Part shown: in pieces, positions 1 through 64,000 of the stretch | How the letters are laid out: every line of letters begins with the position of its first letter | Numbering within the stretch: the stretch's first letter is position 1 | The notes under the pieces: generated by a model | Seen by the model: the letters and a program-made list of their open reading frames with translations, nothing else | What the model was told of the DNA's origin: nothing | The model's database searches: none | Source: Corynebacterium deserti GIMN1.010 | GTDB taxonomy: Bacteria > Actinomycetota > Actinomycetes > Mycobacteriales > Mycobacteriaceae | Direction: 5' to 3' | Assembly (NCBI RefSeq): GCF_001277995.1 | Contig: NZ_CP009220.1 | Span: 806,001-870,000 of the forward strand | Length of the DNA stretch: 64,000 nucleotides | Translations under genes and position numbers: made by a program

Positions 1-96
1 TATCACCCCCGCCCTCGTCGCATCCACCCCGAATTGAATCGACGAATCCGAACGAAAAAGCACCTGCGCCGAATTAGCTAATGAGATGTGCGTCAT
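1..96 (-). CDS. N-terminus of an unidentified protein (cut by window edge)
   Basis: An ATG on the minus strand (complement of 94-96) is preceded by a strong ribosome binding site, GGGGGA six bases upstream, and opens a frame with no stop for the 32 codons left in the window. The visible residues begin MTHISLANSAQVLFRSD and continue with a QFGVD segment. The pattern 'FR.D..QFG.D' resembles the start of actinobacterial ThiF/HesA-like proteins that I remember next to DUF2342 and PDZ-Lon genes, but that link is inference from context and a short match. It is divergent from the metalloprotease gene at 161. Confidence 0.6.
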   Translation of the reverse strand, partial: MTHISLANSAQVLFRSDSSIQFGVDATRAGVI

Positions 97-160
97 CAAC
101 AATCCCCCAAATCTGTGACACCCCGTATCTGTTATTTCAGCACAGTTACAATGATCTGTC

Positions 161-649
161 ATGCACGAGATTGAGGTTATTCGTTCGACGCGTCGCACCC
201 GCACTGTCCAAGCACGCATTGTCGACGGCAAAATCGAAGTGCGTATCCCTTCCCGCATGAGTAAAGCGGAGGAAGAACGCGCAGTGGCAGAGATCGTCGA
301 CAAGTTGGAACGGAAAACCAGATCGTCCGCCTCAAGCGATGCGCAGCTTCTTGAGAGGGCGCATCGGTTGAATCAGACTGTCTTATCCGGGAAGGCGCGG
401 GTGGAGAGTGTGCGGTGGGTGAGCAACCAAAAAAGTCGATGGGGGTCGTGCACGGTAGCGACTGCGGATATTCGCATTTCGGATCGGCTGCGCGATGTGC
501 CGGACTACGTGCTTGATTTAGTGTTGGTGCATGAGTTAACGCATACGTTCATTCCGGAGCATTCGGCGGAGTTTTGGCAGTGGGCAAACAAAACGCCCTT
601 CGCCGAGAGGGCGAAGGGCTATCTGGAGGCGTATCAAAGGTGGGGGTAG
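161..649 (+). CDS. YgjP/SprT-like zinc metallopeptidase (DUF45, M48 type)
   Basis: A 162-residue cytosolic protein with no signal peptide. The family-defining zinc site is clear: HELTH with His124, Glu125 and His128, and a third ligand His134 in the PEHSAEFW segment. The upstream SRWGSC block (residues 92-97) is also typical of the DUF45/YgjP family. Known members are predicted metal-dependent peptidases or hydrolases; the substrate is unknown. The ATG start at 161 gives the usual family length. The gene is convergent with the DUF2342 gene and their stop codons abut (TAG then TTA at 647-652). Its last codons contain a hairpin that probably terminates the opposing gene. Confidence 0.85.
   Translation: MHEIEVIRSTRRTRTVQARIVDGKIEVRIPSRMSKAEEERAVAEIVDKLERKTRSSASSDAQLLERAHRLNQTVLSGKARVESVRWVSNQKSRWGSCTVATADIRISDRLRDVPDYVLDLVLVHELTHTFIPEHSAEFWQWANKTPFAERAKGYLEAYQRWG
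585..619 (-). terminator. Terminator of the DUF2342 gene, inside the opposing CDS
   Basis: A perfect 10-bp stem (595-604 with 610-619, loop 605-609) is followed on the minus strand by GTTTTGTTTG. It lies wholly within the coding sequence of the convergent metallopeptidase gene, whose residues PFAERAKG it encodes. Confidence 0.65.
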
Positions 650-2086
650 TTACTCCTCGTCCTTTTTGTCCTCTTTGTCGTCAGGCTCGTCTTTCTTTTC
701 TGCTTCCTCCGCGAGGAGCTTTTCCAGCGCAGTGATTTCTGCGATCGGGTCGAACTCTTCGCCTTCGGATTCGCCGAGGAGGCCGTCGATAAACTCGGCA
801 GGCTTGTCGATGTCCTCTGCGGTAGGCAGGAAGTCGGGGTGGTTCCAGACGGCGTCTCGACGCTCAACTCCGACAGCGTTTTCTACTCGACGCCACAGCT
901 CTGCCGCCTCAGAGACCTTTGGTGCGCCTAGTTCAATGCCAACCACCTTGGAGAAGGCCTGCTCGGCGGACCCGCCGGTGGCCCGGCGGCGTCGCCAAGC
1001 TTCGTTCATCGCTTTGGTGGATGGGATGCGCTCGCCGAGTGCCTGGGTGACTACGACATCGACCCAGCCTTCGACCAACGCCAGGAGAGTTTCCAGGCGG
1101 GAGACAGCGTTGGCGTTGCGAGATCCGATGCGAGGGGAGAGATCCATGCCTTGCATCTCATTGATCATGTCCTGCAGACGCTCGGGATCGGGGTTGTCCA
1201 TCTGGAAGTTGCCCATGGCCTCCTGGATGTGCGAGGTATCAATTTCCAGGCCAGCAGCGTATTCCTCAACCGAAGATACGAGGCGTTCGACGAGCCACGG
1301 CACATGCTTGAACAGGCGCTGTCGCGCTGCCTCTCGAGCGCTGATGTACACGAGCATCTCCTGAGGTGCTACTTCCAATCCCTTGGATGCCTCGTGGAGG
1401 TTGGCGGGGAGAATCGCAGTGACGCCAGCCGGGGAGATGGGCAGGCCGAAATCGGAACCGGTAAGAGTCTGCTTCGCTAAATCGCCCAGCGCATTGCCAA
1501 GTTGGACACCGAAGTTCATCGAAGACATGGAATTCATCAGCTGGGACAACGGCCCCATCATTTCCTTGGCTTCCTCAGGGAGGTTTTCTAATTGAGCCTT
1601 ATTCATTTGCTCAGCAACCGGGGTAACAAGGCGCTTCCAAATGGGCAGCGTGTTGTCTAGCCAGTTCTCAGCATTCCACGACTCCACGCGGTAGCCGGAG
1701 GTGGGAAGCTGCGTTGCGCTATCAAGCCAGAGCTCAGCAAGGCGCACGGACTCCTCGACTGCATCCTTATCGGATTGTTTAATCGGTGCTACGCGTCCGA
1801 TCTGCTGGCGGGCGATGCGTGCTGCTAAATCATAATTAACCGAACCGGCACCTTCCGGCGAGTTCATGGAATCACCCATGCCGGACAGCATCTGGCCAAA
1901 TTGGTTAAGGATGTCGCCTAATCCGCCGCCACCCATGCCTCCAGCTCCACCGGGTCCGCCGAAGCCGAAGTTACCACCGAAGAAACCGAACGGATCATTG
2001 TTGCGGTTGTTGTCGTTGCGGTCATTGTGGTCACTGTCATCGTCATCATTGTTGCCGAAAGAAAAACCGAAGCCATTAGAGTTCAT
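650..2086 (-). CDS. DUF2342 zincin-like family protein
   Basis: About 478 residues. An upstream in-frame GTG at 2116 would add 10 residues; I prefer the ATG at 2086 because the protein then starts MNSNGFGFSFGN. The first 70 residues are low complexity, with an Asn/Asp-rich run then a Gly/Phe-rich run. The middle holds the conserved helical DUF2342 core (for example REAARQRLFKHVPWL), and the C-terminus is a highly acidic Glu/Lys/Asp tail. The family is called zincin-like by structural genomics, but I do not see an intact HExxH motif, so catalysis is uncertain. It is divergent from the PDZ-Lon protease gene (2172), an association also remembered from mycobacteria. Likely cytosolic. Confidence 0.75.
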   Translation of the reverse strand: MNSNGFGFSFGNNDDDDSDHNDRNDNNRNNDPFGFFGGNFGFGGPGGAGGMGGGGLGDILNQFGQMLSGMGDSMNSPEGAGSVNYDLAARIARQQIGRVAPIKQSDKDAVEESVRLAELWLDSATQLPTSGYRVESWNAENWLDNTLPIWKRLVTPVAEQMNKAQLENLPEEAKEMMGPLSQLMNSMSSMNFGVQLGNALGDLAKQTLTGSDFGLPISPAGVTAILPANLHEASKGLEVAPQEMLVYISAREAARQRLFKHVPWLVERLVSSVEEYAAGLEIDTSHIQEAMGNFQMDNPDPERLQDMINEMQGMDLSPRIGSRNANAVSRLETLLALVEGWVDVVVTQALGERIPSTKAMNEAWRRRRATGGSAEQAFSKVVGIELGAPKVSEAAELWRRVENAVGVERRDAVWNHPDFLPTAEDIDKPAEFIDGLLGESEGEEFDPIAEITALEKLLAEEAEKKDEPDDKEDKKDEE

Positions 2087-2171
2087 GCCTACCAATCTAC
2101 AAGGCACCCTTTTCACATTGCTACGATCTCAACAACGCTGTTAGCGAACACAAGTTGTAGGGTGGATATTC

Positions 2172-3224
2172 GTGAATCGCCGTATCAAGACTCTTGCGTG
2201 GGGTGCTGTCCCTTTGGTGCTGCTGGCATCGTTGGTAAGCATCGATCGCATTCCGGGAACAAACATCAACCTGAGCGTGCCTTATGCCGCGGAAGGGCCC
2301 GGACCGACGATCAATACGCTCGGTGAAGTGGATGGACAAGACGTCGTCTCAATCAGCGGTGCGGATCTCGATGACACCGAAGGCAACCTCAATATGACGA
2401 CCGTGTCGGTGCGCACCGGCATGACGCTCTCGCAGGTGCTGGCACGGTGGCTGTTCACCGACGACACCATCGTTCCCATTGAGCAAATCTTCCCATCCGG
2501 ACAAAGCTCCGAGGAAGTCGAAGAATCCAACCGCACCGCCTTCATCTCCTCTGAGTCCTCCGCGACGATCGCTGCAATGAACTACCTCGGCATGCCCGTC
2601 ATGGTGGAAGTTGCAGACGTCGTGGAAGATAGCGCCGCCTTCGGTCACTTTGAGGCGGGCGATCACTTGATCAGCATCGACGGTACCCCGATCACCACTC
2701 CGGGGGAGGCTCAGGAGATTGTGCGATCAAAGTCTCCCGGCAATGACGTGACGATTGTGTTTGAGAGAGCGGATGCGCAATCTCAAGCAACCATCACCTT
2801 GGGCGAGCACCCCGATGACCCTTCGGTGCCGCTCCTTGGTATTTCGATGACATCGGTGCCTACCAGTGGCATTGACGTCGATTACAACCTAGAAGATATT
2901 GGTGGTCCTAGCGCGGGCATGATGTTCTCGCTGGCGGTCGTCGACAAGCTTTCTCCTGGTGCGCTGAATGGCGGCAAGTTTGTCGCGGGTACCGGCACCA
3001 TCGCCGAAGATGGGTCGGTGGGTCCGATTGGCGGTATTGCGCACAAGGTGCGCGCGGCTGAGGATGCGGGTGCGGAGGTCTTTTTGGCCCCGGCGGACAA
3101 CTGCGCGGAGGCGATGAGCGCCAAGCCGGAGAACATGACGGTGCTGAAGGTAGATACGTTGTCTCAGGCGATTGAGCAGATGGCGGCGTACAACGAGGGC
3201 GCCGATTATCAGACTTGTGGCTAG
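2172..3224 (+). CDS. Membrane-anchored PDZ-Lon (S16) protease, YlbL type
   Basis: 350 residues from a GTG start. An N-terminal hydrophobic segment (about 8-24) anchors the protein so that the rest faces outside. A PDZ domain spans about 148-212 (it contains EAGDHLISIDG), followed by a Lon-type S16 protease domain. The catalytic dyad is visible: Ser247 in GGPSAG and Lys292 in GGIAHKVRAA. There is no AAA ATPase domain, which is normal for this family. It is expected to degrade or process extracytoplasmic proteins; substrates are not predictable. The 3' end abuts the convergent lipoprotein gene (stop TAG at 3222-3224, opposite stop at 3225). Confidence 0.9.
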   Translation: MNRRIKTLAWGAVPLVLLASLVSIDRIPGTNINLSVPYAAEGPGPTINTLGEVDGQDVVSISGADLDDTEGNLNMTTVSVRTGMTLSQVLARWLFTDDTIVPIEQIFPSGQSSEEVEESNRTAFISSESSATIAAMNYLGMPVMVEVADVVEDSAAFGHFEAGDHLISIDGTPITTPGEAQEIVRSKSPGNDVTIVFERADAQSQATITLGEHPDDPSVPLLGISMTSVPTSGIDVDYNLEDIGGPSAGMMFSLAVVDKLSPGALNGGKFVAGTGTIAEDGSVGPIGGIAHKVRAAEDAGAEVFLAPADNCAEAMSAKPENMTVLKVDTLSQAIEQMAAYNEGADYQTCG

Positions 3225-3926
3225 TTAGTTTTTGCTAGCGGCGGAGGCTGAGGTGCTTTCTGTCGGCTCCTCGGGGGACTCCACCAGGCCGAGCTCATAA
3301 ATGCGTTCTTCTGGGTCGATTCGGTCTGAGGACACCATCTGCTGCAGCACGAGGCCTTCATCGTTGTCGACAACAGTGATAATCGACATCGTGCCGATCG
3401 TGGTCCACCCAACCACCTTCGACCCGGAATCCTCCACAACGCGCGAGCTGCGCAGCTCAGTCAGCAGCTGCGTCGTGCTTGTCGCCTTTGACGGATTGTC
3501 AAAGAACTGGAATTGCCCCACCTCAGGGCCACTGCACGCATAAGAATCCTCCACGCCCGACGGATCGCACGTATCAAATTGCTCAAAAAGCTCGACCGGC
3601 GCGAGCGACGCAAAGACGTCATAGGCGGCTTCAACGTCGGCGGTCATGCGGCGATTGCTTGTCGACGCCTCCGTCTCTTCACCTTCCGTCCCGCTAGCCT
3701 CTCCCGAGGTGGTTTCAGCGGCGGTTTCAGTGGCGGTTTCAGTGGTGGCCTCAGAGGACGTCGTGGTTTCCTCCACACGAGACGTCGGCGTCGTGCTGGT
3801 CGTTGAAACCGTCGACGTCTCAGTAGGCTCCGGATCGCTTGCCTGCGTTGTACATGCTGCTAACAGAGGAAGAAGCGCCACAAATCCCAGTGCAACGCGG
3901 ACATGCTTGTGCGGGGTGGACGCCAC
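3225..3926 (-). CDS. Putative secreted lipoprotein with Thr/Ser/Glu-rich linker
   Basis: 233 residues. A short positive N-region and hydrophobic core end in the lipobox LLAAC with Cys25 as the lipidation site, so it is probably anchored to the outer face of the plasma membrane. Residues about 28-92 are a low-complexity Thr/Ser/Glu linker including a TETATETAAETTS repeat. The folded part (about 93-225) contains two Cys in a CDPSGVEDSYACSG context that could form a disulfide. I recognise no domain. It is convergent with and directly adjacent to the PDZ-Lon gene; a functional link is only suggested by position. Confidence 0.7.
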   Translation of the reverse strand: MASTPHKHVRVALGFVALLPLLAACTTQASDPEPTETSTVSTTSTTPTSRVEETTTSSEATTETATETAAETTSGEASGTEGEETEASTSNRRMTADVEAAYDVFASLAPVELFEQFDTCDPSGVEDSYACSGPEVGQFQFFDNPSKATSTTQLLTELRSSRVVEDSGSKVVGWTTIGTMSIITVVDNDEGLVLQQMVSSDRIDPEERIYELGLVESPEEPTESTSASAASKN

Positions 3927-4012
3927 TATGTGAACTCCTCAGTAGTAAAAAGACCCGAAGGGGAGGGCTGTAACTTAATTTATCCTAGCGAACTCCCGCG
4001 ACATGCAAATCT

Positions 4013-4537
4013 TTAGAACTCTTCCGGATCCGCTTCGAGGGTGTACCGAAGAGCTGCAATCACACCCGGTGCCACCCCAGGGCCTCCGCGCAGCTCGATC
4101 TCATCTTCCGCAAACGGGCCCTTCTCTGCCAATTCCTCCTCCGTTGGGCGCAGCTGCAGCAAAGTTAGTTCAGCTTCTCCGCGCAGCACTCCCGAAAACA
4201 GGCGAGCCGGGCGGGGTTCCGCACCTGGAACCGACGCATCGGTGAACATGATCTCCTGAGCCAACACCGCTCCGGCAATCTCAGCTGGCCAGGCAAGACG
4301 AGAAATATAGTCGCCCAACGCCTCAGATCCTGGCAACAAATTATCTGGCAGATTGTCTTGCACCACGAGGGTCAGTGGAGAATCCGCATCGTTTGCATCA
4401 AGGCTGTCCACGAGCATCTCGGTGGGCACCAACGCGAACAATGTTGGCCCGGCATCCCAGCCTTCGGCGTGGATAAATTCAACAGCTTCGAGCATTGCCT
4501 TGTTCAATGCTTGAGGGCTAAAAACGTCATCGCTCAT
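4013..4537 (-). CDS. PPA1309-family conserved hypothetical protein
   Basis: 174 residues, acidic, no signal peptide or membrane segment. The N-terminal pattern FSPQALNKAMLEAVEFIHAE followed by GWDAGPTLFALVPTE is characteristic of the actinobacterial PPA1309 family. It ends in RYTLEADPEEF. No catalytic motif is visible and the function is unknown. It is divergent from the UPF0182 membrane protein gene, sharing a 99-bp upstream region, an arrangement I recall in several actinobacteria. Confidence 0.75.
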   Translation of the reverse strand: MSDDVFSPQALNKAMLEAVEFIHAEGWDAGPTLFALVPTEMLVDSLDANDADSPLTLVVQDNLPDNLLPGSEALGDYISRLAWPAEIAGAVLAQEIMFTDASVPGAEPRPARLFSGVLRGEAELTLLQLRPTEEELAEKGPFAEDEIELRGGPGVAPGVIAALRYTLEADPEEF

Positions 4538-4636
4538 AATTTTTTCCTTTTGGGAACGTACTTGTTGGTCTTTACAGGTGATTAAACCGTAGAGTAGAAG
4601 GGAAACGCAGAATCACGTACACATAAGGATATTGTC

Positions 4637-7588
4637 TTGTCGACTGGTCTCACACCTCCGCCCCAACCGATCAAGCGACCTCCAAAGGCGGTGACGTGGA
4701 TCTTCGGCATCATTGCGTTGATCATCCTCATCGCCCCAATGAGCGTTGGCTTCTACACCGACTGGCTGTGGTTCGGTGAAGTTGACTTCCGAGGCGTTTT
4801 CACCAAGGTCATCATCACGCGCATCGTCTTGTTCATCATTTTCGCCCTGGTCGCTGGTTTCATCACCTGGCTTGCTGGCTATTTTGTGATCAAACTTCGC
4901 CCCGATGAAATGACGGCTTTCGACGCCGAGTCTCCGGTATTCCAGTACCGACAGATGATCGAAAACAGTCTTCGTCGCATCATGCTCATCGTCCCGATCT
5001 TCGTCGGTTTGCTCGCAGGTCTTATCGGCCAGCGCTCATGGCGCACCGTCCAGCTGTGGCTCAATGGCGAAAGCTTTGGCGTTTCGGATCAGCAATTCGG
5101 CCATGACTACGGCTTCTACGCCTTCGATCTGCCGATGCTGCGCCTGCTTACGGACTCCTTGTCCATGCTGCTCATCGTCGCATTCCTCATCGCGTTGGTC
5201 GGACACTACCTCATTGGTGGAATTCGCCCAGGTAACCAGATGACCGGCCAAAAGGCATTTGTCTCACGTGGTGCTCGTGCTCAGCTGGCTATCACCGCTG
5301 GCCTGTGGATGCTCGTTAAGGTCGCGGGCTACTGGTTGGATCGCTACGATCTGCTCACCAAGGAAAACTCCACCTTCACCGGTGCGAGCTACACCGATAT
5401 CAACGCACAGCTTCCAGCGAAGATCATCCTCATGGTCATCGCCTTGTTTGTGGCCATCGCATTCTTCTCCGCGATCTTCCTCAAGGATCTGCGCATCCCA
5501 GGACTTGCCGTTGTCCTCATGGTGCTCAGCTCCATCGTGATTGGCGCTGCCTGGCCAATGATGCTCGAGCGTTTCTCCGTACAGCCAAACCGTGCAGAAA
5601 AAGAATCGGAATACATTTCCCGAAACATCGAATCAACGCGCTTTGCCTACGGGATCACCGACGATCAAGTTACCTACGAAGAGAACTGGGGAGCAGGGGA
5701 TACCTCCAATGAAGAGGTAGCCGCCGACTCCGCAACCATCTCAAACATTCGTCTGCTCGACCCGCAGATTCTGTCACCAACTTTCACCCAGCAACAGCAG
5801 CTGCGAAACTTCTACGGTTTCCCAGACCAGCTGGCTATGGACCGCTTTGAGGTTGATGGAGAACTCCGCGACTTCGTCGTTGCCGCTCGTGAGCTTGACC
5901 CCAACTCCCTGCAGCAAAACCAGCAGGACTGGATCAACCGCCACACCGTATACACCCACGGCAACGGCTTCATCGCTGCCCAGGCAAACCAAGTTGATGA
6001 GGTTGCAAGAGACGTCGGTTCCACCCGTGGTGGCTACCCTGTTTACACCGTCTCTGATTTGCAGTCCAACGCACGTGCCGCTGAAAGCGAAGATGCTGAA
6101 GAACTTGGCATCAAGGTGGACGAGCCTCGCGTGTACTACGGCCCACTGATTGCCTCTGCCACTGACGGCGCAGACTACGCGATCGTTGGCGACACCGGCG
6201 ACGGCCCAGTCGAATACGACACCGACACCTCCAGCTACACCTACGAAGGTGAAGGCGGCGTCGACATCGGAAACATGGTCAACCGTGCAGCGTTCGCACT
6301 GCGCTACCAGGAAATGAACATGATCCTCTCCGATCGTGTTGGCTCCAACTCCAAGATCCTCTTCGAACGTGATCCTCGCTCCCGCGTGGAAAAGGTCGCT
6401 CCATGGTTGACCACCGACTCCAAGACCTACCCAACAGTTATCGATGGTCGCATCAAGTGGATCGTCGACGGCTACACCACCCTGGACAGCTTGCCTTACG
6501 CAACCCGTAGCTCCCTCACCGAAGCTACCCAGGATGCAATCATGCCTGACGGCACCCCACAGCCCCTGATCACCGATCGCGTCGGCTACATCCGTAACTC
6601 CGTCAAGGCAGTTGTTGATGCGTATGACGGCACCGTCGAACTCTACGAATTCGACACCGAAGATCCAGTGCTGAAGGCATGGCGTGGCGTCTTCCCAGAC
6701 ACCGTGAAGCCAGAATCCGAGATTTCCGATTCGTTGCGTCAGCACCTGCGTTACCCAGAAGACCTGTTCAAGGTTCAGCGTGACATGCTTGCGCGTTACC
6801 ACGTTGATGAGGCTGGAACATTCTTCACCAACGACGCCTTCTGGTCCGTCCCAGGTGACCCGACCGCAGCCGAAGGCCGCCAGGAACTCAAGCAGCCTCC
6901 TTACTACGTTATTGCCGCAGACCCAGATACCGGTGAGTCCAGCTTCCAGCTGATCACCCCATTCCGTGGCCTCCAGCGTGAGTACCTGTCTGCACACATG
7001 AGCGCTTCCTCTGACCCAGAGACCTACGGCAAGATCACCGTCCGCGTTTTGCCTACCGACTCCGTCACCCAGGGTCCAAAGCAGGCACAGGATGCGATGA
7101 TGTCCTCCGACCAAGTCGCCCAAGACCAAACTCTGTGGCGAGGTTCGAACGATCTACATAACGGTAACTTTCTTACCCTGCCTGTCGGCGGTGGCGAGAT
7201 CCTATACGTTGAGCCGATCTACTCACAGCGTAAAGACCAGGCGTCGGCGTTCCCGAAGCTGCTGCGTGTCCTCGTGTTCTACAAGGGCCAAGTTGGTTAC
7301 GCACCAACGATCGCAGAAGCATTGTCTCAGGTAGGTATCGATCCTAAGGAGGCACAGGACATTGAAGAGGTCGATGGTAATGTCGTCGAACCTAGCTCTG
7401 AAGATCCAGCAGCTGAGCAGCCAGCGGATACCACCCCAACTGCTCCGATCAGCGAAGCCGAAGGCGTCGATGCGATCAACGAAGCATTGAGCAACCTTGA
7501 GGCAGCCCGTGACGGTTCTTTCGAAGAGTATGGCCGCGCACTCGATGCGCTGGACCGTGCCGTCGACAGCTACCAGTCCGGACAGTAA
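4637..7588 (+). CDS. UPF0182 large integral membrane protein
   Basis: 983 residues with a TTG start chosen because AAGGA lies seven bases upstream. The N-terminal third holds about seven hydrophobic segments (about 20-43, 58-85, 112-132, 165-190, 212-232, 258-282, 288-308). A long hydrophilic, presumably extracytoplasmic, domain follows, with motifs such as RAAFALRYQEMNMILSDR. The C-terminus (about 920 on) is an acidic Pro/Thr/Ala-rich linker with a short helical end. This is the UPF0182/COG1615 family of actinobacteria and cyanobacteria, function unknown. Length is normal. A rho-independent terminator follows at 7606. Confidence 0.9.
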   Translation: MSTGLTPPPQPIKRPPKAVTWIFGIIALIILIAPMSVGFYTDWLWFGEVDFRGVFTKVIITRIVLFIIFALVAGFITWLAGYFVIKLRPDEMTAFDAESPVFQYRQMIENSLRRIMLIVPIFVGLLAGLIGQRSWRTVQLWLNGESFGVSDQQFGHDYGFYAFDLPMLRLLTDSLSMLLIVAFLIALVGHYLIGGIRPGNQMTGQKAFVSRGARAQLAITAGLWMLVKVAGYWLDRYDLLTKENSTFTGASYTDINAQLPAKIILMVIALFVAIAFFSAIFLKDLRIPGLAVVLMVLSSIVIGAAWPMMLERFSVQPNRAEKESEYISRNIESTRFAYGITDDQVTYEENWGAGDTSNEEVAADSATISNIRLLDPQILSPTFTQQQQLRNFYGFPDQLAMDRFEVDGELRDFVVAARELDPNSLQQNQQDWINRHTVYTHGNGFIAAQANQVDEVARDVGSTRGGYPVYTVSDLQSNARAAESEDAEELGIKVDEPRVYYGPLIASATDGADYAIVGDTGDGPVEYDTDTSSYTYEGEGGVDIGNMVNRAAFALRYQEMNMILSDRVGSNSKILFERDPRSRVEKVAPWLTTDSKTYPTVIDGRIKWIVDGYTTLDSLPYATRSSLTEATQDAIMPDGTPQPLITDRVGYIRNSVKAVVDAYDGTVELYEFDTEDPVLKAWRGVFPDTVKPESEISDSLRQHLRYPEDLFKVQRDMLARYHVDEAGTFFTNDAFWSVPGDPTAAEGRQELKQPPYYVIAADPDTGESSFQLITPFRGLQREYLSAHMSASSDPETYGKITVRVLPTDSVTQGPKQAQDAMMSSDQVAQDQTLWRGSNDLHNGNFLTLPVGGGEILYVEPIYSQRKDQASAFPKLLRVLVFYKGQVGYAPTIAEALSQVGIDPKEAQDIEEVDGNVVEPSSEDPAAEQPADTTPTAPISEAEGVDAINEALSNLEAARDGSFEEYGRALDALDRAVDSYQSGQ

Positions 7589-7605
7589 CAAATAGCTAAG
7601 AAGTC

Positions 7606-7632
7606 GCCGCGCTCCTAGAGCGCGGCTTTTTC
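7606..7632 (+). terminator. Terminator of the UPF0182 gene
   Basis: A 9-bp perfect GC stem (7606-7614 with 7618-7626, 3-base loop) is followed by TTTTTCTTT. The right arm and tail overlap the last codons of the convergent pdxR gene (stop at 7615-7617). Confidence 0.85.
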
Positions 7633-9000
7633 TTTGAGCACATCCGCCATTTCGGACAGGGCCCAATCGAGGGTGTCGTCATCGTGGGAACCAAACCCAA
7701 ACACGATCCCGTTTTCTGCGCCGGTGCCACCCCAATAATCGGACAATGCAGTGACTCGGATACCTCGTGAGGCAAGCGATTCGACGACTTCACTTTCTGG
7801 CGCCTCGCAGATGAGGACGGCGTGGAGGCCACCGTTGATGGGGCGAAGCTGCGCACCGGGGAGATCACCCAGGAGGGTGTGCACGATGTGCCGACGCTTG
7901 CGGTAAAGGCGGCGGAGGCGCTGAGTTCGGCGTCGTAAAGCGCCCGACGCCAGGTACGTCGCAAGCGCTTGCTGGGTAATCGCGCTGGCTGGCTGGCCGA
8001 GTATTTGGCGAAGCGTAGCGAGCTTTTCTGCGATCGGGGTCGGCGCAATGAGGTAGCCGCAGGATACCTGAGGTGCGATGACGGACGAAAACGTGCCGAG
8101 GAGGATCGTGCGATCGGGGGCGAGGGCGCGCAGCGGGGGAAGCGGCATGCCGACGTAGCGAAGCTCAGAATCGTAGTCGTCTTCTAGAAGCAACGTATCC
8201 GTCGTCTCAGCCCAATTGGCCAAGGTGGTGCGGCGGGCCGCGGGAAGGGAACCGCCATAGGGGTATTGGTGGCTGGGTGTGATGAGGACGGCGTCGAGAT
8301 CATGGGGAAGATCGGTGGGGACGAGGCCGGAGGCGTCGGTACGCACATCCACCGTGCGATGGCCGAGGGCGTCTGGGATCTTGCGAAGGCTCGGGTAACC
8401 TGGCGATTCGACGCCCACCGTCACGCGATCGCCGGATGATTGCAACAGGAGAGTCAGCCCCTCGCGTGCGCCTGCAGTGACGATGATTTGCTCAGGATGC
8501 GCAACGAGGCCTCGCATGTGGCGAAGATGATCGGCGATCTCTTTTCGCAACGCCATCAAACCTTGGGCGGGAACATCGATTGGGGGAGTCGCACACGCAT
8601 TTCTCCACGCGGCCCGCCAGGCGGAATCGGCCAGAGTCGACGTATCGGGAATGCCGGGGTCCAGATTTAGAAGGCGACGCTTTGGCTCCGACAAATCCTC
8701 CTTTCCCCAATCCTTATCCACGGGTTTGAGCAGATGAAGATCGGGGTTGATGACCGTTCCCGAACCATGTTCGGCCGTGAGATAGCCTTCTCCGGCGAGT
8801 TGGTCGTACGCCGTCACCACGCTTCCTCGGGAGACCCCCAGCCGTGAGGCGAGCGATCGGGTAGACGGAAGCGCGTCTCCGGGGCTGAGGATTCCGGAGG
8901 CTACGAAATTGCGGATCTGTTCACTCAGCTGCACTGGAATGGAGGATTTGCTTAAAGGATCTAGGGCGATGGGGAGGACGGAGACCAGGTCAGAGCGCAT
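7615..9000 (-). CDS. pdxR: MocR/GntR-family regulator of pyridoxal phosphate synthesis
   Basis: 461 residues. An N-terminal GntR winged helix (about 20-85, with SRLGVSRGSVVTAYDQL) is fused to a fold-type I aminotransferase-like domain (about 110-455) containing TPSHQYPYG (241-249) and EDDYDSELRY (273-282). Known PdxR proteins activate pdxST when PLP is low. In most MocR proteins a GTFSK segment carries the lysine that binds PLP; here the segment is GTFSS (302-306), so that lysine appears to be Ser306. The gene is divergent from pdxS across an 89-bp gap with three PdxR-type boxes. Confidence 0.92.
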   Translation of the reverse strand: MRSDLVSVLPIALDPLSKSSIPVQLSEQIRNFVASGILSPGDALPSTRSLASRLGVSRGSVVTAYDQLAGEGYLTAEHGSGTVINPDLHLLKPVDKDWGKEDLSEPKRRLLNLDPGIPDTSTLADSAWRAAWRNACATPPIDVPAQGLMALRKEIADHLRHMRGLVAHPEQIIVTAGAREGLTLLLQSSGDRVTVGVESPGYPSLRKIPDALGHRTVDVRTDASGLVPTDLPHDLDAVLITPSHQYPYGGSLPAARRTTLANWAETTDTLLLEDDYDSELRYVGMPLPPLRALAPDRTILLGTFSSVIAPQVSCGYLIAPTPIAEKLATLRQILGQPASAITQQALATYLASGALRRRTQRLRRLYRKRRHIVHTLLGDLPGAQLRPINGGLHAVLICEAPESEVVESLASRGIRVTALSDYWGGTGAENGIVFGFGSHDDDTLDWALSEMADVLKEKAAL

Positions 9001-9019
9001 GCCCTAATCATGCTCAGAC

Positions 9020-9069
9020 AAGTGGTCTAGTGCAAGTGGTCAAATGTGGATCTATCCTTAGTCCACTTT
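9020..9069. promoter_or_regulatory. Three PdxR operator boxes between pdxR and pdxS
   Basis: Two direct copies, AAGTGGTCTA (9020-9029) and AAGTGGTCAA (9034-9043), are spaced 14 bp start to start. An inverted copy lies at 9059-9069 (complement AAAGTGGACTA). They match the motif AAAGTGGW(-/T)CTA that I remember as published for C. glutamicum PdxR. They sit between the divergent starts at 9000 and 9090. Confidence 0.8.
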
Positions 9070-9089
9070 AAGAGGTTGGATGAACAACC

Positions 9090-9998
9090 ATGACCAATCA
9101 TCAAGAAGTTCAAGAAACTGCCCAAGCGACCACTCGAGTAAAGCGCGGACTCGCCGATATGCTCAAAGGTGGTGTGATCATGGATGTGGTCACGCCAGAG
9201 CAGGCACGCATCGCAGAGGATGCAGGCGCGAGTGCAGTGATGGCGCTCGAGCGCGTTCCAGCGGATATTCGTTCGCAGGGCGGAGTTGCTCGCATGAGTG
9301 ATCCGGATCTGATCGAGGGAATTGTCAATGCGGTGTCCATTCCCGTGATGGCGAAAGCGCGTATCGGCCACTTCGTTGAAGCCCAGGTGCTTGAGGCGCT
9401 CGGTGTGGATTTCATCGATGAGTCCGAGGTGCTCAGTCCTGCTGACTACACGCATCACATCAATAAGTGGAAGTTTGATGTGCCGTTTGTGTGCGGTGCG
9501 ACGAACTTGGGAGAAGCGCTGCGTCGCATCACGGAGGGTGCTGCGATGATTCGTTCCAAGGGCGAAGCCGGCACCGGTGATGTCTCCGAAGCAGTCCGTC
9601 ATCTGCGCACGATTCGGGGCGATATCAATCGTCTGCGTTCGCTTGATGAAGACGAGCTTTTCGTCGCCGCCAAGGAACTCCAGGCGCCGTATGATCTCGT
9701 GCGCGAAGTGGCGCTCACCGGCAAGCTGCCGGTGGTCACGTTCGTGGCGGGCGGTGTGGCAACACCTGCGGATGCGGCGCTTGTGCGCCAGATGGGCGCC
9801 GAGGGCGTTTTTGTCGGCTCGGGCATTTTCAAGTCGGGCAATCCGGCCGCGCGCGCCGCCGCGATCGTCAAGGCTGCAACGCTTTTCGACGACCCCGCCA
9901 CCATCGCCGACGTCTCCCGCGGTTTGGGCGAAGCAATGGTTGGAATCAATGTCACCGATGTTCCTGCTCCGCACCGACTTGCCGAGCGCGGCTGGTGA
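9090..9998 (+). CDS. pdxS: PLP synthase synthase subunit PdxS (Pdx1)
   Basis: 302 residues. PdxS condenses ribose 5-phosphate, glyceraldehyde 3-phosphate and ammonia into pyridoxal 5'-phosphate in the DXP-independent route. It is a TIM barrel that assembles as a dodecamer. The substrate-binding lysines are visible: Lys89 in [11 protein letters not shown] and Lys157 in [10 protein letters not shown]. Length and the C-terminal LAERGW are typical. The preceding region carries PdxR boxes, so expression should be under PdxR. The TGA stop overlaps the GTG start of pdxT (GTGA at 9995-9998), indicating translational coupling. Confidence 0.97.
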
Positions 9999-10597
9999 TC
10001 ATCGGCGTTCTCTCCCTCCAAGGCGGAGTCGACGAACACATTGCAGCGCTTGAGGCGTGCGATGCGTCGACTCGGAAAGTGCGATTGCCACGCGATTTGG
10101 AGGGCATCGATGGAATCGTCATTCCCGGTGGCGAGTCCACGGTGATTGACAAGCTCGCCAGAGCTTTCGACGTCGCAAAGCCCCTTGCAGCGCTTATCGA
10201 CGCGGGCCTACCGGCCCTGGCGACCTGTGCCGGCCTCATTTATGTGGCCAAGCATGTGGATAATCCCGCCCCGGGCCAACAGACACTTGGTGTGGTGGAT
10301 GCAGGGGTGCGTCGAAACGCATTTGGCTCGCAGCGTGAATCCTTTGACACGACCGTCGACGTTGCGTGGCACGGCGCATCGATGGAGGGCGTGAAGGCGT
10401 CATTTATTCGCGCGCCGATCGTCACCGAGTTCGGTGTTGGTGTGGAAGCGATCGCAGTTCTCAAGAGTGGGGAAGTGGTTGGCATGCGGCAGGGAAACAT
10501 TGTTGCGCTGTCGTTTCACCCGGAAGAAACTGGGGATTTTCGGATCCACAACGCATGGCTCGAACTGGTCAGGGAACACGCTGAACTGGGGATTTGA
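9995..10597 (+). CDS. pdxT: PLP synthase glutaminase subunit PdxT (Pdx2)
   Basis: 200 residues, GTG start overlapping the pdxS stop by four bases. It is a class I (triad) glutaminase that hydrolyses glutamine and channels ammonia to PdxS. The nucleophile Cys78 lies in ATCAGLI, and the His175/Glu177 pair in LSFHPEE completes the triad. The PGGEST oxyanion segment (44-49) is intact. With pdxS it forms the complete DXP-independent vitamin B6 pathway. No clear terminator follows before the initiator tRNA. Confidence 0.96.
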
Positions 10598-10690
10598 TGT
10601 TTGTGGGCGCGCTCTGTATAGTTTCTAGACGTTGCACAGAGCGCGTACGCACTCAATGTAATAGATTAGATGGTTTAAATATCATCGCGT

Positions 10691-10764
10691 CGCGGGGTGG
10701 AGCAGCTCGGTAGCTCGCTGGGCTCATAACCCAGAGGTCGTAGGTTCGAATCCTGCCCCCGCTA
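10691..10764 (+). tRNA. Initiator tRNA-fMet (CAT), copy 1
   Basis: The cloverleaf folds with acceptor arm CGCGGGG/CCCCGCT, anticodon loop CTCATAA and T-loop TTCGAAT. Position 1 is C and cannot pair with position 72, and three G-C pairs flank the anticodon loop; both are initiator hallmarks. CCA is not encoded. The tRNA and its flanks (about 10687-10773) are repeated at 18757-18844. Confidence 0.97.
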
Positions 10765-10773
10765 CTAAGTTTC

Positions 10774-10807
10774 AAAATCCTCTTCAACTTCGGTTGAGGA
10801 GGATTTT
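10774..10807 (+). terminator. Terminator downstream of tRNA-fMet copy 1
   Basis: A 15-bp stem with one G-T wobble and a short TTC-type loop (arms AAAATCCTCTTCAAC and GTTGAGGAGGATTTT). It starts ten bases after the mature tRNA. Confidence 0.8.
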
Positions 10808-11002
10808 GGCGTTTCCGGGGCAAAATATTAACCACCCCCAAATGGGGCTTTTGTCACCGATCTTCGGTGAGCGCATGTGGTGCGCTGCTACATTGCATAT
10901 TTCCAGGTGGTAGGCGATATCAGGGGTGATTTTGTAGCGGAGGTGCACTAAAGCATCTGTGATTTCGTGGGGGTAGGGATCGAATTGGTCACACTTCGAA
11001 TT
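10784..11002 (-). pseudogene. Start-less open frame, probable gene remnant
   Basis: A minus-strand frame of 72 codons lies between stops, without an initiation codon near its upstream stop. Its first part reads like real protein (FDPYPHEITDALVHLRY, then KITPDIAYHLEICN). It runs into the tRNA terminator and stops there. I do not recognise the family. The rest of 10808-11084 holds no other gene that I can support; the S1 protease promoter must lie near its right end. Confidence 0.35.
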
Positions 11003-11084
11003 TTAGTGAGCGAAAGTTACTTGGACCGTGGCACTATGTAGTGCATTGCCCTCTTGCTGTTATGAAAGTGAACTAAAGATACAT

Positions 11085-12161
11085 ATGCGCTTATCGGTAT
11101 CACCCCGCGCGGTCGTTGCAACATCGATTTTTGTTGCGGGGGTGAGCGTTCTGTCACCAGCGGCCCAAGCATCGGAATGGGTGAACACCACTGCGGTGGT
11201 GGATCAGGCCAATGCACAGTTGTCGCAGTTTGGTGTGAGCATCGATCGTGGTGCAGCTGAGGCGTTCGATGCGCAGGCAAATGCCAACATCGATGCGGCG
11301 ATCGCACCGTATGAAACTGAGATCGCACAGACTGCCCAGACAGTTCAGGAACAGCAGCAAAATTCCGGCCAGGTAGTGGAATCAACTCTCCAGGTGGTTG
11401 AGCAAGAAGTTCAAAAAGCGCTGCCAAACTATGAGGTGCGCACGGACATTCAATCACAGGTCATGGCAGCTACTCCAGGAGAGGTGCTTCACCGTGTGCC
11501 TGGATCCTGGTTCAACGCGCCAGCAGTTCCGGAGGAATCCAAGCACGCTGAGCAGGATGGCCAGTCGCTGTACGGTCCAGGTACGCCGATTTACCTCAAC
11601 GGCAATTCCATGTGCACCCTCGCGGTAACCGGTACTGATGCTGACGGTCGAAAGATCGGTATCACCGCTGGGCACTGTGGCAAGGCAGGCGATTCGGTGC
11701 GTTCGGCTGATTCTTTCTGGGTGGGCGATTCCGGAACAGTTGTCTACAACGCGCCAAATGCGGATTATTCGGTCATTGAGTTCGGGTCAAATGCTCAGCT
11801 GACTAACTCCTACAACGGGATCACTGCAACCGCAGTTGGTGGCGGTGTGAACAGTGGGCAAGAAGTGTGTAAGTCGGGTGTCGCTACCGGATACACCTGT
11901 GGCCTAGTGTGGTCGGCGGATCAGAGAATGTCGCTGTCCCAGGTGTGTGCAGGTCGTGGCGATTCGGGCGCGCCGCTGATGGCCGATGGCCGTGTGGTGG
12001 GTCTTGTGTCTGGTGGCATGATCCCGGATTACAACCTCCAATGCTCCACTCCTTTGCAGGGGCCATTCTTCATGCCGACGATGGCTGTGAGTATGGATAC
12101 AATCCTTTCGGATCTGGATTCTCAAGCACTTCCAGGACATGGATTCCAGCCGACAAACTAA
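11085..12161 (+). CDS. Secreted trypsin/chymotrypsin-like (S1) serine protease
   Basis: 358 residues from the ATG at 11085; an in-frame upstream start at 11028 would put extra residues before the signal peptide. A signal peptide (about 1-28, ending AAQASE) is followed by a helical Gln/Ala-rich region to about 135 that looks like a propeptide. The S1 protease domain follows. Catalytic triad: His197 in ITAGHCG, Asp227 in NADYSVIEF, Ser294 in GRGDSGAPL. Four Cys (CTLA, HCG, VCK/YTCG, QVC) allow disulfides as in actinobacterial alpha-lytic-like enzymes. Exported protease of unknown substrate. A terminator at 12171 is shared with convergent hisN. Confidence 0.9.
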   Translation: MRLSVSPRAVVATSIFVAGVSVLSPAAQASEWVNTTAVVDQANAQLSQFGVSIDRGAAEAFDAQANANIDAAIAPYETEIAQTAQTVQEQQQNSGQVVESTLQVVEQEVQKALPNYEVRTDIQSQVMAATPGEVLHRVPGSWFNAPAVPEESKHAEQDGQSLYGPGTPIYLNGNSMCTLAVTGTDADGRKIGITAGHCGKAGDSVRSADSFWVGDSGTVVYNAPNADYSVIEFGSNAQLTNSYNGITATAVGGGVNSGQEVCKSGVATGYTCGLVWSADQRMSLSQVCAGRGDSGAPLMADGRVVGLVSGGMIPDYNLQCSTPLQGPFFMPTMAVSMDTILSDLDSQALPGHGFQPTN

Positions 12162-12170
12162 TTGCATAAG

Positions 12171-12210
12171 AAATCCGCCATCTTCTTCATTAGAAGGTGG
12201 CGGATTTTTT
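12171..12210. terminator. Shared terminator between serine protease gene and hisN
   Basis: A 15-bp stem with one wobble (12171-12185 with 12193-12207) is followed by a T run on the plus strand. The two convergent genes end at 12161 and 12224, so it can serve both. Confidence 0.85.
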
Positions 12211-12223
12211 GACTTCCAGGTGC

Positions 12224-13009
12224 CTACTTGGTCAGGCGAGACAAGATTTCCTCGTGCAGGGTGCCGTTGGTGGCAACCGCATCGCCGCCGTGCGGTCCAT
12301 CAACGCCGGCAAGGGATGTGAATTTTCCGCCGGCTTCGGTGACCAGGATGGATAGAGGCGCCAGATCCCACAAACTGACCTCAGGCTCGGCGGCGGCATC
12401 GACTGCTCCTTCGGCGACGAGGCAGTAGGAGAGGAAGTCGCCGAATCCGCGGAGTCGCCACATGTCATCGGTGAGTGAGACGAAGTTGTCGCGGAGGTTG
12501 CGCTCGGCCCAGCCAGTGAGGGAAGAGAAGGAGAGGGAGGCGTCGTCAAGCTTGGATACCTGGGAGACGGACAGCTTGCGTGGGGAGCTGCCGTTGAAGG
12601 TTCGCCATGCGCCGGATCCTTCGGAGGCCCACCAGCGGCGGGCGAGGGCTGGGGCGGAGACGACGCCGGCGACTGGTTTGCCATCGTCAAGAAGTGCGAT
12701 GAGTGTTGCCCACACGGGGACGCCGCGGACGAAGTTTTTGGTGCCGTCGATGGGGTCGATGATCCATTGGCGACCGGTGAATTCCACGTCTCCACCGAAT
12801 TCTTCGCCGAGGATGGAGTCGGCAGGGCGGGCGGTGGCGATTTTTTCGCGCAGTGCTTGTTCGGTCGCCAGATCGGCGTCACTGACTGGAGTCATATCGG
12901 GTTTGGAGGAAACGTCCAGATCTGACGCCTCAAAGCGGTCGAGGGTGATGGAGTCGGCGAGCTCGGCGAGTTCGAGGGCTAAGGCTAAATCGTCTGCATA
13001 AGTGCTCAT
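12224..13009 (-). CDS. hisN: Histidinol-phosphate phosphatase HisN
   Basis: 261 residues of the inositol-monophosphatase superfamily. Metal-binding motifs are intact: GEEFGG (68-73) and DPIDGT (85-90), and a C-terminal [15 protein letters not shown] block. In C. glutamicum the gene in this position was shown to be hisN, which removes phosphate from L-histidinol phosphate in histidine synthesis. I assign it by family plus position, since sequence alone cannot separate HisN from other IMPases. The second IMPase-family gene starts six bases upstream of it (stop at 13016), so they are likely one transcript. Confidence 0.88.
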
Positions 13010-13015
13010 GGCTTT

Positions 13016-13882
13016 TTAGTCTAGTGCTTCCAAAGTATCCGCGATCTCAGAGACCGCCTGCGCATTGCCGGCAACGGACCATTCGACGCCACCTGCGGTG
13101 ACTTTGATGCAGGCTCCGCCGACGCCTTCGATGAGCGCTCGACCAGGAAGCCAATCCCAATCTGCGACACTGTGTTGGACCCAAGCGCCGACGCTGCCAT
13201 CGGCGATGCTCGCCAAATCGATGGATCCGGCACCCAGCATGCGCAGCGTGGCGGGTTTGGTGGCCACACTCAGCCAGGCGGCGTGGATATCGGGGTTTGC
13301 CAGGCGGGTGGGGTGGATGTAGGTGGCGAGGGAAATGCGGTTGAGGGGGGCGTCGATAAGCATTTTTAGCGGGGCACCATCGCGCGTTGTCCGGATACCC
13401 GGGCCACCGAACCACGTATATCCCATGGCAGGCCGGTGCACAGCGCCGAAGAGCACGCGCTCGGGCGCGGCCGGCTTGCCCTCCACCAGCGCAAGCGCTG
13501 AACACCAATAATCCGAGCCTTGAGTGAAGTTGTAGGTACCGTCAACGGGGTCAATGACCCAGGTCCGACCGCTTTTCGACGCCCTGTTCGCGCCTTCCTC
13601 ACCCACGACACCATCTTCCGGGCGCAGCGCTTCCAACGCACCTGCGACGAACGACTCCGCCGCACGATCCGCATCGGTGACCACATCGGACACGGAGGTT
13701 TTGCAATCCGTATCCACGCCATTTTCCCGCATGCGCCACGCCAACCGACCGGCGTTGTACACCAATGCCTGCGCAAGGTGCTCGTCTGAGTCCTGCTCAT
13801 GCGCAATGACGAAAGTTTTGGTGATGGTTTTGATCATGTCCTCAAGGCTTGCAGCGGGATGCGCGTGCTCTGGATTATTCAT
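13016..13882 (-). CDS. Inositol-monophosphatase-family phosphatase
   Basis: 288 residues from the ATG at 13882; the longer frame to 14002 would overlap prfB and is rejected. It carries the IMPase signature GEEGANRA then [15 protein letters not shown]. Members hydrolyse inositol phosphate, fructose 1,6-bisphosphate, PAP or related sugar phosphates. In a mycolate actinobacterium inositol phosphate for phosphatidylinositol lipids is a plausible substrate. It is followed after only six bases by hisN and divergent from prfB (64-bp gap), so the pair is probably co-transcribed. Confidence 0.85.
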
Positions 13883-13946
13883 ACCTTCTATTGTGCATGG
13901 GTTCCGCTTGGTATGCCGAATGAGGTTGCGGGTAACATGTGCATTC

Positions 13947-15050
13947 ATGCGTCCCGAATTTTCTGCAGAACTCTCCGAGCTAGACAGCACGCTGACCACC
14001 ATTGAAAAGGTGCTGAACCCGCAAGAGATGTCTGACCGAGTCCGAGAACTTGAAGCTCAGGCAGCTGATCCTTCTCTATGGGATGACCCAGAACATGCTC
14101 AAAAGGTCACATCCGAGCTTTCCCATGTTCAGGCTGAGCTGCGCAAAATCACTGATCTGAGGCAACGCATCGAAGATCTCCCCATCATGGTGGAGCTCGC
14201 CGAGGAAGAAGACGGCGATACGTCGATCGCGGAAGAGGAGCTTGCGGATCTGCGTTCTCAGATCGAGGCTTTAGAAGTAAAGACGATGCTGTCGGGTGAA
14301 TATGATGCTCGTGAAGCTGTGATCAATATTCGTTCCGGTGCCGGTGGCGTCGATGCTGCGGACTGGGCTGAAATGCTCATGCGCATGTACACCCGGTGGG
14401 CAGAAAAGAACGGCCACAAAGTAGATATTTACGATATCTCCTATGCCGAAGAAGCCGGCATCAAATCTGCCACGTTCGTGGTTCATGGTGACTATATGTA
14501 TGGACAGCTTTCTGTCGAGCAGGGCGCGCACCGGCTTGTGCGCATTAGTCCTTTTGACAACCAAGGTCGCCGCCAAACTTCCTTCGCGGAAGTGGAAGTC
14601 CTTCCTGTTGTGGAGCAAACTGACTCCATTGAGGTCCCTGATAGCGAAATCCGCGTGGATGTTTACCGTTCCTCAGGTCCTGGTGGCCAGTCGGTGAACA
14701 CCACTGATTCCGCTGTGCGCCTTACCCACATTCCAACTGGCATTGTTGTGACCTGTCAGAACGAGAAATCGCAGATTCAAAATAAGGCATCAGCGATGCG
14801 TGTTCTCCAGGCGAAGCTTTTAGAGCGCAAGCGCCAAGAAGAGCGCGCCGAAATGGATGCATTGGGTGCGGGCGGCAATGCCTCGTGGGGTAACCAAATG
14901 CGTTCCTACGTGCTGCATCCTTATCAAATGGTGAAGGACCTGCGCACCAACTTTGAGGTCAACGATCCGCAGAAAGTGCTCGATGGCGATATTGACGGGT
15001 TGCTGGAGGCAGGCATCCGCTGGAGGATGGCAGAGCAGGAAGCGGAGTAG
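13947..15050 (+). CDS. prfB: Peptide chain release factor 2
   Basis: 367 residues from the ATG at 13947, judged by alignment to family length; the frame extends further upstream but would overlap the divergent gene. RF2 hallmarks are the SPF tripeptide (201-203), which reads UGA/UAA, and the GGQ motif (246-248), which triggers peptidyl-tRNA hydrolysis. Unlike many bacteria, the coding frame is continuous, with no in-frame UGA near codon 25, so no programmed +1 frameshift is needed. Downstream are ftsE and ftsX; prfB-ftsEX-smpB is a conserved actinobacterial order. Confidence 0.97.
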
Positions 15051-15157
15051 TCTCCGCGTTGGGTTTGTCTGTTAGTTGGATGAAATCTGGCTAGAAATTC
15101 CGTACAGCTAGTCACATCCGTTTCTTTAGCCACATGAGTTTCGATAGAGTGTGAGCC

Positions 15158-15847
15158 GTGATCACTTTCGAGAATGTCACCAAGAACTACAAGACATCGA
15201 CCCGCCCCGCGCTAGACAATGTGTCCCTACACATTGAAAAAGGCGAGTTTGTCTTCCTTATCGGCCCATCCGGCTCAGGAAAATCAACTTTCCTGCGCCT
15301 GATGACTCGTGAAGAAAACGTCAGCTCCGGCTCGTTGAAGCTCGCTGACTTTCAGGTGAACAACCTCCGGGGAACACAGATCAACAAACTGCGCCAACGC
15401 ATCGGATACGTGTTCCAAGACTTCCGCCTCCTCAAAAACAAAAATGTCTACGACAACGTGGCGTTCGCTCTTGAAGTGATTGGCAAGAAGAAGGACAAAA
15501 TCTCCGCTCTAGTCCCCGAAACCCTCGAAATGGTGGGCCTGGCTGGCAAAGCCAACCGCATGCCCAATGAACTCTCGGGCGGTGAGCAGCAGCGGGTCGC
15601 CATCGCCCGCGCCTTTGTCAACCGCCCGCTGGTATTGCTTGCCGACGAACCCACCGGCAACCTCGACCCCGATACCTCCGACGAAATCATGGTGCTACTC
15701 AACCGCATCAATCGCATGGGCACCACCGTGGTCATGTCCACCCACAACGCCCGCACTGTAGATGACATGCGCCGACGCGTCATCGAACTGCAGTTGGGCA
15801 AACTAGTCCGCGATGATGCCCACGGCGTCTACGGCGAAATGCGTTAG
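15158..15847 (+). CDS. ftsE: Cell division ABC ATPase FtsE
   Basis: 229 residues, GTG start. Walker [10 protein letters not shown] (36-44), Q-loop VFQD (85-88), signature LSGGEQQ (139-145) and Walker [12 protein letters not shown] (160-170) are all intact. FtsE with FtsX forms a membrane complex that transmits ATP hydrolysis to peptidoglycan hydrolases during growth and division; in actinobacteria the usual partner is RipC. ftsX follows after 14 bases and is surely co-transcribed. Confidence 0.97.
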
Positions 15848-15861
15848 GGGAGGACTAACTT

Positions 15862-16764
15862 ATGGCATTGGGATACGTACTCCGCGAAGCAGTCCGAGGC
15901 ATGGGTCGAAACCTCACCATGACCATCGCGCTGATCATCACCACCTCTATTTCCTTGGCGCTTCTTGCCACGGGATTCTTGGTCACCAACATGACCGAGC
16001 GGACCAAAGACATCTACTTGGATCGCGTCGAAGTGATGATCCAATTAGATGAGGACACCTCAGCTAACGACCCTGAGTGCACCGCCGAGGCGTGTGTGGA
16101 AGTCCGCGACACACTCGAAACCATTGAAGGCATCGATTCCATTACGTATCGGTCCCGCGAAGCCTCCTATGAGCGCTTCGTCGAAGTCTTTCAAAACACT
16201 GATCCCGTCTTGGTTGCAGAGACCTCACCCGACGCACTTCCTGCAGCATTCCACGTCCGCCTGGAAGATCCCTTGGCCGTTGAAATCTTGGATCCCGTCC
16301 GAGATCTTCCACAGGTAACCAACGTGATCGACCAGGTTGATGATCTGCGCGGCGCCACCGATAACTTGGATTCCATCCGAAACGCCACCTTCCTCATCGC
16401 GGCTGTGCAGATCCTCGCATCGATCTTCCTTATCGCCAACATGGTCCAAATCGCCGCATACAACCGCCGCGAAGAAACCGAAATCATGCGCATTGTTGGC
16501 GCATCGCGGTTCTACACCCAAGGCCCCTTCGTACTGGAAGCAATCCTTTCCACCCTTATCGGCGCCGTCCTAGCCACCGCCGGACTGTTCTTGGGCAAAG
16601 AAATGGTTATCGACAAAGCCCTGCGCGGCCTCTATGAATCCCAGCTCATCGCACCGGTGACCTCTAACGACATCTGGCTCATTGCACCTGTCATCAGCGC
16701 AATCGGCGTTGTCGTTGCAGGCATCATCGCCCAGCTGACCTTAAGGTTCTACGTCCGAAAGTAG
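15862..16764 (+). CDS. ftsX: Cell division membrane protein FtsX
   Basis: 300 residues with the FtsX pattern: one N-terminal membrane helix (about 20-42), a large extracytoplasmic loop (about 43-168) with two Cys (CTAEAC), and three C-terminal helices (about 172-195, 222-248, 270-292). AYNRREETEIMRIVGAS between helices is the family's conserved cytosolic segment. The loop is expected to activate a periplasmic-side peptidoglycan hydrolase when FtsE hydrolyses ATP. The RBS AGGGGAGGA precedes the ATG. Confidence 0.97.
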   Translation: MALGYVLREAVRGMGRNLTMTIALIITTSISLALLATGFLVTNMTERTKDIYLDRVEVMIQLDEDTSANDPECTAEACVEVRDTLETIEGIDSITYRSREASYERFVEVFQNTDPVLVAETSPDALPAAFHVRLEDPLAVEILDPVRDLPQVTNVIDQVDDLRGATDNLDSIRNATFLIAAVQILASIFLIANMVQIAAYNRREETEIMRIVGASRFYTQGPFVLEAILSTLIGAVLATAGLFLGKEMVIDKALRGLYESQLIAPVTSNDIWLIAPVISAIGVVVAGIIAQLTLRFYVRK

Positions 16765-16832
16765 GGGAAAACATCCGCTAAGTTGCCGGTTTTTCTCTCT
16801 TCCAGCTCCTTAGCCGTAGACTTGGAGGGACT

Positions 16833-17327
16833 ATGGCCAAGAAAAAGAAGAAAGTCGACGACAACAACGCAGTTCTCGCGACTAATCGCAAGGCTCGCCA
16901 TGACTACCACATCATCGACACGTGGGAGGCGGGCGTGGTGCTCTTAGGTACCGAAATCAAATCGCTGCGCGAAGGCAAAGTCTCCCTCGTAGATTCCTTT
17001 GCCACCGTGGAAAACGGAGAAATCTGGCTCCACCACCTCCACATCCCGCAGTACTCGATGGGGTCCTGGACCAACCACACCCCCAAGCGCACCCGCAAAC
17101 TCCTGCTTCACCGCAAGGAAATCGACTCCCTCATGGGTAAAGTGCGCGACGGCAACCGCACCCTCGTTCCGCTCAAGCTCTACCTCAAAAACGGTCGCGT
17201 CAAACTCGAGCTCGGGCTTGCCGAAGGTAAGCAAGACTACGACAAGCGCCAGGACATTAAGCGTCGCACCGAAGAGCGTGAAGTCACCCGCGAGCTCGGC
17301 CGCCGCATCAAGGGAATCAACGCCTAA
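16833..17327 (+). CDS. smpB: tmRNA-binding protein SmpB
   Basis: 164 residues. SmpB binds the tRNA-like part of tmRNA and brings it to stalled ribosomes. Typical blocks: NRKARHDYHI, GTEIKSLREGKVSL and KRKLLLH-like KRTRKLLLHRKEI, with a basic C-terminal tail (RQDIKRRTEEREV) that enters the mRNA channel. An N-terminal Lys-rich start (AKKKKKVDD) is normal. It starts 68 bases after ftsX and is followed with no gap by the DUF488 gene. Its RNA partner ssrA lies 429 bases downstream. Confidence 0.97.
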   Translation: MAKKKKKVDDNNAVLATNRKARHDYHIIDTWEAGVVLLGTEIKSLREGKVSLVDSFATVENGEIWLHHLHIPQYSMGSWTNHTPKRTRKLLLHRKEIDSLMGKVRDGNRTLVPLKLYLKNGRVKLELGLAEGKQDYDKRQDIKRRTEEREVTRELGRRIKGINA

Positions 17328-17690
17328 ATGTCCATTCACATCGCAAAAGTCCACGACGTCCTCAAAGGCGAACGCACCTTTGGCACAACCATTTTGGTGG
17401 ATCGTCTATGGCCACGCGGTGTGAAAAAGGCCGACCTCAACCCCGACCTCTGGCTCAAAGGCGTGGCGCCCTCCACCGAGCTTCGGACGTGGTTTCACCA
17501 CGAACCGGAAAAATTTGAGGAATTTACCACGCGCTACGCCGCGGAATTAGACGGTTGCAGCTCACCCGACCTGCAAACGCTTATCGACGCCACCTCCCAC
17601 CCCCTCACCCTCCTTTACGGTGCCGCCGATCGCGAACACAACCACGCCATCGTCCTCGCGCAGTGGCTTAACGAACGGTGTTTGCCTTAA
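17328..17690 (+). CDS. DUF488-family protein
   Basis: 120 residues. The ATG follows directly on the smpB stop codon (TAA at 17325-17327), implying coupled translation. The family signature VDRLWPRGVKKADLNPDLW is clear, followed by ELRTWFHHEPEKFEEFTTRY. Function is unknown; the family is small, soluble and widespread. Its insertion between smpB and ssrA suggests co-expression but not a proven role in ribosome rescue. The -35 element of the ssrA promoter overlaps its last codons. Confidence 0.85.
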   Translation: MSIHIAKVHDVLKGERTFGTTILVDRLWPRGVKKADLNPDLWLKGVAPSTELRTWFHHEPEKFEEFTTRYAAELDGCSSPDLQTLIDATSHPLTLLYGAADREHNHAIVLAQWLNERCLP

Positions 17691-17711
17691 CGCGAATCTG
17701 TGAGCTATGAT
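17682..17711 (+). promoter_or_regulatory. Candidate ssrA promoter
   Basis: TTGCCT (17682-17687) and TATGAT (17706-17711) are separated by 18 bp, a good housekeeping-sigma promoter. The -35 covers the stop codon region of the DUF488 gene. The mature tmRNA begins 46 bases after the -10. Confidence 0.6.
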
Positions 17712-17756
17712 GAACTATCTTGTGGAACTCGCACGAGCCCACCGCAAGAAATCAAT

Positions 17757-18130
17757 GGGGCTGACATGGTTTCGACTACGTTGATTTAGCCAGGGGAAGC
17801 GTGCCGGTGAAGGCTGGAGACCACCGTAAGCGTCGCAGCAAACCAATAAGCGCCGAGAAGTCTCAGCGCGACTACGCCCTCGCTGCATAATCCAGCGACC
17901 GCGTGTCTGTCAGCCTAGGGAAGTCCCTGACCTAGATCCTGGCATCGACTAAGGGACTTGCTATTCAATCGCGTCAGCGGGGTTGGATAGGACTTTTACC
18001 GCCGACTGGGCCCATCATCCGGAAGTGTTCGTCCTAGCCGGAGGGCCAAGCAGAGATCGTAGTACGAACTGCGCACGGAGAAGCCCTGGCGAGGTGACGT
18101 AGGACCCGGGTTCAATTCCCGGCAGCTCCA
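17757..18130 (+). ncRNA. ssrA: Transfer-messenger RNA (tmRNA)
   Basis: The 5' end GGGGCTGACATGG and 3' end with TTCAATTCC loop and CAGCTCC-A pair as the tRNA-like acceptor arm; CCA is not encoded. The tag reading frame (17852-17887, TAA stop at 17888) encodes AEKSQRDYALAA, ending in the ALAA degradation signal shared with mycobacterial tags. The molecule is about 374 nt. tmRNA with SmpB rescues stalled ribosomes and marks nascent proteins for proteolysis. Confidence 0.97.
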
Positions 18131-18136
18131 CCGAAA

Positions 18137-18168
18137 AGACCCCTACCTGGAAAAACAGGTAGGGGTCT
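18137..18168. terminator. Bidirectional terminator between ssrA and PorA-like ORF
   Basis: A perfect 13-bp stem (18137-18149 with 18156-18168, loop GAAAAA). On the minus strand it is followed by a TTTTC run, and on the plus strand by TACTTCTTTG. It can end both ssrA and the minus-strand small ORFs. Confidence 0.85.
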
Positions 18169-18186
18169 ACTTCTTTGTCTGGTATT

Positions 18187-18291
18187 TTAGAAGGACAGGA
18201 TGCCCCGCAAGATGTCGATGCCGAAGCCGAGCGCGCTGCCGATGACTGGCAAATTCGCATAAAAATTAAAGAAGGTGTCGACGTAATGCAT
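18187..18291 (-). CDS. 34-residue hydrophobic peptide, PorA-like candidate
   Basis: Start ATG (complement of 18289-18291) has a textbook RBS, AGGAG eight bases upstream. The product starts MHYVDTFFNFYANLPVIG and ends DILRGILSF. It has no signal peptide, few charges, regularly spaced aromatic and aliphatic residues, and could form a single amphipathic or membrane helix. Size, lack of signal and pairing with a 55-residue acidic partner 38 bases upstream recall the PorH/PorA porin pair of the corynebacterial outer membrane (PorA about 45 residues). Sequence identity to PorA is weak, so this is inference. An alternative is a small membrane regulator or type I toxin. Confidence 0.6.
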   Translation of the reverse strand: MHYVDTFFNFYANLPVIGSALGFGIDILRGILSF

Positions 18292-18329
18292 GATGAATTC
18301 TCCTAATGAATGCGATGGAGTCAGAGTAT

Positions 18330-18497
18330 TTAGGAAGAGGAGTAATCAGTCAGGCTGGACAGGCCTATCTCTGCCAAGGTGGAATCCACAAAAGGAGAAA
18401 GGGCTACGACAGCGATGATCGTCTCGATGAGAAATGGGAAGCTCAAGATGTTGTTAGCAAAAACATTGAGTGTTTGCTGAAACAATACGGGATCCAT
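18330..18497 (-). CDS. 55-residue acidic peptide, PorH-like candidate
   Basis: ATG (complement of 18495-18497) with a weak purine-rich RBS, GAAAG eight bases upstream; a GTG nine bases earlier is an alternative. The product begins MDPVLFQQTLNVFANN and ends SSLTDYSSS. It has five acidic and no basic residues, a hydrophobic centre, and no signal peptide. From memory PorH of C. glutamicum starts MDLSLLKETLGNYE and ends NLDNFSS, is 57 residues, and is O-mycoloylated on a Ser near its C-terminus; start, length, charge and Ser-rich end agree. It precedes the 34-residue ORF by 38 bases in a likely two-gene operon ending at the 18137 terminator. A TGCTAAGAAT stretch upstream could be a -10. Confidence 0.6.
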   Translation of the reverse strand: MDPVLFQQTLNVFANNILSFPFLIETIIAVVALSPFVDSTLAEIGLSSLTDYSSS

Positions 18498-18760
18498 GAG
18501 ATGCACTTTCGGAGAATTGTCAGGGCTAGCTCCACTTCTGTGCGTTGCTCGCATGGGTTGAATGTGGCGCTCGAAGGAATCGTACCAATGGTGTAACAGG
18601 TTTGGAGCCCTTCTTAATGTATTCTTAGCAATATTTTGGGTTGAAAATGTTCTAGGGAAAAAGTTCAATAATTGGTAAATCCAGATTGTTGGTGTACATT
18701 CATTAAACGAAGCGTTAAGCAATCGCTTGACATCTTCAATGTGAACGTTTTTCACAGCGT

Positions 18761-18834
18761 CGCGGGGTGGAGCAGCTCGGTAGCTCGCTGGGCTCATAAC
18801 CCAGAGGTCGTAGGTTCGAATCCTGCCCCCGCTA
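18761..18834 (+). tRNA. Initiator tRNA-fMet (CAT), copy 2
   Basis: Identical over its whole length to copy 1 at 10691-10764, including flanking GCGT before and CTAAGTTCAA-like bases after. A TTGACA at 18727-18732 could be its -35 element. The upstream 160 bases are AT-rich compared with neighbouring genes. Confidence 0.97.
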
Positions 18835-18842
18835 CTAAGTTC

Positions 18843-18878
18843 AAGATCCCCCCTCAACTTTTGTTGAGGGGGGATCTT
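18843..18878 (+). terminator. Terminator downstream of tRNA-fMet copy 2
   Basis: A perfect 16-bp stem (arms AAGATCCCCCCTCAAC and GTTGAGGGGGGATCTT) with a TTTT loop. It occupies the same place as the copy 1 terminator but differs in sequence with both arms changed together. Confidence 0.8.
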
Positions 18879-19481
18879 GCGTTGGCGCATGGGGTGGGAG
18901 TGGGCGTCGAAAAGCAAAAGTTTTTGGGGGCCTCTCGGGTGCTGGAATTTCAATAGCCCAGCCATGTTAGGCGTGATGAATCGACGTGGTGGGTGTGCTG
19001 AAGCTGCTTGACCACGCCTGTTTCCCCGGCCAGCCAAAAGTGGAGGGAATTATTGGGAGCGTCATTCGCTAACTAGCGCAGCACGTCGGATGTGTAGGTG
19101 CCGATGTCGTCGATGGTGAGCTAATCACTAATGCTGCATTCCCGAGCCCGCCGAGAGGTAGGTCCGGATGGAGTATGAAGGTAGAAATCAACATCTAGCA
19201 CAATCTTGCGGTCACACACGTGAAGAGCTCTTGGCGCCATTAGGACTGTGTTTGAAGGAAGGCGTCGATATCGTCAAGCACCTTATTGCCTCCGATTGGT
19301 CCAACGCCGGAAACCCAATAGCTCGTGTCTACAAGAGTGAGAGACGGGAATTGATCGCGGTTTTGGCGGATTACTTCAGGTATTTCAGCTTCGTCGTTGG
19401 TTCATAATGTTAAGGTCTGACTGATGTAAATAGGGTTCGTTGAAGGCTGTGAGTAAGAGGGCTGACGGGGGCGTCGAAAAG
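18879..19481. other. Non-coding stretch with decayed gene fragments
   Basis: No intact gene that I can support. It has a minus-strand fragment at 19240-19401 and a shorter minus-strand tail ending LTIDDIGTYTSDVLR then TAG near 19080. An exact 18-base direct repeat occurs at 18902-18919 and 19469-19486. A 79-codon plus-strand frame at 19168 lacks a convincing RBS and overlaps the fragment antisense. Confidence 0.5.
19240..19401 (-). pseudogene. Start-less open frame, probable gene remnant
   Basis: A 53-codon minus-strand frame bounded by stops, with no start codon. It reads TNDEAEIPEVIRQNRDQFPS, then a coherent hydrophobic segment LTLVDTSYWVSGVGP and KVLDDIDAFLQTQ. Composition suggests a real protein in the past. 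VDTSYW resembles the first strand of PIN-domain nucleases, but the next part does not fit well, so I leave the family open. Confidence 0.4.
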
Positions 19482-19516
19482 CAAAAAACCGGCACAACCG
19501 CAATGGTTGAGCCGGT
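19482..19516 (-). terminator. Terminator of the VKOR-family gene
   Basis: Stem of ACCGGC/GCCGGT with inner CAACC/GGTTG (19488-19516) is followed on the minus strand by a run of six T. It lies 18 bases after the stop at 19534. Confidence 0.85.
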
Positions 19517-19533
19517 GTACGGACGATGAGTGC

Positions 19534-20124
19534 CTAGAACATGAAGCGGAATGACCACACTGCTGCAGCTGCAATGAGCAGCAACCATACGATCGCGATA
19601 GCCCACTTGTACTTGTAAAGTGCGTTGACGAACCCACTGTCGGAGCCACTGAATGTCTTAACATTCCAGGCGGTGACCATGACAAACATGATAATGCTGA
19701 CGGCCCAGACACCCATACAGTAAGGGCAGAGGGAGCGGATGATGGACATGGACTGGTATGCAAGCCAGTGGCAGAACATCATGGCGAAAGTCAGGCCAAT
19801 CTGTGCGCAGAACCAGAACCAACCTCGGAAGCGCCCGCCGGCTAGGATTCCGGCGCCGATGATGGCGACGGCCGCGAATCCTGCAATGCCAATTAGTGGG
19901 TTGGGGATGCCGAAGGCGTTGGACTGGCCAGAACGCATCACATTGCCGCAGGCGAGCACTTCGTTGATGTCGCAGCTGGTGATGTGATCAGGATTCTCCA
20001 GGATCAACAGCTTTTCGGCCATGATGATGACTGACAAAATGAGGCCAATGACACCGCCGATAATGAGCACCCATCCAAGCCACGCTGGTGCTTTAGGTGG
20101 TGCGATCTGGGTTTCGGATGACAC
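19534..20124 (-). CDS. Vitamin K epoxide reductase (VKOR) family membrane protein
   Basis: 196 residues with about five membrane helices (about 16-36, 76-96, 104-122, 134-154, 172-192). VKOR homologues reoxidise DsbA-like oxidases with a quinone and so drive disulfide formation outside the membrane. The four redox cysteines are present: Cys51 and Cys59 in the loop SCDINEVLAC, and the CxxC pair Cys133-Cys136 in LCPYCMG. Length is typical of bacterial VKOR lacking a fused thioredoxin domain. The gene is monocistronic, with its own terminator, and divergent from the siderophore lipoprotein gene. Confidence 0.9.
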   Translation of the reverse strand: MSSETQIAPPKAPAWLGWVLIIGGVIGLILSVIIMAEKLLILENPDHITSCDINEVLACGNVMRSGQSNAFGIPNPLIGIAGFAAVAIIGAGILAGGRFRGWFWFCAQIGLTFAMMFCHWLAYQSMSIIRSLCPYCMGVWAVSIIMFVMVTAWNVKTFSGSDSGFVNALYKYKWAIAIVWLLLIAAAAVWSFRFMF

Positions 20125-20526
20125 GAAGAGACCTCCGGTGAAAATGTACGGTTAGTGACGTCTTATTTTAAGTCCTTGCGAAAGGATTCTTGGTCTCTGA
20201 GTCGAAGTTCACAGGCTATGTAAAGACGTTCATGTGGAAAATACAGGAAAACTAAAAATGGAAAGCTTTCGGGCGGTTTTTGAAGGTAACCTCGTTCACA
20301 TAAGGGGAGGGGCGAGACGTGGGGCTGGATCTGACCTGGTTATTTCTGGAAAATTAATGTGTTTCAGATCGCAAAGGTTTGGCTTAGTTAACTACCTATG
20401 TTAGCTTTCTTCTTTAGGTAACCTAACCTCACTTAAGCGGTAGCAGGTTTCTGGCCCTCGCGTTAAGTATGGCTATAGGTGAGCTACTGCCAGCTGAATA
20501 ATTACTTCCAGAAATTAAAGGACTAC
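20125..20526. promoter_or_regulatory. Divergent intergenic region with DtxR-like site
   Basis: Lies between the VKOR gene and the siderophore-binding lipoprotein gene. TTAGGTAACCTAACCTCAC at 20414-20432 resembles the iron-regulator DtxR box (TWAGGTWAGSCTWACCTWA); the right arm CTAACCT fits exactly and the left arm TTAGGT is shifted by one base. Iron repression of the lipoprotein gene is therefore likely. A 48-codon frame near 20258 has no RBS and is not called. Confidence 0.5.
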
Positions 20527-21552
20527 ATGGTGAAGAACCGTTTCAAGCTCGTTTCAATCGCAACTGTTGCAGCTCTGGCACTGGTTGGCTGCTCCTCCAC
20601 GGACAGCTCCTCCGAGGGATCTACCACTGCAGAGTCTTCCGCAGCAGCGTCTGCTGAAGGTGTAATCACCATCGAAGACAACCACGGTACCCAGGAGATT
20701 TCAACTCCAATCGAAGGTGTTGCAGCAACCGACAACCGCGCATTTGAACTTCTTGACCGCTGGGGTGTTGAGCTTGACGCAGCTCCCATCCAGCTGATTC
20801 CATTCACCGTGGAAAACTATAAAAACAACACCGATATCGCGGATATGGGCACCCACAACGAGCCTGACCTTGAGGCACTGACTGCTGCGCAGCCTTCCCT
20901 CATTATCAATGGCCAGCGTTTTGCTCAGTACTACGATGACATTGCAGCTCTGAACCCAGACGCCACCCTCGTTGAACTCGACCCACGCGACGGTGAGCCA
21001 CTGGATCAGGAACTCATCCGCCAGGCTGAAACCCTCGGTGAAATTTTCGGCGAAGAAGAGGATGCAGCTCAGATCGTTGCAGACTTCAACGATGCACTTG
21101 AGCGTGCAAAGACCGCTTATGCTGCAATCTCCGACAAGTCCGTCATGGCTGTTAACGTATCCGGCGGCAACATTGGCTACATTGCGCCATCTGTTGGCCG
21201 TACCTTCGGTCCAATCTTCGATCTGGTTGGTCTCACCCCAGCACTCGAAGTAGAAAACGCATCCTCCGACCACGAGGGCGACGACATCAACGTCGAAGCG
21301 ATCGCAGACTCCAACCCAGACATTATCCTGGTCCTTGACCGCGATGGAGGTACTAGCACCCGCAACGAAGCTGACTACGTCCCAGCAGAGCAAATCATCT
21401 CCGACAATGAGACCCTGGCTAATGTCAAGGCCATCACCGACGGCAGTGTCTACTACGCTCCAGCAGATACCTACACCAACGAGAACATCATCACCTACAC
21501 CGAGATCCTTAACGGAATGGCAGATCTGTTCGAGCAGGCTGCTCAGCAGTAA
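20527..21552 (+). CDS. Ferric-siderophore-binding lipoprotein of ABC importer
   Basis: 341 residues from the ATG at 20527; the longer frame from 20479 would precede the signal peptide. The lipobox ALVGC places lipidated Cys22 at the outer membrane face of the cell membrane, followed by a Ser/Thr/Glu linker. The rest is a class III (FecB/FhuD type) solute-binding fold, with blocks such as EALTAAQPSLIINGQR and SNPDIILVLDRDGG. Together with the two permeases and ATPase downstream it forms a complete ferric-siderophore importer. It is separated from the permeases by a terminator at 21633, so part of its transcript probably ends there. Confidence 0.92.
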   Translation: MVKNRFKLVSIATVAALALVGCSSTDSSSEGSTTAESSAAASAEGVITIEDNHGTQEISTPIEGVAATDNRAFELLDRWGVELDAAPIQLIPFTVENYKNNTDIADMGTHNEPDLEALTAAQPSLIINGQRFAQYYDDIAALNPDATLVELDPRDGEPLDQELIRQAETLGEIFGEEEDAAQIVADFNDALERAKTAYAAISDKSVMAVNVSGGNIGYIAPSVGRTFGPIFDLVGLTPALEVENASSDHEGDDINVEAIADSNPDIILVLDRDGGTSTRNEADYVPAEQIISDNETLANVKAITDGSVYYAPADTYTNENIITYTEILNGMADLFEQAAQQ

Positions 21553-21632
21553 GTTCCGAATAGGTATCCAAGTAGCACCCCTAAAGAATTACCCACGAAT
21601 CGAAGAAATTTCTTAGGTAAGCCTTGAGTATG

Positions 21633-21665
21633 AAAAGCTGTCTTGTAAGAGCAAGACAGCTTTTT
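21633..21665 (+). terminator. Terminator after siderophore lipoprotein gene
   Basis: A perfect 13-bp stem AAAAGCTGTCTTG / CAAGACAGCTTTT with a six-base loop and a five-T tail. It separates the binding-protein gene from the permease genes. Confidence 0.85.
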
Positions 21666-21671
21666 GTCTGT

Positions 21672-21715
21672 TCTGTATATATAGGGCACGTTTTCGCGAG
21701 TCCTATATATACAGA
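21672..21715. repeat. 14-bp perfect inverted repeat upstream of permease operon
   Basis: Arms TCTGTATATATAGG (21672-21685) and CCTATATATACAGA (21702-21715) flank a 16-base spacer. There is no T tail, so it is unlike the terminator just before it. It lies 136 bases upstream of the permease start and could be an operator, an mRNA processing structure or an insertion scar. Confidence 0.7.
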
Positions 21716-21812
21716 GAGTCGACAGCAAGGGCCACGGCGGTGGTGCTGAAGCAGTGCAGCCGCGCCAAACGAAATTTGCTTTTTATATTTTGCGAGAAAC
21801 CAGGTTAAACGA

Positions 21813-21851
21813 ATGTCATACACACCATTTCGAGTTGAGGTGGGGGAGTAG
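21813..21851 (+). CDS. 12-codon leader ORF overlapping permease start
   Basis: ATG at 21813 opens MSYTPFRVEVGE and stops with TAG at 21849-21851. The final G is the first base of the permease GTG (TAGTG). AGG lies eight bases upstream of the ATG. The ribosome binding site of the permease (GGGGGAG) is inside the last codons, so its translation could couple to or gate permease synthesis. Whether it is translated is unknown. Confidence 0.3.
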   Translation: MSYTPFRVEVGE

Positions 21852-22843
21852 TGTCTTCATCGCTGACCACCGAACCTCGGATTAAACGCACAAGAGCGAA
21901 GCTCTTTGATTGGAAACTCCTTGTAGGTTTCCTGCTTGTTGCAGCGCTTGTTGTGGCATCGTTGCTCACCGGACAATATGACATCTTCGGCGGAGAAGAC
22001 GGACGACTCATGTTCGAAGCCGTCCGAATCCCCCGAACTGTGTCCCTGATTTTGTCGGGCGCTGCGATGGCGATGTGTGGTTTGGTCATGCAGCTGCTCA
22101 CGCAGAACAAGTTCGTGGAACCCAGTACCACCGGCACGACAGAGTGGGCGGGCCTCGGTCTGCTTTTTGTGCTCTACTTCGTTCCGGCGGCAACCGTCAT
22201 GGATCGCATGATCGGTGCAGTGGTATTTTCTTTCATTGGAACAATGGTGTTCTTCCTGTTTCTTCGTCGAGTCACCCTTCGATCCTCTCTGATCGTCCCC
22301 ATCATCGGTATCATGCTCGGCGCTGTGGTCTCGTCGGTCTCTAGCTTTTTTGCATTGCAATTCAACATGTTGCAGCAACTGGGTGTCTGGTTCGCTGGTT
22401 CATTCAACACTGTGTTCCGCGGACAATATGAAGTCCTTTGGATTGTCGTTTTCGTTGTCATTGCTGTGTTCTTCTTCGCCGATCGACTTACTGTTGCGGG
22501 CCTTGGCGAAGAGATCGCAACCAACGTTGGCCTCAATTACAACCGCATGGTGCTCATCGGCACCGGTTTGATCGCGATCGCCACAGGGGTGGTCACCGTG
22601 GTTGTCGGCAGCTTGCCGTTTTTAGGTCTGATCGTTCCCAACCTTGTGTCCATGTTCCGTGGCGACGATCTGCGTTCCAACCTCCCATGGGTGTGCCTTA
22701 CCGGCATCGCAATCGTCACCGTCTGTGACCTCATTAGCCGAACCATCATTGCACCATTTGAAATCCCAGTCTCCGTGATCTTGGGAATTCTGGGCGCAAT
22801 CGTCTTTGTTGTCATGATTGTGAGGCAACGTGGCCGTGGATAA
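21851..22843 (+). CDS. Ferric-siderophore ABC transporter permease 1 (FecCD family)
   Basis: 330 residues, GTG start with GGGGGAG a few bases upstream. About nine to ten membrane helices. The FecCD family block RTVSLILSGAAMAMCGLVMQ is clear near the N-terminus, and the cytosolic coupling segment with GLNYNRM follows later. It pairs with the next permease to form the membrane channel. The 3' end overlaps the second permease gene by 14 bases. Confidence 0.92.
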   Translation: MSSSLTTEPRIKRTRAKLFDWKLLVGFLLVAALVVASLLTGQYDIFGGEDGRLMFEAVRIPRTVSLILSGAAMAMCGLVMQLLTQNKFVEPSTTGTTEWAGLGLLFVLYFVPAATVMDRMIGAVVFSFIGTMVFFLFLRRVTLRSSLIVPIIGIMLGAVVSSVSSFFALQFNMLQQLGVWFAGSFNTVFRGQYEVLWIVVFVVIAVFFFADRLTVAGLGEEIATNVGLNYNRMVLIGTGLIAIATGVVTVVVGSLPFLGLIVPNLVSMFRGDDLRSNLPWVCLTGIAIVTVCDLISRTIIAPFEIPVSVILGILGAIVFVVMIVRQRGRG

Positions 22844-23951
22844 AGACATCGAAGACCAGTCATCCGACTTGGAGCGATGGGAAACTATGCAAGAATCAAT
22901 CACCGTTGAGGGCCACACAGACATAAGCTTGTCGACGGCACCGCAAAAGCGGCGCACCTCCGGCGCCTTCCAAACTGCAAAAGGAAAACGCAACTATTGG
23001 ATCATCATGGCGGTCCTAGTTGTTACCGCCTTGGCGTTTACCTGGGGTCTCATCTGGTATAAGAACCCCATGCCAGTGGGCCACCCCTCCTTCATGCTCA
23101 TCGCTGAACGACGCATGGAGTCCGTCTTTGTCATGCTCATCGTTGCGGTGTGCCAAGGCTTCGCAACAGTCGCTTTCCAAACCGTCACCAATAACCGCAT
23201 CATCACGCCGTCGATCATGGGCTTTGAGTCCCTTTACACCCTGATTCACACGGCAACAATCTTCCTTTTCGGCGCATCCGCATTGTTGGCGACCCGCAAC
23301 CTTGAGATGTTCGTCGGTCAACTGGTAGTCATGATTTTGCTGACGCTGATCCTCTACACCTGGCTGCTGTCCGGCAAACGCGGTGATATGCATGCGATGC
23401 TTCTGGTCGGCATCATCATCGGTGGAGGACTGGGGTCGATCTCCACCTTCATGCAGCGCATCCTGACTCCATCCGAGTTCGACATTTTGACCGCCCGACT
23501 CTTTGGTTCCGTGAACAATGCGGAAACCGAATACTTCCCAATTGCAGTTCCCCTCGTCGTGATCGCTGCAGTGCTATTGTTCTTAAACTCCCGGCGACTT
23601 AACGTATTGGGTCTTGGCAAAGATGCAGCAAGCAACCTGGGACTCAATCACCGCGCATCATCGATCTACACGCTAATCCTGGTCTCCATCTTGATGGCGG
23701 TTTCCACAGCGCTCGTTGGTCCGATGACGTTCCTGGGATTCCTCGTTGCAACGCTTGCTTATCAGTTTGCTGACACCTTTGACCATCGATACATTTTCCC
23801 CATGTCCGCACTCATTGGATATGTTGTGCTCACCGGCGCCTACTTTGTGATGAACCACGTGTTCCGTGCGCAAGGCGTAGTGTCCATCATCATTGAGATG
23901 GTTGGCGGAACTCTCTTCCTCATTGTCATCCTCAGAAAGGGCAGACTGTGA
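22830..23951 (+). CDS. Ferric-siderophore ABC transporter permease 2 (FecCD family)
   Basis: 373 residues from a GTG at 22830 that overlaps the first permease by 14 bases. The first 50 residues form an unusually long hydrophilic, cytosolic extension (DKDIEDQSSDLERWE). Membrane helices follow from about residue 54, with RIITPSIMGFESLYTL and NLGLNHRASSIYT as family blocks. A later ATG at 22887 is possible if the extension is not translated. The TGA stop overlaps the GTG of the ATPase gene (GTGA), showing tight coupling. Confidence 0.9.
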   Translation: MAVDKDIEDQSSDLERWETMQESITVEGHTDISLSTAPQKRRTSGAFQTAKGKRNYWIIMAVLVVTALAFTWGLIWYKNPMPVGHPSFMLIAERRMESVFVMLIVAVCQGFATVAFQTVTNNRIITPSIMGFESLYTLIHTATIFLFGASALLATRNLEMFVGQLVVMILLTLILYTWLLSGKRGDMHAMLLVGIIIGGGLGSISTFMQRILTPSEFDILTARLFGSVNNAETEYFPIAVPLVVIAAVLLFLNSRRLNVLGLGKDAASNLGLNHRASSIYTLILVSILMAVSTALVGPMTFLGFLVATLAYQFADTFDHRYIFPMSALIGYVVLTGAYFVMNHVFRAQGVVSIIIEMVGGTLFLIVILRKGRL

Positions 23952-24703
23952 TTACGTTAACCAATGTCCGCAAGGAATACTCCAGCGACGTTGCGATCGG
24001 CCCCGTCAACCTTGAAATCCCAGCGGGAGGCATCACCGCCCTCGTCGGACCAAACGGTGCCGGCAAGTCAACGTTGCTGACGATGATCGGTCGCCTCCTA
24101 GGGATCGACGAAGGCAACATCACCGTCGCCTCCTACGATGTCACCTCGACCTCGTCCAAGGACCTGGCAAAAATCATCTCGATCCTGCGCCAGGAAAACC
24201 ACTTCGTCACCAAGCTGACGGTGCGTCAACTCGTCGGCTTTGGTCGCTTCCCCTACAGCAAGGGACGTCTGACCGAAGAAGATGAGATCATCATCTCGCG
24301 CTATATCGACTTCCTTAACCTCACTGAGCTTGAAGATCGCTACCTTGATCAGCTCTCCGGAGGCCAGCGTCAACGCGCATACGTTGCAATGGTTCTGTGT
24401 CAGGAAACCGACTACGTGCTTCTCGACGAACCCCTCAACAACCTCGACATCGCACACTCCGTGGAAATGATGAAGCACCTGGTGAATGCGGCCACCGAAT
24501 TTGGCCGCACCATCATCGTTGTTCTTCACGACATCAATTTCGCCGCTCGCTACGCCGACTACATCGTTGCCGTAAAACACGGAAAGATTGAGAAAGAGGG
24601 AACACCCGCGGAAATCATGAAGGACGACGTCTTGACCGAGATCTTTAATACCGAGATCCAAGTCCTCGACGGACCTCATGGAAAGATCGCTTGTTATCAC
24701 TAG
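23948..24703 (+). CDS. Ferric-siderophore ABC transporter ATPase (FecE type)
   Basis: 251 residues, GTG start overlapping the permease stop by four bases. All ATPase motifs are intact: Walker A GPNGAGKST (34-42), signature LSGGQ (136-140), Walker B YVLLDEPLNNLD (156-167) and the switch His in VVLHDINFAARYAD. It powers import through the two preceding permeases. A terminator begins seven bases after the stop codon, closing the operon. Confidence 0.95.
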   Translation: MITLTNVRKEYSSDVAIGPVNLEIPAGGITALVGPNGAGKSTLLTMIGRLLGIDEGNITVASYDVTSTSSKDLAKIISILRQENHFVTKLTVRQLVGFGRFPYSKGRLTEEDEIIISRYIDFLNLTELEDRYLDQLSGGQRQRAYVAMVLCQETDYVLLDEPLNNLDIAHSVEMMKHLVNAATEFGRTIIVVLHDINFAARYADYIVAVKHGKIEKEGTPAEIMKDDVLTEIFNTEIQVLDGPHGKIACYH

Positions 24704-24709
24704 GAATAC

Positions 24710-24739
24710 AAAGGACCGGCACGAGGTGTCGGTCCTTTT
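24710..24739 (+). terminator. Terminator of siderophore transporter operon
   Basis: 13-bp stem with one wobble (24710-24722 with 24726-24738) and a four-T tail. It insulates the operon from the rRNA promoter region. Confidence 0.85.
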
Positions 24740-25369
24740 GCACCTGAGGTTATGAGAGTAGAGGACGGTTAAATTGGTGGTCGGAACCAACCAAAAGGTT
24801 GTTGCAAAGAGCTTTAACTATCACTACCAGCAGATTTGTAGAAAAAGTGGAGTGGGAGTAAATTGAAACGCACACCAGCAACGTAGCCAAGAGGTTACGA
24901 ACTAGTGAAGACATACAGAACGGTTGCAAAAAGGTTTTTGACTTTTTTAATTCCGCTGTGTAGAGTCAATCAAGCTGCTACGGGGTCAAGAACATTGAAA
25001 ATCTTGATGCTGTGGTGTGCGTATGTTGTTTGAGAACTCAATAGTGTGCCATTTATTTTATTTTTGTCACCACCATCTATGCCTCTAGGGTGTGGTTGTG
25101 GTGGGTCATGCCGGGTGGGTGAAACGCCAATATAGTTCACCTACTGTAAACAATAAATAATATTGTTGGCATGGTTTTTGTTTCCTTCCTATCTTTTCCT
25201 CGTCGGATGGGGGAGGGGAACACTCTAGAAAATTTATTTTTTAGAATAACCATTCATTGGTTTTTTCAAAGCCAGACCACATGATGAGCCGTTGTGTTTG
25301 TTGTGTGGTGTGTTTTGATTGGCTGGGTTTTGGGCTTTTCACGGCCTGAGATGAATCTTTTTTTCATTT
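24740..25369 (+). promoter_or_regulatory. rRNA promoter and leader region
   Basis: No gene. A strong promoter, TTGACT (24938-24943) and TAGAGT (24961-24966) with 17-bp spacing, precedes the rRNA genes. GTTTGAGAACTCAATAGTGTG near 25028 is the antitermination-type (boxB/boxA-like) leader element usual in actinobacterial rRNA operons. The remaining leader is AT-rich and likely forms the 16S processing stem. Confidence 0.75.
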
Positions 25370-30303
<4,934 letters not shown>

Positions 30304-30421
30304 CAATTGTGGGGTGTACGCAACGTAACAGAGCAAAAGTATTATTATTGTTCGCGTCCATTATGCAGTGTCTGACACAGCACAAACACGACCTGGTGGT
30401 TGTGGTTTGGTGTTGTTGGTT

Positions 30422-30541
30422 GTGTCGGTGGTGATAGTAGCAGGGAAACGCCCGGTCCCTTTCCGAACCCGGAAGCTAAGCCTGGTTACGCTGATGGTAC
30501 TGCACTCGGGAGGGTGTGGGAGAGTAGGTTACCGCCGACCT
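30422..30541 (+). rRNA. 5S ribosomal RNA
   Basis: Terminal stem GTCGGTGGT / ACCGCCGAC encloses about 100 bases containing the conserved CCGAACCCGGAAGCTAAGCC segment. It completes a 16S-23S-5S operon. Ends are accurate to a few bases. Confidence 0.95.
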
Positions 30542-30563
30542 AAAACTTAAAAGAAGATATGTT

Positions 30564-30606
30564 GAGAGGGAGTGTACACAAACATTGTTTGTGTACACTC
30601 CCTCTC
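30564..30606 (+). terminator. Long perfect hairpin after the rRNA operon
   Basis: A 20-bp uninterrupted stem (30564-30583 with 30587-30606) has a three-base loop. It follows the 5S gene by 23 bases, but there is no T run after it, only CTTGTA. It is probably the operon terminator or a processing site. Confidence 0.65.
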
Positions 30607-30680
30607 CTTGTACCATGCGCCCACTCAAATACAGGGGTACCAGTCGCCCCTAAGAGAATGTCATCAAATATAGTGACTGC

Positions 30681-31844
30681 ATGAGTAATGACTTCGTTGT
30701 TTCCCGGCTCCAGCCATTCGGGGAAACAATCTTTGCCACCATGACCCAACGCGCCGTTGAAAAGGGAGCCATCAACTTGGGGCAAGGCTTCCCAGACGAG
30801 GACGGTCCACGGCGCATGCTGGAGATCGCTTCAGAACAAATTCTAGGTGGCAACAATCAATACTCGTCGGGTAGGGGAGATCTAGCACTTCGGACGGCTG
30901 TCGCGAATGATCATCTTGAACGATACAAGATGGAATATGATCCTTTATCTGAGGTTCTCATTACGGTTGGTGCAACAGAAGCCATTACCGCGTCTGTGCT
31001 TGGGCTCGTCGAGCCTGGCGAAGAAATCATTGTCCTTGAGCCTTATTACGACGCTTATGCCGCTGCCATCGCTCTCGCAGGAGCTGTGCGGGTAGCTGTT
31101 CCCCTCCAAGAGTTGGAGAATACTTGGGAGATTGACGTCGATGCACTGCATAAAGCGGTGACGAAGAAGACGAAGATGATCATTGTCAACTCCCCGCATA
31201 ACCCCACCGGATCTGTGTTCTCAAAGAAGGCTCTCAAGGAGCTGGCGGGTATTGCCAGAGCGTATGACCTTCTTGTGCTGTCCGACGAGGTGTATGAGCA
31301 CTTGGTGTTTGACGGGGCGAAACATGTGAGCGTCGCAAAGCTGCCTGGTATGTGGGACCGCACCGTAACCGTGTCGTCGGCGGCCAAGTCCTTCAATGTC
31401 ACTGGGTGGAAGACTGGGTGGGCGCTGGCGCCCGCCCCTTTGTTGGACGCGGTGTTGAAGGCAAAGCAGTTTATGTCGTATGTGGGTGCGACGCCGTTTC
31501 AGCCGGCTGTGGCTCACGCGATTGAGCATGAGCAGGCCTGGGTGGAGGAGATGCGTGCGGGGCTGGAGACCAAGCGCGATATATTGCGCACAGCGCTGTC
31601 TAAGGCTGGTCTCAAGTTGTACGACAGTGACGGCACGTATTTCGTTGTTGCTGATATTGGTGACCGGGACGGTGCGGAGTTTTGTTTTGAGTTGATCGAC
31701 AAGGTGGGGGTCGCTGCGATTCCAGTGCAGGCGTTTGTGGATCATCCAAAGTCGTGGTCGTCGAAAGTCCGTTTTGCTTTTTGTAAAAAGGAAGAGACGC
31801 TCCGCGAAGCTGCGAAGCGTCTCAAGGGGATTAAGAATCTATAG
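30681..31844 (+). CDS. Class I/II PLP-dependent aminotransferase
   Basis: 387 residues, fold type I. The N-terminus INLGQGFPDEDGP and the blocks SPHNPTG (171-177), SDEVYEHLVF (201-210) and SSAAKSFNVTGWKTGW with PLP-binding Lys236 match the YbdL/kynurenine-aminotransferase/DapC-like group. These enzymes transfer amino groups from methionine, kynurenine, or N-succinyl-LL-diaminopimelate to 2-oxoacids; the substrate cannot be fixed from sequence. The gene is monocistronic and its stop overlaps the convergent DUF3239 gene by six bases (31839-31844). Confidence 0.9.
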   Translation: MSNDFVVSRLQPFGETIFATMTQRAVEKGAINLGQGFPDEDGPRRMLEIASEQILGGNNQYSSGRGDLALRTAVANDHLERYKMEYDPLSEVLITVGATEAITASVLGLVEPGEEIIVLEPYYDAYAAAIALAGAVRVAVPLQELENTWEIDVDALHKAVTKKTKMIIVNSPHNPTGSVFSKKALKELAGIARAYDLLVLSDEVYEHLVFDGAKHVSVAKLPGMWDRTVTVSSAAKSFNVTGWKTGWALAPAPLLDAVLKAKQFMSYVGATPFQPAVAHAIEHEQAWVEEMRAGLETKRDILRTALSKAGLKLYDSDGTYFVVADIGDRDGAEFCFELIDKVGVAAIPVQAFVDHPKSWSSKVRFAFCKKEETLREAAKRLKGIKNL

Positions 31845-32480
31845 CGGAAGCAGGTTGTTGCGGGTCTTTTTGACTTCTTCGAGCTTGCCGCGGTTCTTTT
31901 CAAGCTTTGCCCACAGTTCGTGAGGGATGGTTTTCTCTGCGCTGCGGATGACGTCCTTGTCGGTGGTTCCCCAAGTAATTGGCATTGGGCTGATTTCATC
32001 CCAGTGGTCTTGGTCTTTGACCGTGCGTCGGCCGGTGATGGCGACGGAGGGGATGCGTTCGCCGAGGCGACGCTCGTGGGCACCGACGCGGACGATCGTG
32101 CGGGTGGCAAGAGCCCATTGTGGCTTGATGGAGGTGTCCACGTTGGTGTTAACCAGTGCCAAGATGATGACGTCGCGGGGGTTTACTTCTGCGATGACGG
32201 CGGGGACGAGTTCGTAGTTGTCGTAAAGGGTTTGTGCGTTGCCCATTTGGCGGGGAATAACTGGGATCATGATGAAGCACAGCAACGCCAGGAAAACGAG
32301 GACACCGGCGATGAGCAGCATCCAGATGGTGCCGTTGGCGAAGAAATACAGTGCGATGGCGCCGGCAACGAGAATGAGTCCCAGACTCAGTGCTGAGACT
32401 TGGAGGCGCTTGGCGTCGCGGAGGAGTTCGTTGTTCTTCTTGGCGTAGGACTCGTCTACGTCAAAGGAGAAGTTATTCAC
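31839..32480 (-). CDS. DUF3239-family protein with two membrane helices
   Basis: 213 residues from a GTG at 32480; a longer frame to 32720 would overlap the helicase gene and is unlikely. The GTG sits one base after the helicase stop codon, with AAGAAAGA upstream as RBS, so translation is probably coupled. The protein starts with NNFSFDVDESYAKKNNELL, has two adjacent hydrophobic segments (about 30-52 and 56-76), then a soluble part with AGALVNTNVD-like LALVNTNVD and a C-terminal basic helix. This corynebacterial family has no known function. Confidence 0.75.
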   Translation of the reverse strand: MNNFSFDVDESYAKKNNELLRDAKRLQVSALSLGLILVAGAIALYFFANGTIWMLLIAGVLVFLALLCFIMIPVIPRQMGNAQTLYDNYELVPAVIAEVNPRDVIILALVNTNVDTSIKPQWALATRTIVRVGAHERRLGERIPSVAITGRRTVKDQDHWDEISPMPITWGTTDKDVIRSAEKTIPHELWAKLEKNRGKLEEVKKTRNNLLPL

Positions 32481-32481
32481 G

Positions 32482-34188
32482 TTATTGGTCTTTCTTAGTA
32501 ATAGTTTCAGTAATAGTTCCCGGCATGGGGAAGAGCAGATCGTCAGCGTCCATGATGCGGTAAGCGTAGCCCTGTTCTGCAAGGAATCGTTGGCGGTGGG
32601 CTGCGTACTCCGTGTCGAGGGTGTCTCGGCTGACGATGGAGTAAAAGTGTGCTTCTCCACCGTCGTGCTTGGGGCGCAGGAGACGACCCAATCGCTGGGC
32701 TTCTTCCTGCCGGCTGCCAAAGGTGCCAGAGACTTGGATTGCTACTGAGGCTTCGGGCAAGTCGATGGAGAAGTTCGCCACCTTTGAGACCACTAGGATG
32801 GAGAGCTCGCCGGAACGGAATTGATCGAAAAGTGCCTCGCGTTTCTTGTTGGAGGTTTTTCCGTCGATAATTGGGGCGTCGAATTCTTTGCCGAGCTCTT
32901 CCAATTGGTCGAGATATGCGCCGATAATCAGCGTTGGTTGGCCGTGGTGGCGTTCCACCACCTTGCGTACAACGGCCACTTTTGTGTGAGCGGTGGCGGC
33001 AAGGCGGTAGCGATCTGAGGCCTCAGCGGTGGCGTACACCATGCGTTCGGAGTCTGTCATGGTGGAGCGGATCTCTACGCAATCAGCGGTGGCGATAAAG
33101 CCCTGAGATTCGAGGTCTTTCCAGGGAGCGTCGTAACGCTTTGGGCCAATGAGGCTAAAAACGTCGCCTTCTCGGCCATCTTCGCGTACGAGGGTTGCGG
33201 TAAGGCCAAGTCGGCGCCTGGATTGCAGATCTGAGGTCATGCGGAAAACAGGGGCGGGGAGAAGATGTACTTCGTCGTAGATGATAAGGCCCCAGTCGCG
33301 GGAATCGAAAAGCTCAAGGGCTTTGTATTCGCCTTTGGTCCGCCTGGTGACTACTTGGTAGGTGGCGATGGTGACGGGGCGGATTTCTTTGCGTTCGCCG
33401 GAGTACTCGCCGATTTCGTCTTCGGTAAGTGTGGTGCGACGAAGAAGTTCGTCTTTCCATTGGCGGCCAGCCACAGTGTTGGTGACCAGGATCAGGGTTG
33501 TGGATTGAGCTTTGGCCATCGATGCAGCACCAACCATGGTTTTACCTGCTCCGCAGGGAAGTACCACGACGCCGGATCCGCCTTCCCAGAAGGAATCAGC
33601 GGCCATTTGTTGGTAATCGCGCAGTGACCAGTCTTCAACGTCGGTGGACAAAGCAATGGGGTGTGATTCACCGTCTACGTATCCTGCGAGGTCTTCTGCA
33701 GGCCAACCCACTTTGAGAAGCTCCTGCTTGAGGCGCCCGCGCTCAGAAGGATGGACAACGATGGTCTCGGGATCGATCTGAGCGCCCAGCATCGGCTTGA
33801 TCTTCTTGTGACGGGAGATCTCCACGAGGATGGCAGGTTCTGCTGATTCCAGGACGAGGCCGTGGGCGGGGTGGCGGTGGAGGCGAACACGTCCATACCT
33901 GGACATTGTTTCGGCGACGTCGATAAGCAGGGGTTGCGGTACGGGGAAACGCGAGTAGCGTTCCAGCATGTCTACTACCTGCTCGGCGTCGTGTCCAGCT
34001 GCCCGAGCATTCCACAGCGCAAGCGGGGTGATGCGGTAGGTGTGGATGTGCTCAGGTGCACGCTCGAGCTCGGCGAACGGTGCCAAAGCGATGCGTGCTT
34101 CACCTGCCAACGGGTGATCAACTTCCAGCAGGACAGTTTTGTCGGATTGGACGATTAGAGGTCCATCTCCAAATGCCACGAAATCCAT
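32482..34188 (-). CDS. XPB/Rad25-type superfamily 2 DNA helicase
   Basis: 568 residues. After an N-terminal damage-recognition-like region come the SF2 motifs: Walker A in LPCGAGKTM (210-218), DEVH (305-308), GLTATLVRED (328-337) and motif VI RLGRLLRPK near the C-terminus. Bacterial XPB proteins are 3'-to-5' helicases and ATPases linked to DNA repair. Directly upstream (42 bases) is a gene whose product resembles the N-terminal helicase-associated part of Ssl2/XPB; the two probably act together. It is followed one base later by DUF3239. Confidence 0.92.
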   Translation of the reverse strand: MDFVAFGDGPLIVQSDKTVLLEVDHPLAGEARIALAPFAELERAPEHIHTYRITPLALWNARAAGHDAEQVVDMLERYSRFPVPQPLLIDVAETMSRYGRVRLHRHPAHGLVLESAEPAILVEISRHKKIKPMLGAQIDPETIVVHPSERGRLKQELLKVGWPAEDLAGYVDGESHPIALSTDVEDWSLRDYQQMAADSFWEGGSGVVVLPCGAGKTMVGAASMAKAQSTTLILVTNTVAGRQWKDELLRRTTLTEDEIGEYSGERKEIRPVTIATYQVVTRRTKGEYKALELFDSRDWGLIIYDEVHLLPAPVFRMTSDLQSRRRLGLTATLVREDGREGDVFSLIGPKRYDAPWKDLESQGFIATADCVEIRSTMTDSERMVYATAEASDRYRLAATAHTKVAVVRKVVERHHGQPTLIIGAYLDQLEELGKEFDAPIIDGKTSNKKREALFDQFRSGELSILVVSKVANFSIDLPEASVAIQVSGTFGSRQEEAQRLGRLLRPKHDGGEAHFYSIVSRDTLDTEYAAHRQRFLAEQGYAYRIMDADDLLFPMPGTITETITKKDQ

Positions 34189-34230
34189 CTCCTTATATCA
34201 GGTCTAAACGTCCATTATGTCACCATTTTC

Positions 34231-36429
34231 CTAGTTATCCACTATCACTTCTGTGATTCTGTGCAGCATGAATCTGTGAACGGCTCCTGTCGTTTCATCT
34301 AAGGCATCAACTTGTCCTGCATTGACGGTAATGGGTTTGACCACACGGTGAACGGCCACGCCTTGTTTGTCCACAAAGCCGAGTGTGACGGATCGGTTGC
34401 CTCTGACTGCTGCCTGGAGAACAGCGAGGGTCGGTTGGTCGGTGGCGGTGCCGTGAGACGCGGCGTTTTCGCGTCGAATAGCTTTGACCGCGGCTTGGAT
34501 GCGGGTTTCATCAAGCCCCGGGGAGGGTACCGGCGGGCTGATTGCTGGGATGCGGGCAGGTTCGGGTGCGATGTTGAGGCTGGCTCCGTCACCGTCTTCA
34601 GCGACGGGCTGGAAGCCGGCGTCGCGAAGCAGCGTGATGACCCGGAGCAGAGGTGCTTGGGCGATAGCAACGGTGGGTGCAATTTGGCGCAGTCCTACAT
34701 CTTCGCCTGCCTCGACGGCGGAGTGAAGCAGCGCTGGATCATCGCTGCGGATATAGGACAGTGCGGGACCTCCGCGGAGGGTGCCGTGTTTGCGGGCGAT
34801 GTCGCTGAGTAGATAGCCCACCGATTGTGGGAGATCAGTCATGGAATGTTCGGTGAGAAACGCCAGAATTTCAGGCGTGGTGAGGCCGTGATCGAGTGCG
34901 CGTCGGATCGAGGTTTCACTTAAGCGATACACCGACGCAAGTCCTGGGGACTCAAGCGTTGCGATCGCATCCATCTGCTTTTGCATCGCTGGCGTTAGAG
35001 GTCCTGGAACCATGATGGTGAAATCGCCTTGAACAATGAAGTTCTGCACTGGCGTCGGAGCCTTAATCACCTCAGCGGGATCGATGCCCTCAAGCAGCGC
35101 ATGGCCGGCGGCTGTCACGCCACCGGCATAAAGCCCAATCCATGTGGCTTCTTCGACGACGTGAGTCATTGTTTCTGGGGTGATGCGACTAGCCACGAGG
35201 GGATAGTGGAAGAAAAGATCGGCGCCCAGCTGATCCGTGGTCACCCGTGTGAGAGACGCTACGACTTTGTGGCGGACGTCAGGAAGCGATTCCCGAATAC
35301 TTGCCTTGCTCAGCACATGGATGGGCTTATCTTTGTCATCGGCCTGACCCACCAACCAGGAATCAAGGGTTTGGCGCCACCAGCCTTCGTGCAACGCACC
35401 CAATTGATGCGCCAGATCCGCCTCCAACCATTCATCGGCGAGGGGAGTGGGAGCGACGTAATTGCCACCGTCGTCGTCTGCAGGCAAAGGATCGGGGACA
35501 CCGCGACGAATCAGTCCAGTTGCGACGCCAAGATTGAGTATGCGCGTAAGCTCGCGCTCCTCCAGGGCAAGGTCTTTGCTAAGCCGAGATACCACGCGCA
35601 CACCCAGTGCCCCTTCTTTAAGGGTGGGCACGGGCTGCGAGAGGGCGTCGATAAGCAGGCGCATGGTGCGCACAATCTCCAGCCCGGCTGCAACGCCGTC
35701 AGCCTCCGAACCTGGTGCCGCATTTGTGGGCACGGGCAAGATCTGTGCGGGCAGCTGCGGGCGGCCTTCAATCACGCGACGCACAACGGCAGGCAGGCGC
35801 ACCGTCTTCTCATCCACGCGCGCCAACAAACCGGCCGCAATGAGCTGCGGAACCGGCCGGGTCGGATCGGCATCGGCCCCCGCATCGCGCGTGAGACCGT
35901 AGCCACCCGACGCCGCAAGCGTGCCCAACACTTTGCGGTGCTTTAAAGAAAGCTTGTCGACGCCTTCTTTCGCTTCTTCGTACGTCAAATTCTTCCCCGC
36001 GCCCTCCGGCAGCAGCTGCCAATGTGCAGGTAATGCAGGCATCGTCTCCTGCGCGATCATCAACCCGTCATCGCCAAAAATCAGCGCGAAACTTTTCAAC
36101 GTGTCCAGTGCGTCCATGATCTGCGTCTGTGTGGGCGCGAAATCTTTGAGGACAGTGTGGATGTGCTCCACCACTTCGGGGGCAGTCACAGGGTGGAGCT
36201 CAGCACCAAGATTCGCTGCTGCCTCCAACACTGCCAACTCTAGAGCGTTCAATTTAAGGACTGCGCGCACGACTGAGGCCCGCAGCTGTAAACGCGCAGC
36301 AAGAGACCCTAAATTGGGCGGAAGCGGGAGGACAGTATCGGGGCGGTTTCTTAAGACTTTGGATAGGTGATTATCACTTTGTGTTTCCAACCACCCCTTG
36401 AGGGTGGGCGTGGGGGAGTCTTTTTTCAT
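34231..36429 (-). CDS. XPB/Ssl2 helicase-associated domain protein
   Basis: 732 residues from the ATG at 36429 (frame open to 36501). It has no Walker motifs. The C-terminal part, with GNRSVTLGFVDKQG and HRVVKPITVNAGQVDALDE, fits the 'helicase-associated' WYL-like/XPB N-terminal domain seen in actinobacteria. The N-terminal 250 residues are helical with winged-helix-like repeats. Actinobacterial homologues are always beside an XPB helicase, as here, which suggests a helicase accessory or loading role in DNA repair. Function is inferred. Confidence 0.8.
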   Translation of the reverse strand: MKKDSPTPTLKGWLETQSDNHLSKVLRNRPDTVLPLPPNLGSLAARLQLRASVVRAVLKLNALELAVLEAAANLGAELHPVTAPEVVEHIHTVLKDFAPTQTQIMDALDTLKSFALIFGDDGLMIAQETMPALPAHWQLLPEGAGKNLTYEEAKEGVDKLSLKHRKVLGTLAASGGYGLTRDAGADADPTRPVPQLIAAGLLARVDEKTVRLPAVVRRVIEGRPQLPAQILPVPTNAAPGSEADGVAAGLEIVRTMRLLIDALSQPVPTLKEGALGVRVVSRLSKDLALEERELTRILNLGVATGLIRRGVPDPLPADDDGGNYVAPTPLADEWLEADLAHQLGALHEGWWRQTLDSWLVGQADDKDKPIHVLSKASIRESLPDVRHKVVASLTRVTTDQLGADLFFHYPLVASRITPETMTHVVEEATWIGLYAGGVTAAGHALLEGIDPAEVIKAPTPVQNFIVQGDFTIMVPGPLTPAMQKQMDAIATLESPGLASVYRLSETSIRRALDHGLTTPEILAFLTEHSMTDLPQSVGYLLSDIARKHGTLRGGPALSYIRSDDPALLHSAVEAGEDVGLRQIAPTVAIAQAPLLRVITLLRDAGFQPVAEDGDGASLNIAPEPARIPAISPPVPSPGLDETRIQAAVKAIRRENAASHGTATDQPTLAVLQAAVRGNRSVTLGFVDKQGVAVHRVVKPITVNAGQVDALDETTGAVHRFMLHRITEVIVDN

Positions 36430-36494
36430 GATGTTTATAAGTTTAAGCGTTGTTGAGGTGACTTTTGTTCCCTGAGTTTGAAAGAATAAGAACC

Positions 36495-36686
36495 ATGGCA
36501 AACGTAGAGAAGAAGCACTTCGTCGATCCGGCTTGGCCGGAGCACAATCCAGCTGATGGGCACGTTGTAACCGAACTTATTTCCAAGCTCGCAGGCGCAT
36601 CCAGCCCATGGGGCGATGAGAAGGAATTCCCAGTTCCTGCTGAGGAGACCGGTTACGTGCACCCTTACACCCGCATCAACCGCTAG
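36495..36686 (+). CDS. Small conserved corynebacterial/mycobacterial protein
   Basis: 63 residues from the ATG at 36495, with TGAAAGAAT upstream. It is soluble and acidic, with no signal or membrane segment, starting MANVEKKHFVDPAWPEHNP and ending EETGYVHPYTRINR. Similar short proteins are found next to XPB-type helicase genes in mycolate actinobacteria, as I recall, but no function is known. It is divergent from the helicase-associated gene and has its own terminator at 36694. Confidence 0.8.
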   Translation: MANVEKKHFVDPAWPEHNPADGHVVTELISKLAGASSPWGDEKEFPVPAEETGYVHPYTRINR

Positions 36687-36693
36687 AACCGAC

Positions 36694-36726
36694 AAAAAGA
36701 GGCAACCCTGGTGGTTGCCTCTTTTT
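36694..36726 (+). terminator. Terminator of small conserved gene
   Basis: Perfect 14-bp stem AAAAAGAGGCAACC / GGTTGCCTCTTTTT with a five-base loop and T tail. Confidence 0.9.
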
Positions 36727-36745
36727 GTATGCTTGTTGGGTAGTG

Positions 36746-36788
36746 AAATAAGGAGGGAAAGACGACGATCGTCTTTCCCTCCTTATTT
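36746..36788. terminator. Terminator of rpf1
   Basis: A 19-bp perfect stem (AAATAAGGAGGGAAAGACG and its complement, five-base loop) lies 19 bases after the rpf1 stop. TATTTC-type T-rich sequence follows on the minus strand. Confidence 0.8.
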
Positions 36789-36807
36789 AGGTGTTTTGGC
36801 GAAGTTA

Positions 36808-37655
<848 letters not shown>

Positions 37656-37806
37656 GCGATGGGCCGGATGTTGGATGAACTGTTGTGGTGCCTGCGCTAC
37701 ACCGTAGCCCGAAGGTCACGATTGTGTCACGTTATTTACGGAATCTATATTCTTCCGGGCCGTGAATGCTTTTGAAAATGCAGGTCATCCCAATGGAATT
37801 TGCGAG

Positions 37807-37822
37807 TGTGATTTAAGTCACT
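37807..37822. promoter_or_regulatory. GlxR-like (CRP-type) binding site between rpf1 and cspB
   Basis: TGTGATTTAAGTCACT differs from the GlxR consensus TGTGA-N6-TCACA only in the last base. It lies 64 bases upstream of the cspB -10 and beyond the rpf1 leader, so it could control either gene in response to cAMP. Confidence 0.6.
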
Positions 37823-37885
37823 CTTCCACGTTAGTGCTAACGCTAGGTAACGTCTGGTGGAATTTTAGCACCGATGCAGGGGGTG

Positions 37886-37891
37886 TATAAT
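37886..37891 (+). promoter_or_regulatory. cspB -10 element
   Basis: A consensus TATAAT preceded by TG is 71 bases upstream of the cspB start. A matching -35 is weak (TTTTAG region near 37864). Confidence 0.55.
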
Positions 37892-37962
37892 AGTTTCTTC
37901 TGGTCAAAGCTGAAGCACAATTTGGTTCAGCGTATGAAATTAAACGAAAGTGGTGAGGACAA

Positions 37963-38346
37963 GTGCCTGTCGGAACGGTGAAGTGGTACGACGCGGAGCG
38001 TGGTTTCGGCTTTGTCTCCAATCCTGATGGCGAAGACTGCTTTGTTGGAAAGCAAGTTCTACCCAAAGGTGTAACCGAATTGCATAAAGGACAGCGCATC
38101 GATTTTGATTTCGCTGCAGGCCGAAAAGGCCCACAGGCACTTCGAGTGAAGGTTCTTGAAACTCCACGCAGGCGACCACAACACAAGTACAAGCCTGAAG
38201 AGCTCAACGGAATGATTTCTGACCTCATGACCCTCTTGGAGGGAAGTGTGCAGCCAGGTCTTGCCAAGGGGCAATACCCTGACCACAAGGCTGGTGCACA
38301 GGTGGCAGAAATTCTTCGCGTTGTCGCGAAAGAACTAGAGGCATAA
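37963..38346 (+). CDS. cspB: Cold-shock-domain protein with C-terminal extension
   Basis: 127 residues, GTG start with GAGGAC upstream. Residues 1-66 are a cold-shock domain (MPVGTVKWYDAERGFGFVS) with intact RNP1 (RGFGFV, 13-18), while the usual RNP2 VFVHF is altered to CFVGK. Residues about 67-127 are a helical, partly basic extension (PRRRPQHKYKPEE) not found in small 67-residue Csp proteins. It should bind single-stranded RNA or DNA. The gene is divergent from rpf1 and ends at a strong bidirectional terminator. Confidence 0.9.
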   Translation: MPVGTVKWYDAERGFGFVSNPDGEDCFVGKQVLPKGVTELHKGQRIDFDFAAGRKGPQALRVKVLETPRRRPQHKYKPEELNGMISDLMTLLEGSVQPGLAKGQYPDHKAGAQVAEILRVVAKELEA

Positions 38347-38347
38347 A

Positions 38348-38390
38348 TTAAAAAGGAGAGGATCTTCTATAAAGATCCTCTCCTTTTTAA
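38348..38390. terminator. Bidirectional terminator between cspB and DUF2771 gene
   Basis: A 19-bp perfect stem (38348-38366 with 38372-38390, five-base loop) starts with TTAAAAAGG and ends CCTTTTTAA. T/A runs on both sides let it serve both convergent genes. Confidence 0.9.
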
Positions 38391-38402
38391 TTGTCAGGCT
38401 GC

Positions 38403-38942
38403 TTATTCACCTTCAGCGTTATCCATGGTGCTCAGTGACCACGTCACCGTGTAAGGGCTTTCCTCACCGTTTTCATCTTGACCAATCATCACAGAAGAGA
38501 CCTCCACAACGACTAGGCGTGGACGCTCACCGCCCTCTTCTAGTGGATCGACAGAACCCGGAACAGTTGCCTCAGTGGCGTCGTAGCTGGTGTGGTAGAA
38601 CTCGTCATTAGCTGCCGGATCATCGTAAATGGTGAGCAAGTACCAATCATGATCATGGATGGACTCCGGAATGCTTAGGTGCAGTTCTTCGTCTGCTCCG
38701 ACATTGAGGGTAGGAACCTCGTTTTCTGCACACTCCACACCGGGCTCACAGATGCTGAAGGGGAAGACCTCCACCTCACCAGCTGGTGCCGAGGCTGTGA
38801 TGGAAATATCTTCAGGCAGTGGTTCTGGGCGGTCATTCCACCACTGCTGGAACATCACCGACACAATCACCACTAACACCACCGCCACGGTGAGGCTGAG
38901 AATCTGAATGAGGTTTTTGCGTTTGGTCTTCCGGCTTGCCAT
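38403..38942 (-). CDS. DUF2771 membrane-anchored protein
   Basis: 179 residues. A basic start (MASRKTKRKN) precedes one membrane helix (about 11-31), after which the rest is acidic and extracytoplasmic. Two Cys in SICEPGVECAE could form a disulfide. The DUF2771 family occurs in mycolate actinobacteria and has no known function. It is the last of three genes read leftward (aminodeoxychorismate-lyase-like, glutamine cyclotransferase, DUF2771), spaced 10-11 bases apart, and is therefore probably in an operon. Confidence 0.8.
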   Translation of the reverse strand: MASRKTKRKNLIQILSLTVAVVLVVIVSVMFQQWWNDRPEPLPEDISITASAPAGEVEVFPFSICEPGVECAENEVPTLNVGADEELHLSIPESIHDHDWYLLTIYDDPAANDEFYHTSYDATEATVPGSVDPLEEGGERPRLVVVEVSSVMIGQDENGEESPYTVTWSLSTMDNAEGE

Positions 38943-38953
38943 GAGTCCTAATT

Positions 38954-39736
38954 CTAGCCAGCAGGGACGAACTTAACCTCATAGAGGTCTGGCCAACGCT
39001 TACCAGTCAGATAAAAGCGATCCGTATCGGGAATGTGGGCAATGCCGTTGAGCACATTGTTTGCATCAGGAAGAGCATTATTAGGCAGATTTGAGGCATC
39101 GATCACGGCGGTGATAGTGCCGGAGTCTGGGTTGATGCGCACGATGTCGGTATCCAGGAAGATATTGGCATAAATACTGCCGTCAACGCACTCCAGCTCA
39201 TTGAGAGACTCCACAGGCGTGCCCTCTAAAGTGACGTTGATGGTATCGGTTGCCTCAAAGGTTTCTGGATCCCGAACCGTAATGGTGGAGCTGCCATCGG
39301 TGGTGTAGAGAGCATCCTGGGTGGAACAGATTCCCCAGCCTTCACCTTCATAGGACACGCGATCAAGCTCGTCCAACGTGGTGGCATTGCGTTTGAAGGC
39401 CACCCCTTCATTCCATGTCAGCTGCCACACCACGTCGTTGAAGCGGGTAATGCCCTCGCCGAAGAACTCTCGATCCAATGACTGTGAGACCGATTCCTGC
39501 CCATCAACGGTGCTGCGATAAATACGCGAGGTGCCGTATTGGCCGGTGCCAATGATCAGCTCATCGCCGTCCACTTCCAAGCCCTGGGTAAAAGAAGTCT
39601 CATCAAAAGGATGCGTTGAGACGATTTCTGGAACCAAGTATTCAACCGATGCATCGTGTTCAGAGTCAGGGGTTGAACATGAGGACAATGGAAAGCTGGA
39701 CAGGACAGCAACGGCAGCAAGCTTGTTCACAGACAT
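38954..39736 (-). CDS. Glutamine cyclotransferase-like lipoprotein
   Basis: 260 residues from the ATG at 39736 (longer frame to 39805 overlaps the upstream gene). The lipobox SSC places lipidated Cys20 near the start. The rest is the five-bladed beta-propeller of plant-type/bacterial glutaminyl cyclase, with FTQGLEVDGDELIIGTGQYG, NDVVWQLTWNEGVAF and LNGIAHIPDTDRFYLTGKRWP. Such enzymes turn N-terminal glutamine into pyroglutamate on exported proteins. It is middle gene of the three-gene cluster. Confidence 0.88.
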   Translation of the reverse strand: MSVNKLAAVAVLSSFPLSSCSTPDSEHDASVEYLVPEIVSTHPFDETSFTQGLEVDGDELIIGTGQYGTSRIYRSTVDGQESVSQSLDREFFGEGITRFNDVVWQLTWNEGVAFKRNATTLDELDRVSYEGEGWGICSTQDALYTTDGSSTITVRDPETFEATDTINVTLEGTPVESLNELECVDGSIYANIFLDTDIVRINPDSGTITAVIDASNLPNNALPDANNVLNGIAHIPDTDRFYLTGKRWPDLYEVKFVPAG

Positions 39737-39746
39737 GGTTGACAGC

Positions 39747-40514
39747 TTACGCGGGGGTAGCAGTGCTCCACAGATAATCATTGACCTCAGAGTAGGTGGG
39801 CACAAAAGACGCCACGGGGCGTTTTTCTGGAACGGGGAACTTAGTGCCGTACTCCACCCAGGCGTTCACTAGACGCGCGCCGTCCACGGAATCAATGATC
39901 CACACCTCTGAGGCGCGGAGATCCTCAATATTAAAGCCATCGGGACGGGGCTTGGCATGACAGCCCTGCTCTTGAAGATATGTCAAAATAGGTTCTTCCA
40001 GCACCGACAGCATCGCGCGAGGGTGCGTGGAATGAAAAACAGTATCGCCCTGAATCGCCAGGAGGGAAGAGTTGATCGCCATGATGACGCGGCCGGACTC
40101 GTCGACAAGCAAGCCGTCGTCAGCCCCCTGAAACTTGGACTCAGCAGTCACCTTGTTCTGCCACGCCACGTCTTTGCCCTTCACCAGCGGGTGCCGGCGC
40201 TCGTCGCGGTGCCCGCGTGAATCCATAGTGACAAGCGTCTTTTTCAGGCGCGCCGGGCGTAGTTCCACGTTGTAATGGTTGGCTTCAATTGAGACACGTG
40301 CCTGGACCGTGCCTTTTGCCTCACGCAGTTGGCTGGTGATGCGATCAAGAAATTGAGGCGCAGTAGGTACCGCAGCAATGATGCGGTCGATGTGGCCTGG
40401 GAGGTTGCGGATCTTCCCGTCAACCATGAGAAAACTGGTGGTCACCACGGCGTGTGTTTGACTTTCCAAAGTTGTGTGAGCTGGTCTTTCAATACTTACT
40501 GTTGACACTATCAC
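39747..40514 (-). CDS. Class IV PLP enzyme, aminodeoxychorismate lyase-like
   Basis: 255 residues, GTG start at 40514 (a second GTG is two codons in). Fold-type IV pattern: VKGKDVAWQ (111-119) carries the likely PLP-binding lysine, and GADDGLLVDESGRVIM (130-145) matches the conserved cofactor-site strand of PabC/DAAT/BCAT proteins. 4-amino-4-deoxychorismate lyase would give p-aminobenzoate for folate. Other class IV activities are possible. First gene of the three-gene operon; no folate genes are nearby. Confidence 0.78.
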   Translation of the reverse strand: MIVSTVSIERPAHTTLESQTHAVVTTSFLMVDGKIRNLPGHIDRIIAAVPTAPQFLDRITSQLREAKGTVQARVSIEANHYNVELRPARLKKTLVTMDSRGHRDERRHPLVKGKDVAWQNKVTAESKFQGADDGLLVDESGRVIMAINSSLLAIQGDTVFHSTHPRAMLSVLEEPILTYLQEQGCHAKPRPDGFNIEDLRASEVWIIDSVDGARLVNAWVEYGTKFPVPEKRPVASFVPTYSEVNDYLWSTATPA

Positions 40515-40780
40515 TCAACCCATCAAACTGCGGATTCATCACGTCGCCCCTGCGGGTTAAGGTAGTGGAGCACGTCTAAAAGGGCGGCATTTGTTACACG
40601 CCACGTTGATCAAATTTTAGTGTTTTGGTCACTGGAGTTGCCCGATTGTGTGGGTAAGTGGAAAAATTCTGTTGCGCTAAAGGTTTAGGTTAAAACCATG
40701 AACTTTTGCCTGAACAGAGCTGAATTTTCCACGAGTTTTTCAGCTTTCTCACAACTTGAATAGAAATAAGGTATCCGGCA

Positions 40781-42241
40781 ATGACGTCAGGGAATTCAAC
40801 GGACACTAGGGGCGCCCTAGACCGGTATTTCAAAATTTCGGAGAGAGGGTCCAGCATCGGCACGGAAATCCGTGCAGGTGTGGTCACCTTCTTCGCGATG
40901 GCCTACATCATCATCCTCAACCCATTGATCCTTGGTACAACCCCTGACGTTGAGGGAAATACCTTGGGCATCCCACAGGTAGCAGCCGCCACCGCACTGG
41001 CTGCCGGTGTCATGACCATCGCTTTTGGTCTCATCGCACGCTACCCATTCGGTATTGCGGCAGGCCTGGGCCTTAATACGATGGTCGCAGTCACCTTGGT
41101 TTCCGGCGAAGGCCTGACCTGGCCGGAAGCCATGGGCTTGGTTGTCCTTGACGGTATCGTCATCGTCATCCTGGCGGTCTCTGGCTTCCGCGTCGCCGTA
41201 TTCCGCGCAATTCCAGCCTCAATGAAAGCAGCCATCAGCGTCGGTATCGGCCTTTTTATCGCCATGATCGGGCTTGTCGACGCCGGCTTCGTGCGTCGCA
41301 TCCCTGATGCCGCCGGTACCACGGTCCCGGTCACCCTGGGCATTAACGGCTCCATAGCCTCATGGCCAACCTTCGTCTTCATCATCGGTGTGCTGCTGTG
41401 TGGCATCCTCGTGGTTCGCCGCGTCCGCGGTGGCCTGTTCATCGGTATCCTAGGCACCACCATCATTGCGATCATCGCAGAAGCCTTCTTTGGCGCTGGT
41501 GCATCCGTTGAAAACGGCGAGTCAAACCCATCCGGTTGGTCCCTCGCTGTTCCTGCCATCCCAGATTCCTTCGGTGGCGTCCCAGACCTCTCCATCGTTG
41601 GAGCTGTTGATTTGATCGGTGCGTTCAGCCGTATCGGTGTAGTCGCCGCTACTCTGCTGGTGTTCACCCTCGTTTTGGCCAACTTCTTCGACGCCATGGG
41701 CACGATGACTGCCCTGGGTAAGCAAGGCAACTTGGTCGATGACGAAGGCAACCTGCCAAACATCAAGAAAGCTCTGGTTGTGGAAGGTGCAGGCGCCATC
41801 GTTGGTGGTGCATTCTCTGCATCCTCCAACACCGTTTTCGCTGATTCCTCTGCAGGTGTCGCTGATGGCGCCCGCACCGGCCTTGCCAACATTGTCACCG
41901 GTTCCTTGTTCCTGCTGGCCATGTTCCTCACACCGCTGTATGAAATCGTGCCAATCGAGGCCGCAGCTCCTGTCCTCGTGGTCGTGGGTGCCATGATGAT
42001 GGCACAGGTGAAGGAAATCGACTTCAGCAAGTTCTACATTGCATTCCCAGCATTCCTCACCATCGTCACCATGCCATTTACCTACTCCATCGCCAACGGC
42101 ATCGGCGTTGGCTTCATCATGTACGCAATCATGGCTGCAGCAGCAGGTAAGGCTAAGGAAGTTCACTGGCTCATGTGGCTGGTTGCTGGACTCTTTGTGG
42201 TCTTCTTCGCCATCGATCCAATCATGGGTGCCCTCGACTAA
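40781..42241 (+). CDS. AzgA-type purine permease (NCS2 family)
   Basis: 486 residues with about 12-14 membrane helices. Diagnostic AzgA blocks are present: GTEIRAGVVTFFAMAYIIILNP near the N-terminus, FGIAAGLGLNTMVA, and NFFDAMGTMTALGKQGNLVD with the substrate-site Asp/Asn pair. The family imports hypoxanthine, guanine or adenine with protons. A 266-base intergenic region precedes it. Its stop overlaps the start of the methyltransferase gene by one base (TAATG), so the two are coupled. Confidence 0.9.
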   Translation: MTSGNSTDTRGALDRYFKISERGSSIGTEIRAGVVTFFAMAYIIILNPLILGTTPDVEGNTLGIPQVAAATALAAGVMTIAFGLIARYPFGIAAGLGLNTMVAVTLVSGEGLTWPEAMGLVVLDGIVIVILAVSGFRVAVFRAIPASMKAAISVGIGLFIAMIGLVDAGFVRRIPDAAGTTVPVTLGINGSIASWPTFVFIIGVLLCGILVVRRVRGGLFIGILGTTIIAIIAEAFFGAGASVENGESNPSGWSLAVPAIPDSFGGVPDLSIVGAVDLIGAFSRIGVVAATLLVFTLVLANFFDAMGTMTALGKQGNLVDDEGNLPNIKKALVVEGAGAIVGGAFSASSNTVFADSSAGVADGARTGLANIVTGSLFLLAMFLTPLYEIVPIEAAAPVLVVVGAMMMAQVKEIDFSKFYIAFPAFLTIVTMPFTYSIANGIGVGFIMYAIMAAAAGKAKEVHWLMWLVAGLFVVFFAIDPIMGALD

Positions 42242-43086
42242 TGCTTTCTCGCACCATCATCACTGACCCGGGTGATCCTCGCCTCGACGACGTCCGAGAC
42301 CTCAACCACTCCGATACCCGCCCCGATCTTCCTGGCGGCAAAGGACTCGTTGTGGCCGAAGGGCCCCTCGTCGTCACACGCCTGTTAGAATCCCGATTCC
42401 CTGTGCGCACCATCGTGGGATTCAAAAACAAACTGGATTCCTTCTTTGAAGCACTCGATCCGACGCTTCAAACGCAGCTAGAGGGAGTGGCAATTTACGA
42501 GGTCACCCGCGACACCCTGGCAGAGGTTGCGGGTTTCGATATGCATCGAGGACTGCTTGCCACAGCCGATCGTGCTGAGGAACCCACCGTGGCAGAGGTT
42601 CTTGATGGTGCGAAAACCGTCGTCGTACTAGAAGGTGTGGGCGACCACGAAAATATTGGCTCCATGTTCCGCAATGCCGCAGGCATGGGCGTGGATGCCA
42701 TTTTGTTTGGGAACGGCTGCGCAGATCCCTTGTACCGACGCGTCGTGCGCGTTTCCATGGGCCACGTCCTACGGTTGCCTTTCGCACATCTGGAAGGAAC
42801 CTACACTACGTGGCAGCGCAGCTTGGCAGAACTCAGCGAAGCCGGATTCCATTTGGTATCGCTAACCCCTGATCCCGCTGCCGAGCACCTCGAAGACGCT
42901 CTCGCAGGCAAAGACAAAGTAGCGTTGCTGGTGGGTGCTGAAGGGCCAGGACTGACAGAACACGCAATGCGCGCTACCGACGTACGCGCCCGCATCCCCA
43001 TGGCGCCTGGAACAGACAGCCTGAACCTGGCAACCTCCGCAGCGATCGCCTTCTATGAACGCGATCGCTCACAGCGACACCTTTAG
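42241..43086 (+). CDS. SpoU/TrmH-family RNA 2'-O-methyltransferase
   Basis: 281 residues from the ATG at 42241 (TAATG overlap with the permease stop). The SPOUT knot motifs are all visible: ENIGSMFRNAAGMGVDAIL (motif 1), VALLVGAEGPGLTEHAM (motif 2) and IPMAPGTDSLNLATSAAIA (motif 3). These bind S-adenosylmethionine and methylate ribose 2'-OH in tRNA or rRNA; the target cannot be named. An N-terminal L30e-like substrate-binding part precedes the knot. Confidence 0.9.
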   Translation: MLSRTIITDPGDPRLDDVRDLNHSDTRPDLPGGKGLVVAEGPLVVTRLLESRFPVRTIVGFKNKLDSFFEALDPTLQTQLEGVAIYEVTRDTLAEVAGFDMHRGLLATADRAEEPTVAEVLDGAKTVVVLEGVGDHENIGSMFRNAAGMGVDAILFGNGCADPLYRRVVRVSMGHVLRLPFAHLEGTYTTWQRSLAELSEAGFHLVSLTPDPAAEHLEDALAGKDKVALLVGAEGPGLTEHAMRATDVRARIPMAPGTDSLNLATSAAIAFYERDRSQRHL

Positions 43087-43095
43087 CGGATACCT

Positions 43096-43974
43096 CTAGC
43101 GGTCAGTATGGCGGAGCTTTTCCGCCATGTTTGCCCCAAATTCGCGGCCGGCTCTCCACAAAGATTTACCCATTCTTTGTGCAGACTCGGCCGCTTTTTT
43201 TGCATTCCCAATCATACGTTGCGATACCACGCGATCCGGCGCCTCATGTTGCTCATAATCGTCATAGTCAGACGCCTCACGGGCACGGAGCTTATCGACG
43301 GCCGCCTGCGTGACTTCCGCCGAAGAAATCAGGCGGGGTTGCGCGATTTTGGGCTCGGGGCGCCCATCCGTTGCATAAGCGACGACATTAATATCGGGAG
43401 AGGTGGAGAGATCAAATCCAAGCCACGCGCGCTGTGCCTCAGCAACCAGTTCAATTGGGTTAAACGGCAACGCTAAGGGAGTCTTGCGCGTACCCATTTT
43501 GCCCGCCCAATAAGGTGCTTCAAAGCCGCTGGGAATGCCGTCATCTTCGAAGACACGCTCCTCATAGGCGATGAACGAGCGTTTTACTTTGCCATCCACC
43601 AGGTGTGCGAAACCGCCAAGCGTTGTTTCCTCGTTGACGGCAAAGACATAAATGTCCGTCGCAGGCACACTTTTGAGCAGCCTGGGGCTCAATTTGGACA
43701 GGGATGTGACATCTTCCAGCACAGTTTGGATGATGGTGATACCAGGAAACCCTGCGATATAAAACTCATTCTCACTGGCCGGAACTGACCTGTTGAGAGC
43801 AAACTGGCCGATCGGGGTAATAGGCCAGGCAGGGTTGAGCTGGGCGAGTAGCTTTCGCCCATAGCCACGATCTGCCCGGGGTTCCGAGCGGATAATGGAT
43901 TGGGGATCAGATGCGCTGACAAACCATAAGGTGACAATGGCAGCGTTTTCTCCCAATTGACCTGGCATAGCCAC
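43096..43974 (-). CDS. Conserved hypothetical protein (DUF6928-like)
   Basis: 292 residues, soluble, no signal peptide. The N-terminus VTLWFVSASDPQSIIRSEP and the blocks ENEFYIAGFPGITIIQTV, DIYVFAVNEET, and EAPYWAG match a family common in corynebacteria and mycobacteria, without known function. The C-terminal 70 residues are charged and helical (SAQRMGKSLWRAGREFGANMAE). It is separated from the upstream SepH gene by only three bases and the pair is likely co-transcribed. A hairpin at 43108 lies within its last codons. Confidence 0.75.
   Translation of the reverse strand: MAMPGQLGENAAIVTLWFVSASDPQSIIRSEPRADRGYGRKLLAQLNPAWPITPIGQFALNRSVPASENEFYIAGFPGITIIQTVLEDVTSLSKLSPRLLKSVPATDIYVFAVNEETTLGGFAHLVDGKVKRSFIAYEERVFEDDGIPSGFEAPYWAGKMGTRKTPLALPFNPIELVAEAQRAWLGFDLSTSPDINVVAYATDGRPEPKIAQPRLISSAEVTQAAVDKLRAREASDYDDYEQHEAPDRVVSQRMIGNAKKAAESAQRMGKSLWRAGREFGANMAEKLRHTDR
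43108..43132 (+). terminator. Probable terminator of SpoU methyltransferase gene
   Basis: 8-bp stem ATGGCGGA / TCCGCCAT with a five-base GCTTT loop, followed by GTTTG. It lies inside the 3' end of the opposing hypothetical gene. Confidence 0.5.
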
Positions 43975-43977
43975 ATC

Positions 43978-44970
43978 CTATTTCTTCGGGCGCTTGGTGT
44001 TAGCGCGAACTCCTAAAAGAACATCTTCCCAGTGAGGGGTGACAGCTTTGCGACGCCTGTTGCGGGGAGCTTCCGTCGTCTCAGTCTCCTCAGTGCCAGA
44101 CTCTGTGGCAGATTCTGTAATAGATTCTGTGACGTTGCCTTCGGTGACGGTGTCGAACACATCGGTCTCATCGTTGTATTCGTCTGACTCTAAGTCATCG
44201 TTATCGCGGTCATCGCGGTCATCGCGAGAACCAATAGAGGTAAGCGTGCGCACCGGCTGAATGAACTCAGGGTCGATGAGATCAGCAGCAACAGGGGTTC
44301 GAGGATCCGCAGTGGGATTCGAGGTGTTGTGCATGTTCAACGTCCACTCAGCGTGGTTATCGCTGAGTCCAGCTTTCCAGTCCACCCGCACGATCCACTG
44401 GTTGGTAGCGTCGCGGTAGGCATCCCATTTTGCGGTAGTCAGATCATGGCCACGCGTAGCAAATGCCGTGGCTAAGATTTCCCACAACGTGAGCTTCGCA
44501 GGTCCGTTCTCACGAATTGGATGGGATTGTTTAGCAAGCTCGGCGATGCGTGCGCGTTCCAGCAACACCGGGTGGGCATATGGTTCAATGCGTGCCTCGG
44601 TGACACCGTTTTCTTCCGCGAGTTCCTCAATGGTGGCTCCAGCGCGCACCCGAATCTGGATTTCGCGTGGGGACATGGTCAAAGGAGCGCTCAGACGAGG
44701 ATCGAGTTCACGCTCTTCCTTTACCACCGGCACTGCTTTTTCTACAGGTTCCTCATAGGAATCAGGGGTTGCCACCGCTTCAAGCACGACGGGGGCTTCA
44801 GCACCATGGTCTGGGGTCGATTCACCCTCAGGCGCTCGGTGACCTGCAAGAATGGCGTGGAGTTCATCGGTAACCGCGATGAAAAATTCCTCAGCGCCAT
44901 CCTCTTCGGAGGTCTGGAAAACCAGGGATGATTCGGTGGAATCACCGCTGATCAGGAATATTTCCCGCAT
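43978..44970 (-). CDS. sepH: Septation protein SepH (DUF3071)
   Basis: 330 residues. The N-terminal 60 residues (MREIFLISGDSTESSLVFQ) and a central helix-turn-helix region (about 95-150, with SPREIQIRVRAGATIEELAEENGV then PVLLERARIAELA) match SepH, described in Streptomyces and Mycobacterium as an FtsZ-binding protein that promotes Z-ring assembly. An aromatic block WKAGLSDNHAEWTL follows, then a disordered acidic Thr/Glu-rich tail ending in a basic segment (NRRRKAVTPHWEDVLLGVR). It is read away from serC and precedes the DUF6928-like gene by three bases. Confidence 0.85.
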   Translation of the reverse strand: MREIFLISGDSTESSLVFQTSEEDGAEEFFIAVTDELHAILAGHRAPEGESTPDHGAEAPVVLEAVATPDSYEEPVEKAVPVVKEERELDPRLSAPLTMSPREIQIRVRAGATIEELAEENGVTEARIEPYAHPVLLERARIAELAKQSHPIRENGPAKLTLWEILATAFATRGHDLTTAKWDAYRDATNQWIVRVDWKAGLSDNHAEWTLNMHNTSNPTADPRTPVAADLIDPEFIQPVRTLTSIGSRDDRDDRDNDDLESDEYNDETDVFDTVTEGNVTESITESATESGTEETETTEAPRNRRRKAVTPHWEDVLLGVRANTKRPKK

Positions 44971-45013
44971 GTTGACTCCTTCTGGCTGGGGACGTGATCA
45001 CCCAAGCTTAACC

Positions 45014-45053
45014 AAAAAACACCCTGCACCGTGGTAACGGAGCAGGGTGTTTT
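45014..45053 (-). terminator. Terminator of serC
   Basis: 12-bp perfect stem (AAAACACCCTGC / GCAGGGTGTTTT) with a 14-base loop is followed on the minus strand by six T. It separates serC from sepH. Confidence 0.85.
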
Positions 45054-45066
45054 CAAAGTGGGGGTA

Positions 45067-46197
45067 TTACTTCTTGGCAAAACCGCCATCGAGGATGAAG
45101 TCGATTGCGCCAGTCAGCTTCTCAATATCAGTGGAATCGATAGCTGGGAACATACCGATGCGCAGCTGGTTGCGACCAAGCTTGCGGTAAGGCTCGGTAT
45201 CGAGGATTCCATTTGTGCGCAGGATCTTGGCGATCACAGCAGCGTCGATGGAGTCATCGAAGTCGATGGTGCCCACAACGAGGGAACGCTTTGCAGCGTC
45301 AGCAACGTAAGGGGAGGCCTCTTCACGAGCTTCAGCCCAGTTGTACAGGGCGGAAGACGATGCGGTGGTGCGAGCGACCATGCCGTCTAGGCCACCGTTA
45401 GCGTTCATCCACTGAACCTGGTTGTCCAGCATGAGCAGGGTTGCAACAGCTGGGGTGTTGTAGGTCTGGTTCTTCAGGGAGTTATCCACTGCAGTCTGCA
45501 GGTTGAGGAACTCAGGGATGAAGCGATCGGAGGCGTTGATCTTCTCGATACGCTCCAGAGCTGCTGGGGACATCGCTGCCAACCACAGGCCACCATCGGA
45601 AGCGAAGCACTTCTGTGGGGAGAAGTAGTACACATCAGCATTGTTGATGTCTACTGGAAGTCCGCCAGCGCCAGAAGTGGCGTCGATGGCAACGAGGGAA
45701 CCTTCGGAGCCTTCTGGGCGAACAACAGGAACCATCGCACCGGTGGAGGTCTCGTTGTGTGCCCACGCAATAACGTCAGCGCCCTCGAAAGCCTGTGGTG
45801 CTGGAGCGTCACCAGTTTCAGCGGTCACGATCTCTGGCTCATCCAACCAAGGGGCCAGCTTGGATGCCTTAGCGAACTTGGAGGAGAACTCACCGAAGGA
45901 GAGGTGTCCGGACTTCTTTTCAATCAGGCCGAAAGTTGCCGCATCCCAGAATGCCGTTGCGCCACCCAGGGAGAGGATGATCTCGTAGCCCTCTGGCAGG
46001 GAGAACAGGTCGGAGAGGCCTTCGCGGATGGATCCTACGACGTTCTTGACTGCCGGCTGACGGTGAGAGGTACCGATGACGGATTCTGCTCCGTCAACGA
46101 TTGCCTGAATCTGTTCTGGACGAACCTTGGAAGGTCCGCAACCGAAACGGCCGTCGGCTGGAATGAACTCAGAGGGCAGGGTGGGGAAGTCGGTCAT
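45067..46197 (-). CDS. serC: Phosphoserine aminotransferase
   Basis: 376 residues from the ATG at 46197, the length I know for C. glutamicum SerC; in-frame ATGs at 46242 and further upstream would lengthen the N-terminus. SerC converts 3-phosphohydroxypyruvate and glutamate to phosphoserine in serine synthesis. The PLP lysine is Lys196 in YFSPQKCFASDGG, and the phosphate-binding SHRQP segment is near residue 44. The gene is monocistronic and divergent from gltA across 750 bases. Confidence 0.96.
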   Translation of the reverse strand: MTDFPTLPSEFIPADGRFGCGPSKVRPEQIQAIVDGAESVIGTSHRQPAVKNVVGSIREGLSDLFSLPEGYEIILSLGGATAFWDAATFGLIEKKSGHLSFGEFSSKFAKASKLAPWLDEPEIVTAETGDAPAPQAFEGADVIAWAHNETSTGAMVPVVRPEGSEGSLVAIDATSGAGGLPVDINNADVYYFSPQKCFASDGGLWLAAMSPAALERIEKINASDRFIPEFLNLQTAVDNSLKNQTYNTPAVATLLMLDNQVQWMNANGGLDGMVARTTASSSALYNWAEAREEASPYVADAAKRSLVVGTIDFDDSIDAAVIAKILRTNGILDTEPYRKLGRNQLRIGMFPAIDSTDIEKLTGAIDFILDGGFAKK

Positions 46198-46947
46198 GTC
46201 TTCGGGCAACTTTCTGCGCTTGGAAGTAAAGGAGTCGGACATTCTTGTAGGAGGACAGTCTCTTAAAGAATGCGACGTGATAACTATAACCCCGATCCCC
46301 ACAGAACTAGGACTTGTATTCTTTGGCTCTCGAAAATTATTGGGAAGGCCGTGTTTTCAACACATAGATGAGAGGTGCAGGGGCGGCGGGTAGTTGATCA
46401 ATCACCAATATGGGGGTGCTTCAAAGTTTTGCAAAGTTTTCTTCTTTTAGCTTGTTAATATCCCCTGAGGTTGCGTTATAGGCTGCGGATTTACATGTGG
46501 GAGGGCACTGCCATGATGTTCGTGTCACGCACATCACAAACTTTGCTAAACTGTGCACTGCTCCACTTTCTGTGGAATTTTTTAGGTCTAAATGGCTGGT
46601 TGTTGTGGTGAATTCGCAGTCACATAACGGCCGTAAGGTAGCCATTGGGAACGAGAACTAAATAGCAGAACAACGGCGCAAGTGGTCTGACTTTATGGGG
46701 CGTGACCGCGGCTACTGACTACGGTGGCTGTGGGTGGCTGGAGGAAGATCTCACCAAAACCGATTTGGGTTAATTACCGCTTACTTTCAATATGGCTAAA
46801 CTGCATATATCGGTATAGCGTGTTAACCGGACCGTATTGGGAAAAGATTGTGTCGCGTAACAAAAACTGACATGCGCTTGGCGCATCCCAGTTGGTAAAA
46901 GTAAACGAGGCTCACCTGTAACCCGGGTGAGTTTATTGTGAAAAATC
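46198..46947 (+). promoter_or_regulatory. serC-gltA intergenic region with GlxR- and RamB-like sites
   Basis: No gene in 750 bases. TGTCACGCACATCACA (46523-46538) is a one-mismatch GlxR site. A RamB-like motif AAAACTTTGCAAA is on the minus strand at 46428-46440, and AAACTTTGCTAAA (46538-46550) abuts the GlxR site. gltA is known to be controlled by RamA, RamB and GlxR in C. glutamicum. A hairpin CTCACC/GGTGAG lies close to the gltA start (about 46911-46931), and ATGCGC/GCGCAT at about 46872-46886. Confidence 0.6.
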
Positions 46948-48261
<1,314 letters not shown>

Positions 48262-48283
48262 GCGCTAATTGTCGTGCTCAACT

Positions 48284-48337
48284 ACGGCCGAAGCCATGTC
48301 ATCTGTCATAATGGCAGAGATGGTTTCGGCCGTTTTT
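48284..48337 (+). terminator. Terminator of gltA
   Basis: 14-bp stem with one wobble (ACGGCCGAAGCCAT with ATGGTTTCGGCCGT), a 22-base loop, and a T tail. It ends 46 bases before the fkpA start. Confidence 0.8.
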
Positions 48338-48382
48338 GTTCGAAACCAAATATTCACGATTTTCAAGGAGCAGGTAAATCAC

Positions 48383-48739
48383 ATGGAAAAGCCACAGATT
48401 GAGCCACAGGTCGGTCCGGCACCGGAGGACCTTGTTATCTCTGACATCATCGTTGGCGACGGCGCAGAAGCTCGACCAGGCGGAGAAGTTGAAGTCCACT
48501 ACGTGGGCGTTGACTTCGAGACTGGTGAGGAGTTTGACTCCTCCTGGGATCGTGGACAGACCAGCCAGTTCCCACTGAACGGCCTCATCGCAGGTTGGCA
48601 AGAAGGCATCCCAGGTATGAAAGTTGGCGGTCGTCGTCAGCTGACCATCCCCCCAGAGGCTGCTTACGGCCCAGAGGGCTCCGGGCACCCACTGTCCGGC
48701 CGCACCCTGGTGTTCATCATTGACCTGATCAGCGCCTAA
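48383..48739 (+). CDS. fkpA: FKBP-type peptidyl-prolyl isomerase
   Basis: 118 residues from the ATG at 48383 (AAGGAGCAGG upstream); the frame open from 48269 runs through the gltA terminator and is rejected. A single cytosolic FKBP domain: VHYVGVDFETGEEFDSSWDRG, then GWQEGIPGMKVGGRR, LTIPPEAAYGPEG and LVFIIDLISA, all family hallmarks including the Tyr, Phe and Asp around the active site. It catalyses cis-trans isomerisation of X-Pro bonds and helps folding. Its stop codon overlaps the convergent accDA stop (48736-48739). Confidence 0.93.
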   Translation: MEKPQIEPQVGPAPEDLVISDIIVGDGAEARPGGEVEVHYVGVDFETGEEFDSSWDRGQTSQFPLNGLIAGWQEGIPGMKVGGRRQLTIPPEAAYGPEGSGHPLSGRTLVFIIDLISA

Positions 48740-50166
48740 AGGTTCGGCTGCGCAAGCTCTTCAAAGCGAGCAAAGCGCGCCTCACGCCCCGCCCTTTCCG
48801 GATTGGTTTCCAATTCGGAAAGGGCATTGCTGATTGTGGCCAGCACATTTTGCAAGAAGTTGTCTGTTTCGGCGATGAGGCCGTCGATAAGCTTCATTTC
48901 AACCAGCGAACGCGCAAGCACGCCCTGTCGCTCAAGGATCTCGGCGGCGTGGTCGGCGTCGTTATAAAGAATTGCGGATGCGCCCTCAAAAGGCAGCGCA
49001 GACAGCCATGCGGTTTCCGCGGCGTAGACTAGGTTGCCGGGCAACATGGCCAGCGCACCCGCGCCAACGCCCTGACCGAGAATGATGGTTACGGAGGGCA
49101 GGGGAGCGTCGACAAGCGTGGCAATGGTGCGCGCAATCGAGCCCACCATGCCCTGCTCCTCGGCCGCCTGCGACAGCTCAGCGCCAGGGGTGTCCACAAT
49201 GCTCACCAACGGCAAGGCCAGCTCGCATGCCAGGGACGCCCCGTGCCGGGCCAGCCTGAGAGCCTGCGTGGTCAGCGTATGGCGGCGGTCTTGCGCAATC
49301 AGCACACACGCACGGCCGTGGATGCGCGCAATCGCCACGGTCGCCCCAGGGGCGCCAGAGAGCTTTACGACGCCATCCCCCAGCTCTTCCATCAACTCGA
49401 AACTACCCGGTCGCGTCGGATCACGCGTCACCTCAATTGTCTCCAGGAGGTTGAGCTTCTGCGTTGGCTTGGGCGTTTCTATATAACCCCCAGGCGTTGC
49501 TGGAGCCAAAATGCGCACAATCTTGACCATCTCGTTGCGCAGCTGCTCAAACGGCATCACACGATCGACAATGCCATGCTCTGCCAGATTCTCTGCCTGC
49601 TGCACGCCATCTGGCAGCTTCGACCCCGTAATCACCCCCACCACACGAGGCCCTAGGAAACCGATGCTCGCGCCGGGTTGCGCAAAAGTAATGTGGCCAA
49701 GGGAACCGACGGTGGCCATCGCTCCACCCATCGTGGGATCACGCAGGTAAACAATAAACGGCAGATTCGCGTGCCTGTGACGCTGCACCGCCGAGGTGAT
49801 AGTAAGCATCATGACGGTTGCACGGTTGTCCTCTTGCATGCGCGCTCCACCTGAGGCAGGGGAGACCAACAGTGGAAGCTTCTGCTTAGTTGCGCGGTGC
49901 ACAGCCTGCATGATGCGCGTTGACGCCACAGCTCCCAAAGAACCGCCCATGAACGTGAAGTCAAAGACGATGACGGCAATGGGGGAGCCGTTAATAAGGC
50001 CCTCTCCGGTGATGATGGATTCGTCGAATTCTGCCTTCGAGTTTGCTCGAGTCAACGCATCCGCATACTCCTGATCGATCTCGCCATACTTTGGTGGTGT
50101 GTCCCACCGAATGAAGGAGTCTGGATCTAAGACGGTGAGGAATTCACTAGCTAAAATGCGTGTCAT
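48736..50166 (-). CDS. accDA: Fused beta/alpha carboxyltransferase of acetyl-CoA carboxylase type
   Basis: 476 residues. The N-terminal half matches the AccD (beta) carboxyltransferase, with FDFTFMGGSLGAVASTRI, PASGGARMQEDNRATVMM, DPTMGGAMATVGSLGHITFAQPGA and IGFLGPRV. The C-terminal half matches the AccA (alpha) half (GQGVGAGALAMLPGN; ADHAAEILE). I see no N-terminal four-Cys zinc finger. The product would carboxylate acyl-CoA, but which biotin subunit it uses is not shown here. The symbol follows C. glutamicum usage as I recall. It is divergent from the aldo/keto reductase gene. Confidence 0.82.
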   Translation of the reverse strand: MTRILASEFLTVLDPDSFIRWDTPPKYGEIDQEYADALTRANSKAEFDESIITGEGLINGSPIAVIVFDFTFMGGSLGAVASTRIMQAVHRATKQKLPLLVSPASGGARMQEDNRATVMMLTITSAVQRHRHANLPFIVYLRDPTMGGAMATVGSLGHITFAQPGASIGFLGPRVVGVITGSKLPDGVQQAENLAEHGIVDRVMPFEQLRNEMVKIVRILAPATPGGYIETPKPTQKLNLLETIEVTRDPTRPGSFELMEELGDGVVKLSGAPGATVAIARIHGRACVLIAQDRRHTLTTQALRLARHGASLACELALPLVSIVDTPGAELSQAAEEQGMVGSIARTIATLVDAPLPSVTIILGQGVGAGALAMLPGNLVYAAETAWLSALPFEGASAILYNDADHAAEILERQGVLARSLVEMKLIDGLIAETDNFLQNVLATISNALSELETNPERAGREARFARFEELAQPNL

Positions 50167-50228
50167 TATTCACACCATAGTTCTGGCGAAGGCTCTTTTC
50201 AGGGCAAAACTTCGGGTTGAATGGAACT

Positions 50229-51083
50229 ATGAGCAACTTTGCAATGAACACCCCAACTTTGACCCTTTCTGACGGCGCCGAGATCCCCCAAATTGGGTTG
50301 GGCACCTGGGAACTCCGCGGCGAGGAAGCCTACCGAGTAGTCCGCGACGCCGTTGAAGTTGGCTACCGCTTGATCGATACGGCCACCCTGTACAACAACG
50401 AAGCCGAAGTAGGGCGCGCCATCAACGACGCCATCAAGGCTGGTGATGTCACCCGCGATGACGTGGTTGTCACCTCCAAAGTGTGGGACTCGGACCACGG
50501 CGCTGACAGCACCAAGAAAGCGTTTCAACAAACCTTGTCTTTGATGCAGCTTGATTACCTTGATGTGTATCTGATCCATAGTCCGGTGCCGGGAAGCAAT
50601 GTAGAAACTTTTGAAGCGATGGCTCAACTACAAGGATTGGGCAGCATTCAATCCATTGGTGTCTCCAACTTTTATCCGTCGGTGTTGGAAGAACTCATCG
50701 ACAAAACAGGGATTGTGCCAGCGATCAATCAGGTGGAATTACATCCCGGATTCAGTCAAGCGGAGTTGCGAAAGCTTCATCAAAAGTTAGGAATTGTCAC
50801 CCAGGCGTGGGCTCCTTTTGGTGGGGGAGACTTCTTTAATCACCCCGTTATTTTGGAGGTTGCGCGTCGCCATAAGGTGGCTTCATCTGTAATTATTCTG
50901 AGCTGGATGGTGGCTATTGGGTGCGTGGCGATCCCCAAGACTGCCCAAAAAGAACGTTTGCTCTTGAATCTCAAAGTCCATGACTTCCGACTTTCAGATG
51001 ATGACGTGTCAAAAATCACGGCGATCGATAATGAGTCGGGTGCGGGCCGGAAGTTTTGGGATCCAAAGCCAGTCGGGCGCTAA
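50229..51083 (+). CDS. Aldo/keto reductase
   Basis: 284 residues from the ATG at 50229; a TTG at 50217 and an ATG at 50244 are alternatives. An NADPH-dependent TIM-barrel oxidoreductase of the AKR5-like group (2,5-diketo-D-gluconate reductase type). The tetrad is intact: Asp50, Tyr55, Lys84 and His117 in DTATLYNN, VTSKVWD and YLIHSP. Other AKR blocks include GLGSIQSIGVSNFYPS and IPKTAQKERLLLNL. Substrate unknown. The gene is monocistronic, divergent from accDA. Confidence 0.9.
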   Translation: MSNFAMNTPTLTLSDGAEIPQIGLGTWELRGEEAYRVVRDAVEVGYRLIDTATLYNNEAEVGRAINDAIKAGDVTRDDVVVTSKVWDSDHGADSTKKAFQQTLSLMQLDYLDVYLIHSPVPGSNVETFEAMAQLQGLGSIQSIGVSNFYPSVLEELIDKTGIVPAINQVELHPGFSQAELRKLHQKLGIVTQAWAPFGGGDFFNHPVILEVARRHKVASSVIILSWMVAIGCVAIPKTAQKERLLLNLKVHDFRLSDDDVSKITAIDNESGAGRKFWDPKPVGR

Positions 51084-51476
51084 AACGTTCGAGGATACCC
51101 ACAAACGGCATGTTAATACGTTCTGTGAAGACCGTTAACTATTGCAGGGACGTCTTTGCAGACTTAACAAAAGGGGTATGTGGGGTGGAAAAGGGGGTAA
51201 ATCGGGAACTTCTATAAAGGCTGGTCACAGGCAATTAACATACTTGACGGGTGTAAAGGGGGGAAAGGAGTTTTCTCAATCGCTATCGCATTGCAATGTG
51301 AGTTAGGTAACTTCACATTCACACGTTTAGCTGTGATCGACAACATACTTCGCGGTCGTCGGCCAGATGTGGTGAAGAACTTGAATTCGCTTTCTTCTTA
51401 AAAGCCGGCACAGCTTTGGAAAGCGAACGATCACCGACTCCCTGCTCGAGGGATATGAAAGCGAGATGAATTTTCA
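51084..51476 (+). promoter_or_regulatory. mctB upstream region with structured leader
   Basis: No gene. G-rich stretches (TGTGGGGTGG at 51178, AAAGGGGGGAAAGG near 51256) resemble RamA targets; mctBC is known to be activated by RamA and repressed by RamB. The last 90 bases form a nested hairpin (arms 51386-51394 and 51419-51427 around an AAAGC/GCTTT helix) and a small hairpin TCCCT/AGGGA (51439-51453). Two mini-frames, 4 codons each, start at 51454 and 51466; the second ends in TGA overlapping the mctB GTG. Confidence 0.5.
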
Positions 51477-51818
51477 GTGAGCTCAAGTCCTGTAATTAAG
51501 GAGCGTCGACAGCCGACGCCCCAAGAATTCGTTGAGATGCAAAATAGCGCAGAGTTCAAGGAGCTTCGTAGCAAGTTCCGCAGCTTCGCGTTCCCGATGA
51601 GCGTTGCCTTCTTCGTGTGGTACATCGTCTACGTTTTGGTAGCTACCTTCGCTTCCGACTGGATGAGCACCCCAGTAGTAGGAAACATGAATATCGGCGT
51701 CTTCTTTGGACTCGCACAGTTTATAACTACCTTTGCGATTACCTACATCTACATTGTTTACGCCAATAAGAACCTTGAGCCACGCCAGGCTGCAATTCGC
51801 CAGAAGATGGAAGGTTAA
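51477..51818 (+). CDS. mctB: DUF485 small membrane protein MctB
   Basis: 113 residues, GTG start in GTGA overlapping a leader mini-frame stop. Two membrane helices (about 41-62 and 77-100). The DUF485 block KLRSKFRSFAFPMSVAFF-like ELRSKFRSFAFPMSV is clear. In actinobacteria and proteobacteria a DUF485 gene sits just before an ActP/MctC-type solute:sodium symporter gene, as here, with a three-base gap. It is presumed to be an accessory membrane protein of MctC; its exact role is unknown. Confidence 0.93.
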   Translation: MSSSPVIKERRQPTPQEFVEMQNSAEFKELRSKFRSFAFPMSVAFFVWYIVYVLVATFASDWMSTPVVGNMNIGVFFGLAQFITTFAITYIYIVYANKNLEPRQAAIRQKMEG

Positions 51819-51821
51819 TTC

Positions 51822-53471
51822 ATGAATTCCACTATTCTCCTAGCTCAAGAGGACACCGGTAACCCGATCCTCAACATTTCCGTCTTCGTGGTGTTCATCG
51901 TTGTCACCATGACTGTCGTTATGCGCGCTGGTAAGTCCACCAAGGAAGCATCTGACTTCTACACCGGTGGTGCTTCCTTCTCCGGAACCCAGAACGGTCT
52001 CGCAATTGCAGGTGACTACCTGTCCGCAGCTTCCTTCCTCGGCATCGTCGGTGCAATTGCATTGAACGGTTACGACGGATTCCTTTACTCCATCGGCTTC
52101 TTCGTGGCATGGCTTGTTGCACTGCTACTCGTTGCTGAGCCTCTTCGTAACGTCGGTCGCTTCACCATGGCAGACGTTTTGTCCTTCCGTCTTCGCCAGA
52201 AGCCAGTTCGCGTGGCAGCAGCATTCGGTACCCTCTTCGTGTCCCTGTTCTACCTCATCGCTCAGATGGCTGGTGCAGGTTCGCTGGTGTCCGTGCTTCT
52301 TAACATCCACGAGTTCCACTGGCAGGCGCTTGTCGTCGGTGTTGTGGGCGTCGTGATGATCGCCTACGTTCTCCTCGGCGGCATGAAGGGCACCACCTAC
52401 GTACAGATGATTAAGGCCTGCCTCCTCGTCGGTGGCGTTTTGATCATGACCATCTGGACCTTCATTGCAGTCAAGGGTGGCATCTCCACCCTTCTTGACG
52501 ACGCAGTTGCAGCACACGCAGTCTCCGAGCGTGCAGCTACTCTCGGCTACGACGCAACCGAAATTCTTGAGCCGGGCCTCAAGTACGGTTCGAGCCTGAC
52601 CACGCAGCTCGACTTCGTCTCCCTCGGTATCGCTCTGGTTCTGGGTACCGCTGGTCTGCCACACGTTCTCATGCGCTTCTACACCGTTCCTACCGCTAAG
52701 GAAGCACGTAAGTCCGTTACCTGGGCAATCGTCCTCATCGGTTCCTTCTACCTCATGACCCTGATCCTGGGCTACGGCGCAGCAGCACTCGTTGGACCAG
52801 ACCGCATCATGGACGCACCAGGTGCCGCAAACGCAGCAGCTCCACTGCTTGCACTTGAGCTCGGTGGCTCCATCTTCATGGCACTGATCTCCGCAGTTGC
52901 ATTCGCAACCGTTCTCGCCGTGGTCGCAGGTCTGGCAATTACTGCCTCTGCAGCAGTTGGCCACGACATCTACGACGCTGTTGTCCGCGACGGTCAGTCC
53001 ACCGAAGCTGAGCAGGTTCGAGTTTCTCGTATCACCATCATCGTGATCGGTATTCTCTCCATCGTGCTGGGTATTCTTGCAATGTCCCAGAACGTTGCCT
53101 TCCTGGTGGCTCTGGCGTTCGCTATCGCAGCGTCCGCTAACCTGCCTTGTATCCTGTACTCCCTGTACTGGAAGAAGTTCAACACCACCGGTGCAGTTGC
53201 CGCTATCTACACCGGCCTGATCTCCGCTCTGCTGCTCATCTTCTTCTCCCCAGCAGTCTCCGGTACCGCAACCTCCATGGTTCCTTCCGATGGCGGCGGA
53301 TGGGCTATCTTCCCACTGACCAACCCAGGCATCATTTCCATCCCACTGGCATTCATCGCTGGTTGGATCGGCACCATGGTTGGCAAGCCAGACAACCTGG
53401 ACGACCTCCAGGCTGAAATGGAAGTTCGCTCCCTCACCGGTGTCGGTGTGGAAGCAGCTGTTGATCACTAA
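51822..53471 (+). CDS. mctC: Monocarboxylic acid transporter MctC (SSS family)
   Basis: 549 residues with about 13 membrane helices. It is a sodium:solute symporter family member closest to acetate permease ActP; the gene in this place in C. glutamicum was shown to import pyruvate, acetate and propionate, driven by the membrane potential. Family blocks are EASDFYTGGASFSGTQNGLAIAGDYLSAASFLGIVG and GTAGLPHVLMRFYTV. The ATG start is three bases after mctB; a strong terminator at 53501 ends the operon. Confidence 0.97.
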   Translation: MNSTILLAQEDTGNPILNISVFVVFIVVTMTVVMRAGKSTKEASDFYTGGASFSGTQNGLAIAGDYLSAASFLGIVGAIALNGYDGFLYSIGFFVAWLVALLLVAEPLRNVGRFTMADVLSFRLRQKPVRVAAAFGTLFVSLFYLIAQMAGAGSLVSVLLNIHEFHWQALVVGVVGVVMIAYVLLGGMKGTTYVQMIKACLLVGGVLIMTIWTFIAVKGGISTLLDDAVAAHAVSERAATLGYDATEILEPGLKYGSSLTTQLDFVSLGIALVLGTAGLPHVLMRFYTVPTAKEARKSVTWAIVLIGSFYLMTLILGYGAAALVGPDRIMDAPGAANAAAPLLALELGGSIFMALISAVAFATVLAVVAGLAITASAAVGHDIYDAVVRDGQSTEAEQVRVSRITIIVIGILSIVLGILAMSQNVAFLVALAFAIAASANLPCILYSLYWKKFNTTGAVAAIYTGLISALLLIFFSPAVSGTATSMVPSDGGGWAIFPLTNPGIISIPLAFIAGWIGTMVGKPDNLDDLQAEMEVRSLTGVGVEAAVDH

Positions 53472-53500
53472 AGATCACGCCCTAGGCTAAACACATAAAG

Positions 53501-53540
53501 AAAGTCGCCCTCGCCACACTCGGGGAGAGGGCGACTTTTC
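53501..53540 (+). terminator. Terminator of the mctBC operon
   Basis: 12-bp perfect stem AAAGTCGCCCTC / GAGGGCGACTTT with a 14-base loop and a short T tail. Confidence 0.9.
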
Positions 53541-53552
53541 TATGCAGTATTA

Positions 53553-54362
53553 TTGGTGGACGTGTCAATATCTTCCAGAAACCGCTTTAGTGTGCAGGTC
53601 ACCGCGGTTCTGCTCATTCTCACGGTTGTGGTGGGCATCGTCGTTGCACTTTTTGGACGGCTTGATCCCACGTCCGAGCAACAGGCTGCAGATGCCACAG
53701 GGGCTCCAACACCCGCGAGCACTGTCCGGATCGAAGACAGTCCATACGCTCAATTCATTGAGAACTCTACGGGTTCCCAGATTTCTTTTTTCAGCTTGAC
53801 TGACGGCTTCCGAACTGGAACATCTACCGAGCGTTTTGCCCGCCCTGCGCTGAGCCTCGGCAAGCTTTACATTGCGCAGTATGTGATGGAAAACGGTACG
53901 GAGGAGGAGCAGGAGACGGCCACGGAAATGATTCGAAATTCCTCTGATGTGGCTGCGGAAGTGTTGTACGAGGCCTATCCTGAATCAATTGATGAGATCG
54001 CCGATGAATACGGCCTATTGTCTACCCGTGGTGAGGAGCGCTGGGGTTACTCCATGACTTCCACCTATGATTTGGTGCGGTTTGTAGCGCTACTCATTGA
54101 AGATGATCCTGAGTCGCCGATTCTTGAAGCCATGCGCAATGCCAGTGATGTTGCGGAGGATGGCTATCCGCAGGACTGGGGGACTGCTGTGCTTGATGGG
54201 GTAGAGGGCAGCAAATGGGGGTGGTCGGATGATCGTATGCTGCATACGTCTGTGAGTTTTGGTGAGGGCTATGTTGTTGCGGCCGCTACTACTGGAACGA
54301 GAGACGACCTCACTCAATTGGTGGAAAACCAATTGAGTGAGGTCGTAAAAGAGCACAGCTAG
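53553..54362 (+). CDS. Secreted or membrane-anchored protein with beta-lactamase-like fold
   Basis: 269 residues; start uncertain (TTG at 53553, GTG at 53556 or 53562). An N-terminal membrane helix (about 14-35) is followed by a Thr/Ala/Pro linker, so most of the protein is outside. A SLGK tetrad (Ser101-Lys104) in PALSLGKLYIAQYV and an NSSD segment (129-132) resemble the SxxK and SDN motifs of class A beta-lactamases and penicillin-binding enzymes. A KTG triad is not obvious, so activity is doubtful. The terminator just upstream implies its own promoter is very close. The last 20 codons contain a perfect 17-bp palindrome. Confidence 0.6.
   Translation: MVDVSISSRNRFSVQVTAVLLILTVVVGIVVALFGRLDPTSEQQAADATGAPTPASTVRIEDSPYAQFIENSTGSQISFFSLTDGFRTGTSTERFARPALSLGKLYIAQYVMENGTEEEQETATEMIRNSSDVAAEVLYEAYPESIDEIADEYGLLSTRGEERWGYSMTSTYDLVRFVALLIEDDPESPILEAMRNASDVAEDGYPQDWGTAVLDGVEGSKWGWSDDRMLHTSVSFGEGYVVAAATTGTRDDLTQLVENQLSEVVKEHS
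54306..54344. repeat. 17-bp perfect palindrome inside a coding end
   Basis: GACCTCACTCAATTGGT (54306-54322) and its complement (54328-54344) are separated by five bases. It lies within codons for DDLTQLVENQLSEVV. No T run follows on either strand, so a simple terminator is not certain. Confidence 0.75.
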
Positions 54363-54372
54363 AAGAACATAG

Positions 54373-55218
54373 TTAGCTGGACAGGGTTCCGAGAATCTTT
54401 AGTACCTGGTTGAGGGTGTCGACGTTGAGGGTGTCGACGTTGGTGTTGGAGTTGCCGGGAACGGTGGGGACGACATCGTCGACCACGTTGCCTGGGGTCC
54501 ACTGACCCCAGTCGGACGCGTAAACGTTGTTGATGTCGATGCCTACGCCATCGAGGCGATCCTGATCGATGCGGATCTGGTGGATGGTGGTGCGTGGGTG
54601 GATTTGGCCGTTGGATCCCCAGTTATGCATCCAGAAGAATTCGCCGAGGCCGTCTTGGATGGCCCAGTCGATGACGTTGTAGTTGCCGTAGATGCCTAGC
54701 TGGTAGCCGCCAGCGGTAAGGGCAGTCTTGAATGCCTGCAGGTAGGGGCGGATCTGGTTGGTGTACTGGGTGCGGGAGGGGTTGTCGTCGATAGCCACGT
54801 AGATGGGTCGGTTGGTGGGGCCACCGGCTGCAACGTGGAGTGCGATTGCCTGTGGTGCGTGGGTGGCAGCTCCTGCAGCGCCGTTGAGCCAGTCTGCGGA
54901 ATCAGATTTGCCGTACTGGTAGACCGATGCGGTCTTTAGGCCAAGCTGGGCGAAGGTGCGGGTTTCTGCCAGGGTGACTGGTTTGCCGATCATCCAGGAT
55001 TCAGTGCCGGGGCGACGCTGGGATACGTAGCGGACAGCGCCAAGGTGGCCTGCGTTTTTGATGGAGGTGGCGCTGGGGACGCCTGCTGCGTAGTCGATGA
55101 CAGTGCCAAGAACTGGGCCGAGGGCGTTGGCCTTAGGCATGAACATGCTGGCGGTGCCGATGGTGGCGAGGCATGCTGCTGCTTTTAAGAAGTTCCTGCG
55201 GTTGATGTGAGCATCCAT
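54373..55218 (-). CDS. Tat-exported DUF1906 glycoside-hydrolase-like protein
   Basis: 281 residues. The signal has a twin-arginine motif, NRRNFLK (6-12), followed by a hydrophobic stretch, so export should be folded via Tat. The mature part matches DUF1906 (mycobacterial Rv2525c-like), a TIM-barrel family related to glycoside hydrolases: GTVIDYAAGVPSATSI, RPIYVAIDDNPS, GIYGNYNVIDWA and IDINNVYASDWGQW. A cell-wall role is likely but the substrate is unknown. The C-terminus has a tandem NVDTLNVDTLN repeat. Convergent with the beta-lactamase-like gene. Confidence 0.87.
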   Translation of the reverse strand: MDAHINRRNFLKAAACLATIGTASMFMPKANALGPVLGTVIDYAAGVPSATSIKNAGHLGAVRYVSQRRPGTESWMIGKPVTLAETRTFAQLGLKTASVYQYGKSDSADWLNGAAGAATHAPQAIALHVAAGGPTNRPIYVAIDDNPSRTQYTNQIRPYLQAFKTALTAGGYQLGIYGNYNVIDWAIQDGLGEFFWMHNWGSNGQIHPRTTIHQIRIDQDRLDGVGIDINNVYASDWGQWTPGNVVDDVVPTVPGNSNTNVDTLNVDTLNQVLKILGTLSS

Positions 55219-55504
55219 AATTCTCCCAAAATAAGTACAAATTGACCGTTAGTCCCACCAGTAACAGTGGTTAACAATAACAACATGCCGATAAAAGGGC
55301 TAGGGGATCTCAAAATAGGCATGTAGCACAAACTTCAACTTGTGATGTTCCTCACTAGAATTGGTTTGTTTCCTGCAAAAACAAGAAGTTCCCAGAAAAA
55401 CATGAGGGTTTAGTCATCTATTTCAGCTACGCTCACGTAACCTACGCATTCGTAAGTGGTCATGGGCTAGTCATGCCCATTCCAAGACTTAGGAGCTTTA
55501 TTTC
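55219..55504. other. Intergenic region upstream of fasB
   Basis: 286 bases between two divergently read genes. I see no ORF with an RBS. The short inverted motif ACGCATTCGT at 55443-55452 may be an operator half, but I cannot assign it. The fasB start has only a weak RBS (AGGAGC at about 55491). Confidence 0.5.
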
Positions 55505-58500
55505 GTGAGTATTTCTTCACTGACACCGCTGCATTCTTTCAAAGAACCAGCAATTCTCTACGCCGGTCAGGCTTCTGCCTGGCAGCAGGTGATCGCTGAC
55601 GCCAGCGAGGACCACATCACCGCGAACCATCTGCGCGAGCTGCTGTCGCGTTCCCGGGCAAAAACTGCACCATTTGCACGCCAGATCACCTCCATCGTCC
55701 CCGGATCCCTGGGACGCTTGGATGAGCTCACCCGTGAAGACGCACAAATCGGTTCCGATATTGATGCGCAGCCAGCAGTATCGATCCCAGGCATTTTGCT
55801 TGGCCAGATCGCAGCTACCCGCCAGCTGCGCGATCTCGGACTCGATGTCACTGCTGCAACCCGCCTTGGACACTCCCAGGGCATTTTGGGCGTTGAGGCT
55901 GTGGATAATGAAGAAGACGTCCTGGCATTCGCCATCCTGCTCGGCGCAGCCGCATCCCAGTTCGCGGGCAAGGGTGCACACATGCTCTCTGTTCGTGGCC
56001 TGAACAAGGAGATCATCGAAAACACCGTTGCTGGTGTCGATGGGGTAGAGGTTGCACTGCGCAACGCTCGCGCTCATTTCGTTCTCTCCGGCAAGCCAGA
56101 GGCACTGAAGAAGGCAGCTGCTGCCCTGCAGCGCGCTGCTGATTCCTACAACGAGGACATCAACGAAAAGCGCAAGGGTGGATCCCTCGCTGAGCCTAAG
56201 TTTGATTACTTGGACGTTGCTATCCCATTCCACCACTCCTCCATGAAGGATGCTGCTGATTTAGCAGTGCAGTGGTCGGAGACCTGTGGCCTCGACGTTG
56301 ATGCCCGCAAGCTCGCGGACTACATCTTGGTCAACCCAAGCGACTGGGTAGCACAGATCGCAGATCTCAAAGCAGATTACGTTCTGTCTCTGGATGCCGG
56401 TGTCAGTCGCTTTACCGCACCACTGCTTGACGGCCGTGGCATCGCATTGGTTCCAGCATTTTCTGCTGCAGAGCGAGACAACCTGGGCCGCCCTGGATAC
56501 CAGGTTCCAATTGCAGAAGACTGGTCTGAGTTCGCACCAAAGCTCGTCAAGCTGCCTAATGGTGATCTGAAGGTGCTCACCGGCTTCTCCAAGCTGACCG
56601 GTTACTCACCAATCTTGCTTGCAGGTATGACTCCAACCACCGTTGACCCAACGATCGTGGCTGCAGCGGCAAACGCTGGCCACTGGGCTGAAATGGCCGG
56701 TGGCGGACAGTACTCCGAAGAGGTGTTCACCAAGAACAAGGAAAAGCTTGTTTCTTTGCTCAACGTGGGACGTTCCGCACAGTTCAACTCCATGTTCTTC
56801 GACCGCTACATGTGGAACCTGCAGTTCGGTGCACAGCGCATCGTCTCCAAGGCACGTGCAACCGGTACCTCCATCAACGGCGTTGTTGTCTCCGCTGGTA
56901 TCCCAGAGGTTGAGGAAGCGACCGAGCTGATCAGCGACCTCAATGCTGATGGATTCCCATACGTTGCGTTCAAGCCAGGCACTGTGGATCAGATCCGCGC
57001 AACCCTGAAGATTGCTGATGCAAACCCAGACACCAAGATCATCATCCAGATCGAGGATGGCCACGCAGGTGGACACCACTCCTGGGTTAACCTCGATGAC
57101 CTGCTGCTGACCACCTACGCTGAACTGCGTGCACGCAAGAACGTTGTCGTGCTCATCGGTGGCGGTATTGGCACCCCAGCTAAGGCTGCGTACTACCTGA
57201 CTGGTGAATGGTCCACCGACCTGGGCTTCCCAGCAATGCCTGTCGACGGCATCCTCGTGGGTACCGCTGCCATGGCAACCAAGGAAGCCACCACCTCACC
57301 TCAGGTTAAGCAGGCACTGGTTGACACCCCAGGTGTCGATCCACACGATGCTGGCGGCTGGGTTGGCCGTGGTGAAGCTCGTGGCGGTGTTACCTCTGGT
57401 CTGTCCCACCTCCACGCTGATATGTACGAGTTGGACAACGACTCCGCAGCAGCATCCCGCCTGATCTCTTCCATCGATTCTGACGATTATGCAGATCACC
57501 GCGAAGAGCTCATCGAGGCTATCAACAAGACCTCCAAGCCTTTCTATGGCGAGGTCGAGGAGATGACCTACGCTGAATGGATCGAGCGTTGGGTAGAACT
57601 TGCATACCCAACCCAGGACCCAACCTGGGATGATCGCTTCTTCGATCTCGTTCACCGCATTGAAGCCCGCCTCAGCGATGTTGAGCACGGCGCCATCGAG
57701 ACGCTGTTCCCTGACCTGGCATCGGTGGAGAACGAGGAAGAAGCCGTCGACAAGCTTCTTGCTGCCTACCCTCATGCCCGCGAGATCAAGGTCTCGGCCC
57801 GCGACGCCGCGTGGTTTATTGGTTTGTGCCGCAAGCACCACAAGCCTATGCCGTGGGTACCTGCTATCGACGCCGACCTGGCGCGCTGGTGGGGCCTGGA
57901 CACCCTGTGGCAGTCCCAGAACGAGCGTTACGACGCAAGCGCTGTGCGCGTTATCCCAGGACCTGTCTCCGTTGCCGGTATCGACCGCGTTGACGAGCCT
58001 GTCGCTGAACTGCTCGGACGCTTCGAGGCTGCCTGCGTTGAGGCACTCGACGGTGAGGCTGAGGAAATCTTCTCCCGCCTCAATGAGTCCAAGGACGAGC
58101 GCGAATTCCTTCTGGCTACCCCGCACATCGTGTGGCACGGCAACCTCATCGACAACCCTGCACACGTACTGAAGGAGGGCGCATTCGAGCTCATCGAAGA
58201 AGATGGCTACTGGGTCATCCGCATCCTGGCTGATTCCTACTTCGATGACCTGCCAGAAGAGCAGCGCCCATACCTGGTTAAGCACGTTGATATCCCAGTT
58301 GAGCTGGGCGACGCTGTTGCAACCGGTGGTTCCCCAGTTGTCTCCCGCGAGAAGCTACCAGAATCTGTCTTCGCACTGCTCGCAGGTGTTGCCGGTGTTG
58401 GTTCCGTTTCCGCGGCTGGCGACGAGATCACCGCACTTCCAGAAGCAGTGGAAGACGGCACCCCATTTGGCACCGTCCGTGACTCCTTCACCCTGCCTGC

Positions 58501-61500
58501 ATCCCTGCTCACCGCGCACACCGCAGTGACTGGCGCAGCTCTGGAGGAGCACAACGTTGGTACTCCAGACGTTCTCATGGGTGCGTGCTGGCCAGCCATC
58601 TACGCAGCGCTTGGCACCGGTAAGCTTTCCGACGGCTACCCAGTCATCGAAGGCCTGCTCAACGCAGTTCACCTGGATCACCTCCTGGATCTGCGCATCC
58701 CACTGGAGGAGCTGGCAGACGGCCGCACCATCGACGTTGAGGCCCGCACCGATTCCATCGAAGAGTCTTCCTCCGGACGTATCGTTACCGTCCGCATCGT
58801 GCTCACCACCGAAGGCGAAGTAGCAGCAAAGCTGGTTACCCGCTTTGCCATCCGCGGACGCATCACCACCACCGACATGGCAGCTCCTGCTGATTCTTAC
58901 GGTGCACGCGATGAAGTCATCGAGCCAACTCCTCGTTCCTTCGTCCGCCAGGCAACCGTCTCTGCACCTGCAGATATGACCCCATTCGCCATGGTGTCCG
59001 GTGACTACAACCCAATTCACACCTCTGACAACGCAGCAAAGCTTGTTGGCTTGGATGCAGCACTGGTTCACGGCATGTGGCTGTCTGCTACCGCTCAGCA
59101 TCTTGCCGGCCTGGGCTCAGAGGTCATCGGTTGGACCTACTCCATGTACGGCATGGTTCAGCTCAACGACGTCGTGGACATCACTGTCGAGCGCGTCGGC
59201 CGCGCAGGCCTCAAGCCTGCCTACGAGGTCACCTGCCGTATCGATGGCAACGTGGTTTCCCGCGGCCAGGCACTGCTCAAGGCACCGTCCACCGCTTACG
59301 TTTACCCAGGTCAGGGTATTCAGGCGAAGGGCATGGGCCAGGGCGACCGCACCGCGAGCCCAGAGGCACGCGCAGTGTGGGAGCGTGCAGATGCACACAC
59401 CCGCGCAAACCTTGGCTTCTCCATTCAGCAGGTCATTGATGAAAACCCAGTGGAGCTCAAGGTCGGAGACACCACCTTCGTGCACCCAGCTGGTGTTCTC
59501 AACCTGACTCAGTTCACCCAAGTCGCGCTCGCCGTGGTTGCCTATGCACAGACCGAGCGCCTCAAGGCAGCAGACGCAATTGTCGACGAGTCCCTCTACG
59601 CCGGACACTCCCTTGGCGAGTACACCGCCCTGGCATCTCTGGGCAACATCTTCGAACTCGAAGGTGTCATCGACGTGGTGTTCTCCCGCGGTTCCGCAAT
59701 GCACTCCCTCGTCCCACGCGATGAGCAGGGCCGCTCAAACTACGGCCTGGCTGCATTCCGTCCAAACATGATCAACGTCCCAGGCTCCGAAGTTGAGGCA
59801 TGGGTTGAGCGTGTAGCAGGTGAATCCGGCGAGTTCCTGCAGATCGTGAACTACAACGTTGACGGCCAGCAGTACGCTGTGGCTGGCACCTTGGCAGGCC
59901 TGAAGGCTCTCAAGGCGTCTGCATCTGCAAACCCACGTGCTTACGTCAACATCCCAGGCATTGACGTGCCATTCCACTCCAGCGTGCTGCGCCCAGGTGT
60001 TCCTGCCTTCGCAGAGAAGCTAGATGAGCTTCTGCCTGAGACCATCGACATCGATGCTCTGCGTGGACGCTACATTCCAAACCTGGTTGCTCGCCCATTC
60101 GAGCTCACCCAGGACTTCGTGGATTCCATCCTCGCGGTTGTTCCTTCCGAGCGACTAAAGGACGTCAAGGTCGACGAGATCGATGACAACTCCCTGGCCC
60201 GCCTGCTCCTCATTGAGCTGCTGTCCTGGCAGTTTGCATCCCCAGTTCGTTGGATCGAAACCCAGGCTTTGCTCATCGACTCCGTTGATCAGATCATCGA
60301 AGTTGGTCTTGCAGCATCCCCAACCTTGACCAACCTGGCGCTTCGCACCATGGATGTCATTGGCAAGTCCCGCCCAGTCTTCAACGTTGAGCGCGACCAG
60401 GACACCGTTATGCTTAACGACGTCCGCCAGGCCCCAGTGGCAGAGGTAGAAGAGGAAGCACCAGCAGCGGAAGCAGCCGCACCTGTGGCAGAAGCTCCAG
60501 CAGCAGCACCAGTAGCCGCCGCTCCGGTAGCCGCACCTGCAGGTCCTGTCGGCAACGCACCAGAGCTGAAGTTCAACGCAGCCAACGCAATCATGGTGCT
60601 GTTCGCCGTCCAGAACAAGATCAACATTGATCAGATCACCGCAGCAGATACTTCTGAGACCCTGACCAATGGTGTGTCTTCTCGCCGTAACCAGATGCTC
60701 ATGGACATGTCCACCGAGCTGTCTGTCCCAACCATCGACGGCGCAGCTGACGCTGACGTAGCCACCCTGCAAGGACGCGTTGTCACCGCAGCCCCTGGCT
60801 ACAAGCCATTCGGTCCAGTTCTGTCCGAAACCGTTCGTGCACGTCTGCGCGCACTCACCGGCGCTGCCGGCCTGAAGACCTCCTACATCGGCGATCGCGT
60901 CACCGGCACCTGGGGACTCCCAGAGAGCTGGGTGGCACACGTTGAGGTTGAATTGCTGCTCGGCACCCGCGAAGGCGAGTCCGTCCGCGGCGGCAACCTG
61001 GGCAGCTTGCCAGCCACCGCGTCCAACAAGGGCGAGGTTGATGCGCTTATCGACGGCGCTGTGCAAAACGTTGCTGCAGCGAACGGCGCTAACGTCTCCA
61101 TGTCCTCTGGCGGCGCAGCTTCCGGCGGTGGAGTAGTAGACTCCGCAGCTCTTGATGCCTACGCATCCACCGTCACTGGTGAAGAAGGCGTTCTGGCAAA
61201 CGTTGCTCGTGGCATCCTCAGCCAGCTTGGCTTGGACACCAAGGAGCAGGTCGAAGGCGCAGAGATCGACACCGAACTCTACGACGCTGTCGAAGCAGAG
61301 CTGGGCACCGGCTGGCTGAAGCTTGTCACCCCAGTGTTCTCTGCAGAGCGCGCCATCTTGTTCGATGACCGTTGGGCTTCTGCACGTGAAGATCTCGCAC
61401 GCCTGGCAAACGGGGCAGACATTGCCCTCGATCGCTTTGTTGGAACGGGAGAAACCGTCGCAAAGCAAGCAACCTGGTGGGCTGAGCACGTGGAAGACGC

Positions 61501-64000
61501 CGCCCTGTCTGACACCCTCTCCCAGGTCGCGCGTTTGGCTGCGCAGGCAGCTGATGAGCCACATGCAGACGACGTTGCGCTGGTCACCGGCGCTGCACCT
61601 GAGTCCATCGCGGGCGCAGTTGCTGCTCGCTTGCTGGCACAGGGTGCAACCGTCATCATGACCGCATCCAACGTGTCCCAGGCTCGCAAGGAATACGCGC
61701 GCAAGCTCTACGCAGAAAACGCGTCTCCGAACGCGAAGCTGTGGATTGTTCCTGCGAACATGTCTTCCTACCGTGACGTCGATGCAGTCATCGACTGGAT
61801 CGGCTCCGAGCAGCGCGTCACCGTCGGCGGTTCCGTCAACGTGACCAAGCCGGCTCTGACCCCAACCCTTGCGTACCCATTTGCAGCGCCTTCGGTCTCC
61901 GGATCCCTCGCAGATGCAGGCCCACAGGCAGAAAACCAGGCACGTCTGCTGCTCTGGTCCGTTGAGCGCACCATCGCTGGCCTTGCCGATCTAGCATCTC
62001 GCGGTGTCGACGGCCGAGTCCACGTTGTTCTGCCAGGTTCCCCGAACCGCGGCATGTTCGGTGGCGACGGCGCCTACGGCGAAGTCAAGGCAGCTTTCGA
62101 CGCGATCCTCGCCAAGTGGGGATCTGAGACCGGCTGGCCACAGTTTGTCACCCTCGCCCAGGCTCGCATCGGCTGGGTTGCCGGCACCGGCCTCATGGGA
62201 CGCAACGACGTGCTCATCCCTGCCGCTGAGAAGCTGGGCATCCACGTCTACACCCCAGAAGAGATCTCTTCTGAGCTTGTAGGCCTGGCATCCACAGAAT
62301 CTCGCGCAAAGGCACTGGAAGCTCCAATCGACTACGACCTCACCGGTGGACTTTCCGGCGGCGTCTCCATCGCCGAGCTTGCAGCATCCCTGACCGCAGA
62401 TGAGGCAGCAACCGCTGAGGCCAAGGCAGACACCATCAAGGCATTGCCTTCTCCAAAGCACCCAGAGCAAAAGGCAGGCGCTGTAGTCGGCGATGTCAAG
62501 ACCGACCTCGACGATATGGTCGTCCTGGTTGGCGTCGGTGAGATCTCTTCATGGGGCTCCGGACGCACCCGCTTCGAGGCTGAGTACGGCATCCAGCGCG
62601 ACGGCTCCGTCGAGCTCACCGCAGCTGGTGTCCTCGAACTCGCCTGGATGATGGGTCTGATCTCCTGGAACGAAGATCCAAAGCCAGCCTGGTACGACGC
62701 TGATGGCACCGAGGTCCCTGAAGAAGAGATCTACGAGCGCTTCCGCGACGAAGTTGTCGCACGATGCGGTATCCGCGAGCTTGTCGACGACGCCTTCCTC
62801 GTCGACGGCGGCTCCATCGACGCAGCTGAAGTCTTCCTCGATCGCGACATCTCCTTCACCGTCACCTCTGCTGAAGAAGCACAGGCGTATGTTGATGCTG
62901 ACGCTACCGTTGAGGTTGAAGAAGCAGACGGTGAATGGATCGTGACCAAGAAGAAGGGCTCCACCTCCTTCGTGCCACGCAAGGCAACCCTGACCCGCTC
63001 TGTAGCAGGCCAGCTGCCAACCGACTTTGACCCAGCCAAGTGGGGCATCCCAGCGTCCATGCTGGATGCACTGGACAACATTGCAGCATGGAACCTGGTC
63101 ACCGCCGTGGACGCCTTCCTGTCCTCCGGCTTCAGCCCAGCAGAACTCCTGCAGTCCATCCACCCAGCTGATGTGTCCTCCACCCAGGGCACCGGCATCG
63201 GCGGCATGCAGTCCCTGCGCAAGCTCTTTGTCAACCGCTTCCTCGGCCAGGATCGTCCATCCGACATCCTCCAGGAAACCCTGCCAAACGTTGTGGCTGC
63301 ACACACCATGCAGTCCTACGTTGGTGGCTACGGTCAGATGATCCACCCAGTGGCTGCATGTGCAACCGCAGCGGTCTCCGTAGAAGAAGGCGTGGACAAG
63401 ATCCGCCTCAACAAGGCAGATTTCGTTGTCGCCGGTGGTATCGATGACATCCAGGTCGAGTCCCTGACCGGCTTCGGTGACATGAACGCGACCGCAGACA
63501 CCCAGGCAATGCTGGACAAGGGCATCGACCCACGCTTCATCTCCCGCGCAAACGATCGCCGTCGCGCAGGCTTCCTCGAAGCAGCAGGTGGCGGCACCGT
63601 CCTTTTGGCACGTGCATCCGTTGCTGCTGAACTGGGACTGCCCGTTCTCGCAGTTGTTGCACACGCACAGTCCTACGCCGACGGTGCTCACACCTCCATC
63701 CCAGCCCCAGGCTTGGGTGCACTGGGTGCAGCACGCGGTGGCACGAAGTCCGTCCTTGCACGCGAACTCAACAACCTGGGCCTCACCCCAGACGACGTTC
63801 GCGTTGTGTCCAAGCACGACACCTCCACCAACGCCAACGATCCAAACGAGTCCGAACTGCACAACCTGCTGTGGAAGACCATTGGACGCGAAGCCGACAA
63901 CCCAATGTTCATCGTCTCCCAGAAGTCTCTGACCGGACACTCAAAGGGTGGCGCAGCGCTCTTCCAAATCGGTGGACTTGTGTCCATCTTGGAAACCGGC
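55505..64000 (+). CDS. fasB: Type I fatty acid synthase FasB (3' end beyond window)
   Basis: At least 2832 codons from GTG at 55505 (open at the window edge); I recall about 2996 for the full protein. Domain order fits corynebacterial FAS-I. Acyltransferase (Ser124 in GHSQG); enoyl reductase (about 366-600, with LLAGMTPTTVDP and GGGIGTPAKAAYYL); MaoC-like dehydratase (about 1160-1200, GDYNPIHTSD); malonyl/palmitoyl transferase (Ser1369 in GHSLGEY); Ala/Pro/Glu linker (about 1645-1680); acyl carrier segment (phosphopantetheine on Ser1725 or Ser1726 in GVSSRRNQ); ketoreductase (VTGAAPESIAGAV about 2025); ketosynthase with Cys2619 in VAACATAA. It makes long fatty acids for phospholipids and mycolates. 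Confidence 0.96.
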   Translation, partial: MSISSLTPLHSFKEPAILYAGQASAWQQVIADASEDHITANHLRELLSRSRAKTAPFARQITSIVPGSLGRLDELTREDAQIGSDIDAQPAVSIPGILLGQIAATRQLRDLGLDVTAATRLGHSQGILGVEAVDNEEDVLAFAILLGAAASQFAGKGAHMLSVRGLNKEIIENTVAGVDGVEVALRNARAHFVLSGKPEALKKAAAALQRAADSYNEDINEKRKGGSLAEPKFDYLDVAIPFHHSSMKDAADLAVQWSETCGLDVDARKLADYILVNPSDWVAQIADLKADYVLSLDAGVSRFTAPLLDGRGIALVPAFSAAERDNLGRPGYQVPIAEDWSEFAPKLVKLPNGDLKVLTGFSKLTGYSPILLAGMTPTTVDPTIVAAAANAGHWAEMAGGGQYSEEVFTKNKEKLVSLLNVGRSAQFNSMFFDRYMWNLQFGAQRIVSKARATGTSINGVVVSAGIPEVEEATELISDLNADGFPYVAFKPGTVDQIRATLKIADANPDTKIIIQIEDGHAGGHHSWVNLDDLLLTTYAELRARKNVVVLIGGGIGTPAKAAYYLTGEWSTDLGFPAMPVDGILVGTAAMATKEATTSPQVKQALVDTPGVDPHDAGGWVGRGEARGGVTSGLSHLHADMYELDNDSAAASRLISSIDSDDYADHREELIEAINKTSKPFYGEVEEMTYAEWIERWVELAYPTQDPTWDDRFFDLVHRIEARLSDVEHGAIETLFPDLASVENEEEAVDKLLAAYPHAREIKVSARDAAWFIGLCRKHHKPMPWVPAIDADLARWWGLDTLWQSQNERYDASAVRVIPGPVSVAGIDRVDEPVAELLGRFEAACVEALDGEAEEIFSRLNESKDEREFLLATPHIVWHGNLIDNPAHVLKEGAFELIEEDGYWVIRILADSYFDDLPEEQRPYLVKHVDIPVELGDAVATGGSPVVSREKLPESVFALLAGVAGVGSVSAAGDEITALPEAVEDGTPFGTVRDSFTLPASLLTAHTAVTGAALEEHNVGTPDVLMGACWPAIYAALGTGKLSDGYPVIEGLLNAVHLDHLLDLRIPLEELADGRTIDVEARTDSIEESSSGRIVTVRIVLTTEGEVAAKLVTRFAIRGRITTTDMAAPADSYGARDEVIEPTPRSFVRQATVSAPADMTPFAMVSGDYNPIHTSDNAAKLVGLDAALVHGMWLSATAQHLAGLGSEVIGWTYSMYGMVQLNDVVDITVERVGRAGLKPAYEVTCRIDGNVVSRGQALLKAPSTAYVYPGQGIQAKGMGQGDRTASPEARAVWERADAHTRANLGFSIQQVIDENPVELKVGDTTFVHPAGVLNLTQFTQVALAVVAYAQTERLKAADAIVDESLYAGHSLGEYTALASLGNIFELEGVIDVVFSRGSAMHSLVPRDEQGRSNYGLAAFRPNMINVPGSEVEAWVERVAGESGEFLQIVNYNVDGQQYAVAGTLAGLKALKASASANPRAYVNIPGIDVPFHSSVLRPGVPAFAEKLDELLPETIDIDALRGRYIPNLVARPFELTQDFVDSILAVVPSERLKDVKVDEIDDNSLARLLLIELLSWQFASPVRWIETQALLIDSVDQIIEVGLAASPTLTNLALRTMDVIGKSRPVFNVERDQDTVMLNDVRQAPVAEVEEEAPAAEAAAPVAEAPAAAPVAAAPVAAPAGPVGNAPELKFNAANAIMVLFAVQNKINIDQITAADTSETLTNGVSSRRNQMLMDMSTELSVPTIDGAADADVATLQGRVVTAAPGYKPFGPVLSETVRARLRALTGAAGLKTSYIGDRVTGTWGLPESWVAHVEVELLLGTREGESVRGGNLGSLPATASNKGEVDALIDGAVQNVAAANGANVSMSSGGAASGGGVVDSAALDAYASTVTGEEGVLANVARGILSQLGLDTKEQVEGAEIDTELYDAVEAELGTGWLKLVTPVFSAERAILFDDRWASAREDLARLANGADIALDRFVGTGETVAKQATWWAEHVEDAALSDTLSQVARLAAQAADEPHADDVALVTGAAPESIAGAVAARLLAQGATVIMTASNVSQARKEYARKLYAENASPNAKLWIVPANMSSYRDVDAVIDWIGSEQRVTVGGSVNVTKPALTPTLAYPFAAPSVSGSLADAGPQAENQARLLLWSVERTIAGLADLASRGVDGRVHVVLPGSPNRGMFGGDGAYGEVKAAFDAILAKWGSETGWPQFVTLAQARIGWVAGTGLMGRNDVLIPAAEKLGIHVYTPEEISSELVGLASTESRAKALEAPIDYDLTGGLSGGVSIAELAASLTADEAATAEAKADTIKALPSPKHPEQKAGAVVGDVKTDLDDMVVLVGVGEISSWGSGRTRFEAEYGIQRDGSVELTAAGVLELAWMMGLISWNEDPKPAWYDADGTEVPEEEIYERFRDEVVARCGIRELVDDAFLVDGGSIDAAEVFLDRDISFTVTSAEEAQAYVDADATVEVEEADGEWIVTKKKGSTSFVPRKATLTRSVAGQLPTDFDPAKWGIPASMLDALDNIAAWNLVTAVDAFLSSGFSPAELLQSIHPADVSSTQGTGIGGMQSLRKLFVNRFLGQDRPSDILQETLPNVVAAHTMQSYVGGYGQMIHPVAACATAAVSVEEGVDKIRLNKADFVVAGGIDDIQVESLTGFGDMNATADTQAMLDKGIDPRFISRANDRRRAGFLEAAGGGTVLLARASVAAELGLPVLAVVAHAQSYADGAHTSIPAPGLGALGAARGGTKSVLARELNNLGLTPDDVRVVSKHDTSTNANDPNESELHNLLWKTIGREADNPMFIVSQKSLTGHSKGGAALFQIGGLVSILETG

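Follow-up and report, generated by a model that had tools for sequence, protein, structure and literature searches.

Between the ssrA gene and a tRNA-Met gene of Corynebacterium deserti two very short open reading frames lie in tandem on the minus strand, raising the question of whether they are genes at all and, if so, whether they encode a second porin pair of the PorH/PorA kind, as an earlier note on this DNA had proposed, or a membrane system of another sort. Coordinates in what follows are those of the window, by which we mean the whole stretch of 64,000 nucleotides that was analyzed. The gene of the longer peptide, pep1, occupies 18330..18497 on the minus strand and encodes 55 residues with no Lys or Arg, five Asp/Glu, an N-terminal Met-Asp, a G-L-S-S motif and a terminal S-S-S; that of pep2, at 18187..18291 on the same strand, encodes 34 residues with a single Arg, an L-P-x-I-G-S element and a serine at the penultimate position, Ser-33. 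The two are separated by 38 bases, 18292-18329, and pep2 is preceded by an AGGAG ribosome-binding site at 18300..18304 (minus strand, read from the sequence), 8 bases 5' of its ATG, so that the tandem arrangement, the frame lengths and the gap given in the earlier note, together with its acidic, Lys/Arg-free first frame that starts with MD and ends in a serine cluster and its good ribosome-binding site for the second, are all borne out. By eye the ribosome site of pep1 is weak and neither peptide has an obvious signal.

On one side the pair is bordered by ssrA (tmRNA, 17757..18132, plus strand) and on the other by the divergent tRNA-Met gene (18761..18835, plus strand). The bidirectional terminator that had been placed after the pair does exist as a stem of 13 pairs at 18137..18168, which belongs to ssrA and also lies 3' of pep2 on the minus strand; its action in both directions is less secure, as the scan reports it for the plus strand only and just three T follow on the minus side. 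Upstream, TTGCTAAGAAT at 18621..18631 (minus strand) is a weak candidate for the -10 region of the pair, chosen by eye on an alignment in which similar blocks line up in other tRNA-linked loci. A scan with sigma-D and sigma-H consensus sequences found no promoter upstream of any of the eight pairs described below, and is uninformative since the regions in front of three porH and two protX genes gave no hit either. A frame of 235 residues (18330-19037) that encloses pep1 is not a plausible gene because it runs through the tRNA-Met gene. Elsewhere in the window there is a second, identical tRNA-Met gene about 8 kb away (10691-10765, as against 18761-18835) and, at 37393-37598 on the minus strand, a c-di-AMP riboswitch upstream of a frame for a 198-residue, secreted-protein-like product.

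Composition by itself does not distinguish these frames from chance, which is the point in favor of their being spurious: by a simple rule (two tandem frames of 30-70 residues with a gap of 0-60 bases, the first without Lys or Arg and the second with at most one) the window contains three such pairs, the present one included. The case for real genes rests instead on conservation and on frame-specific selection. Using pep1 of the window as a single query against 201 Corynebacterium genomes we obtained four further loci with E values of 3.1e-8 or better, the next match being at 0.022, and at all four an open reading frame of exactly 34 codons, with 53-65% identity to pep2, lies 30-54 bases downstream. 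A profile of these five pep2 sequences, searched against 242 genomes, added three loci (E 2.5e-19, 2.8e-12 and 1.4e-9) that had played no part in building it, each situated 15-48 bases downstream of a pep1-like frame. Profiles of all eight pep1 and of all eight pep2 peptides, neither independent of its own members, returned from the 242 genomes the same eight loci and none else at E <0.001. Weaker rows were dropped as chance, the best of them having E values of 0.022 (single pep1), 0.016 (five-pep2 profile), 0.006 (eight-pep1 profile) and 0.00104 (eight-pep2 profile, 19 such rows). In an even sample of 401 genomes from the family, the genus included, the strong matches to the pep2 profile were C. 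deserti itself (2.1e-20) and C. crudilactis (6.8e-17); five others at E 0.0036-0.0092, four of them partial matches in frames of 393-574 residues and one in a frame of 61 residues, are taken as chance. The pair is present, then, at eight loci in 7 of 242 Corynebacterium genomes, always in the same order and with a spacing of 15-54 bases, and the conservation of the frames in related species on which the earlier note had made its proposal depend is established.

Substitution patterns lead to the same conclusion. Pooled over six of the eight loci (copy b of C. callunae and the C. crudilactis copy were set aside as their peptides cannot be aligned without gaps), pN/pS comes to 0.32 in pep2 and, over its first 48 codons, to 0.50 in pep1, both below the values for PorH (0.59) and PorA (0.58) from the same genomes. 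The true frames give the lowest values, wrong frames ranging from 0.43 to 2.02 for pep2 and from 0.64 to 1.64 for pep1, with the lowest wrong-frame value coming from the antisense frame in which third codon positions fall on those of the sense frame. In none of 500 column shuffles, for either peptide, was a value as low as that observed obtained. Substitutions hence follow codon position, which the earlier note had also asked of true frames. Both genes are under purifying selection and the pair is real; that the frames are spurious is rejected by the eight conserved loci and the frame-respecting substitutions, leaving it a practically negligible probability.

The genomes that carry the pair are those of C. 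deserti, C. callunae (two pairs), C. gallinarum Sa1YVA5 (G156) and C. crudilactis, where it resides on plasmid pCRULAC1, along with G044, G046 and G144, the last of which we take to be probably C. efficiens. Sources that give the C. callunae peptides a name call them hypothetical or uncharacterized proteins, and the gene table of pCRULAC1, which is incomplete, lists no gene over the pair. In C. deserti and in copy a of C. callunae (L085) the pair lies between ssrA and tRNA-Met, and in G044, G046, G144 and G156 it is enclosed by two tandem tRNA-Met genes, with ssrA 11-13 kb away in G044, G144 and G156 and on another contig in G046. Because the pair diverges from an adjoining tRNA-Met gene in six of the eight loci, pair and tRNA seem to move together. 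The remaining two, divergent copies are on accessory DNA: copy b of C. callunae (L086), about 48 kb from copy a, comes directly after genes of the type I modification and specificity kind that share its strand, and that of C. crudilactis is about 1 kb from an MmeI-like type IIG gene. Overall, the pair seems to travel either with its tRNA-Met or as part of accessory DNA.

Several further features of these regions were recorded. Copy b of C. callunae (L086 1406-4001, from C. callunae G205:C1:816500-820500) is succeeded by a helix-turn-helix, transposase-like piece, and its pep1 carries a long Gly/Ser-rich tail. Near the plasmid pair (L151 1-10111, pCRULAC1 111005-121115) are also an IS6 transposase and aph(4)-Ia, which is listed as an aminoglycoside phosphotransferase gene. 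At the chromosomal ssrA of C. crudilactis (G186; L138 2047-3306) a 419-residue frame that by eye resembles a tyrosine integrase lies directly downstream of ssrA, which is therefore probably an island integration site in this species.

Profile searches of the whole genome of one C. glutamicum strain (G212) did not detect the pair. In this genome ssrA and tRNA-Met are arranged as in C. deserti, with a remnant of an IS4/5-type transposase between them where C. deserti has the pair. In a midpoint-rooted tree built from the 1.5 kb that precede ssrA in 11 genomes, G046 being left out, C. glutamicum groups with C. deserti, C. callunae and C. crudilactis (99/97) and is nearest to C. crudilactis (97/100). 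All three of these neighbors have the pair, C. crudilactis only on its plasmid. The simplest reading, for the one strain considered, is that the pair has probably been lost from C. glutamicum, repeated gain in the others being a possible alternative.

What might such a pair do? That it is a second system in its genomes, as the earlier note had supposed, is correct, given that PorH co-occurs in all seven; in C. deserti a PorH of 57 residues and a PorA of 45 residues are encoded beside groEL in addition to the present pair. Both peptides are hydrophobic by computation, pep1 having no Lys or Arg in any of the eight loci and pep2 at most one. The calculated masses of the window peptides are 5950.8 and 3809.4 Da, to which a corynomycolate would add 478, 504 or 530 Da (adduct masses from PMC5310785). 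The penultimate residue of pep2 is Ser in 8/8 and S19, which follows an L-P-x-I-G hinge, is likewise invariant (8/8); in pep1 the penultimate residue is Ser in six loci and the terminal one in seven. A G-x-S-S motif occurs in pep1 of C. deserti and in all 12 database relatives (the pep1 database alignment contains C. deserti and 10 of the other 12); among the exceptions to these patterns are copy a of C. callunae, whose pep1 ends SSGI, and C. crudilactis, whose pep1 is without G-x-S-S and yet ends SIISS. These positions recall the known sites of O-mycoloylation, namely S56 of the 57 residues of PorH and S15 of PorA (PMC12632848) and the penultimate S37 of the 38 residues of ProtX (PMC5310785), and a Ser-Ser signature has been named in an O-mycoloylation motif (PMC11175481). 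In an AlphaFold model with MytC, S15 of PorA is in a loop between two helices (PMC11927696). As S15 is invariant in our set of 20 PorA sequences, modification sites can be kept in evolution; conserved serines need not be essential, since the single changes S56A or S15A did not abolish surface exposure of PorH or pore function, as reported in PMC12632848. To judge from their placement, the serines are the strongest link between the pair and peptides of the PorH/PorA/ProtX type.

From the serine positions and the design of the two peptides we infer O-mycoloylation, a location in the mycomembrane and a joint pore. The two genes would be co-transcribed and their small hydrophobic products would likely be exported with no classical signal. 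These products would be O-mycoloylated, likely by the mycoloyltransferase Cmt1/MytC, on the C-terminal serines of pep1 and on S19 and/or S33 of pep2, and in the mycomembrane the two are predicted to build a joint hetero-oligomeric helical pore. The best reading, in our judgment, is hence of a sequence-unrelated second two-peptide mycomembrane system, likely O-mycoloylated and pore-forming. In its full form, a two-gene unit of signal-less, likely O-mycoloylated peptides predicted to build a hetero-oligomeric helical pore beside that of PorH/PorA, it is held with modest confidence, a little above even. Compared with PorH, pep1 has a higher hydrophobicity and a lower amphipathicity, and it could be a plain membrane peptide. 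The pair itself, its order and spacing, its conservation, the purifying selection, the conserved serines and the co-occurrence with canonical PorH are established directly.

A less probable alternative, though one to be reckoned with, is that these are O-mycoloylated mycomembrane peptides in the manner of ProtX without any pore formation; they might, for example, be a wall-linked element of the surface that could serve phages as a receptor. ProtX itself is a small peptide with a Ser-Ser end to which phage Cog binds as its receptor (PMC9671496). In C. glutamicum G212 an exact ProtX primer adjoins a 38-residue frame with Ser at positions 3, 10, 21, 32, 37 and 38 and a mass of 3874.3 that matches published ProtX (PMC5310785). 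We find ProtX clearly in C. deserti and C. crudilactis, partially in C. callunae and doubtfully in G046 (E 0.31), and do not detect it at E up to 1 in the pair-bearing G044, G144 and G156, the doubtful and missing cases counting in favor of this alternative. ProtX, however, has been described as a single gene, whereas the present genes always come as two, in an order like that of PorH and PorA.

A tandem of short hydrophobic peptides, two divergent copies of which are near restriction-modification genes, would also suit a membrane toxin, bacteriocin or regulator made of two peptides and with no connection to the mycomembrane, and the pep2 profile gives a match to bombinin H, albeit at chance level (E 0.98). 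We consider such a role unlikely. Typical bacteriocins are cationic, unlike pep1 with no Lys or Arg and pep2 with at most one; the stretch of the window shows no obvious linked gene for immunity or transport; and the C-terminal serines would be left unexplained. Scans of both window peptides with PADLOC and PHROGs gave no match, apart from one at chance level (E 0.18) for a relative in PHROGs. Nothing was found with tblastn of pep2 against phages or with the b peptide of C. callunae against plasmids, and profiles searched against PDB sequences gave nothing usable.

The mycomembrane peptides known so far are few, and those studied best are from C. glutamicum, whose examined genome is without the pair. 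A second, unrelated pair with matching serines would make it testable what Cmt1/MytC recognizes and how signal-less peptides cross the inner membrane. Features in common could then no longer be attributed to shared ancestry. Such a pair would further supply candidate receptors for phages in species other than the model; phage Cog uses ProtX as its receptor and requires PorA at a step after adsorption (PMC9671496). Surface peptides that are patchy, moved and lost would fit phage-driven turnover, which for this pair is speculation. A bolder and rather doubtful version of the favored reading has the pair as an independently evolved second two-peptide mycomembrane pore, tRNA-side and plasmid-borne, that was deleted from the model C. 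glutamicum. If so, lipid-tagged helical pores arose more than once in corynebacteria and have been exchanged between species, possibly under phage pressure.

It remains to compare the pair with the systems already described. We built alignments of 23 of 32 PorH places and of 20 PorA sequences, those omitted having unclear starts, being second copies or having no identified frame. Hhalign probabilities are 6.3% for pep1 with PorH (23 PorH) and 4.0% for pep2 with PorA, 0.8% and 0.2% for the crossed comparisons, and 0.9% (pep2) and 0.4% (pep1) with ProtX. The NCBIfam porH and pora_1 models do not match the window pair, copy a of C. callunae or the G144 pair, while they do recognize C. glutamicum PorH, at 39.5 bits (cut-off 30), and C. 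glutamicum PorA. Pfam and NCBIfam family scans of the window peptides returned nothing above chance. The diverged PorH/PorA pair put forward in the earlier note thus finds no support in the sequences, plain orthologues are rejected, and on sequence grounds the pair should not be filed as PorH/PorA. Because matched scores exceed crossed ones there is room for very old common descent, and the two systems share a start with MD and the placing of the longer gene first; with none of the hhalign scores significant, models that recognize the C. glutamicum proteins and not these, and a different locus, we regard it as quite improbable that the peptides are very diverged PorH and PorA. Among PorH matches elsewhere, two that lie about 0.65 kb apart (L116, G172:C13:1359589-1360396) may represent a tandem porH duplication. 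In the literature searched, largely papers available without subscription, we found no description of the pair.

With PorH/PorA of C. glutamicum (cg3009/cg3008) the pair has in common two small tandem genes, the longer first, products that are acidic to neutral with no obvious signal, and conserved serines at comparable places. Pep1 resembles PorH in being small and acidic with a C-terminal Ser (7/8 loci) that could be mycoloylated, and S19 of pep2 (8/8, after L-P-x-I-G) is a candidate counterpart of the modified inter-helix Ser of PorA. The differences are the lack of detectable homology and the position near ssrA or tRNA-Met, the porH of C. deserti itself being beside groEL. ProtX (cg2875, C. 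glutamicum), with 38 hydrophobic residues, no Lys or Arg, a Ser-Ser end and a mycoloylated penultimate Ser37, differs as a single gene with no detectable relationship; of the suggestions in the earlier note, the one closest in kind is a further mycomembrane peptide system comparable to ProtX, though with no detectable homology to it. PorACj of C. jeikeium (40 residues) and PorACur of C. urealyticum (37 residues) are set apart by their descriptions, in which they have groEL2 on one side and a gene for a polyphosphate kinase on the other and form homo-oligomers; by the same descriptions, peptides of 37-40 residues can form cell-wall channels and escape BLAST.
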